42,155 bases of DNA from Desulfuromonas sp. GTDB taxonomy: Bacteria > Desulfobacterota > Desulfuromonadia > Desulfuromonadales > BM515. The translations under genes and the position numbers were made by a program. The stretch is from the NCBI GenBank assembly GCA_002869635.1, contig PKUF01000007.1, positions 49,866-92,020 on the forward strand. The letters run 5' to 3'. Of this stretch, positions 1 to 42,155 are shown one piece after another. The notes under the pieces were generated by a model. The model searched no databases and was not told where the DNA came from. It worked only from the letters and a program-made list of their open reading frames with translations. Numbering within the stretch: position 1 is the first letter of the stretch; the number at the start of each line of letters is the position of its first letter.

Positions 1-255
1 ACCGAGGGGATGCATTTCGAAAAGGGCCAGCCGCTCTTCATCCTTGAAGTCATGAAGATGTTCAACAAGGTTCCCGCTCCCTTTGCCGGGACGATTGATA
101 AAATCCTTATCGAGGGTGGCGACGGCACCATCGTTCAGAAGGGCCAGCCTCTCTTTAAGGTCACTCCAGACGAAAAATTCGTCGAGATCGACCCCAAGCA
201 GATCGAGAAAGAACGGCGCACCTGCACCGCTGAATATCTCGAAGCGGTTCTTTAA
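1..255 (+). CDS. Biotinyl-domain protein, C-terminal fragment (biotin carboxyl carrier region)
   Basis: The reading frame is open from the first base and ends at a TAA, so only the C-terminal 84 residues or so are seen. They contain a biotin attachment motif EVMKMF (the Lys would be biotinylated) flanked by the typical beta-hammerhead pattern (PLFILEV before it; PAPFAGTIDKI and IVQKGQPLFKV after it). The fold is that of biotin carboxyl carrier domains of acyl-CoA, pyruvate or acetyl-CoA carboxylases. A tail of about 30 charged residues follows the domain. Because the N-terminal part lies outside the window, a free-standing BCCP cannot be told from the end of a large multidomain carboxylase. 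MKM rather than the E. coli-type AMKM order is normal for this family. A strong terminator follows directly. Confidence 0.85.
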   Translation, partial: TEGMHFEKGQPLFILEVMKMFNKVPAPFAGTIDKILIEGGDGTIVQKGQPLFKVTPDEKFVEIDPKQIEKERRTCTAEYLEAVL

Positions 256-275
256 ATTTCATTATGATTACAACA

Positions 276-310
276 GAAAAAGGCTCCGGAATTTCCGGAG
301 CCTTTTTCTG
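276..310 (+). terminator. Intrinsic terminator after the biotinyl-domain gene
   Basis: Near-perfect hairpin: AGGCTCCGGAA pairs with TTCCGGAGCCT, with a very short loop, followed by TTTTTCTG. An A-run on the other side could allow bidirectional use with the convergent zinc-ribbon gene. Confidence 0.85.
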
Positions 311-348
311 TTGTCGCTTTTTTCAGAGAAAGATAACGAGGGACGGGA

Positions 349-561
349 TCAAGCCGCCCAAATGTAGTCGTTCCCCTCAACACATTCGGTGCTCGCCTCG
401 AGAAAGGACTTCTCCTGGCTATCACTGATCACTTCGGCGGCACCATGGTTGACCGCCCAGGTTGTCCCGCAAACTTCACACTCAATGATGTCCTCGTAGA
501 AACCATCAACGTGCAGATCAATCTCCTGTTGCTTGCTGTTCTTACAGACCGGACATTTCAT
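349..561 (-). CDS. Small zinc-ribbon protein (70 aa), unknown function
   Basis: The preferred start is the ATG at 561, giving MKCPVCKN, because AGGAG lies just upstream; an extension to 606 would add 15 residues without an SD. Two Cys pairs, CPVC near residue 3 and CEVC near residue 30, form a probable four-Cys zinc ribbon, followed by GTTWAV and an acidic C-terminal tail. No signal peptide or TM segment is present. Small zinc ribbons of this type are often nucleic-acid- or protein-binding adaptors, but I cannot assign a role. It stands alone, with its own promoter at 618..645, and is convergent with the biotinyl-domain gene. Confidence 0.75.
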   Translation of the reverse strand: MKCPVCKNSKQQEIDLHVDGFYEDIIECEVCGTTWAVNHGAAEVISDSQEKSFLEASTECVEGNDYIWAA

Positions 562-617
562 AGGACCTTCTCCTTTCACTGACGGCGTCAGGTGCCGTTG
601 CATCAACTTTTCTTGGA

Positions 618-645
618 ATTATATCGACCGGGAAAAGGTGTGCAA
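618..645 (-). promoter_or_regulatory. Sigma70-type promoter of the zinc-ribbon gene
   Basis: Read on the minus strand: TTGCAC at 640-645, a 16-bp spacer, and a perfect TATAAT at 618-623. Transcription would begin near 611, giving a leader of about 50 nt before the ATG at 561. Confidence 0.7.
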
Positions 646-841
646 GAGAAAAAATTTGAAAAATCCTTGCAAAACAGCATGTTAGAGGTGTTTTTCGTTT
701 TACTCTACAGACCAGCGGTTTACTTATTCTGTATACAAAAACATAGCCGCCCCTCGCTAACCCCCGACTATCCTTGCTACATTCATGAATTAACTCACCT
801 TTTTATAATTAGATCAGTATTTGACATTTAACCCCGCCGGA

Positions 842-861
842 CAATTGGTCTTACCAAATTG
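842..861. repeat. Inverted repeat in the 340-bp gap between the zinc-ribbon and MFS genes
   Basis: CAATTGGT-ctt-ACCAAATTG, eight pairs with one extra A. It lies 3' of the MFS gene (minus strand) and is not followed by a U-tract in that direction, so it is a weak terminator candidate and could instead be a protein site. The rest of the gap 646-901 is AT-rich; I see no convincing gene or RNA in it. Confidence 0.4.
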
Positions 862-901
862 CCAGACAGTTTTTTTTAGTTTTTCATTTTTTCTTACCGT
901 T

Positions 902-2170
902 TCAAACCTCGTTACTCCCTGTTTTTACGACTTTTTCTTTCAACGGGATAAAAACAAAGAACAGAGTCGCCAGCAAGAGCCCCCCCAGCGGCAACTGGAA
1001 AATTTGACGATAAGCCTCAGCCGCGCTCCCTTGCCCCTGCAACAAGCCCCCCATCACTTGCTGCAGCAGTGCCGCACCCAGCACCACAAAAAAATTCACA
1101 GAGGTCAAGGCTGTGGCCACCATTGTCGAAGGGTAGAGCTGTTTCACCAACGTGTAAAGAACCGGCCCAGTGGAAACGCAGAGACCGTAAAAAAAGAACG
1201 TTATTGCCAACAGCGGTGAGGACAGTCCCGATAATCCAGCCACAAAAAGAGTCAGGACCAAAATCATTCCGACCTGTCCAACCACAATCAGCTGGCGAGG
1301 AGAGAGCCAGCGACGATCTGTCACCACCCCCGAGACAGGACAACCGACAATAAAACCGATCGCAGTCAGCATCAGAAGCTTCCCTCCCTGCACACCACTC
1401 ATTCCGAGGCAGACATCAAGGTAAGGACCTCCCCAAAGGCCTTGCACCGCCATGTAGCTGCCGTACCAGAAAAATGCGAGGAACGCCATCCCCCAAAAAC
1501 GAAGATCACGGACAAGGACTCGCCATCCCTCGCCGTAGGTTGTTTCATCCGGCGCAGCAACCGTTGCGGGAAGACTTCGCAAGGTGAAGCCGACCATAGC
1601 GACCGCTCCAGCTGTCACCAATGCTACCGCAGCGAAGCTCAGTCGCCACCCCCAGCAGGAGACGAGCCAAGCCAGCGGCGCCGTCGCCAGAAGGTTGCCG
1701 CTGTTCCCGATAGCGATCTGCCATCCGACCAAAGTTGAGAAGCGATGCGAGGGGAAGCAGCTGCTGTAAATTTTGAGGGACCCCATCAGCACACTGGCGG
1801 TTCCAGCCCCCATCAAAATTCGCCCCAGAAGAGCCTCTTCATAGCCACTTGAAATGGCAAATGTCACAGCACCTGCAACCGTGAGGGCACCACAGAGCAT
1901 GAGAATGCGCCGTGCACCGAAACGATCAAGCAGGGGCCCCAAGGGGAGCTGAACGAAGGCAAAAGCGTAGAAGAGAGCAGCTGCAAGGGTGCCAAGTTCG
2001 GAGGAGGAGAGGAGAAGGTCCCGCTCAAGATCACCGGCGATGACTGCCGCTGAGACGCGAAAAAAATAGGCAACAAGGTAGAGTCCGGCCAGAGCGACAA
2101 AGATCGCCCCGTAAGGCAGGCCTACGGCGCGTGGTTCAGAAGGTCTGGTCAACGGGACGGATCCTCGCAA
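902..2170 (-). CDS. Major facilitator superfamily transporter
   Basis: A 422-residue hydrophobic protein with about 12 predicted TM segments. The MFS loop 2-3 signature is visible as GPLLDRFGARR near residue 78, and a second copy, GVVTDRRWLSPR, after TM8, so the two-fold pseudo-repeat is intact. Substrate is unknown; family members export drugs or exchange organic anions and sugars. The start is uncertain: the frame opens with TTG at 2170 (GGAG 10 nt upstream), and another TTG at 2152 follows a GAGG. Either start lies inside the 3' end of gluQ (overlap 17-35 nt), so the two genes are probably co-transcribed and translationally coupled. Confidence 0.85.
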   Translation of the reverse strand: MRGSVPLTRPSEPRAVGLPYGAIFVALAGLYLVAYFFRVSAAVIAGDLERDLLLSSSELGTLAAALFYAFAFVQLPLGPLLDRFGARRILMLCGALTVAGAVTFAISSGYEEALLGRILMGAGTASVLMGSLKIYSSCFPSHRFSTLVGWQIAIGNSGNLLATAPLAWLVSCWGWRLSFAAVALVTAGAVAMVGFTLRSLPATVAAPDETTYGEGWRVLVRDLRFWGMAFLAFFWYGSYMAVQGLWGGPYLDVCLGMSGVQGGKLLMLTAIGFIVGCPVSGVVTDRRWLSPRQLIVVGQVGMILVLTLFVAGLSGLSSPLLAITFFFYGLCVSTGPVLYTLVKQLYPSTMVATALTSVNFFVVLGAALLQQVMGGLLQGQGSAAEAYRQIFQLPLGGLLLATLFFVFIPLKEKVVKTGSNEV

Positions 2171-3047
2171 GCGAAAAGTTCTCCACGCCCCAAGCGAGGA
2201 TCTCGCGCGCCGACGCCCGACACATCTCCTTTGGAGGCGCCTGAGCGAGAAAGTTCAAGGCCTGCCAGAGCAGATGGGGATCGCTCGATACCGGGACATC
2301 CTGCTGATGCCGCTTGCTCAACTTTTCACCGTCATTACCGAGGACAAGGGGAAGATGAATATAATGCGGCGGTGAATGCCCAAGGCAAGCGTGGAGATGA
2401 ATCTGACGAGGGGTAGACCAGAGCAGGTCGGCGCCACGAACAACGTCGGTGATCCCGGCAGCGTGATCATCAACCACCACTGCCAACTGATAAGCATAGA
2501 CCCCGTCTCCCCGGCGCAGGACAAAATCCCCCACCGCACTCTGCAGCGACTGTTCAATCTGACCGTAGAGGCCGTCGGCAAAACAGATCAAACCAGAGTC
2601 AACCCGTAAGCGCTGTGAACGGGCCTGACGCCCCGGAGGCAGACCGTGCCGACAGGTCCCCGGATAAACCGGGCCTTCTTCTCCGGCGTGGGGGGCACTG
2701 GCGAGGATTTCCCGCCGCGAGCAACCACAATCGAAGAGCCAACCGTCTTGCTTTAACTGGTGCAAGGTCGCTGCATAAGCCTCAAAACGTCGGCTCTGCC
2801 AGACCACCTCACCATCCCACTCGAAACCGAGATGTTCCAAGGTTTTGAGAATTGTCTCGGCGGCCCCCGGAACCACCCGTGGCGTATCGAGATCCTCAAT
2901 CCGTAGACGCCAAAGCCCTCCCCGCTGCCTGGCGTGGCAGTAGCTGCCAAGCGCTGTCACCAAGGACCCAAGGTGCAAAGGTCCACTGGGGCTTGGAGCA
3001 AACCGACCGACTGTTGTTCTTGTTATCGCGCCCATGTCGGGCATCAT
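2136..3047 (-). CDS. gluQ: Glutamyl-Q tRNA(Asp) synthetase (GluQRS)
   Basis: Class I tRNA synthetase-like catalytic core without an anticodon-binding domain (303 aa, family about 290-310). The N-terminal FAPSPSGPLHLGSL contains the HIGH-type motif, and KLSKRH near residue 240 is the KMSKS equivalent. A CxC (FDCGC near residue 107) and a downstream Y/C pair (YPGTC) match the zinc site of GluQRS. The family glutamylates queuosine at the wobble base of tRNA(Asp). Start candidates are ATGs at 3047, 3044 and 3035; 3047 has a GAAGAG at a workable distance. It is divergent from the Rrf2 gene and overlaps the MFS gene downstream. Confidence 0.93.
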   Translation of the reverse strand: MMPDMGAITRTTVGRFAPSPSGPLHLGSLVTALGSYCHARQRGGLWRLRIEDLDTPRVVPGAAETILKTLEHLGFEWDGEVVWQSRRFEAYAATLHQLKQDGWLFDCGCSRREILASAPHAGEEGPVYPGTCRHGLPPGRQARSQRLRVDSGLICFADGLYGQIEQSLQSAVGDFVLRRGDGVYAYQLAVVVDDHAAGITDVVRGADLLWSTPRQIHLHACLGHSPPHYIHLPLVLGNDGEKLSKRHQQDVPVSSDPHLLWQALNFLAQAPPKEMCRASAREILAWGVENFSLARIRPVDQTF

Positions 3048-3125
3048 GCCCCGCTCTTCAGGGGGGTGTCAAGCCTCCCCCCATTCGGGCACCCCACCTC
3101 TTTTGTCGGGTTTAAAACTTTACAA

Positions 3126-3175
3126 TTGACAGCAGACGTTAAGACGCGGTAAGCATAACTTTTAAAGTCAACTTT
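3126..3175 (+). promoter_or_regulatory. Probable promoter and nested palindromic operator of the Rrf2 gene
   Basis: A perfect -35 TTGACA lies at 3126-3131, but no good -10 sits 16-18 bp downstream (TAAGCA is the nearest). Just before the SD is ACTTTTAAAGT (3158-3168) followed by CA and ACTTT (3171-3175): two overlapping palindromes sharing AAAGT. Autoregulation is common in Rrf2 proteins, so this is a natural operator candidate. Confidence 0.45.
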
Positions 3176-3186
3176 GGAGGCTGTCT

Positions 3187-3594
3187 GTGCTCATTACTCG
3201 CGCAACCGAATACGCCATCCGCGCCGTTCTCTATATGGCAACCCAACCCTTCGGTGAAATCGTCCTTAAAAAAGATATTTGTCGCACACAGGGGATCACT
3301 CCCGCCTTTTTGACCAAGATTCTACAACCTCTGATCAAAGGAGGGATCGTCGGATCACAACGGGGGGTCGGCGGGGGGTTCTATCTGATGAAGGATCCCG
3401 CGAGCATCTCACTCTACGACATCCTCGTGGCCGAGGAGGGGCCTCTCTATCTCAACCAGTGCCTCACCGAAGCGGGCGCCTGTGAGCGAGATCTCTTCTG
3501 TCCGGTCCATGGCGCCTGGAAGGACATTCGGGGCGAGATGATGCAGATGCTACAACGTTACACGTTTGCCGATCTGGCCCGAGGCAACAACTGA
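3187..3594 (+). CDS. Rrf2-family transcriptional regulator with three Cys (possible Fe-S sensor)
   Basis: 135 aa, starting at GTG with GGAGG upstream. The N-terminus MLITRATEYAIRAVLYMA is a typical Rrf2 winged-helix start, followed by the recognition region and wing around QRGVGGGFYL (residues 58-67). Three cysteines in the order C-x6-C-x5-C near residues 92-105 resemble the cluster-binding loops of IscR, NsrR and RsrR, so an Fe-S or redox/NO-sensing role is likely but the ligand is not determinable from sequence. No Fe-S assembly genes are next to it. It is divergent from gluQ and convergent with the small-RNA gene and pgeF. Confidence 0.88.
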   Translation: MLITRATEYAIRAVLYMATQPFGEIVLKKDICRTQGITPAFLTKILQPLIKGGIVGSQRGVGGGFYLMKDPASISLYDILVAEEGPLYLNQCLTEAGACERDLFCPVHGAWKDIRGEMMQMLQRYTFADLARGNN

Positions 3595-3603
3595 GGCGAC
3601 GAC

Positions 3604-3681
3604 AAAAAAAACCCTGGAGACCAGGAGGGTAAGTCGTCCAGGGCAAAGCGGGAGACCGCGTCCGGCTTCCCGTGAAGCTCT
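3604..3681 (-). ncRNA. Candidate small regulatory RNA, about 78 nt
   Basis: Not part of a convincing coding frame. The predicted transcript starts about 7 nt after a perfect TATAAT. Hairpin 1 (3649-3672) closes with CGGGA/UCCCG and has an inner CCG-GACG-CGG. Hairpin 2 (3612-3643) pairs CCCUGGA and GAC with GUC and UCCAGGG, one C bulged, and is followed by eight U (3604-3611), making it the terminator. The 11-nt loop of hairpin 2 reads UUACCCUCCUG and contains the anti-Shine-Dalgarno core CCUCCU. Together this is the architecture of a trans-acting RNA that could occlude ribosome binding sites. I do not recognise a named family. It lies between the 3' ends of the Rrf2 gene and pgeF. Confidence 0.6.
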
Positions 3682-3687
3682 GTCTCC

Positions 3688-3715
3688 ATTATAAGACCAC
3701 TTTCCCCAACGTCAA
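3688..3715 (-). promoter_or_regulatory. Strong sigma70-type promoter of the small RNA
   Basis: On the minus strand: TTGACG (3710-3715), a 16-bp spacer, and TATAAT (3688-3693). It faces away from pgeF, and no reading frame follows it before the terminator. Confidence 0.7.
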
Positions 3716-3747
3716 ACGGCCGTCGCGAAAATGCGACGGCCGTTTTT
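3714..3747. terminator. Bidirectional intrinsic terminator after pgeF
   Basis: AAACGGCCGTCGC pairs with GCGACGGCCGTTT around an AAAAT loop, with T-tracts outside both arms. It ends pgeF on the minus strand and insulates the following small-RNA promoter. Confidence 0.8.
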
Positions 3748-3767
3748 ATTCCTTATTTTTCCTGCGC

Positions 3768-4562
3768 TTAGTTCAGCAGAAGAAACCCTAGCTGCCGCCC
3801 CGTCTTGCGCCCATCCCGCCGATAAGAGAAGAAGAGCTCACGGTGACAGCAGGTATCCTCCTCTACGGCCTCAATCTTTACGGGATCGAGGCCCGCCGAC
3901 TCAAGCTGAAGTTGACAACTCTTTTTCAAATCGAGCTGCCACTTCCCCAGAGCAACCTCTTGTGTTATCACGTCCCAGTCCCCCACACCGTTTCGAAACG
4001 CATCACGCACCGGCCGATCGACTTCGTAATGATGCGCACCGATCCCCGGACCGATCGCCGCACAGAGCTGTTCCGGACGCCCCCCAAAATGAGCCGTCAG
4101 CGCCTTGATGCTCTTGCCGAGCAACCCGGCGGCGGCGCCACGCCAGCCCACATGCACCACTCCACCAGCCTTCTTTTCAGGTGAGTAGAGAATGACCGGG
4201 TAGCAATCCGCCGTTAATACCCCGGCCATAATCTGTGATTGATTGGTCAGAATCGCATCGCTTTCGACCTGGAGAAAATGGGAAAGATCAGGGTTCTCCT
4301 CATCGATCACCAGAATATTCTCACCGTGGACCTGCTTGACGGTGAGCAGACAATGCGGCGGCAGATCAAAGGAGCGGGCAAGGGTCGAGCGATTCCCCTC
4401 AACATTATGTTTCGCATCATCGGTATTGAAACCGAGGTTAAGAGAGTTATAAGGAGGACGGCTGACCCCCCCATTGCGGGTGGTAAAGCCGGCCGAGACA
4501 CCTGCCTCCTGTGCCCAGTTCGGCTGTAAGTAGCTAATTTTACCCTGGCGAATCAGTTTCAT
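3768..4562 (-). CDS. pgeF: Peptidoglycan editing factor PgeF (YfiH/laccase-domain family)
   Basis: 264 aa, within the usual 240-270 range. Family landmarks are TTRNGGVS near the N-terminus, the HGENI region, the LTADCYPV segment, HVGWRGA and GPGIG. The conserved Cys/His residues form the metal-type site reported for this family. Members remove misincorporated L-Ser from muropeptide precursors and were earlier called polyphenol oxidase or laccase-like. Near the C-terminus, EDTCCHRELFFSYRRDG is the conserved closing motif. Start ATG at 4562; 10 nt separate it from the rluD stop, a tight operon, and pairing with rluD is common in bacteria. Confidence 0.92.
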   Translation of the reverse strand: MKLIRQGKISYLQPNWAQEAGVSAGFTTRNGGVSRPPYNSLNLGFNTDDAKHNVEGNRSTLARSFDLPPHCLLTVKQVHGENILVIDEENPDLSHFLQVESDAILTNQSQIMAGVLTADCYPVILYSPEKKAGGVVHVGWRGAAAGLLGKSIKALTAHFGGRPEQLCAAIGPGIGAHHYEVDRPVRDAFRNGVGDWDVITQEVALGKWQLDLKKSCQLQLESAGLDPVKIEAVEEDTCCHRELFFSYRRDGRKTGRQLGFLLLN

Positions 4563-4572
4563 TTCTGCTCCC

Positions 4573-5565
4573 TCATTGAGGTTTGTGCTCTATGGTGTCA
4601 GCTGGCTCCAATGCCTGCAAGCGACTTACGATGGCGGACATATCGGGCGGCAAGGCGCTGGTGAACTCCCTATATTCTTCATCTTGAGGATGGACAAACC
4701 CGAGAAGGCGGGCGTGCAACGCCTGACGTTTGAGGCCCACCAAGAGGCTCTTGAGCTTGGGGTCTCGCACATCCTTGAGGCGGCCGCTTGCACCGTAGAC
4801 CGGATCTCCCACCACCGGATGGTTCATCTCCGACAAGTGTACACGAATCTGATGCGTCCGCCCCGTCTCAAGCGTCAACTCCACCAGAGAGATCCGGGAA
4901 GCGGTGAAACGGCTCAAAACCTTCCATCGTGTTACAGCCCGGCGACCGCTGCGGCTCTTTCCGCTCATCTTTTTACGCTGTGTCGGATGCCGCCCAATGG
5001 GACAATCGATGACCCCTTTTTCCTGCGGCAGCAGGCCATGCACCAACGCCAGGTAGCAACGGCGAATCGAATGAACCTTGAACTGCTGCGCCAACGCGGT
5101 ATGGGTCTTGTCATCCTTGGTAGCCACCATCACTCCCGAGGTCTCCTTATCGAGCCGGTGGACGATTCCCGGACGCAACTCCCCGCCGACCCCGGCCAGA
5201 TCCTGACAGTGATGCAGCAGGGCGTTGACCAGTGTCCCGTCAGCATGCCCAGGAGCCGGGTGGACCACCAGACCCGCTGGCTTGTCGATGATGATGAGGT
5301 GGGCATCCTCGTAGAGAACCTGCAGGGGGATCTGCTGCGGCACAACCTCACTCGGCGCAGGAGGAGGGAGGGTCACGTGGATGGTGTCGCCAACGCGCAG
5401 TTTCTCACCTGCCTTGGCAGGGCGTCCGGCCACCTGAACCAGACCATCATCAATCAGCTTCTTGATTTGCGAACGGGAAATGTCCGGGAGTGATTCGGCA
5501 AGAAAACGATCCAGCCGCTCTGAGATCCGGGCTGGATCGACGTAAAAAGAGAGGTTTTGTGGCAT
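4573..5565 (-). CDS. rluD: 23S rRNA pseudouridine synthase RluD
   Basis: 330 aa. The N-terminal S4 RNA-binding domain (residues about 10-75, with ISRSQIKKLIDDG) is followed by the RluA-family catalytic domain. The catalytic motif HRLDKETSG (near residue 137) contains the Asp that attacks the uridine, and GRTHQIRVH (near 235) is the other signature. The length and S4 domain favour RluD (positions 1911/1915/1917 by E. coli numbering) over RluA or RluC. It directly abuts the upstream 89-aa gene (stop 5566, start 5565) and precedes pgeF. Confidence 0.93.
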   Translation of the reverse strand: MPQNLSFYVDPARISERLDRFLAESLPDISRSQIKKLIDDGLVQVAGRPAKAGEKLRVGDTIHVTLPPPAPSEVVPQQIPLQVLYEDAHLIIIDKPAGLVVHPAPGHADGTLVNALLHHCQDLAGVGGELRPGIVHRLDKETSGVMVATKDDKTHTALAQQFKVHSIRRCYLALVHGLLPQEKGVIDCPIGRHPTQRKKMSGKSRSGRRAVTRWKVLSRFTASRISLVELTLETGRTHQIRVHLSEMNHPVVGDPVYGASGRLKDVRDPKLKSLLVGLKRQALHARLLGFVHPQDEEYREFTSALPPDMSAIVSRLQALEPADTIEHKPQ

Positions 5566-5835
5566 CTACCAGATGGAGCTTTCGATCTTTCCGGCCTGTT
5601 TGATCATGACATCGACAATCGCCCGGTCGAAAAGATGGTCGCGATTCGTCAAATCAGGAGAGACCCGACCATAGAAATGCTCCCGCCCTTCATCGAGCTC
5701 TTCTGTCAGAAGCTCAAAGATATTATCGTTCTTGATCCCCTCTTTGACCTTCTCCTGATTGTACAGGGCGATATCAGAGACAATGGCCCGGGCGAGGCGA
5801 AACGCAAGATTCGGATTGTCGACAAGCTTGGCCAT
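5566..5835 (-). CDS. Conserved-looking 89-aa protein of unknown function
   Basis: Starts at ATG 5835 behind a very good SD (AGGAGAGG). The protein is soluble and predicted helical: MAKLVDNPNLAFRLARAIVS, then an acidic middle (LLTEELDEGREHF) and a C-terminal helix (LFDRAIVDVMIKQ). No Cys, TM segment or signal peptide. It is the promoter-proximal gene of the rluD-pgeF operon with no spacing to rluD, which argues it is a real gene. I do not recognise a domain and give no function. Confidence 0.75.
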   Translation of the reverse strand: MAKLVDNPNLAFRLARAIVSDIALYNQEKVKEGIKNDNIFELLTEELDEGREHFYGRVSPDLTNRDHLFDRAIVDVMIKQAGKIESSIW

Positions 5836-5964
5836 CTGTCCTCTCCTACAATCAGCACCGACCGCGGATCTGCCATCAGCTCGGTGACTCGGATGCGACC
5901 ATCATGGTATCACGATAGAGACAGGGGATTCTTAAGTTTTCCTGTTCCATCCCCCTCCGCACGA

Positions 5965-5993
5965 AGAGTAGCGAAAATCCAGCACGATGTCAA
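5965..5993 (-). promoter_or_regulatory. Sigma70-type promoter of the 89-aa/rluD/pgeF operon
   Basis: On the minus strand: perfect TTGACA (5988-5993), 17-bp spacer, TACTCT (5965-5970). Transcription would start near 5958, leaving a leader of about 120 nt before the ATG at 5835. Confidence 0.65.
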
Positions 5994-6206
5994 TCATACC
6001 TGCCGTTTGTGTCTTTAAGAGCCAAAACTCAGCGTAACAGACATACCCCAGCAAACTCATTTACCTATCGAGATCGGTGTTGTCCACCACATTAGTACAA
6101 ACCAACAGAGGCACCTCTCTTGCAGGTAATTCCTGCTAACATCCCATTTTAGCGTCATTTTCTCTTCGAGAGCGACCGGGAGGTGTCCTGTGCGATCTCT
6201 GCTCTA

Positions 6207-6260
6207 CACATCTGTCACATTTTACTGACCCAACGCATTTCACTTGTGTCACATCTGTCA
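6207..6260 (+). repeat. Direct repeat CACATCTGTCA upstream of the chemoreceptor
   Basis: The 11-mer CACATCTGTCA occurs at 6207-6217 and again at 6250-6260, 43 bp apart (about four helical turns), immediately upstream of the chemoreceptor SD. It may mark an activator site. The remaining intergenic DNA (5994-6206) shows no gene, and I see no clear sigma28 promoter. Confidence 0.45.
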
Positions 6261-6291
6261 ACAGATTCACCTTTACAACAAGGAGACAACC

Positions 6292-8316
6292 GTGAAAATT
6301 GCCGTCAAGTTAGGTGCTGGCTTCGCTATGGTCATTATTTTGCTATTGGTTGTAGCGGCCACAGCGATCATACAGTTGCGCTCAGTTAACCAAGGGTACA
6401 AGGAAGAAGTGGCCGGTTTGAACCGCGTCGAAAATATGGCAAGGGAGATCGAAACGGACATTCTTCAAGTCCGGCGCAGCGAAAAAGACTTTCTCGCCCG
6501 ACAGGACAGTAAATACTTCACCCGGGTCAACACCTATCTCGACAAAGCGGCGGCGCACGCTAGCGAACTGCAACAACTTCTTGGTGCCAATTATGCCGAG
6601 ATCACCAGCAAAGCGCAAAAGATTCGCGCTCTCGTCTCAAGCTACCGTGATGACTTTGCCAATCTTCACGCCGATTCATTGACCCGTGGGCTGAACGAAA
6701 ACGAAGGCGTTCAGGCTGATTTTCGTCATGCCGCCCACGCTCTGGCCAACGCGGCCATGGAGATGAATCTCAACACGGTCACCATCGACTATCTCACCCT
6801 GCGCAAAGAAGAGAAAGACTACATGCTGCGGGGGGCGGCCAAATACGTCGCTAACAATCAAGAAGTGGCGACCCGACTTCGCCGTGAGTTGTCTGAAAAT
6901 ACTTCCCGACAGGCTCAGGCCCTGCTACCTCTGCTGGTAACCTATGAGAAGAACTTTGCCCGCCTGGTCGACCTTGACCAACAGATCGCGTCAAGCATCA
7001 AGAAGATGAAAGCTGCCGCTGACCAAGTTCTTGACCTCGGCAATGAAAATTCCCAGCTCGCCGCGGCGGCTTCCAGGGAGATCGCCAACAAGATCTCCGG
7101 GCAAGCCGACAAAGCGATCAACCTGATGTGGATGCTCAGTCTTGTCTGCGCTGCCATCGCCATCCTTTTCACCTACTTCTTCTCTCGCAGCCTCTCTCTG
7201 CCGATGGCGCAGGGGGTTCAGCTTGCCGAAGAGATTGCCAAAGGCGATTTCAATACCCGTCTCAATCTGGAACGTAAAGATGAAATAGGCCAGCTTGCCG
7301 CCTCTCTTGATCATATGGCCTCAAGTCTGCAGCGTCAGGCCGACGTTGCCTCTTCGATCGCCAAAGGGGATCTGACCGTCGAAGTCGCTCTCGCCTCAGA
7401 GAAAGATCAGCTTGGTCAGGCCTTAAAGACCATGACCGAAGTTTTGAACGATATCGTGCAACAGATCGTCATGGCAACCTCCAACGTCGCCTCCGGTAGC
7501 CAGTCGATGTCCTCAGCCTCACAGGAGTTGTCTCAAGGAGCAACCGAGCAGGCCGCAAGCGCCGAGGAGGCCTCGAGCAGCATTGAAGAGATGACCGCCA
7601 ATATCCGCCAGAATGCCGACAACGCCCACGAAACCGAACGGATCGCCAATCAGTCGGCAAGCGATGCTCAACAGGGAGGAGATGCGGTCAGCAGTACGGT
7701 TGAGGCGATGAAGGATATCGCCGGCAAGATCGTGATTATCGAAGAGATCGCCCGCCAAACCAACCTTCTGGCGTTGAACGCCGCCATTGAAGCCGCCCGT
7801 GCCGGGGAGCACGGGAAGGGGTTCGCCGTCGTTGCCGCCGAGGTGCGCAAGCTTGCGGAACGGAGTCAGGTGGCGGCAGCGGAAATCAACCAGGTCTCGG
7901 TCTCAAGCGTCGACATCGCCGAAGCGGCAGGGACCATGCTCGCCAACATCGTTCCGAACATTCAGAAGACCGCCGAGTTGGTTCAGGAAATCGCCGCCGC
8001 CAGCAAAGAGCAGGATGCCGGTGCCGAGCAGATCAGCGGCGCCATCCAGCAGCTCGACCGGGTCATCCAGCAGAACGCCAGCGCCACCGAAGAGATGGCG
8101 AGCACGGCCGAAGAGCTCTCCGGCCAGAGCGAACAGCTGCAAGAGATGATCGCTTTCTTCCGGGTCAAGAACTCGGCGCGACAGTTTGAAAATGGGGCGT
8201 CAGCACAAAAGACAAAACTCGCTCTGGTTCAGCCGGCTCAGTCACAGGTGATGAATGAACCTGCCGCACGGGTCGAGGTCGGCGACGACGCCGATAAGCT
8301 TTTCGAGCGTTTCTAG
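6292..8316 (+). CDS. Methyl-accepting chemotaxis protein with HBM-type sensor and tandem HAMP
   Basis: GTG start chosen because AAGGAGA lies 7 nt upstream; an upstream ATG at 6244 lacks an SD. 674 aa. TM1 is about residues 8-28. A periplasmic all-helical sensor of about 245 residues follows, with two related segments ([10 protein letters not shown] and [12 protein letters not shown]), the hallmark of the helical bimodular (HBM) domain, some members of which bind organic acids. TM2 is about 277-297, then a HAMP and a second HAMP-like unit ([12 protein letters not shown]). The signalling domain carries the conserved hairpin tip [20 protein letters not shown] near residue 484. There is no C-terminal CheR/CheB tethering pentapeptide. 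It stands alone with a terminator behind it. Ligand unknown. Confidence 0.93.
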
Positions 8317-8330
8317 CATCAAGTAAAACA

Positions 8331-8377
8331 AAAAAAGAGAGCGGGCTCCGGAACACCCGGAGCCCGCTCTCTTTTTT
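8331..8377. terminator. Bidirectional terminator between the chemoreceptor and the outer-membrane protein gene
   Basis: Long perfect stem: GAGAGCGGGCTCCGG pairs with CCGGAGCCCGCTCTC around a short AACAC loop, with A-run on the left and T6 on the right. It serves both convergent genes. Confidence 0.9.
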
Positions 8378-8408
8378 CGACTGTCGCGGTTCTCTGCGAC
8401 TGAACTTT

Positions 8409-10121
8409 TTAGAACTTGACGGTCAAAGCGATGTTGCCGTCCCATGCGCTGTCGGCCACCGGCATCATGGTGAACGCTTTGCCCGAGAGGACATCTTCGA
8501 CCTTGTGCGGGGTTCCAATGGGGAAGCCGCTGCCGGTGTACTCATAGTCATAGTAGAGACCGGCGAGTTTGATGAACATGTTGGGGTTCACGTCAAAGAC
8601 ATAGTAGCCTTCGAAAACCTGACCGCGGGTCGCCAGCTTGCTGCCGAGCATGTCGTCAGCACCCTGGGTGAAGGGGGTCCAGTAACGGGAACCGTAGTTG
8701 TACTCAAGACCGAGCTTGCCCATGGGGGCGGGGATCTGAACACCGGTGTAGATGCCGTAACCATCATGCTTGTCGCTGTTGACAGTCATCCCGGTCGGAA
8801 CCGGCATGAGCTGGCCACCGACATCGGCCATCTTGTAGAGCTGATCGCTGCCCATACCACCGAACATACCAGCTTTGCCGTTCGACTCGAGACGGGTCCA
8901 GCCAAGGGAGGCGAAGTAGCTCAGGCCGCTCCACTCTTCGCGAGCGAAACCGATACCGCCGAGCTTCATATCCCCGATGACGGTGGAAGGCTGGTAGCGG
9001 GTGACGAAGTTCATGTTGGGGAACATGTTCAGGTCACTCGCCATGTCGAGCTGGAAGAGGTTGGCAAAGACGGTCGGGAAAGCGAAGGTCCCTTTGAAGC
9101 CGTCAGAGACATCCTGAGCCGCAAAAGCGGTCAGCTGCACGAAGTTGGTGCCATCGTTGATCAGGTCGACGTTGAAACCACCGAGATGGGTGTCTTTGGT
9201 GGTGGTGTTGTTGAAGAGTTCACCATTACCAACCTTCGACTCATAACCCTGGCCGTAGCAGAAGCGGACGGTCTGGCCTTCAACACCGGTGAGCTTGCTC
9301 AGCTTGTAGCCGGTGGTGATCCCGTCGAAGTTAAAATGCACGAGGTGGCCCGAAGGGGTCCCGCCACGCATCTCGTTCTCACGATACTGACTCGGCGGCC
9401 CGTAGGTGGAGGGGCGACGACCGATGGATAAGTAGAAGTTGCTGCCACCGATGTTTTTCCAGTCGAAGTAAGCACGCTCAACGCGCATAAAATCACCGGA
9501 GGTGTTGCCACCGTCGGTCCCGTCCATGGTGAAGGCATCCCAGGAATCAAAGACCTTAACACCGGTGGAATCACCCCAGTTCTTGTACATGGAGAGACGA
9601 CCGGAGAAGTTAACGTTCTTGGCCACTTTCGCCTTCATGCCGAGACGAACACGGGTGGTGTAGAGAACGTTATTGTCCATATCTTTGACATTGGGAGCGA
9701 CCCCCATGTCGAGACCAAGCATGGAAAAACCGCCGACCCCTGAAACCATCCCGTTGTTGAACGCCATGGCCATATTCGGGTAGTTTGCCAGCATCGCACC
9801 GAGGGGCGAGTTCGGATCGACCGGGGAACCGAAATTCCCGGCCATGGCATTTATCGCGAAATCGTCGAAGTCGACCATGACACCGGGGTTCCAGGTCAAC
9901 TCGTTGTAGTGCAGGGTGTTGGCTTTGACCCGCATGTCACCGTACCAGTTGATACGGTCGAGAGCGGTATGACGCTCGTTTTTGTCGACACGGTCCGAAA
10001 GGTCGGAAAGTTCAGCATTCAGGGCGTCAATCTTGGCCTGCAGTTCGTCGATCGTGGCCGCCAGAACCCCCGAGGGGAGGAACATGGCCAGAGCAACCAG
10101 AGCAGCTAACAGTTTACGCAT
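8409..10121 (-). CDS. Outer-membrane beta-barrel protein, DUF3373-like
   Basis: 570 aa. A Sec signal peptide (MRKLLAALVALAMFLPSGVLA, cut about residue 21) is followed by a short coiled coil (IDELQAKIDALNAELSDLSDRV) like the periplasmic trimerising or peptidoglycan-facing segments of some porins. The rest is a long alternating hydrophobic/aromatic sequence with many Gly/Asn/Tyr turns ending in a terminal Phe (TVKF), the C-terminal signature of outer-membrane barrels. This architecture matches DUF3373 proteins common in Desulfuromonadales; the family name is from memory of its pattern. Substrate unknown. It follows the cytochrome gene by 57 nt on the same strand, so the two may act together at the outer membrane. 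Confidence 0.8.
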   Translation of the reverse strand: MRKLLAALVALAMFLPSGVLAATIDELQAKIDALNAELSDLSDRVDKNERHTALDRINWYGDMRVKANTLHYNELTWNPGVMVDFDDFAINAMAGNFGSPVDPNSPLGAMLANYPNMAMAFNNGMVSGVGGFSMLGLDMGVAPNVKDMDNNVLYTTRVRLGMKAKVAKNVNFSGRLSMYKNWGDSTGVKVFDSWDAFTMDGTDGGNTSGDFMRVERAYFDWKNIGGSNFYLSIGRRPSTYGPPSQYRENEMRGGTPSGHLVHFNFDGITTGYKLSKLTGVEGQTVRFCYGQGYESKVGNGELFNNTTTKDTHLGGFNVDLINDGTNFVQLTAFAAQDVSDGFKGTFAFPTVFANLFQLDMASDLNMFPNMNFVTRYQPSTVIGDMKLGGIGFAREEWSGLSYFASLGWTRLESNGKAGMFGGMGSDQLYKMADVGGQLMPVPTGMTVNSDKHDGYGIYTGVQIPAPMGKLGLEYNYGSRYWTPFTQGADDMLGSKLATRGQVFEGYYVFDVNPNMFIKLAGLYYDYEYTGSGFPIGTPHKVEDVLSGKAFTMMPVADSAWDGNIALTVKF

Positions 10122-10178
10122 TGTGGTTTAGCCTCCAGATGAAGTGAATAAAGAAAACACGGAGCAAGCCTTGTCGAC

Positions 10179-10505
10179 TTAGCCGCAGGTCTCAGGCTGG
10201 TCGGAGTCAGCTGCGTGATCGTAGAGGAACTGCTGAATGTCGAGCAGGTCTTTCTCGGAGAGGGAGCTCCAAGCATCGGTATCGGCGCTGTGCTTGTCTT
10301 TGTCGAAGAAGCGGTCCCACTGAGCCTGGGTCTTGTTGAGAGGCGTCAGCGCACCCCCTTCAGCCCCTTCCACATGACAGACTTTGCAGCTTTTCTTGTA
10401 GAGGTACTTCCCTTTTTTCGGGTTGCCACCTTCAACCGCAAACGCCGCCGAAGCGGCGAACATGCAAAGAGCGAGACAGGCAATTACTTTACTGAGGTTT
10501 TTCAT
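10179..10505 (-). CDS. Small monoheme c-type cytochrome
   Basis: 108 aa with a signal peptide (cut about AFA-VEGG, residue 23) and one heme motif CKVCH (residues 40-44). After the signal peptide there is no Met at all, so the usual class I Met axial ligand is missing; His residues in DKDKH and LYDH are the only obvious sixth-ligand candidates. The C-terminus PETCG adds a free Cys. Periplasmic electron carrier is the likely role. It is promoter-proximal to the barrel protein gene. SD is AGGAGG before the ATG at 10505. Confidence 0.9.
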   Translation of the reverse strand: MKNLSKVIACLALCMFAASAAFAVEGGNPKKGKYLYKKSCKVCHVEGAEGGALTPLNKTQAQWDRFFDKDKHSADTDAWSSLSEKDLLDIQQFLYDHAADSDQPETCG

Positions 10506-10938
10506 TGAATCCTCCTCTTGGGGTTGGATGCGCCGAAGCGCGTTGCTCTCTTAAATATGAATATTCCGTTATCACGATCTATGCCTATTCTGGTAAATCA
10601 ACCCAGAAAGGAGAGTAACTTATTGCAATATTTAGATTATTTGACCCATAAGCGCGCCGAGCACCCCAACGGTGACAGCTAACCCCCCGCTTTTTCACGG
10701 CATTGTCGCCGCGCCAGCTTCGCAAAATAGCGTAACCCCCGATAAAGGACAAGAAAAAATTCACCGGTCATCGCTGTGCCTTTCTCTGCAAAACAAGACG
10801 GAGTCTATCAGTACAGAGTGCGATGTCCAGACGACAAGCGTATTTTTGCCGATTCACGCTAGCGGTCTCTCCCGCATCTTTGTTATCATGCGTCGGCATG
10901 CCGCCAGCCCTGCGGCAAAAACCTTTCAGGAGTCCACC
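10506..10938. other. 433-bp divergent intergenic region between the cytochrome gene and ettA
   Basis: Contains the unmapped promoter(s) of the cytochrome/barrel operon in its AT-rich left half (about 10545-10650) and, on the right, an extended -10 for ettA (TGTTATCAT, 10881-10889) without a clear -35. An in-frame extension of ettA back to 10672 exists but has no SD and no family similarity. No RNA structure recognised. Confidence 0.4.
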
Positions 10939-12612
<1,674 letters not shown>

Positions 12613-12633
12613 TCGCGTTGTATCTGTGAATAG

Positions 12634-12670
12634 AAAAGGCCGCTCGATCCGATGGATTGAGCGGCCTTTT
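12634..12670 (+). terminator. Intrinsic terminator of ettA
   Basis: AAAAGGCCGCTC pairs with GAGCGGCCTTTT, with a 13-nt loop ending in a T-run. Confidence 0.85.
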
Positions 12671-12813
12671 AGGTTTAACGGGGAAAGGGCGACTGTCAAA
12701 AAAAGGTCACAACTGCGCCACTCCTCTATATTTCTTCAGGGAGGTAAGATAGACAAGCCCAACCATTCTTAGGACCTGCCCCCCCAGGGGTGTCACATTA
12801 AGCAGCAGGCCCG

Positions 12814-13050
12814 TTAGGAATAACGATCAATCAGGTCAGAGAGACTGCTTACACTAACACTGAGCACCTCCCCATCCTCTCTTGTGACCTCAGCGCTAAA
12901 CCCTTGTTTCGTTGAGCTTACGACCCTCGTGTTTTCCTGAATTTGAGACGTGTGAGCGGGGGCTAGCATCGCCATAGATAGGTCAAGTTTGCCCAAGGTT
13001 TTCCCTCCCAAGTGAGCCAAGAAGCGCTGTAAACCGTTCTGAATTACCAA
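12814..13050 (-). CDS. Small protein (78 aa) in the AT-rich island, unknown
   Basis: Opens with TTG at 13050, with AGGAG 9 nt upstream, and lies 32 nt after the two-TM gene on the same strand, so probably in one transcript. The protein has an Ala/Leu-rich N-terminal half and a C-terminal part (SAEVTREDGEVLSVSVSSL) that could form a beta hairpin followed by a helix. No TM, Cys or signal peptide. No family recognised. A possible internal promoter (TTGACA, 17 bp, TAATTC) overlaps its start. The 12671-12813 stretch beyond it holds no recognised gene. Confidence 0.5.
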   Translation of the reverse strand: MVIQNGLQRFLAHLGGKTLGKLDLSMAMLAPAHTSQIQENTRVVSSTKQGFSAEVTREDGEVLSVSVSSLSDLIDRYS

Positions 13051-13082
13051 AAGACCAGTCTCCTGTCAAGAAAAAAACCTAT

Positions 13083-14006
13083 CTAAGCCCCTGTTTCTTC
13101 CGGTCGCATCAGGTCAAGTTGCGAAAAAAGTACATATAGTGAGTCCGCAAAGGCCGCACCCAACTCTGGTGAATATATCTCATTAAAGACGTTTTTGCTT
13201 TTACAGTCTATGCATAAGAACCCCCAGTAGTGCTGATGCAGATGTAGATTTTCCCTCTCGTCGGGATTTGCTGTATCAGAAACATATCGTATTGGAATAA
13301 CAAGTGTACTTTTGTAAGGGAGCTTCCAATTGGTAACAAAAGTAATAAACCAAAAACTTTTTACATGTGGCTGTTCTCTTAGATGATTAAAAGTAGAGTT
13401 TTTATATTCACTCAAAAAAAGATTTTGCAAATTATTACACAAAAAATACCTAGCTCTCCCCGTGCTCAACCGCCATATCGATTCAAAATCTGTATTTTCT
13501 GATAATTTATGAACTGCGCCTGTATCATTTGTTTTTAACGTTTGCTCTCCCATTGTGTCTCTAGCAATGGTTTTTAAATTTAGTTCAGAATTTAGCTCTT
13601 TAAGACAGGCTCTACATTTTTTACCGGTAGTAATAGAAAAACATTCCGCAATTTGGTTCAAAAAATATGAAGTCAACGTCTCCCTAGAGAATCCAGTTTC
13701 TCCATTTTTTGCCCTTTTAAGGACGTCTCTTACGACATGATTGACATAATGGATAAAAAGGACTGCATCTGAGTAACGATTTAACTTTTTTCTTTCTTGA
13801 CTGATTATATAAAACATACAGCTTGTAAGTATTATTATCAGGTAAAAAATAAGTAGCGTAGTGTTCGACTTAATGTCGCCAAGAAATATTTGATAAATAG
13901 GAAAAAAAATACCTATAATTATCGAAACGATTCCGAGAGAATTTAATATTCCGAAGTTTTTCTTCGGCAGGCAATTTGTGTAAGCTCGTGCAGAGGAAGA
14001 AGGCAT
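13083..14006 (-). CDS. Two-TM protein with a GAF-like cytoplasmic region, unknown (AT-rich island)
   Basis: Start chosen at ATG 14006 (GGAG 7 nt upstream) rather than ATG 14021, which has no SD. 307 aa. Two adjacent TM helices (about residues 18-38 and 45-66) form an N-terminal hairpin, followed by a soluble part of about 235 residues. The soluble part has a CRAC pair in GKKCRACLKEL, an aromatic FWFITF strand, STLVIPIRYV, and GFLCID plus a closing helix (ELGAAFADSLYVLFSQL) that together resemble a degenerate GAF fold; this fold call is inference. Codon use and base composition are markedly AT-rich compared with every neighbour, a sign of recent acquisition. It precedes the 78-aa gene. Two-TM sensor-effector architectures occur in defence islands, but nothing here proves that. 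Confidence 0.6.
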   Translation of the reverse strand: MPSSSARAYTNCLPKKNFGILNSLGIVSIIIGIFFPIYQIFLGDIKSNTTLLIFYLIIILTSCMFYIISQERKKLNRYSDAVLFIHYVNHVVRDVLKRAKNGETGFSRETLTSYFLNQIAECFSITTGKKCRACLKELNSELNLKTIARDTMGEQTLKTNDTGAVHKLSENTDFESIWRLSTGRARYFLCNNLQNLFLSEYKNSTFNHLREQPHVKSFWFITFVTNWKLPYKSTLVIPIRYVSDTANPDERENLHLHQHYWGFLCIDCKSKNVFNEIYSPELGAAFADSLYVLFSQLDLMRPEETGA

Positions 14007-14035
14007 TAATAGACTCCACATATTTTTTACTAGAC

Positions 14036-14064
14036 TTTATAAACTAATCTAAAAATTTATGCAA
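14036..14064 (-). promoter_or_regulatory. Promoter of the AT-rich two-gene cassette
   Basis: On the minus strand: TTGCAT (14059-14064), 17-bp spacer, TATAAA (14036-14041). Predicted start near 14029 supports translation from 14006 rather than 14021. Confidence 0.6.
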
Positions 14065-14169
14065 CACACTGATTAGACTGATTTTATTCTGAAAAAAATC
14101 TGATATTTTCCTGACACGCACGACTCTATAGAATTTAATTGGCAACAAGTATTTTTATTCGATTAAAGA

Positions 14170-14205
14170 CAAAACCGCCGCACAGCTTCTGCCGGCGGCG
14201 GTCTC
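14170..14205. repeat. GC-rich inverted repeat at the island edge
   Basis: ACCGCCG and CGGCGGT separated by 15 nt, with TTTTGTCTTT following on the minus strand. It has terminator form but no minus-strand gene immediately upstream, and it marks the change from AT-rich back to GC-rich DNA. The rest of 14065-14336 has no gene that I recognise. Confidence 0.4.
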
Positions 14206-14336
14206 AATATCGAACGGCTCCCCCCCGGCACCCTTCTTCTCGTCTGAGATTTAAAACTTTCACAGCAATATCAGCTCCTCCCGCAAATACCAAGTAAGCG
14301 TCCCCAGCGCATCACCAGTTATCCCCAAAAAATATC

Positions 14337-14381
14337 CTGACACCACCCACCACTCTGCGCTACACTAAAACGTACGTTTTA
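14337..14381 (+). promoter_or_regulatory. Promoter with a perfect 16-bp palindromic operator for the TPR gene
   Basis: CTGACA (14337-14342), 18-bp spacer and TACACT (14361-14366) form a promoter whose start site would be near 14373. Centred on that point is TAAAACGTACGTTTTA (14366-14381), a perfect 16-bp palindrome. A dimeric repressor binding here would block initiation. No TetR- or LacI-like gene is in the window. Confidence 0.6.
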
Positions 14382-14401
14382 CTTGCCGTGGAGGTCATCG
14401 T

Positions 14402-14842
14402 ATGAGCGAAACGTGGCAACAAATGGTCGATGAAGCGCTAATCGCCGCCGAGAAGGGGCAGACGATGATCGCCTTGCTGCAGCTTGAAGAGGCGGCAGAG
14501 AGCGGGATGACCCCGCAGCTTAAGTCGGGGCTCGGCTACTGTCTGGCCAAAGAGAGACGACAGCTTCAAAAAGGGGCGAACCTCTGCCTTGAAGCGATGC
14601 GTGAAGAGCCGCGCAACCCGGCGCACGATCTCTATCTCGGCCGGGTTCTCCTCTTGGCCGGGCAGAAGGAAAAAGCGATCCGCGCCTTTCGCCAAGGGCT
14701 GAAAAAAGGGCGCGACCCCCGCATCATGGGTGACCTGCGTGCTCTCGGGCTTCGTGCGCCGCAGGTGATCACCGGCCTTCCTCGCGCCCATCCGCTCAAC
14801 CGCATCCTCGGCAAGATGCTCAGCCGCTTCGGCATGCGCTGA
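14402..14842 (+). CDS. TPR-like protein (146 aa)
   Basis: ATG at 14402 with GGAGG upstream. Helical repeats of about 34 residues are visible: residues 4-35 (ALIAAEKGQTMIALLQLEEAA), 38-70 (GLGYCLAKER...ANLCLEAM) and 72-104 (DLYLGRVLLLAGQKEKAIRAF). A basic tail with GLPRAHPLNRILGKML follows. No signal peptide or TM segment, so cytoplasmic. TPR units mediate protein-protein contacts; the partner is unknown. It is a single-gene unit between its own operator-bearing promoter and a strong terminator. Confidence 0.8.
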   Translation: MSETWQQMVDEALIAAEKGQTMIALLQLEEAAESGMTPQLKSGLGYCLAKERRQLQKGANLCLEAMREEPRNPAHDLYLGRVLLLAGQKEKAIRAFRQGLKKGRDPRIMGDLRALGLRAPQVITGLPRAHPLNRILGKMLSRFGMR

Positions 14843-14864
14843 TCGCCCTAACCATCCCATCAAC

Positions 14865-14905
14865 AAAAAAGCGGCCGACCCCACACAGGGATCGGCCGCT
14901 TTTTT
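14865..14905. terminator. Bidirectional terminator between the TPR gene and the lipoprotein gene
   Basis: AAAAAAGCGGCCGA pairs with TCGGCCGCTTTTTT around a 13-nt loop; U-tracts in both directions for the two convergent genes. Confidence 0.88.
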
Positions 14906-14929
14906 CATCTAAATGTCTTGGTCTCGACG

Positions 14930-15781
14930 CTAGAAGGGGCGCTGACTCTTGCCCGCCTCGTAGCTGCCAGAGAAGGGGGAGAGGACAATCGCCACATCCT
15001 TGGCGAATTCCCCTTTTTTCACCGCCACCGGTTGTGCGAGCAGCCCGTAGGGCTCGCCCGGCTGCGGCATATCCCAGGCGTGAATCCGCGCGGCAAGATA
15101 GTACGACCCGCCGGACGGAAGGTAAATCGTGAAACGCCCTTCGGCGTCAGAGAGGGTCGAGGCGTAGTCGGGCAGGCGTTTCATCGTCGCGTCGGTGTAG
15201 GCCATGGCGAAGCCGCCCGGCACCGGCTTGCCGGTGGCATCAACGAGGCGCCCATGAATGCCGGTGTTCGAGTCGCTGTCGACGACCTCTTTTTTGAAGA
15301 ACATCGGCGCCTTCATCGAGACCACCGGCAGATCGACAAGGGAGATCTTGCCGTCGAGAACAGTCGTGATGATCCGCTGGTGCTCGGAATAGAAGTCACC
15401 GGGGGCAAGGGGACCGGTGGCGCTGCCGGTCATCCGCTTGCGGGCGACAACATAATACGTCCCCGGCGGCAGGGCGATACGGTAGCTGCCGTCAGCGGCG
15501 GTCGGCTGAGAGATAAACTGGGAGGGGCCGAGCAGGTTGGAGATGGTGTCGGGATAAATATTAACGTACCCCCCCTCAAGCGGTGCCTCTCCCTTTTTGA
15601 TAAAGACCTTCCCCTGAACCCCGGTGAACCCCTCACCGTCAATCGTGGTGCTAACGACGGTGGCGTCAGGCAGGGTGGGGCAACTTTCACTCTGCGTTCC
15701 CTGCGGCACGAGGCAGCCAGCGAGCAGCAGAGAGAGACTTAAGGTAAACAATCCTTTGGCGATGGCGCTGGGCAGCGGCAT
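14930..15781 (-). CDS. Lipoprotein with repeated carboxypeptidase-regulatory-like domains
   Basis: Start at ATG 15781 (SD GAGGAG 4-9 nt upstream); an upstream frame extension to 15808 is not needed. 283 aa. A lipobox LLLAGC ends the signal peptide (Cys about residue 23). Two similar beta-sandwich units follow: TGVQGKVFIKKGEAPLEGGY...ADGSYRIALPPGTYYVVAR and TGIHGRLVDATGKPVPGGF...AEGRFTIYLPSGGSYYLAAR. Both carry the transthyretin-like DG.Y/F.I.LP.G.YY pattern of carboxypeptidase-regulatory domains. These usually serve in surface binding or assembly. The lack of Asp at +2 (Leu there) favours outer-membrane delivery. Single gene, divergent from glpD. Confidence 0.82.
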   Translation of the reverse strand: MPLPSAIAKGLFTLSLSLLLAGCLVPQGTQSESCPTLPDATVVSTTIDGEGFTGVQGKVFIKKGEAPLEGGYVNIYPDTISNLLGPSQFISQPTAADGSYRIALPPGTYYVVARKRMTGSATGPLAPGDFYSEHQRIITTVLDGKISLVDLPVVSMKAPMFFKKEVVDSDSNTGIHGRLVDATGKPVPGGFAMAYTDATMKRLPDYASTLSDAEGRFTIYLPSGGSYYLAARIHAWDMPQPGEPYGLLAQPVAVKKGEFAKDVAIVLSPFSGSYEAGKSQRPF

Positions 15782-15862
15782 AAACTCCTCCTCAAGGTAA
15801 GACGGCAAGCTAGCATATATCTTTAAAGTGTAACGAGTTCGGGAAGATTGTCAAAGTAAGCA

Positions 15863-15890
15863 TTGCATTGTGCAGGCAAAAAGCTACACT
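15863..15890 (+). promoter_or_regulatory. glpD promoter placed for a leaderless mRNA
   Basis: TTGCAT (15863-15868), 16-bp spacer, TACACT (15885-15890). Seven bases separate the -10 from the A of the ATG at 15898, so the predicted +1 coincides with the start codon. Confidence 0.5.
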
Positions 15891-15897
15891 TTGTGCG

Positions 15898-17550
15898 ATG
15901 CCTACCTCTCATCTTCATACACCGCGTGAGCGCGATCCGGCCCGTCTTGCCCGGCAACGTTTCGACGCGCTGATCATCGGCGGCGGGATCAACGGCGCCG
16001 GCATCGCCCGCGATCTCGCCCTGCGTGGGCTGCGGGTGGCGCTGGTCGAGCAGGGGGACTACGCCAGCGGTACCTCGAGCGCCTCAACCAAGCTGGTACA
16101 CGGTGGCCTGCGTTACCTTGAAAATTTTGACCTGCGCCTTGTCTTCGAAGCGAGCCGCGAACGCCGCATTCTCACCGCCATCGCCCCGCATCTGGTGCGC
16201 CCCATCCCCTTTTTTATCCCGGTCTATGAAAACGACCCTCGCTCGCTCTTGACGGTACGGGCCGGGATGCTCTTCTATGACGCTCTCGCTCTGCTGCGCA
16301 ACACTTACCTGCACAGCATCCTTTCAGCCGATGAGGCCTTTGCCCGCGAACCGGCCCTGCAACGCGACGGACTTAAGGGGGTCGCGGTCTACTGGGATTG
16401 CCGCATGGATGATGCCCGCCTCTGCCTCGAGAACGTTCTCGCCGCCCACGAAATGGGGGCCGAGACGGTGAACTACTGCCGGGTTCTCTCTCTGTTGCGG
16501 TGCGAGGGGAAGGTCGTCGGCGCTGAGGTGCAAGACGAGGAGAGCGGCTCCACCTATGAAGTTGAAGCGCACATCGTCATCAACGCCGCCGGCCCCTGGC
16601 TCGATGCAGTCTGTGGTCTTGATGGCGAAGAGCCGGGGAAACTCCGTCCGAGCCGCGGCAGCCACATCCTTGTACCGCGGATCAATCGGGGGGATGAGGC
16701 GATCTACCTCTCAAGCGGCAGCGACGCCCGTCTCTTCTTTGTCATCCCTTGGGGCAACCTCTCGCTTATCGGCACCACCGACATCACCCCCGCCGGCGAT
16801 CCCGGTGAGACCCGAGCGAGCGAGGCAGATATCGACTACCTCCTCGCTGAGTCCGCCCGCCACCTGCAGGGTGTCGAGCTTGACCGAAGCCACGTCGTCG
16901 CCGCCTTTTCAGGGGTGCGGCCGCTGGTCAGCAGCGAGGGTGCCATCGGCAAGGCGTCGCGGGAACACCAGATCTTCACCTCGGCCTCGGGGATGATCTC
17001 GGTCGGTGGCGGCAAGTACACCACCTACCGCGCCGTCGCCGCCGAGGTCGCAGCAAAGGTCTGCGCACAGATCGGCAAAGGGGAGGGGCGCTCTCTCACC
17101 GACCGGGTTCCGCTCCCCGGTGGCAGCACCGGGCGGATCGAGACCTACCTGCAGCGGGCCGAGCAGAAGCTTGGCCGCCCTTACGGCCTCCCCCCGGCAC
17201 ATCTGGCGGCGCTGGTCAACCGCTACGGCTCGCGCGCGCCACTGCTGCTTCAACGGTTGCAGGACGACCCGGCGCTGCTGCGCCCTGTCGCCCCCGGTTC
17301 GTCACTGCTGACGCTTCAGGTTCTGCACGCCATCGACTATGAACAGGCCCGCACCCCCGAAGATATCCTCCGCCGCCGCACCACCCGCGCCCTTGAGAGC
17401 GGCCGCGGCCTCCATGAGCTTGAAGCGATCGCCGATCTGCTGGCGAGCCGCTTTGCCGTTTCACCCGCGCGTCGCCAACAGTGGTGCGACGACTACCGCC
17501 GCCGCGTCGCCCTGAGTGTGACCGACGAGAAGGGACCCACACCCCCATGA
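15898..17550 (+). CDS. glpD: FAD-dependent glycerol-3-phosphate dehydrogenase (GlpD/GlpA type)
   Basis: 550 aa from the ATG at 15898; an upstream TTG at 15868 would add 10 residues without an SD. The N-terminal dinucleotide fold has IIGGGINGAGIARDLALRG, followed by the family motif TSSASTKLVHGGLRYLE. Further signatures are GGGKYTTYR near residue 380 and a helical C-terminal domain (about 410-545, starting near RVPLPGG). It oxidises sn-glycerol 3-phosphate to dihydroxyacetone phosphate and passes electrons to quinone at the inner membrane. No SD precedes the ATG. Its stop overlaps the pepA start by ATGA. Confidence 0.93.
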   Translation: MPTSHLHTPRERDPARLARQRFDALIIGGGINGAGIARDLALRGLRVALVEQGDYASGTSSASTKLVHGGLRYLENFDLRLVFEASRERRILTAIAPHLVRPIPFFIPVYENDPRSLLTVRAGMLFYDALALLRNTYLHSILSADEAFAREPALQRDGLKGVAVYWDCRMDDARLCLENVLAAHEMGAETVNYCRVLSLLRCEGKVVGAEVQDEESGSTYEVEAHIVINAAGPWLDAVCGLDGEEPGKLRPSRGSHILVPRINRGDEAIYLSSGSDARLFFVIPWGNLSLIGTTDITPAGDPGETRASEADIDYLLAESARHLQGVELDRSHVVAAFSGVRPLVSSEGAIGKASREHQIFTSASGMISVGGGKYTTYRAVAAEVAAKVCAQIGKGEGRSLTDRVPLPGGSTGRIETYLQRAEQKLGRPYGLPPAHLAALVNRYGSRAPLLLQRLQDDPALLRPVAPGSSLLTLQVLHAIDYEQARTPEDILRRRTTRALESGRGLHELEAIADLLASRFAVSPARRQQWCDDYRRRVALSVTDEKGPTPP

Positions 17551-19040
17551 AAATCGATCTTCGCCATTCGGCGCTCGAAGCCGTCGCAACCCCCTGCCTG
17601 ATTCTGCCACTCGCCGAAGCAAAAACACTACCGGCCCCTTTCAAGCCGTTCGACAAGCTCCTCGATGGTCGGCTTGCGGCGCTGCTGAGCAGCAAGGAGT
17701 TCAGCGGCAAGGCAGGGGACACCCTGCTCCTTCACGCCCCGGCCGGCTCACCCTGGCAGCGCCTGCTGCTGGTCGGACTCGGCGGGAGCAAACAACCGGC
17801 ACGGGAGAGGCTGCGTCAGGCGACTTCGCTCGCCCTGAGTAGTCTTAAGGGTCGACGTATCTTGCGTGCCGCACTCCCCCTTGACGCCTTGCCGCTTAAG
17901 GGGCTTTCTCTTGCAGATCGCGTCGCGGTCGCCGCGGAAGCAGCGGAACTCTGCACCTACCGTTTTGATCGCTATCGCACCACGCAGAAAAAAGATTCGG
18001 CCAAAGCGTTTGAGAAGCTCACTCTGATCCTTCCCCACGCTAAAGATGTCAGCGCCGCCAAGCCGGGGCTGGACCAGGGGCTCGCCATCGCCGCCGGGGT
18101 TGCGCTGGCCCGCGACCTGGTGAACGAGCCGGGGAATATCAAGTCGCCCGAATTCCTCGCCGCCGCCGCCCGCAACCTGGCATGCGATGCGGTTCGCTGT
18201 ACGGTGCTGGAAGAAAAGGCGTTGCAGCAGGAAGGGATGGGGGCGCTGCTCGGCGTGGCGCAAGGAAGCGTGCGGCCACCGCGCCTGATCGTCCTGCAAT
18301 ATCAGGGGACCCACGAGGAGGTGCGCCCCATCGCCTTGGTCGGCAAGGGGGTTGTTTTCGACGCCGGGGGAATCTCTCTCAAACCGGCGGAGAAGATGGA
18401 TGAGATGAAGATGGATATGGGGGGAGCCGCGGCGGTTCTCGGCACCTTCCTCGCGGCGAGTCGTCTCAAACTACCGATCAACCTGCTCGGGGTGATCCCC
18501 GCCGTTGAGAACCTCCCTTCGGGGAACGCCATCCGCCCCGGCGACATCCTCACCTCCCTCTCCGGCAAAACGATCGAGGTGCTTAACACCGACGCCGAAG
18601 GGCGGCTGATCCTCGCCGACGCCCTCTGTTACGCCCAGCGTTACAACCCTCGGGTCATCATCGACGTGGCCACCCTCACCGGCGCCTGCATCATCGCCTT
18701 GGGGCATCACGCCTCAGCGGTTCTCGGCCACCATGACGGGCTGATCCGCCAACTGATCAAGGCGGGCGAGCAATGCGGCGAGCGGCTCTGGCAACTCCCT
18801 CTCTGGGACGACTACGCCCAGCAGATCAACAGCGAGGTCGCCGATATCAAGAACATCGGCGGACGCCCCGCCGGGACGGTAACCGCAGCAGCGTTTTTGC
18901 AAAAATTTGTCGAGATCGACGCCTGGGCCCATATCGACATCGCCGGAACGGCCTGGGAAGAGAAAGGGAAACCTGGAACCCCCAAAGGGGGGACTGGGGT
19001 CGGCGTTCGCCTGCTGGTGCAGTACTTACTCGGACTTTGA
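17547..19040 (+). CDS. pepA: Leucyl aminopeptidase (PepA, M17)
   Basis: 497 aa from the ATG at 17547, which overlaps the glpD stop (ATGA). The N-terminal macro-like domain (about 1-165) is followed by the di-metal catalytic domain. Seen there: VGKGVVFDAGGISLKP (catalytic Lys and metal Asp), MKMDMGGAAAV, and the family signature NTDAEGRLILADAL with the Asp and Glu ligands and Arg. The end, TGVGVRLLVQYL, is typical. Cytoplasmic hexameric exopeptidase; in enterobacteria PepA can also bind DNA. Translational coupling to glpD is likely; a metabolic link is not evident. Confidence 0.95.
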   Translation: MKIDLRHSALEAVATPCLILPLAEAKTLPAPFKPFDKLLDGRLAALLSSKEFSGKAGDTLLLHAPAGSPWQRLLLVGLGGSKQPARERLRQATSLALSSLKGRRILRAALPLDALPLKGLSLADRVAVAAEAAELCTYRFDRYRTTQKKDSAKAFEKLTLILPHAKDVSAAKPGLDQGLAIAAGVALARDLVNEPGNIKSPEFLAAAARNLACDAVRCTVLEEKALQQEGMGALLGVAQGSVRPPRLIVLQYQGTHEEVRPIALVGKGVVFDAGGISLKPAEKMDEMKMDMGGAAAVLGTFLAASRLKLPINLLGVIPAVENLPSGNAIRPGDILTSLSGKTIEVLNTDAEGRLILADALCYAQRYNPRVIIDVATLTGACIIALGHHASAVLGHHDGLIRQLIKAGEQCGERLWQLPLWDDYAQQINSEVADIKNIGGRPAGTVTAAAFLQKFVEIDAWAHIDIAGTAWEEKGKPGTPKGGTGVGVRLLVQYLLGL

Positions 19041-19063
19041 TCCTTTTTTAGAGGAGCGAGACC

Positions 19064-19243
19064 ATGCTGCGTTACTGTGCCTGGTGCGAGAGCTACCTCG
19101 GGGCGACACCGGCCCCCGGTTATCAGATTCGCGCCGACCTCTGCGAGATCGACACGACATCGATCTGCCCAAGCTGTTACGACAGAGTCCGCCATGAGCT
19201 CTCTCCCAGTGGCGAGATGGCAGCGCCCAAGACAAAACCCTAG
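19064..19243 (+). CDS. 59-aa four-Cys zinc-ribbon protein
   Basis: ATG at 19064 with GAGGAG upstream, 23 nt after pepA, so probably the last gene of the glpD-pepA transcript. The peptide begins MLRYCAWCESYLG and later has SICPSCYDRVRHEL, that is C-x2-C ... C-x2-C, spaced by about 27 residues, with a further Cys (DLC) between. This arrangement fits a rubredoxin-like or zinc-ribbon knuckle pair; short proteins with this pattern are frequent in Geobacter-like genomes. No function assigned. It is shorter than most ORF cut-offs and could be missed. Confidence 0.7.
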   Translation: MLRYCAWCESYLGATPAPGYQIRADLCEIDTTSICPSCYDRVRHELSPSGEMAAPKTKP

Positions 19244-19272
19244 CGAAAAAGTAAAAAATTTTCATCCTTTGC

Positions 19273-19332
19273 TTGATTTCCTCTTTTTCCCGGTTATGTT
19301 TTCACCTATGTGGATTCGGCCCGTCGGGCCGA
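19273..19332 (+). promoter_or_regulatory. Promoter and leader hairpin of the cold-shock gene
   Basis: TTGATT (19273-19278), 16-bp spacer, TATGTT (19295-19300), with a start near 19308. The leader then holds TCGGCCC-gtc-GGGCCGA (19316-19332), a perfect 7-bp stem near the 5' end of the mRNA. Cold-shock mRNAs commonly rely on leader structure for stability and temperature control. Confidence 0.5.
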
Positions 19333-19368
19333 CTGTTTTCGCTCAACGGGAAGAAGAGGAGAGTCACA

Positions 19369-19572
19369 ATGGCAGCAGGAAAAGTAAAATGGTTCAACGA
19401 CGCAAAGGGATTCGGATTTATCGAGCAGGATGGGGGCCCTGATGTCTTCGTACATTTCTCGGCCATCAGCATGGACGGCTTTAAGACCCTGACTCAGGGT
19501 GAGCCCGTCGATTTTACAATTATTGACGGTCCCAAAGGACCACAGGCGCAGAATGTGAGTCGCCCGCAATAG
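19369..19572 (+). CDS. Cold-shock domain protein (CspA family)
   Basis: 67 aa from the ATG at 19369 (SD AGAGGAGAG); an in-frame extension to 19273 would run through the promoter. A single OB-fold: [16 protein letters not shown] holds RNP1, and DVFVHFSAI holds RNP2, with the closing GPQAQNV. Binds single-stranded RNA/DNA as an RNA chaperone. Single gene with a leader hairpin and its own terminator. Which paralogue it is (cold-induced or constitutive) cannot be told. Confidence 0.95.
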
Positions 19573-19600
19573 AAGAAATTTCACATCGTCTGATGAGATC

Positions 19601-19630
19601 ACCCCGCCCGGTTTCCGGGTGGGGTTTTTT
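19601..19630 (+). terminator. Intrinsic terminator of the cold-shock gene
   Basis: ACCCCGCCCGG pairs with CCGGGTGGGGT (one G·T) around TTT, followed by T6. Confidence 0.85.
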
Positions 19631-19654
19631 ATGGCGCACCCCACAGCACCCCTG

Positions 19655-19712
19655 TTGACTTTTTCAAGGCAATCTCCTAGATTTTACAGATTGGTGTCGG
19701 GGGCTCGACACC
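19655..19712 (+). promoter_or_regulatory. Promoter and leader hairpin of the unknown-mqnB-mqnD operon
   Basis: TTGACT (19655-19660), 17-bp spacer, TAGATT (19678-19683). Around the expected +1 lies GGTGTCG-ggggct-CGACACC (19693-19712), a perfect 7-bp inverted repeat that could be an operator or a leader hairpin. Confidence 0.5.
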
Positions 19713-19747
19713 GTTTCACTTCGCCATGATTCTTGATAGGGGCATCC

Positions 19748-20833
19748 TTGTCCACTCCCTACACACCTCCCATCGGTATCCGTCTCTGGCCCAGCGAACT
19801 ACGCGCTGCCAAGCGACGCCTCAAAGAGGGGTATACCTTCTCTTTGCTTGAGGAGTCGTCCGACACCTTCCGTTTTACCGCCGTGGTCAATCCCGAGCGC
19901 ATCGTCCCGCTCTTTAAGGAGATCGCCACGACCTCCATGCCGGAAGAGGTTTTCCTGATCCTCGAATATTATGAGGCCGGAACACAGGGGAGCAACGAAC
20001 AACCTCCCCAACCGACGATCTATTACTCTCCCTATCTACCCAGTAAAGAGGTCTTCTCCTTACTGGACCCTTTTTGGTTACGCCTCATTCACGATGGCTT
20101 TGTCAGTTTCGGTCTCGCCAACAACCGTGACGGGTTTGAACTCTTCTATTCTGAAGAGAAGATCCTCACCTGTTTTACGGACAACCATCTGCGCATCACC
20201 CATCTATTGGCGAACCATGGTCTTCCCTATCGCACCGAGCTCAGTGCACCGACTGACTTTGCCCACGACCATCTCTCACTGCTCTGCCACCCCCGGCCGC
20301 AACTCCCCGTGGCCTTCTCCGATCTGAGCAATGAAGAACTCGACTATCTTCATTTCGGGGCCGAGCTGATCCGAATCTTCGACATGTACCCGGTCGAAGA
20401 CGGGCTCTCCTTTTTCCTTTCCCGCAAAGACCAGGACCAGATAGAGTCGCTGCTGCGGCAACATCGCGATTTCGTCGATTATGCCGAAGAGGACTTCGGC
20501 TCCTTTCTCCTCGACTGGCATGACTTCGTCTGCGAATGCGAAAGCGCGTTTGAAGGAGATCTCGAAGAGTATCGTATGGGATTGAAGCTGCGCGACATGT
20601 TGCAGTGGACGGTTGAAAACCTGCCGGAAGAACTCGGTGAGAAAATCCGCTCTATCCTTGCCGAGGATGACGAACGCTTTCGTCGCCTTCTTACCGACTG
20701 CCGCAAGCGTCTCGACTCCCCCCATCCCAGTACCAGCAGCTCCCCTCCTTTCTGGTACCATGGAATCGTCAGCAATCAGGGGATTGTCCTGCGCCGCGAC
20801 CTGATCCGCCACGGCTGGTTCAAACCATCATGA
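19748..20833 (+). CDS. Unknown 361-aa protein co-encoded with menaquinone genes
   Basis: Start best placed at TTG 19748, behind AGGGG 5 nt upstream; the frame also allows TTG 19733, without an SD. Soluble, acidic and rich in aromatic residues, with no TM segment, signal peptide or clear nucleotide motif. Notable stretches: PEEVFLILEYYE, FVSFGLANNRDGFELFYSEEKILTCFT and FAHDHLSLLCHP near the middle, then a long acidic helical part (DFVDYAEEDFGSFLLDWHDF) and the terminal GIVLRRDLIRHGWF. Its stop overlaps the mqnB start by ATGA, so translation is probably coupled, but no known futalosine-pathway enzyme matches it. I do not assign a function. Confidence 0.75.
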   Translation: MSTPYTPPIGIRLWPSELRAAKRRLKEGYTFSLLEESSDTFRFTAVVNPERIVPLFKEIATTSMPEEVFLILEYYEAGTQGSNEQPPQPTIYYSPYLPSKEVFSLLDPFWLRLIHDGFVSFGLANNRDGFELFYSEEKILTCFTDNHLRITHLLANHGLPYRTELSAPTDFAHDHLSLLCHPRPQLPVAFSDLSNEELDYLHFGAELIRIFDMYPVEDGLSFFLSRKDQDQIESLLRQHRDFVDYAEEDFGSFLLDWHDFVCECESAFEGDLEEYRMGLKLRDMLQWTVENLPEELGEKIRSILAEDDERFRRLLTDCRKRLDSPHPSTSSSPPFWYHGIVSNQGIVLRRDLIRHGWFKPS

Positions 20834-21576
20834 TCGCCCTGATCGCTGCCCATCCTCTTGAGACCACACTGCTGCAACGCCAGCTCTCTCCCTGCGAAGT
20901 CCTTACCTTGGGAGGCTCTTCACTCTACCGCGGGCGCCTGCACGGACAAAATATCCTCCTCTTCCATTGCGGTGTCGGCAAGGCCGCGGCCGCGGCGGCG
21001 GTCACCGAGCTTCTGCTGACCTACCCGGTCGAAACGGTTATTCTCTTCGGTTGTGGTGGGGCCTACCTGCCGGGTCCTTTGCGGGTTGGCGACCTCGCCT
21101 TGGCGAGTGAAGAATACTTCGGTGACGAAGGGGTCATCACCCCCGACGGGTTCCTCGACATGGAAGCTCTCAATCTGCCTTTGCTTGAACGCAAAGGGGA
21201 GCGTTACTTCAACGCCTTACCGGTCACGACAGAACTGCTTGAGCAAGCTTTCTCGAGCAGCCGTAAGCTGACCGAGCGCAGCGGACGACGGATCGCTGTC
21301 GGTCGCTTTGTCACCGTTTCAAGTTGCTCTGGCAGTGATGCGCAGGGAGAGTTGTTACAGCAACGCTGCGACGGGATCTGCGAAAATATGGAGGGAGCCG
21401 CCGTTGCCCGTATCTGTCTGCTACGGCAGGTTCCTTTTCTTGAAATTCGTGGCATCTCTAATCTGGTTGAGAATCGTGACCCGAGGCGTTGGGACCTTGA
21501 AGCCGGCTGCACCATTGCCCAACAGGCGGTCCTTGAGCTTCTCGACAGTTGGGCCAACCCGAGGGGCTCGGCATGA
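20830..21576 (+). CDS. mqnB: Futalosine hydrolase MqnB
   Basis: 248 aa. The sequence has the nucleosidase/phosphorylase fold pattern: HCGVGKAAAAAAVTELL, ILFGCGGAYLPG and GDLALASEEYFGDEG (substrate pocket), with the late ENMEGAAVARICLL carrying the catalytic-type Glu-Met-Glu and EIRGISNLVENRD carrying the SN..D motif. It resembles MTA/SAH nucleosidase but, next to mqnD, futalosine hydrolase is the natural reading: it releases hypoxanthine from futalosine. ATGA overlaps on both sides couple it to the unknown upstream gene and to mqnD. Confidence 0.88.
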   Translation: MIALIAAHPLETTLLQRQLSPCEVLTLGGSSLYRGRLHGQNILLFHCGVGKAAAAAAVTELLLTYPVETVILFGCGGAYLPGPLRVGDLALASEEYFGDEGVITPDGFLDMEALNLPLLERKGERYFNALPVTTELLEQAFSSSRKLTERSGRRIAVGRFVTVSSCSGSDAQGELLQQRCDGICENMEGAAVARICLLRQVPFLEIRGISNLVENRDPRRWDLEAGCTIAQQAVLELLDSWANPRGSA

Positions 21577-22406
21577 ACCGTTCTCTGACTCTCGGCTACT
21601 CCCCCTGCCCCAACGACACCTTCATCTTCTACGCCTTAACCCATGGACGGATTCCGCTTTCCGGAGTCTCAGTGATCCCTCGACTTGAGGATGTCGAGAC
21701 CCTTAACCGTCTCGCCCTCGAGGCCGCCCTCGATTTGACCAAGATTTCTTATCATGCACTGGGGCATTTGCGAGAAAAATACGTGCTGCTACGCAGTGGC
21801 GGCGCGCTTGGTCGTGGCTGCGGTCCTCTGGTTGTCGCCCCTCAAGCGACACATATGGACGCGCTGCGCCATAAAAAAATCGCAATTCCAGGCGAGCTAA
21901 CCACGGCTAACTTGCTGTTACAACTCTACGGAACCGGCTACGAGCAGACCGTGATCCTCCCATTTCACGAAATCATGGGCGCGGTCACCGAGGGACATGT
22001 CGATGCCGGGGTGATCATCCACGAATCCCGCTTCACCTATGCCGAGCACGGCCTGCATCAGATTCTTGACCTCGGCCAATGGTGGGAGAAAAGCAGTGGT
22101 CTCCCGATCCCCCTCGGCGGCATCCTTGCCCGCCGAGATCTCGGGACGCCTCTGATCCACGAACTCGAAACGGCGATCCGTCAGAGTGTCGATGACGCCT
22201 TTGCCCACCCCGAGCTCTCCCGTGACTACATCCGCAGCCACGCCCAAGAGCTCTCTGACGAGGTCACAGCCCAGCATATTTCCCTCTACGTCAACCCCTT
22301 CTCCCGCGACCTCGGAGAGGAAGGAGAGCTGGCGGTCCGGACTCTTTTGTCCCGGGCCGAAGAACGACACATCATCCCCCCTTGCAAACTCTCCCTGTTT
22401 GTTTGA
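21573..22406 (+). CDS. mqnD: 1,4-dihydroxy-6-naphthoate synthase MqnD
   Basis: 277 aa from the ATG at 21573, overlapping the mqnB stop. Periplasmic-binding-protein-like fold without a signal peptide: LGYSPCPNDTFIFYAL at the N-terminus, then DLTKISYHAL, the SGGALGRGCGPL loop, and DAGVIIHESRFTY in the middle are typical of MqnA/MqnD; the CPNDTF motif favours MqnD. It converts cyclic dehypoxanthine futalosine to 1,4-dihydroxy-6-naphthoate in menaquinone synthesis. mqnA, mqnC and mqnE are not in the window. Confidence 0.93.
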   Translation: MNRSLTLGYSPCPNDTFIFYALTHGRIPLSGVSVIPRLEDVETLNRLALEAALDLTKISYHALGHLREKYVLLRSGGALGRGCGPLVVAPQATHMDALRHKKIAIPGELTTANLLLQLYGTGYEQTVILPFHEIMGAVTEGHVDAGVIIHESRFTYAEHGLHQILDLGQWWEKSSGLPIPLGGILARRDLGTPLIHELETAIRQSVDDAFAHPELSRDYIRSHAQELSDEVTAQHISLYVNPFSRDLGEEGELAVRTLLSRAEERHIIPPCKLSLFV

Positions 22407-22435
22407 TTTACCCCTGTGAGAAATCCGTTAGATCG

Positions 22436-22464
22436 TTGACTTGCCTTGGGTGATCACCGATAAT
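22436..22464 (+). promoter_or_regulatory. Promoter of the tol operon
   Basis: TTGACT (22436-22441), 17-bp spacer, GATAAT (22459-22464); start near 22471, about 35 nt before the tolQ start codon. Confidence 0.65.
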
Positions 22465-22507
22465 CAGCGAGTATTTCCTGTATTCTCGTTCATTGCGGAG
22501 GTATTCC

Positions 22508-23176
22508 TTGGATCTTATCCTTGGTGCGGGCCCGGTCGTCAAACTGGTTCTGCTTCTTCTTGTCGCTTTTTCCGTCGGCTCCTGGGCCATTATTTTTCTC
22601 AAATTTCGCGTTCTGCATCGTGCCACACGCGAATCGTCGGCCTTTATCGATTTTTTCTGGCAGAAAAAGCGTCTCGACCTGATCGCGCGGGGCCTGAAAG
22701 AGTACCCCCATTCACCCCTAGCAGCGCTCTTTCGCGAAGCCTATTCTGAATTGATCAAGGGACAGCGCCCGACAACCGACGATGAGGAGGAGACCTTTCC
22801 CGAAGGAGGAGGGGCTGAAAGTGTCGCCCGCGCTCTGCGCCGTGCCACGACGCAGGAGACTCATCGACTTGAACTCTATCTCACTTTCCTCGCCTCCACC
22901 GGCTCGACGGCGCCTTTCATCGGTCTCTTTCGTACCGTCTGGTGAATTATGGACAGTTTTCGCGGCATCGGTCAGAGCGGCAGCGCCTCGCTGGCGGTCG
23001 TCGCGCCAGGGATCTCTGAGGCGTTGGTCGCCACCGCCATCGGTCTGGTCGCGGCGATCCCAGCAGTCATGGCCTACAACCATTTCGTCAACAAGGTCAA
23101 CATCCTCACCGGCGAAATGGACAATTTCTCTCAGGAGTTCCTCAATATTATCGAACGTCGCCTGCGGAGAAACTGA
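22508..23176 (+). pseudogene. tolQ: tolQ with an in-frame TGA at codon 146
   Basis: TTG start with GGAGG 6 nt upstream, giving MDLILGAGPVVKLVLLLL. TolQ is the three-TM inner-membrane component of the Tol-Pal motor, homologous to MotA/ExbB. The frame would encode 222 residues, the normal size, but codon 146 (22943-22945) is TGA in APFIGLFRTVW[16 protein letters not shown]. In TolQ/ExbB proteins this site is the conserved GLFGTVWGIM, so TGA replaces a GGA-like Gly codon and three codons earlier CGT (Arg) replaces GGT (Gly). An ATG lies 3 nt after the stop and could reinitiate. Downstream [28 protein letters not shown] is intact. It overlaps tolR by one base. Sequence error, true nonsense allele or readthrough cannot be told apart here. 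Confidence 0.85.
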
Positions 23177-23598
23177 TGGAGCTCGGACCCAGACCCAGCG
23201 GGCGACGCCCTCTCGCCCAAATCAATGTCACACCTTTTGTCGACGTCATGCTGGTGCTGTTGATTATCTTCATGGTCACCGCACCGATGATGGAGACCGG
23301 GATCGATGTCAACCTTCCCGAGGTGAGCGACGCGCCACCACTGGAGAAGGCGAACGAACCTCTGATTGTCACCCTCAAGAAAGACGGTTCTCTGGCACTG
23401 ACTGGCAAAAGGGTCCGCGACCTGAAGCATCTGACCTCCGTCCTCTCTGAAGCACTTCCTAAACAAGCTGACAAGGGGGTTTTTCTCGAAGCGGACCGCG
23501 ACGTCCCCTATGGCGAAGTGACCCGGGTGATGGCGGCCTTACGTGGGGGCGGGGTCGAAAAGCTCGGGATGATTACCCGTCCCCACGATCATAAGTGA
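23176..23598 (+). CDS. tolR: TolR (ExbD/TolR family)
   Basis: 140 aa. A short cytoplasmic N-terminus (RRPLAQINVTPFVDVMLVLLIIFMVTAP) contains the single TM helix with its essential Asp, the proton-path residue of the TolQ-TolR stator. The periplasmic domain follows (DVNLPEVSDAP ... VFLEADRDVPYGEVTRVMAAL). It overlaps tolQ and tolA by a base or so at each end. Confidence 0.95.
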   Translation: MELGPRPSGRRPLAQINVTPFVDVMLVLLIIFMVTAPMMETGIDVNLPEVSDAPPLEKANEPLIVTLKKDGSLALTGKRVRDLKHLTSVLSEALPKQADKGVFLEADRDVPYGEVTRVMAALRGGGVEKLGMITRPHDHK

Positions 23599-24455
23599 TG
23601 GCTACGTCGACAACACTTCCGCCGAATCGATTTCTGCGCCACCGCCGCCCTGGGGATCGCGACCCCCGACTGGGAAGAATGCTGCTGATCTCCTTCATTG
23701 TTCATGCTGCTTTGTTGTTGATCTTCGGCGGTTCTTTCTGGCCTCGTAGCGACTGGAAACGATCCGCCATCTATGAAGTCGACTTGGTGCAACTCCCGTC
23801 ACACCGCCCGGCACCTGCCACCAAGACGATTAAGAAGACGCCCCCCGTCAAGAAACCGAGCGTCAAACCAGCGCCCCCACCCAAGACGACCGTAAAATCC
23901 GTGGCCAAGCCAGCGCCTGTCGCCAAACCGGCCCCGACAAAAAAAGCCGTTGCGGTGCCCCCCCAACCGACCGCCGCTTCTTTGCCATCAGCCCGCGACA
24001 ATGCCAAAGTGGCTCAGGCTCTGAAGAATCGGATTGATGCCATACGGCAGCGTCAGGAACGTGAGGAACGACGGAAAGAGCGTGAAGAGTTACGACAAAA
24101 AATTGCCGCCCTGAGCGCAGCAGAAACCGCAGCAATCACCAAAGCCCCTCCGATGAGCGATGATGCCATCGGTGTCACCTATGAGGATTGGATTCGTGCG
24201 TACTACAAACAAGCGTGGACCCTCTCCCGTTATCAGGTCAAAGACCTCTCACTTGAAGCTGAAGCACAACTCTCTTTTGATCGTGAAGGGCGACTGGAAA
24301 GTTACGAATTGACCCAACCCGCGGCTGAAGAAGCATTCAACATTTCGGTGCGCCAAGCCATCGCACGAAACAAAGAGACGGTTCTCCCGACACCACCGCC
24401 TCGCCCTTTTACGATGACGATCATCTTCAACCTTAGCGATCTCTTGAAACAATAA
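23598..24455 (+). CDS. tolA: TolA-like protein (TonB/TolA C-terminal domain)
   Basis: 285 aa from the ATG at 23598, overlapping the tolR stop. One N-terminal TM helix (about residues 31-51, MLLISFIVHAALLLIFGGSF), then a Pro/Lys/Ala-rich extended stretch (about 70-130) and a charged helix (RQRQEREERRKEREELRQK, about 150-170) that span the periplasm. The C-terminal domain (about 195-285, VTYEDWIRAYYKQAW ... RPFTMTIIFNL) resembles TonB/TolA domain III. Couples the TolQR motor to TolB/Pal. Confidence 0.88.
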   Translation: MATSTTLPPNRFLRHRRPGDRDPRLGRMLLISFIVHAALLLIFGGSFWPRSDWKRSAIYEVDLVQLPSHRPAPATKTIKKTPPVKKPSVKPAPPPKTTVKSVAKPAPVAKPAPTKKAVAVPPQPTAASLPSARDNAKVAQALKNRIDAIRQRQEREERRKEREELRQKIAALSAAETAAITKAPPMSDDAIGVTYEDWIRAYYKQAWTLSRYQVKDLSLEAEAQLSFDREGRLESYELTQPAAEEAFNISVRQAIARNKETVLPTPPPRPFTMTIIFNLSDLLKQ

Positions 24456-24460
24456 TCATC

Positions 24461-25753
24461 ATGTTACGTTTATTTTTTGCTCTTTTTCTATTTGTCACCC
24501 CACTCTCCGTTTTAGCTGCCCCGGTCGAGATCACCGCGCCGGGGAAGCAAAACATCCCTCTTGCTCTGACCTCGCTGATCACTGAAACACCCCCTCTCGC
24601 GCGCCCGGAGATCCCCACCACATTCCGCGAAGCACTCCTCTCTGATCTGACGCTGAGTGGTCTCTTCTCTTTCATCCCCGATGAGGCGTTTCTCGACGAC
24701 GCCTCTCATCTCGGGCTAACCAGCAATAAGATCGATTTCGGCCAGTGGCGGATTCTCGGCGCCTCGGCTCTCTTTAAAGGAGCATATCGTTTCGAAAAGG
24801 GCCAGTTGGTCGTTGAAGCTCGACTTTTCGATGTGGCAGAACGCCGTCTGATCTGCGGTCGTCGCTACCGTGGGAGCGTCTCTGACCTGCGACGCATGGC
24901 TCACGCTTTTAGCGACCAGATTCTTAAACAACTCACCGGGATCAAGGGGCCTTTTGCCAGTCGGATTGCTTTTATCTCCAACGCCAGTGGCAAGAAGGAG
25001 CTCTACCTCACGGACATCGACGGCAGCGAACCACAGCAGATTACCCGCCATCGCTCCATCGTTCTCAATCCCGACTTCTCCCCTGTCGGCAAAGAGTTGA
25101 TCTACACCTCGTACCGCCATGGCAAACCGGATCTTTACCGCCGTGAAATCTACTCCGGCAGTGAAACCCGTCTCGCCGCCTTTCCGGGGGTCAATATTTC
25201 AGGCCGCTACCGTCCGGATGGTCGTGAAATAGCGATCACTCTTTCACGAGATGGCAACAGTGAGCTCTATCTAATCGGAACCGACGGCACCCTGCATCAT
25301 CGACTTACTGAAAATTACGCCATTGACGTCGATCCAAGCTGGAGCCCCCGCGGCGATGCGCTGGTCTTTGTCTCTGATCGAATCGGCAATCCCCACCTCT
25401 ACATCTACGATCTGGTCGAACAGAAAGAGCATCGTCTCACCTTTAACGGCAAATATAACGCGACCCCCGACTGGAATCCCACCCGGGACAGCATTGTCTT
25501 TAGTCGTCTCGAGGAAGGTCAATTCGATCTTTACACCATCTCCCCAGACGGCAAGCAGGAAGTTCGGCTCACCGAGACCCCTGAAAGCGAAGAACATCCG
25601 CGCTGGAGCCCGGACGGCCGCTTCATCGTCTATTCTCTCGGCAAGGAGGGCCATCACGCCATCTATTTGATGCGCGCCGATGGCAGTGGAGTTCGACGGA
25701 TCACCTCTCCTTCTGACAACAGTACCCATCCTGCATGGTCTGGGGGGTGGTAG
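24461..25753 (+). CDS. tolB: Tol-Pal system protein TolB
   Basis: 430 aa with a signal peptide (MLRLFFALFLFVTPLSVLA, cut near residue 19). The N-terminal domain (about 20-160, including FREALLSDLTLSGLF) is followed by a six-bladed beta propeller of PD40-type repeats (FSPVGKELIYTSYRHGKPDLY, WSPRGDALVFVSDRIGNPHLY, WSPDGRFIVYSLGKEGHHAIY). Periplasmic partner of Pal and TolA. Six nt after tolA. Confidence 0.95.
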   Translation: MLRLFFALFLFVTPLSVLAAPVEITAPGKQNIPLALTSLITETPPLARPEIPTTFREALLSDLTLSGLFSFIPDEAFLDDASHLGLTSNKIDFGQWRILGASALFKGAYRFEKGQLVVEARLFDVAERRLICGRRYRGSVSDLRRMAHAFSDQILKQLTGIKGPFASRIAFISNASGKKELYLTDIDGSEPQQITRHRSIVLNPDFSPVGKELIYTSYRHGKPDLYRREIYSGSETRLAAFPGVNISGRYRPDGREIAITLSRDGNSELYLIGTDGTLHHRLTENYAIDVDPSWSPRGDALVFVSDRIGNPHLYIYDLVEQKEHRLTFNGKYNATPDWNPTRDSIVFSRLEEGQFDLYTISPDGKQEVRLTETPESEEHPRWSPDGRFIVYSLGKEGHHAIYLMRADGSGVRRITSPSDNSTHPAWSGGW

Positions 25754-25758
25754 CAGCG

Positions 25759-25786
25759 TTGTTTTTTCTGTTCACTCGCGTATAAT
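25759..25786 (+). promoter_or_regulatory. Internal promoter for pal-cpoB
   Basis: TTGTTT (25759-25764), 16-bp spacer, perfect TATAAT (25781-25786) in the 104-bp gap after tolB. It would give pal a higher, tolQ-independent supply, and so would lessen polar effects of the tolQ stop. Confidence 0.6.
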
Positions 25787-25857
25787 GGATCCTTCGTTGT
25801 CTCTTCTGCCTGAAACGGGCTCTCTCTCTTTAGCCTGGCTACTTAAAGGAGCGAACC

Positions 25858-26478
25858 ATGAAACACTTTCGTATCTTTACCATTATTCTGCTGGCTGGCT
25901 GTCTCCTCGCCAGTGGCTGTACAAAAAAGCCGACGACCGGCTCTTTGCTCGATACTCCGGGGGGAGACTCAGGCAGCAGCGCCAGCGCGGCTCCTTCCGG
26001 TGCAGATCCTGCCACCTCTGGGAGCACTTCTGCGGGTTCCGGGCTCTCCGGTTCTTCCATGTCGGAAGAACCGGTTGCTGACGATGGTTCCATGACGGGG
26101 TCTTCTGCTAGCGGGATTGATTCTGCCGCAGGCTCCGACGCCACCATCACCGGCTTTACTCCGGTTTACTTCGATTTTGATCAGTACACCCTGACTCTTT
26201 CATCACGTGAGTCACTTTCGAACAACGCCTCTTTTCTTCGCGCAAACCCCGGTATGAACGTGACGATTGAGGGACACTGTGATGAGCGCGGCTCCGATCA
26301 GTACAATATTGCCCTAGGTGAGCGTCGCGCTCAGGCGGCTCAGAATTATCTGATTTCCCTTGGCGTAGAGCGCTCCCGCGTGAACGTTGTCTCCTACGGT
26401 GAAGAGATGCCGGCGAATCCGGGACACGACGAATCAGCCTGGGCTGAAAATCGTCGCTGTGAGTTCACCTCCCGCTGA
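25858..26478 (+). CDS. pal: Peptidoglycan-associated lipoprotein Pal
   Basis: 206 aa, SD AAAGGAG. Signal peptide ends at a lipobox-like LASGC (Cys about residue 21). A Ser/Gly/Ala-rich linker of about 75 residues follows, clearly longer than in E. coli Pal (173 aa total). The C-terminal OmpA-like domain has PVYFDFDQYTL and VTIEGHCDERGSDQYNIALGERRA, with the conserved Asp and Arg that hold meso-diaminopimelate. Outer-membrane anchor of the Tol-Pal system. Confidence 0.95.
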   Translation: MKHFRIFTIILLAGCLLASGCTKKPTTGSLLDTPGGDSGSSASAAPSGADPATSGSTSAGSGLSGSSMSEEPVADDGSMTGSSASGIDSAAGSDATITGFTPVYFDFDQYTLTLSSRESLSNNASFLRANPGMNVTIEGHCDERGSDQYNIALGERRAQAAQNYLISLGVERSRVNVVSYGEEMPANPGHDESAWAENRRCEFTSR

Positions 26479-26489
26479 TCCCTTTACCG

Positions 26490-27320
26490 ATGCGGCCTCT
26501 CCCTTATCATCTGACACTCGCAATGCTTGTCGTCGTCTGCTCCGGGTGTCTCCCCGCCTCTGGCGGGGAGACACTGACCCGTGAGGTCAAGGAGCTCAAG
26601 CGCCGACTCGCCAATACCGAACTCGATGTTGTCGCCCTGCGCAAGACCCCAGAGAGTCGGGAGCAGGAGATCTTCGCTCGCCTTGACAGCTTAGGTCATG
26701 AACTGGCAGATCAACAGAATGCTCTTGCGACATTACGGGTCGAACTGCAGTCCCTCTCAGGGCGCCTTGAGGATACCGGCCACGACCGTCAGTTGCTACG
26801 CGACGATATTGATTTACTTAAGGACGATCTTGGTCTGCGGTTGACAGGACTTGAAAATCGCCAAAGCTCCTTTGCGGATGCTCTGCAAAAGGTCTCACAA
26901 AAACTCGATCAGCCCCCCCCCAAAGCGCCTGAAACCGAACCATTACCCGCCCCGGAAAAGGTCTATGACCTCGGCCTTGATCTGATTCAGCACAAAGGGG
27001 AATTTCTCGAAGGGCGCAAAATTCTGACAACATTTCTCGCCCAGTTTCCAGACCATCCTTTGGCGGTCAATGCTCGCTACTGGATCGGCGAATCGTATTA
27101 TGGTGAAAAAAACTATGACCAGGCGCTCTTAACCCTTCAGGAGTTGGTGCAAACCTTTCCCGATCACCCGAAAGCAGCCGCAGCTCTGCTCAAACAGGCC
27201 GTTGTTTTACAAGCTCTTGACCACAAAAACGAGAGTCGCTTTCTCCTTGAACAAGTCATTGAGCGCTTCCCTCTCTCAGAGGAGGCGGCGAAGGCAAAGG
27301 CACGACTTACTGATCTTTAA
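26490..27320 (+). CDS. cpoB: Cell division coordinator CpoB (YbgF)
   Basis: 276 aa. N-terminal signal with a weak lipobox-like VCSGC (Cys about residue 20), so possibly a lipoprotein here. A coiled coil (about 27-145, heptads from LTREVKELKRRLANTELDV) is followed by a Pro-rich link (DQPPPKAPETEPLPAP) and three TPR-type units (FPDHPLAVNARYWIGESYYGEKNYDQALLTLQEL is one). Links peptidoglycan synthesis to Tol-driven constriction in E. coli. Last gene of the tol cluster. Confidence 0.9.
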   Translation: MRPLPYHLTLAMLVVVCSGCLPASGGETLTREVKELKRRLANTELDVVALRKTPESREQEIFARLDSLGHELADQQNALATLRVELQSLSGRLEDTGHDRQLLRDDIDLLKDDLGLRLTGLENRQSSFADALQKVSQKLDQPPPKAPETEPLPAPEKVYDLGLDLIQHKGEFLEGRKILTTFLAQFPDHPLAVNARYWIGESYYGEKNYDQALLTLQELVQTFPDHPKAAAALLKQAVVLQALDHKNESRFLLEQVIERFPLSEEAAKAKARLTDL

Positions 27321-27345
27321 ACAACAATCAACTTCGCTCTGAACT

Positions 27346-27379
27346 AAAAAAGCCCGCCGGATAACCGACGGGCTTTTTA
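27346..27379. terminator. Bidirectional terminator between cpoB and mglA
   Basis: AAAAAGCCCGCCGG pairs with CCGACGGGCTTTTT around ATAA, one mismatch; T-tracts both ways for the convergent transcripts. Confidence 0.85.
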
Positions 27380-27406
27380 TATTGAACTGTTTCGAGATTC
27401 GCCGCG

Positions 27407-27997
27407 CTAGGCGCCACCCTTTTTAAGGTCGACCAAAATCAGCTTGGCCACCGCCTTAAGAGTCTCAAAAACTCCCTCACCGGTCATCGCGCACGCTTCG
27501 TACTCGGGAACATTATTCGGGTTAAGAAGCTCACGTAGCTCTTCAAGGGAGGTGACGTTCGGAAGATCTCGCTTGTTGTACTGAATCACAAAAGGAATCT
27601 TTTCGAGGTCATACCCCTGCTCCTCAAGGTTGACCTTGAGGTTCTCCATACTCTCAATGTTAGCGTCGAGACGCTCATCCTGAGAGTCAGCCACAAAGAC
27701 TACCCCGTCAACCCCTTTAAGGATCAACTTCCGGGAAGCATCATAAAAAACCTGCCCGGGGACGGTATAGAGATGGAAGCGGGTTTTAAAACCACGAATC
27801 TCTCCAAGTGCAAGTGGGAGAAAATCGAAGAAAAGGGTCCGCTCTGTCTCCGTTGCCAGAGAAATCATCTTCCCTTTGGCATCAGGAGCCGTCTTTTGAT
27901 AGACAAACTGTAAATTCGTTGTCTTGCCGCACAGACCTGGTCCGTAGTAGACAATCTTACAGTTGATTTCACGCGAGGCGTAATTGATGAAAGACAT
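27407..27997 (-). CDS. mglA: MglA, Ras-like small GTPase
   Basis: 196 aa. P-loop GPGLCGKTT (residues about 19-27), the MglA-type switch 2 [13 protein letters not shown] in which the usual DxxG Asp is replaced, NKRDLP (guanine specificity) and a late SAK-like [10 protein letters not shown] polarity-determining GTPase in Myxococcus; in Geobacter-like bacteria it is often linked to motility or pili, which is inference here. It follows mglB by 14 nt. Confidence 0.93.
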
Positions 27998-28011
27998 GCC
28001 AGGCTACCTCG

Positions 28012-28509
28012 TCAGCTGAAGAGGTTGTCGATATCGTCGTCGGTGATCTCGGCGAAGGGACTCTGGGTTCCTCCACCCTTCTCGGCACTCTCGGCTTTGT
28101 CGGCCAAGTCCTTGAAAATCTGACCGAGTTCGTCACTCGCCTTTTTAACCCGCAGGCGGACAAGTCCCAGAGAGCTGCGTTGATCGAAGATTACCACCAG
28201 AATAACCCGCCCCGCAACAATGGAGATGTGAAGGTTATCCTTTTCCCCCTCATGAAAGAGGATGGAGAACTCTTTTTCACCGATAAGCTTGGCAAGCCCC
28301 CCTGTCGCCGCAATATTACCAGCTGTCAGCGAAGCAAGGCTCGTGGTGTCAAGGTGTTCCGTCTCTCCAACTGCAGAGATCAGCTGCCCGTTCTTATCAA
28401 CGAGAAAGATGACCTTGGCGTTGGATTCGCGCAGCAACTTCTCGATCGCAACGTTTATCCGCTTGAACTCCTCGTCGTACATGACGAAGGATGATTGGGA
28501 TGCAAACAT
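28012..28509 (-). CDS. mglB: MglB, roadblock/LC7 GTPase-activating partner of MglA
   Basis: 165 aa from the ATG at 28509 with CAGGAG upstream; an internal Met10 is a second option. The roadblock domain (about 15-125) shows LLRESNAKVIFLVDKNGQLISAVG, then SLTAGNIAATGGLAKLIGEKEF and VRLRVKKASDELGQIF. A disordered acidic tail (GGGTQSPFAEITDDDIDNLFS) ends the protein. Roadblock MglB dimers act as GAP or exchange factors for MglA. Confidence 0.92.
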   Translation of the reverse strand: MFASQSSFVMYDEEFKRINVAIEKLLRESNAKVIFLVDKNGQLISAVGETEHLDTTSLASLTAGNIAATGGLAKLIGEKEFSILFHEGEKDNLHISIVAGRVILVVIFDQRSSLGLVRLRVKKASDELGQIFKDLADKAESAEKGGGTQSPFAEITDDDIDNLFS

Positions 28510-28545
28510 TCTCGCAACTCCTGAAAGGGTTTAGCAGATTCTGAT

Positions 28546-28574
28546 TTTATAGCATCTCTACCAAGGACAATCAA
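28546..28574 (-). promoter_or_regulatory. Promoter of mglB-mglA
   Basis: On the minus strand: TTGATT (28569-28574), 17-bp spacer, TATAAA (28546-28551), start near 28539. A GCCTTA/TAAGGC hairpin (28575-28592) abuts the -35. Confidence 0.6.
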
Positions 28575-28601
28575 GCCTTAAGGGGGTAAGGCGCGAGCAA
28601 A

Positions 28602-28638
28602 GAAAAAACCGTCCCCGGAATCATTTCCGGGGACGGTC
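28602..28638 (-). terminator. Terminator of nifJ/por
   Basis: ACCGTCCCCGGAA pairs with TTCCGGGGACGGT around a 4-nt loop, followed on the minus strand by U6. Confidence 0.88.
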
Positions 28639-28666
28639 AGCAGATTAAATAAATATTTTTTGAGAT

Positions 28667-32245
<3,579 letters not shown>

Positions 32246-32305
32246 GTACTTCCTCCTTTTGTCGTGTTAACCAGGCGTGCCTGTTGTCGCGTTCGGTTCA
32301 AAGCG

Positions 32306-32328
32306 AAAAAAAGGAGACCGCGTCCCCC
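32306..32328 (-). terminator. Terminator of recR
   Basis: On the minus strand GGGGAC-GCG-GTCTCC (one G·U) followed by T7. Confidence 0.75.
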
Positions 32329-32344
32329 TACAACAGGAGGCCGG

Positions 32345-32944
32345 TCACAACGTCCTACGTCCTTCCACCGCCCGATTCACCGTCGCCTCGTCGACATACT
32401 CAAGATCGCTGCCGAGGGGGATTCCGTAGGCGAGGCGTGTCACCTCGATCCCTAAGGGGCGAATCACTCCGGCAAGGTAGAGAGCGGTCGCCTCTCCCTC
32501 AACGGAAAAATTGGTGGCAAGTAGCACCTCATCAACCCCTCCCTGCTCCAAACGAGAGAGTAAAGGGGCAATCTTCAGATCTTCGGGGCCGACCCTCTCA
32601 AGCGGCGAGAGGGCTCCATGAAGGACATGGTAGCGACCTGTGAAGGAGCGGCTACGTTCGATGGCGATCAAATCCTGCGGCTGCTCAACAACACAGACTT
32701 TCGAACTGTCGCGGCCCACATCCTGACAGATCGTGCAGGGATCCTCTTCGGTCACACTGAAACAGCAGGTGCAAAACCGAACCCGGTCCTTCAATTCAAT
32801 GATCGCTTGCGCCAAAGCGGTCGCCTCTGCCTCAGACTGTCGCAAAACATGGAAGGCGAGACGGGCGGCCGATTTGCGCCCAATTCCCGGTAGTTTCGCC
32901 ATTTCAGCGATCAAACGGGAGAGTGACGGAAGGGAGTCTATCAT
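32345..32944 (-). CDS. recR: Recombination mediator RecR
   Basis: 199 aa. N-terminal HhH (LPGIGRKSAARLAFHVL), zinc finger CTCCFSVTEEDPCTIC near residue 58, Toprim motif VVEQPQDLIAIE near 84 and the Walker-like closing region EATALYLAGVI. Acts with RecO/RecF to load RecA at gaps. The start region has no SD near the ATG at 32944. It is separated from ybaB by a terminator and probably has its own promoter, although the order dnaX-ybaB-recR is the classical cluster. Confidence 0.95.
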   Translation of the reverse strand: MIDSLPSLSRLIAEMAKLPGIGRKSAARLAFHVLRQSEAEATALAQAIIELKDRVRFCTCCFSVTEEDPCTICQDVGRDSSKVCVVEQPQDLIAIERSRSFTGRYHVLHGALSPLERVGPEDLKIAPLLSRLEQGGVDEVLLATNFSVEGEATALYLAGVIRPLGIEVTRLAYGIPLGSDLEYVDEATVNRAVEGRRTL

Positions 32945-32988
32945 GACTTTGATAAAATACCAAGCTCTTTAAAATGCTGTTCTAGTTT

Positions 32989-33017
32989 ATTTAAACTGAT
33001 AAAAAATCTTGACTCAA
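32989..33017 (-). promoter_or_regulatory. Probable recR promoter
   Basis: On the minus strand TTGAGT (33012-33017), 17-bp spacer, TTAAAT (32989-32994), in the AT-rich 160-bp gap between ybaB and recR. Confidence 0.45.
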
Positions 33018-33019
33018 AC

Positions 33020-33062
33020 TAAAAAGCCGAAGAGGGTGAAGCAACCTCACCCTCCCCGGCTT
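33020..33062 (-). terminator. Terminator between ybaB and recR
   Basis: On the minus strand AAGCCGGGGAGGGTGA and TCACCCTCTTCGGCTT form a long imperfect stem followed by TTT. It would separate recR from the dnaX-ybaB transcript. Confidence 0.7.
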
Positions 33063-33104
33063 AGACCGACTGATCAGACATCAAAACAGATGTTCACCAG
33101 AGGT

Positions 33105-33419
33105 TTAGAACATCCCGGGGAGGTTGAAACCACCTGTCACCTTTCCCATCTCTTCCTGCATCATCTCCTGACTTGCCTTGACCGCCTCATTGACCGCCGC
33201 CATGATCAAGTCCTGTAGCATCTCCACATCCTCGGGATCAACCGCGCTCGGATCAACCTTGAGGCTCAGCAGTTGCTAACGACCATTGACACGGGCGGTG
33301 ACCATACCACCGCCGGCAGTTGCCTCGATTTCACGCTCTTCAAGTTCAGCCTGGACGCGCGCCATCTTCTGCTGCATCAGCTGCGCCTGCTTCATGATGT
33401 TGCCAAGACCCTTGGACAT
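33105..33419 (-). pseudogene. ybaB: ybaB (nucleoid-associated protein) with an in-frame TAG at codon 48
   Basis: Read from the ATG at 33419: MSKGLGNIMKQAQLMQQKMARVQAEL, then EIEATAGGGMVTARVNGR, then TAG (33276-33278), then QLLSLKVDPSAVDPEDVEMLQDLIMAAVNEAV and a normal MGKVTGGFNLPGMF ending at TAA. The full frame is 104 codons, the usual YbaB/EbfC length, with no frameshift. In the family the site reads NGR(Q/H)E, so CAG to TAG and an adjacent Glu-to-Gln (CAA) change are implied. YbaB is a small DNA-binding protein next to dnaX and recR. Because of the stop, automatic gene finders would skip it. Confidence 0.85.
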
Positions 33420-33481
33420 ATCGTGTCTCCTTTTCAACCCGCACATGGCGGCAATGTCACAGCGGCATCAGCCGCCTGAGG

Positions 33482-35164
33482 TTAAACGTACCCTTTATCG
33501 ATGGGGCGAACATCCTTGACCTCGCCACCGAAGATCTCAAGCACTGACTTCAGTGACGAATGCGCCAAAGCGTCTGCCTTGAGGCGGCTGGCCCGATCGC
33601 TCTCTTTACGCTGTTGTTGCTCCTGCAACGAAGGAGGCACTCCCCCCTCTTCCTTCGCCACCCCTCTTACGTCAAGACGTACAGCTGTCGAAAAATAGGT
33701 ACTGGCGAGCTGCTCAAGGTCTCGACGATTGTCACCATCATCAAGCTGCCCGAGCGTAAACGAGCCTCGCGCGGCCCCAAGAACCAAATGAGGTAGTTCC
33801 AACTCCAACAGACTCGCTTGGGTCAACAAAGAGGCCAAGGCAGGGCGGCGGGCCTGTTTCACATAATCGATCAGCCCCGCCCAGCCCTTTTCCTTCTCAG
33901 GTTGTGATGCGGGAGGGGCTGACTCCTTTTTTTCAGAAGCCGCTGCGACCGGACTCGGTCGCCCCTCCCTCACCGTCTGAGGTGGCGGGACTGAAGCAAC
34001 GCCCTCCGCCGAAGTGAGCCTCTGCTCCAGACCCTCAAGCTTACGCAACAAAACAGCAATTTCACGCGACGGGGGAAGATGCGCCAAGCGTACCAACACC
34101 ATCTCTAGGGTCAGTCGCGGCATCGGACTTGTTGCAAGCTCTGCATCATTCCGCAAAAGAGCGGTAATCGCCCGTTGCGCATCCTCGACACTCCCCAACT
34201 CAGCAAGTGAGCGCAACTCACTTAATTCATCATCGGTCATATCGAGGTAGGCAGCAGTGTTTTCAGGTTTGAGAACCTGAAGCAAAACCAGAGCCCGAAA
34301 CTGCTCCACCATCTGACGATTAAACTGCCGCAAGGCGTAGCCGAGCTCGTCCACCCGACGCACCGTCTCAAGAACCAGGGCCGCGTCATGGCGCAACACG
34401 CCCTCCACCGCATCCTGCAGCAGACGCCGATCGACCATCCCGAGCAGCCCCTGAACATCACTGTCGGCAACGTCATCGCCACAAAAGGCAATCACCTGAT
34501 CAAGGGTTGAGAGGGAGTCGCGCATACTCCCCTCACCACGTCGGGCCACGAGCGTCAAAGCCCGCTCGGAGATTCGAACCTTTTCGGCCTCCGTAATCTC
34601 TTGTAGCCGGTTCAGCAGTTGCGGCAGAGCGATCTTGCGAAAATCGAAACGCTGGCAGCGGGAGAGGATGGTGATCGGGATCTTGTGCGGCTCGGTAGTG
34701 GCAAATATAAATTTGGCGTGGGATGGGGGCTCTTCGAGGGTCTTGAGCAGGGCGTTGAAGGCACTGAGAGAGAGCATGTGCACTTCGTCGATGATAAAAA
34801 TCTTATAGCGCGAGCGGGAAGGGAGATAGCGGATATTCTCGCGTAACTCGCGGATGTCGTCAACACCGGTATTGGACGCACCGTCGATCTCAAAAACATC
34901 GACACCTTGACCGGAGGTGATCTCCTTGCAAGAAGAGCAGCAGTTACAGGGAGTTGGGGTCAAACCCTCTTCGCAATTGAGGGCCTTGGCGAGAATCCTG
35001 GCCGCCGAGGTCTTACCGACCCCGCGGGCACCGGTGAAGAGGAAGGCGTGGTGAATGCGCCCGCTGGTGATGGCGTTGCCCAAGGTACGGCTGACATGCT
35101 CCTGCCCCACCAGATCGGCAAAGCTCAGAGGTCGCCATTTGCGGGCCAGAACCAGATAACTCAT
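33482..35164 (-). CDS. dnaX: DNA polymerase III subunit gamma/tau
   Basis: 560 aa from the ATG at 35164, giving MSYLVLARKWRPLSFADLVGQEHV; the frame extends upstream but would run through ffs. AAA+ features: GARGVGKTSAAR (P-loop, near 45), a zinc module C-x9-C-x2-C-x2-C (CEEGLTPTPCNCCSSC), IIDEVHMLS (Walker B) and LSRCQRFDF (SRC motif). Residues about 225-360 form the collar; a Pro/Ser/Glu-rich linker (about 385-430) precedes a small C-terminal domain (GLIDYVKQARRPALASLL), the tau-specific polymerase contact. The linker contains a candidate frameshift site (separate entry). Clamp loader scaffold. Downstream of tRNA-Ser and ffs, upstream of ybaB. Confidence 0.95.
   Translation of the reverse strand: MSYLVLARKWRPLSFADLVGQEHVSRTLGNAITSGRIHHAFLFTGARGVGKTSAARILAKALNCEEGLTPTPCNCCSSCKEITSGQGVDVFEIDGASNTGVDDIRELRENIRYLPSRSRYKIFIIDEVHMLSLSAFNALLKTLEEPPSHAKFIFATTEPHKIPITILSRCQRFDFRKIALPQLLNRLQEITEAEKVRISERALTLVARRGEGSMRDSLSTLDQVIAFCGDDVADSDVQGLLGMVDRRLLQDAVEGVLRHDAALVLETVRRVDELGYALRQFNRQMVEQFRALVLLQVLKPENTAAYLDMTDDELSELRSLAELGSVEDAQRAITALLRNDAELATSPMPRLTLEMVLVRLAHLPPSREIAVLLRKLEGLEQRLTSAEGVASVPPPQTVREGRPSPVAAASEKKESAPPASQPEKEKGWAGLIDYVKQARRPALASLLTQASLLELELPHLVLGAARGSFTLGQLDDGDNRRDLEQLASTYFSTAVRLDVRGVAKEEGGVPPSLQEQQQRKESDRASRLKADALAHSSLKSVLEIFGGEVKDVRPIDKGYV
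33897..33934 (-). promoter_or_regulatory. Candidate programmed -1 frameshift signal in dnaX
   Basis: Codons 411-413 are GAA AAA AAG, which contains the heptamer A AAA AAG in the same frame as the E. coli dnaX slip site. A -1 shift would read nine more codons (GGA GTC AGC ...) and stop at TGA 33897-33899, giving a gamma form of about 422 aa. An 8-bp inverted repeat, GTCAGCCCC-type (33915-33922 with 33871-33878), follows the slip site and could stimulate slippage. Confidence 0.5.
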
Positions 35165-35217
35165 CGCAGGCAGTGCTCTTCGTCGGGGTAAAGGGCTGTT
35201 AAAGCCCCAAAAAAAGA

Positions 35218-35346
35218 TTGCCGCCACAAGTGACAGCCAGGCACCCCCGCGGCACACGGTGAAGTCGTTACCGCTGCTCCCTTCCGGGCCTGACGGGGTT
35301 GGCGACCGTCCGTTGCGCGGGACCCGGCTGTCACTTCTGGCGGCAA
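35218..35346 (-). ncRNA. ffs: Signal recognition particle RNA (4.5S type)
   Basis: On the minus strand the conserved core GTCAGGCCCGGAAGGGAGCA (near 35276-35295) is the Ffh-binding tetraloop region. The ends pair over a long stem (TTGCCGCCAGAAGTGACAGCC with GGCTGTCACTTGTGGCGGCAA, one internal mismatch or so). A U7-containing tract follows (35211-35217), acting as terminator. Length about 129 nt, a little longer than E. coli 4.5S. Located between tRNA-Ser and dnaX. Confidence 0.95.
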
Positions 35347-35371
35347 CATGGTGCCGTTCGGATGTAAAATC

Positions 35372-35459
<88 letters not shown>

Positions 35460-35470
35460 GCAGGCTGGGA

Positions 35471-35499
35471 AGGATACACGAAGCAGTTTTCCCTGTAAA
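35471..35499 (-). promoter_or_regulatory. Promoter of tRNA-Ser (and possibly ffs-dnaX)
   Basis: On the minus strand TTTACA (35494-35499), 17-bp spacer, TATCCT (35471-35476); start near 35464, a few bases before the tRNA 5' end. Confidence 0.6.
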
Positions 35500-35538
35500 G
35501 CACTTTTCTGCCCCCGCAAAGTCCCCCCTTCTCTCAAC

Positions 35539-35567
35539 TTGACAGACTACAGAAACCTCGCTATTTT
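35539..35567 (+). promoter_or_regulatory. Promoter of the carbonic anhydrase gene
   Basis: Perfect TTGACA (35539-35544), 17-bp spacer, TATTTT (35562-35567); start near 35574 with a leader of about 44 nt. Confidence 0.65.
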
Positions 35568-35617
35568 CGCGACAAATATTCTCAGCAGATGACATTTAAG
35601 CGAGACGAGGTCAGCTT

Positions 35618-36244
35618 ATGAAAGAGAGACTTTTCCGCGGTATCACCACGTTCCAGCAGGAGGAGTTTGAGACCCACCGCGAACTCTTTAAATCTCTGGG
35701 ACGGCAGCAAAAACCGCACACACTCTTTATCGGCTGCTCCGACTCGCGGGTCGTTCCCAGCATGATTACCCAGACCCCTCCCGGCGAACTCTTCATCGTC
35801 CGCAATGTCGCCAACATCATCCCCCCCTACCGCGAAACCGAAGAGTACGTCGCCACCACCTCGGCGGTAGAATACGCCATTCTCGCTCTCGAGGTGAGCA
35901 GCATTGTCGTCTGTGGCCACTCCAACTGCGGCGGCTGTGCCGCCCTCAACTTGCCACCAGAGAAACTGGAACACCTCCCCCATGTCCGCAAATGGCTCGA
36001 TGTCTCCAAGGAGGTTCCCGGCCGCGTTGATCGCCTACTGGTCGACAACACCCCGGAAGAGAGGGAGTGGCTCACCGAACAGATCAACGTTCTGGTGCAA
36101 ATGAAGAACCTTCTCACCTACCCTTATATCCGTGAGCGCTACGACGCCGGGACCCTCGACATCTACGGTTGGTACTACATTATCGAGACCGGCGAGATCT
36201 ACAACTTCAACGACGAAAAGTCGGTCTTCGAAAAGATCAGGTAG
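35618..36244 (+). CDS. can: Beta-class carbonic anhydrase
   Basis: 208 aa, SD GAGG. Zinc ligands visible: Cys40 in CSDSR (with catalytic Asp42), His101 and Cys104 in GHSNCGGC. Other landmarks: RNVANIIPPY and TSAVEYAILAL. Interconverts CO2 and bicarbonate, supplying bicarbonate to carboxylases or CO2 balance around PFOR. Its last codons overlap the convergent J-domain gene by 8 bp. Confidence 0.95.
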   Translation: MKERLFRGITTFQQEEFETHRELFKSLGRQQKPHTLFIGCSDSRVVPSMITQTPPGELFIVRNVANIIPPYRETEEYVATTSAVEYAILALEVSSIVVCGHSNCGGCAALNLPPEKLEHLPHVRKWLDVSKEVPGRVDRLLVDNTPEEREWLTEQINVLVQMKNLLTYPYIRERYDAGTLDIYGWYYIIETGEIYNFNDEKSVFEKIR

Positions 36245-36533
36245 TCTCGCCTCCCCAGACCGGGTCTTGGGCAAACTGCCGCAACAGTCGCTCTTCGGGG
36301 TGCTGCGCATCAAACGCGGCCTGGGAAAAATCGAAGCGATAGCCTTGGCAATACTGCCGCAGCAGCCGATAGGCCGCGTTCAGTTCGCGAATTGTCATCT
36401 CGTCTGCTTCAGGCGCCACATCAGGATGAGCGGTACGCACCCGCTCCCGATAGCGCTCCTTCACCTCCTGCAAACTCGCTCGCTCACCAACTCCGAGCGT
36501 TTGACAAGCTCGCTGCAACTCCCCATAGGTCAT
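36237..36533 (-). CDS. J-domain protein (DnaJ-like, 98 aa)
   Basis: Almost the whole protein is one J domain: LQRACQTLGVGERASLQEVKERYRERV, then HPD in RTAHPDVAPEA (residues about 35-45) and helix III/IV (EMTIRELNAAYRLLRQY). A short C-terminal tail (HPEERLLRQFAQDPVWGG) is specific. J domains stimulate Hsp70 ATPase. Its start overlaps the HAD gene stop (ATGA), indicating coupling. A specific client is not apparent. Confidence 0.88.
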   Translation of the reverse strand: MTYGELQRACQTLGVGERASLQEVKERYRERVRTAHPDVAPEADEMTIRELNAAYRLLRQYCQGYRFDFSQAAFDAQHPEERLLRQFAQDPVWGGETT

Positions 36534-37267
36534 TCTTGGGCTCCTTCACCAAGTCGCTGGACAAAGCGGAAGAGGTCTGGATGCCCCCCCCGAAAATCAC
36601 TCTCCCACGGTTCCTCTGCCCTGTCTACCAGCCAGGTATCCACAAGAAAGGTTAACATCCCGGCCTCACGAGCCGCCAAGTCGTGATGGGTATCGTTTCC
36701 AACCATCAGGCATGAGTCCGCAGAACAGCCAATCTCAGTCATCACATCCTCGAAAAAGGCGCGGTGCGGCTTGCAAAAACGGCAACTTTCATAACTGGTC
36801 ACATGAGCGTAAGGGAGGGCATCGAGTCCGGCCCAGTCAAGACGGGCCTCAATCACCCGCCGGGGAAAGACCGGATTGGTGGCGATGACAACTTTCAGGT
36901 CGCGCTCAAAACAACGCTCAACAATCTGCCGAACCAAAGGCAGAGAACGGCTGTGCCGCCGCAGGCCATCCAGATTGTCGGCACAGAACGAAGTAAACCG
37001 GGCCTGAAAAAGAGCGGGGGCAATATTGAGATGTCGCTCAAGAATCTGGAGAAAGAGCGCTTCATTGCTAAGTTGGCCGTTGTCGTTGCGTAGCAGAGCA
37101 TAGGTTGCCGCCAGGACCGTGCGGCGAAAGAGGGGAAGGGGGACCAAGTCGACAAAGTGCGTCGCAAGGCCATCGACATAGGCGGGGATAAAAGTCTTCA
37201 TGTCGATCTCGAGAAGGGTTCCGTCAAGATCGAAAAAGATCGCCTGAACCAGTTTGAGCCGCTCCAT
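36530..37267 (-). CDS. HAD-superfamily hydrolase
   Basis: Start preferred at ATG 37267, which has GGGGGAG 9 nt upstream; ATG 37276 lies too close to it. 245 aa. Motif I FFDLDGTLLE, a helical cap (about 35-105, FADNLDGLRR-type), motif II VVIATNPVF, motif III CKPHRAFF and motif IV MVGNDTHHDL. Probable phosphatase of phosphoglycolate- or nucleotidase-like subgroup, substrate unknown. The TNP in motif II and Thr/His-rich motif IV are slightly unusual. Co-transcribed with the J-domain gene. Confidence 0.85.
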   Translation of the reverse strand: MERLKLVQAIFFDLDGTLLEIDMKTFIPAYVDGLATHFVDLVPLPLFRRTVLAATYALLRNDNGQLSNEALFLQILERHLNIAPALFQARFTSFCADNLDGLRRHSRSLPLVRQIVERCFERDLKVVIATNPVFPRRVIEARLDWAGLDALPYAHVTSYESCRFCKPHRAFFEDVMTEIGCSADSCLMVGNDTHHDLAAREAGMLTFLVDTWLVDRAEEPWESDFRGGHPDLFRFVQRLGEGAQE

Positions 37268-37372
37268 ATTCACCATCTCCCCCTAAACAAAGAAACTGCT
37301 CCGAGCATACCACAGCGACAGACATGAAGAAACGCTGCCCCCCTTCACCATAATGAAAAAGCCCTAAAAACC

Positions 37373-37401
37373 TTGACTTCGCTCTCCGTGGCAGGTAAAA
37401 A
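37373..37401 (+). promoter_or_regulatory. Promoter of the XRE-cupin/elbB/rubredoxin/lipA region
   Basis: TTGACT (37373-37378), 17-bp spacer, TAAAAA (37396-37401); start near 37408, with GGGG before the ATG at 37430. Confidence 0.5.
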
Positions 37402-37429
37402 AAGCTGAAAAATAAAGGGGTAAGCTCAT

Positions 37430-38023
37430 ATGGAAAACATTCGGGAAGAAGTCAAAGAACTCCAGATCGGCCTTAAGGTCCGTCGCCTGCGTCAAGACCG
37501 GCGGATGACCCTGCAAGACCTCGCCGAGGCGACCGGCCTCTCCAAGCCACTTCTCTCCCAGGTTGAAAACGAACAGGTCATCCCCCCCTTAGCGACCCTG
37601 CTACGCATCTCCAAGGCCCTTAAAGTCGAGCTGCACTCCTTCTTTCAAGAAGAGGGAAGCACCGCCAAATGCATTTTGGTGCGAGCCGGTCAGAGCCGAA
37701 AACTCTCGCGTCGCCTCAACCGCGACGAGACGCCCCCCTACACCTACCACTCTCTCGCCTTTGGCAAAAAACACCGCAACCTCGAACCCTTCCTTATCGA
37801 ATTCGAAGCCCGCACTTGGCAGGACGACCTGATGGTCAGCCATAGCGGTGAAGAGTTTGTTTTTCTCCTTGAAGGGGAGCTCGCTTTTCATTATGGCGAC
37901 GAGGTGATGCACCTCACCCCTGGCGACTCGGTCTATTACGATTCCAACGAACCCCACGGCTATCTGGTGCGTAGTGCCGTCCGCCCTCGAGCAGTGGCGG
38001 TAGTCTACTCCCGCGAACCATAA
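37430..38023 (+). CDS. XRE-family regulator with C-terminal cupin
   Basis: 197 aa. HTH_3 at residues about 12-66 (VRRLRQDRRMTLQDLAEATGLSKPLLSQVENEQVIPP), linker, and a cupin barrel at about 105-195 with HSGEEFVFLLEGELAFHYG and DSVYYDSNEPHG. This is the SinR/PuuR-like architecture; the cupin senses a small molecule. It precedes elbB by 31 nt, so it may control itself and that gene. Ligand not determinable. Confidence 0.9.
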   Translation: MENIREEVKELQIGLKVRRLRQDRRMTLQDLAEATGLSKPLLSQVENEQVIPPLATLLRISKALKVELHSFFQEEGSTAKCILVRAGQSRKLSRRLNRDETPPYTYHSLAFGKKHRNLEPFLIEFEARTWQDDLMVSHSGEEFVFLLEGELAFHYGDEVMHLTPGDSVYYDSNEPHGYLVRSAVRPRAVAVVYSREP

Positions 38024-38054
38024 TCTCTTTCTCCCCTCGAACAGGAGGCGATCA

Positions 38055-38711
38055 ATGGCAAAAGTTGGCGTAGTTCTCTGCGGTTGTGGCGTCTATGACG
38101 GCAGCGAAATCCATGAAGCAGTCATCACCCTGCTCGCTCTTGATCGCGCGGGCGTTGAAATTGTCTGCATGGCTCCGAACATTCCACAGATGCATGTGGT
38201 CAATCACCTCACCGGCGACGTCGTCGAAGGCGAGAACCGCAATGTGCTGGTTGAGTCGGCCCGCATCGCCCGCGGCGCGATTCGTGATCTCGCCGAGGTT
38301 AACGCAAACGAGCTTGATGCGGTGATTATCCCCGGCGGCTTCGGTGCCGCTAAGAACCTCTGTGACTTTGCCGTCGCCGGCAGCGACTGTCAGGTCAACC
38401 CCGATCTCTCCTGTCTGGTCCAGTCGATGGTGGCGGCGAAAAAACCGGTAGGGGCTCTCTGTATCGCCCCGGCACCTCTTGCCAAGATCCTTGGAGAAAT
38501 CGCACCAGAGGTGACCATCGGCAGCGACGCCGCAACCGCCTCAGCCCTTGAGGGTATGGGAGCCAAACATATCGATTGTCCGGTCGATTGTTGTGTTGTT
38601 GATAAGCAACACAAACTTGTGACTTCTCCGGCGTACATGCTGGCAGGTCGGATCAGTGAAGCCGCTGCCGGGATCGAAAAAGCGGTCGCTGAACTCCTCG
38701 CCCTGCTCTAG
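38055..38711 (+). CDS. elbB: ElbB/ES1 family glyoxalase-like protein
   Basis: 218 aa, SD AGGAGG. DJ-1/PfpI-type fold: VVLCGCGVYDGSEIHEAV at the N-terminus, VIIPGGFGAAKNLCDFAV, and the nucleophile elbow GALCIAPAPLA with the conserved Cys. ElbB is linked by association to isoprenoid synthesis and shows glyoxalase activity in E. coli; the true role is unsettled. It lies between the regulator and the rubredoxin gene. Confidence 0.92.
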   Translation: MAKVGVVLCGCGVYDGSEIHEAVITLLALDRAGVEIVCMAPNIPQMHVVNHLTGDVVEGENRNVLVESARIARGAIRDLAEVNANELDAVIIPGGFGAAKNLCDFAVAGSDCQVNPDLSCLVQSMVAAKKPVGALCIAPAPLAKILGEIAPEVTIGSDAATASALEGMGAKHIDCPVDCCVVDKQHKLVTSPAYMLAGRISEAAAGIEKAVAELLALL

Positions 38712-38743
38712 GAGCCCCCTAAACGACACAACAGGAGATCGGT

Positions 38744-38948
38744 ATGAATATGCACCGTTGCCTGATCTGTGACTATCTCTATCATCCGCAAGAGGGAGAC
38801 CCGAGTGCGGGGATCACTCCCGGTCCCCCCTTTTCAGACCTGCCTGACGACTGGTTGCCGCCCTTTGTGCGGCACCGACAAAAGCAACTTCGAGCCGGCC
38901 TGGTCCTTTAACGAGAGTCTGCGACACGCCCATGTCCCACCCCCCTGA
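38744..38948 (+). pseudogene. Rubredoxin gene disrupted by a +1 frameshift at its second CxxC
   Basis: ATG at 38744 (SD AGGAG) gives MNMHRCLICDYLYHPQEGDPSAG, then PGPPFSDLPDDW: the first CxxC and the GDP..GI..G..F.DLPDDW core of rubredoxin. Just after DDWL the frame turns into PPFVRHRQKQL and stops at 38909. One base out of frame, from 38868, CGTDKSNFEPAWSFNESLRHAHVPPP resumes, with the expected second Cys-Gly and an FEP end. TTG-CCGC-CCT is seen where TTG-TGC-CCT (Leu-Cys-Pro) is expected, so one extra base and loss of the third Cys codon. The remade frame ends at 38948, overlapping lipA by 17 nt. Single-Fe electron carrier, if functional. First-loop CDY (not CGY) is a minor variant. Confidence 0.85.
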
Positions 38949-39810
38949 TGCACGACGCAAACCCGCGTGGCTGAAAGTCCGTTTTCCCGGCGGCCCCAAC
39001 TGGGGCCGCATCCATCGCTACCACCTTGATCAAGGGTTGCATTCGGTCTGCCGTAGCGCAGCCTGCCCGAATCAAGGGGAGTGCTGGGATAAGGGAATCG
39101 CCACGTTTATGATCCTTGGCGACCGTTGCACCCGGGACTGCCGCTTCTGCAACGTACGCCACGATACTCCCCGCCCCGTCGATTTTAAAGAAGGCGAAAA
39201 AGTAGCGCAAGCGGTGACTGAACTCAAACTTCGCCACGCAGTCATCACCTCGGTGACCCGTGACGATCTCCCCGATGGCGGCGCGAGTGCCTTTATCGCC
39301 TTGGTCGAAGCACTGCGGCGACAGGCCCCCGGTTGCCGCGTCGAACTTCTTATCCCTGACCTTGCCGGCAATCTGGACGCTCTCAAAACTCTGCTCTCCT
39401 GCGACATTGACATCCTCGGTCACAACCTCGAAACCGTCCCACGCCTCTACCCGGTCGTGCGTTCGGGTGCCGACTATCAACGCTCTCTTGAGCTTCTGGC
39501 CCAAACCCGCCACCTCAAACCGACCCTGCTGACCAAAACAGGGCTGATGCTCGGTCTAGGGGAAACAGAAGAGGAAGTACGCACCGTCATGCGGGATCTG
39601 CGCCGTGTCGACTGCAACATGCTCACCCTCGGTCAATATCTCGCCCCGACCCGACACCACCATCGGGTCGCCGCCTATATCGAGCCGGAACACTTTGCGG
39701 CACTGAAAGATGAGGCTCTGACCCTCGGTTTTGACCAGGTGGAGTCCGGTCCCCTGGTCCGCTCTTCCTATCACGCAGAAGAACAATTCGACAACCGCGA
39801 TGGGGGCTGA
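38932..39810 (+). CDS. lipA: Lipoyl synthase
   Basis: 292 aa. Auxiliary cluster motif C-x4-C-x5-C at residues 40, 45 and 51 (CRSAACPNQGEC), radical-SAM motif C-x3-C-x2-C at 66, 70 and 73 (CTRDCRFC), and C-terminal VRSSYHAEE with the conserved Arg-Ser-Ser-Tyr ligand. Inserts two sulfurs into octanoyl groups on E2 or GcvH. It overlaps the rubredoxin frame, suggesting coupling; rubredoxin could be an electron donor, which is inference. Confidence 0.95.
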   Translation: MSHPPDARRKPAWLKVRFPGGPNWGRIHRYHLDQGLHSVCRSAACPNQGECWDKGIATFMILGDRCTRDCRFCNVRHDTPRPVDFKEGEKVAQAVTELKLRHAVITSVTRDDLPDGGASAFIALVEALRRQAPGCRVELLIPDLAGNLDALKTLLSCDIDILGHNLETVPRLYPVVRSGADYQRSLELLAQTRHLKPTLLTKTGLMLGLGETEEEVRTVMRDLRRVDCNMLTLGQYLAPTRHHHRVAAYIEPEHFAALKDEALTLGFDQVESGPLVRSSYHAEEQFDNRDGG

Positions 39811-39849
39811 GTGGCCCGACAACCCAACCTCAGCACGCTCCACCGCTTT

Positions 39850-39880
39850 TTGCTGGCCGAGTGCGGCGAGCTGTTATATA
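39850..39880 (+). promoter_or_regulatory. Extended -10 promoter of hemL
   Basis: TTGCTG (39850-39855) and TATATA (39875-39880), spacer 19, with TG one base upstream of the -10 (TGTTATATA), an extended -10 that tolerates the long spacer. Confidence 0.45.
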
Positions 39881-39897
39881 GTTTGAAGCTGTTTTCG

Positions 39898-39915
39898 GAG
39901 CCATTGAAATGGCTC
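39898..39915. repeat. Perfect inverted repeat in the hemL leader
   Basis: GAGCCATT-ga-AATGGCTC, 8-bp arms, lying just downstream of the predicted start and about 40 nt before the hemL ATG. Could be an operator or a 5' stabilising hairpin. Confidence 0.6.
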
Positions 39916-39956
39916 TACGTCTGTAATTCTCTAATACAAGTCTCAAGGGGGTCTCC

Positions 39957-41246
39957 ATGAACCACACCCAATCGTCCAACCTGTTCAACGCGGCCAAGAA
40001 ACGGATCCCCGGTGGGGTCAACAGCCCGGTTCGCGCCTTTAAATCGGTCGGTTGCGATCCGGTCTTCATCTCCCGCGCCGCCGGACCCTATATCTACGAT
40101 GCTGACGACAACCGTTATATCGACTATGTCGGCTCCTGGGGCCCGATGATCCTCGGCCACTGCCACCCCAAGGTGGTGGAGGCGATTCAGAAGACCGCCG
40201 CCAGCGGCGCCTCTTTCGGTGCGCCGACTCCGCTCGAGACCGAGCTGGCCGAGATGGTCTGCGAAGCCTATCCCAATATCGAGATGGTGCGTATGGTCTC
40301 CTCCGGCACCGAAGCGACCATGAGCGCCATTCGTCTTGCCCGCGGCTACACCGGCCGCGACAAGATCCTCAAATTCGACGGCTGCTACCACGGTCACGCC
40401 GACTCCCTGCTGGTCAAAGCTGGTTCAGGCGCCGCAACTTTCGGCGTTCCGACTTCTCCGGGAGTTCCGGCCGATCTCGCCAAGTATACCCTGACCGCCA
40501 CCTACAATGATCTTGACGAAACCAAGAGCATGATTGCCGCCAATAAGGGTGAGGTCGCCTGCATCATCCTCGAGCCGATCGCTGGCAACATGGGGTGCGT
40601 TCCTCCCCGTCCTGGCTTCCTCGAAGGGTTGCGCGCGCTGTGCGACAGCGAAGGGATCGTCCTTATCATCGATGAGGTTATGACCGGCTTCCGCGTTGCC
40701 TATGGCGGAGCACAAGAGCGCTTCGGGGTCCGTGGCGACCTCGTCTGCCTCGGCAAAATCATCGGTGGTGGCCTCCCCGTCGGCGCCTTCGGTGGCAAAA
40801 AAGAGATCATGGAGAACCTCTCTCCCGACGGCGGCGTCTACCAGGCCGGCACCCTTTCCGGCAACCCGCTCGCCATGAGCGCCGGGATCGCCACCTTGAG
40901 TCTCCTTAAGGAGCCGGGCTTCTACGACCAGATCGAAGAGAAGAGTGCTTATCTTGAAAAAGGGCTCCTCGAAGCGGCGAAAGAGGCCCCCTTTGCCACC
41001 TGCTGGCAGCGGGTCGGCGGAATGTTCTGCACCTACTTCACCGAAGGCCCAGTCCACTCCTTTGCCGATGCGGCCAAGAGTGACACCGCATCGTTTGGGA
41101 CCTTTTTCCGCTCCATGCTTGATGCCGGGATCAATCTCGCCCCAAGCCAGTTTGAAGCGGGCTTCATGAGCGTCGCCCACAGCCAGGACGATCTCGACCA
41201 AACCATTGAGGCCGCAACCGCCGCCTTCCGCGCCCTGGAGGCCTAA
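39957..41246 (+). CDS. hemL: Glutamate-1-semialdehyde 2,1-aminomutase
   Basis: 429 aa, SD GGGGG. Class III aminotransferase fold: [11 protein letters not shown] at the N-terminus, [30 protein letters not shown] (PLP Asp) and Lys267 in [16 protein letters not shown] (Schiff base), then [14 protein letters not shown]. Makes 5-aminolevulinate in the C5 pathway, the heme route needed for the many cytochromes of such organisms. Single gene with leader palindrome and downstream hairpin. Confidence 0.97.
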
Positions 41247-41257
41247 GTTTTTTTACA

Positions 41258-41293
41258 AGTAAGGGCCTGTCACCGTTGTGACAGGCCCTTACT
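41258..41293. terminator. Strong hairpin after hemL without a U-tract
   Basis: A perfect 16-bp stem AGTAAGGGCCTGTCAC/GTGACAGGCCCTTACT with a CGTT loop. No T-run follows on the plus strand (T7 lies before the hairpin), so it is an atypical terminator, an mRNA-3'-end protector, or a terminator for the minus strand. Confidence 0.6.
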
Positions 41294-41308
41294 CATTTGG
41301 GGCCACGA

Positions 41309-42155
41309 ATGAGAATGAGACGTCTCTTCATGTTTGCCCTTCTCGGGGGGGGGCTTTTCATTGCAGCCTTAATGTTGCTCAAGATGTGGCTCGCCCCGAG
41401 TTCATGGAGCGAGTCGACCTTTCACATTGACGACTCCCCCATCACCATCCCTCCCCAGCAAGAACAGACCCTGACCCTCACCGGCGAAGGTCTTTCCGAC
41501 GACATTTCCCTCTGGTTGGTACCAGAAGTCGACGACCGCCTCGCCATCCGCTCACGCCTCAAACTCTGGGGTAATCCGCAAACTATATTGCAACACAACG
41601 ACCTTCTCTATATCGGGGTTGGAGGCAAAGGCCTGGTCGTCGTTAATGCACAGGATCCGCTACACCCAAAAATTCTCAGCAGCGTTCCCCTGCCTGGCCA
41701 ACCAATTAAACTGGTCATGAAGGGAAATCACCTCTATCAAGCCGCCGGTAAAGCTGGCGTACAGATCCTCTCACTCGATGACCCGAAAAAACCTCAACTC
41801 CTTAGAACCATCGCAACAGACACCTCGGTCTCGGGTATTGCCGTCACCGATCAAGGTTTGCTGGCCATCTCGGCATTCAAAGGCGACGTCAAACTCTACG
41901 ATGCTTTCTCGGCCCCCCCAAAACCGCTCTGCACCATACCCAGTCATGGTGGAACAACACGCGACATTCTCTTTCACGACGATTTTCTTTTGATCGCTAA
42001 AAGAGGAGATGGAATCATTGTTGTTGATATAAGTGACCCAATCCACCCCCAGGAGATAGGACGAACTCCTCTTGAAGGAGTTCCGTCAAACCTTGTTTTT
42101 TCTCCACCATGGATCATTGCCTCGGTTCAGAAACCGGGGTATGTCACAAAAGAGA
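41309..42155 (+). CDS. Membrane-anchored LVIVD-repeat (beta-propeller-like) protein, 5' part
   Basis: Open to the window end (282 codons visible). ATG 41309 (GGGG upstream) or ATG 41315. N-terminal MRMRRLFMFALLGGGLFIAALMLLK is a single TM anchor or uncleaved signal. The exported part first has TIPPQQEQTLTLTGEG, then repeats of about 42 residues with the LVIVD pattern: GLVVVNAQDPLHPKILSSVPL, GVQILSLDDPKKPQLLRTI and GIIVVDISDPIHPQEIGRT. Such repeats form periplasmic or surface propellers used for binding. Function unknown; the C-terminus lies outside the window. Confidence 0.75.
   Translation, partial: MRMRRLFMFALLGGGLFIAALMLLKMWLAPSSWSESTFHIDDSPITIPPQQEQTLTLTGEGLSDDISLWLVPEVDDRLAIRSRLKLWGNPQTILQHNDLLYIGVGGKGLVVVNAQDPLHPKILSSVPLPGQPIKLVMKGNHLYQAAGKAGVQILSLDDPKKPQLLRTIATDTSVSGIAVTDQGLLAISAFKGDVKLYDAFSAPPKPLCTIPSHGGTTRDILFHDDFLLIAKRGDGIIVVDISDPIHPQEIGRTPLEGVPSNLVFSPPWIIASVQKPGYVTKE

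Follow-up and report, generated by a model that had tools for sequence, protein, structure and literature searches.

A short segment between two convergent genes of a Desulfuromonas sp. genome raises the question of whether it encodes a regulatory RNA in its own right, to which family such an RNA would belong and how it would act. The segment lies in the window, by which we mean the whole stretch of 42,155 nucleotides that was analysed. Neighbour comparison places on one side an Rrf2-family regulator (3187 to 3594, plus strand), which is kept as a convergent neighbour in 40 of 101 loci, and on the other a Cu-oxidase_4 gene of the PgeF/YfiH type (3768 to 4562, minus strand), which lies upstream and is not conserved as a neighbour. 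The first-pass annotation had proposed a minus-strand small RNA (sRNA) gene here, with a promoter, about 78 nt folding into two hairpins, a terminal U8 and no open frame of note, located between convergent genes. Promoter scan and folding recovered each of these elements, and no convincing open frame was found in the RNA stretch.

On the minus strand, the promoter scan identifies a -35 element, TTGACG (3710 to 3715), separated by 16 bp from a -10 element, TATAAT (3688 to 3693), together matching 11 of 12 consensus positions. Sites with at least 9 of 12 matches number two in 2.5 kb, compared with 0.6 +/- 0.8 in shuffled sequences. The RNA gene of about 78 nt (3604 to 3681, minus strand) is delimited by fold, BLASTN and covariance models, with a presumed start site 7 nt past the -10 box. 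Read from 3681 to 3604, it has a minimum free energy of -34 kcal/mol (z = -3.1), and 1 of 200 shuffles folds equally well. Fold and covariation define hairpin 1 (3650 to 3671, minus strand), which has a strongly covarying stem and, in many Desulfuromonadales, a GACG loop. Hairpin 2 (3611 to 3644, minus strand), supported by fold, terminator scan and covariation, is the stem-loop of a predicted intrinsic terminator, whose U8 tail is read directly from the sequence (3604 to 3611, minus strand). The loop of hairpin 2 carries CCCUCCU (3623 to 3629, minus strand), a putative anti-Shine-Dalgarno (anti-SD) seed; all seven bases are predicted to be unpaired (probability 0.97-1.0), in line with the exposed CCUCCU described in the first reading, a hexamer that forms the core of the 16S anti-SD. 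The terminator scan of the window stretch found 4 terminators against 2.8 expected, which is not significant, so the significance of the RNA derives from its conservation rather than from that scan.

To assess conservation, a 121-nt query was run by BLASTN on 57 further genomes from the order; at E<=1e-5, 30 of them had a match, with 78-94% identity in the aligned region. Of 136 genomes from the order, 97 had a hit to a covariance model, R1, built from 29 of the sequences so found, as had 158 of the 195 sampled from the class. In the phylum sample the model registered 17 of 297 genomes, of which 10 belong to the class, the others being weak. The family is class-wide in the Geobacter/Desulfuromonas class and is all but absent from the rest of the phylum. 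When hits of a pattern scan were read with their organism names, they came from Geomonas, Geobacter, Geotalea, Citrifermentans, Geomobilimonas and Desulfuromonas, as well as from many metagenome genomes of Desulfuromonadales. Several genomes carry two or three copies, and at locus L125 two copies stand in tandem (3001-3081 and 3144-3225), 62 nt apart. The pattern also appears on a contig titled Candidatus Moranbacteria (LBTS01000002.1, 6168-6191), which is likely a Geobacter-type contig misplaced into the wrong genome bin. No related sequence was found in phages and plasmids.

The manner in which these sequences vary is informative. In alignment A3 (101 members), pairing is kept in 95.0% of cells compared with 75.7% in shuffled alignments, 20 of 21 pairs have changes on both sides, and covariation scores 0.580, a value that drops to 0.227 on shuffling and to no more than 0.111 on sliding the partner. 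These figures are to be read with the fact that A3 was fitted to the structure model and hence favours that structure. A free MAFFT alignment of 29 sequences gives the same kind of result (94.6% versus 89.0% paired; 42 versus 12.9 double-changed cells), mainly in hairpin 1. Among the 101 aligned members, C-C-C-U-C of the loop never varies, and the C and the U that follow are each kept in 100, so that no seed position differs in more than one relative, an invariance that is partly a matter of ascertainment, as search models and BLAST favour loop-bearing sequences. The mean predicted unpaired probability of the loop across members is 0.96. Nearly unchanging unpaired bases beside stems that change pairwise look like a pairing seed. 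Furthermore, promoters with at least 9 of 12 matches precede 78% of the loci, compared with 13% of shuffles and 1.3% of flanks, at a median position 21 nt before hairpin 1, and the TTGAC-type -35 recurs in relatives. The covariance search across Desulfuromonadales, which had been suggested as a check, was thus strongly positive, with stems and loop conserved; together, covariation, conserved promoter and nearly invariant loop support the proposal of an sRNA gene whose terminator loop carries an anti-SD motif.

An invariant loop can equally be a protein site, and many Desulfuromonadales have a GGA-containing apical loop on hairpin 1, which would suit an RNA acting by binding a protein (e.g. CsrA or a ribosomal protein) in place of an antisense seed. 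Yet the other order and several families lack this GGA loop while keeping CCCUCCU, and a motif identical to the 16S anti-SD core is more simply a pairing site; we regard protein binding as quite improbable. CsrA titration was considered and ruled out, as the GGA loop is not conserved across the family.

The local arrangement could also suggest a mere promoter and terminator pair, or an antisense to the 3' UTR of the Rrf2 gene, whose loop would have no function in trans. In the window, the Rrf2 stop codon lies about 10 nt from the U8 of the sRNA. An inverted-repeat terminator, T-rich on the plus side (3714 to 3745, listed without strand; terminator scan), separates the sRNA promoter from the upstream gene and abuts the sRNA -35 box. 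It is the sole plus-strand terminator found between 3595 and 3750, beyond the sRNA promoter, and it probably ends the convergent Rrf2 transcript. The Rrf2 transcript would then probably run antisense through the whole sRNA; the closeness of the stop codon to U8, along with a terminator found only past the sRNA promoter, implies that the tail of the Rrf2 mRNA would be perfectly antisense to it. Loop and fold are, however, kept in the other order and in extra copies, where there is no Rrf2 neighbour, and a role limited to termination or to local antisense seems exceedingly remote. In most relatives the gap between the Rrf2 gene and the sRNA measures 50-157 nt, in some cases with a terminator in between.

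As to identity, the first-pass annotation had not recognised the family, which is in fact already catalogued: the RNA that it described represents the branch of RF01733 ('atoC' in Rfam) found in Desulfuromonadales. At curated cut-offs Rfam returns nothing at this position of the window. By E-value, RF01733 matches the RNA at 38.9 bits (E 1.1e-5) with all model positions 1-93 aligned, and the two hairpins, the CCCUCCU terminator loop and the U tail are found over the full model length. The window RNA, like most of its Desulfuromonadales relatives, stays below the gathering score of 50 bits. When the genomes were searched with RF01733, the same places as with BLASTN were found, with 7 of 58 genomes above the cut-off; a relative of the same order (L005) scores 51.0 bits and members in another order of the class 51-88 bits, and these higher-scoring members are linked to the window RNA through BLASTN and model R1. 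The coincidence of places and the relatives over the cut-off indicate, as judged from these matches, that the window RNA is a divergent Desulfuromonadales branch of RF01733, homologous though below the cut-off.

The family, known since 2010, is filed in Rfam as type Cis-reg, and the sRNA reading departs from this label. Weinberg et al. 2010 listed atoC, in delta-Proteobacteria, as probably RNA and probably cis-regulatory (Table 1, 'y'; PMC2864571). The open-licence papers searched neither describe the 'atoC' RNA as an sRNA nor study its function. As a cis-regulatory leader, the RNA would sit within the 5' UTR of the gene that follows and act there as an attenuator; that gene, a hydrogenase-like sensor or folK, is indeed on the same strand in 31 of 101 loci. 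The authors themselves remark, on the other hand, that motifs commonly upstream of genes are usually assumed to be in 5' UTRs (PMC2864571).

Several features of the loci bear on this label. The Rfam match begins upstream of the -10 element, and the model start, GgUAuAcU, aligns to the -10 box, so that what Rfam calls the RNA includes a promoter box, in contrast to the independent gene that the locus resembles. Across the 101 loci, the next gene is a convergent Rrf2 gene in 40 (the window included), an [FeFe]-hydrogenase-like sensor in 20, folK in 11 and another gene in 30, with no single gene consistently downstream. The RF01733 annotation, though not its model, places the RNA within the 5' UTR of the following gene, a position that was not found for the window RNA. 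A U tract ends the same hairpin in every aligned member. Directly past the sRNA terminator, 10 of the 11 folK loci have TTGACG-17/18-TTTAAT; in the remaining one, GGTTGACGT...TTTTAAT lies at the margin of the stretch that was scanned. The 20 hydrogenase-like loci have a weaker TTGCACA/TATA-type site past the terminator (8-10 of 12 matches), which carries a TGTGC...GCACA inverted repeat. The -10 box within the model, the promoters, the U tracts, the next-gene contexts and the multiple copies argue against the cis label, which, by the layout of these loci, does not appear to fit and is contradicted by the evidence; a cis-regulatory leader is accordingly given little chance.

At the promoter of the hydrogenase-like gene there is a conserved GTGTGCCA...TTGCACA element, sometimes doubled (e.g. 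L081, L142 and L153, past the sRNA terminator), which is a probable operator for some regulator. In the sister order, the main sRNA copy is upstream of the same kind of [FeFe]-hydrogenase-like gene. Extra or divergent copies are located downstream of the sensor gene (L134, 3016-3094; L135, 3000-3078; L398, near 3057); those of L134 and L135 lie at most 10 nt away from it and show no promoter that could be recognised as theirs, as though they were released from its 3' UTR.

We therefore return to the free-standing gene and consider it quite probable that the RNA is a trans-acting sRNA, with its own promoter and terminator, which would block translation initiation through its anti-SD loop. It would be transcribed from its sigma-70 promoter and end at its intrinsic terminator, whose loop would present CCCUCCU single-stranded. 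This motif could pair with G-rich Shine-Dalgarno sequences (SDs; AGGAGGG and extensions) of mRNAs encoded elsewhere, and such pairing would block 30S binding and lower translation. The stems would provide scaffold and stability, their sequence being free to drift while pairing is kept. The predicted binding energy of the loop with AGGAGGGUAA is -16.6 kcal/mol, compared with -16.1 for the 16S tail with its own best SD. The RNA would likely act by SD occlusion, of the kind reported for NfeR1 (PMC10746234), and by repression via G-rich motifs near starts, of the kind reported for sX13 (PMC3771888). Transcription, pairing in trans with mRNAs, repression and help from Hfq are what we infer for this sRNA. 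The genome has an Hfq gene and the U8 tail would fit Hfq binding, but sX13 (PMC3771888) and NfeR1 (PMC10746234) are reported to be Hfq-independent, which leaves a role of Hfq here uncertain.

Targets were sought by scanning 56 genomes for AGGAGGGNAA-N1-7-ATG, with a reversed control. Hits exceeded the control, but equally in genomes without the RNA, and no conserved target emerged; the excess is attributable to the ordinary SD effect. Among about 110 target loci, the only recurrent orthologs were a coding site in a sigma-factor gene, which is not an SD, comM/yifB, fbp and a few pairs. In comM (30 genomes), chosen for follow-up after the hits were seen, a CAGGAGGG-type SD is common in RNA-bearing genomes and poorer in family f4, although it is also found in family f2, most genomes of which lack a clear RNA; comM may be regarded as a weak lead. 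The pattern of fbp was not consistent across genomes, and it was rejected as a target. A loop matching any strong SD needs extra specificity, none of which is yet apparent.

There is about an even chance that 'atoC' is misfiled and is instead a core, class-wide anti-SD riboregulator, a multi-target translational repressor with one terminator-loop seed, duplicated in several genomes and repeatedly linked to Rrf2 or to an [FeFe]-hydrogenase-like sensor gene. The stand-alone reading predicts an RNA of about 80 nt in Geobacter-type species, would give a conserved entry point for studying how metal-reducing bacteria control translation, and would correct an annotation that is automatically copied into genomes as the leader of whatever gene adjoins. 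From its sequence conservation, this appears to be a well-supported class-wide regulatory RNA, with a putative mechanism of a known kind that is clear and testable.

Similar loops occur elsewhere. In the same order, families f4, f7 and f18 have no clear homologs and display CCUCCU-type terminator loops on unrelated stems; in f18, these are CCGGATGTGCCCCTCCCTCCTTGGGCACATCCGG-type terminators with a C-rich, anti-SD-like loop (L405, near 3064; L410, near 3051). Elsewhere in the phylum, a terminator with a TTTCCTCC loop recurs in one other family, and a TTGACA-type promoter precedes the TTTCCTCC(T)-loop terminator in three genomic places (L090, L092 and L095, near 1500-1570; L085), with no Rfam match for L085 and L090. 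Such distant look-alikes may be extremely diverged members or convergent. RepG of Helicobacter pylori has its seed in its terminator loop. RepG likewise targets a G-repeat in an mRNA leader (PMC8295292), but it belongs to another phylum, has another sequence and its main target has a variable G-repeat. sX13 of Xanthomonas (RF02232), whose C-rich loops act on G-rich motifs near start codons (PMC3771888), shares C-rich loops and a weak Rfam match of 22 bits, against a cut-off of 50, and differs in having three stem-loops with 4C/5C loops where two hairpins are found here. The alpha-r14/NfeR1 'cuckoo' RNAs of Alphaproteobacteria carry CCUCCUCCC anti-SD motifs, and NfeR1 blocks the ribosome-binding site of its targets (PMC10746234). 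Theirs are three hairpins each with CCUCCUCCC, a repetition that the window RNA, with a single CCCUCCU in its terminator loop, does not have, and no sequence relation between the two is shown. They nevertheless have in common an ultraconserved unpaired anti-SD motif on sequence-variable stems (PMC10746234), and the window RNA exhibits two features of the trans-acting anti-SD sRNA class: a conserved, unpaired SD-complementary motif and, as far as sequence can tell, its own promoter and intrinsic terminator.
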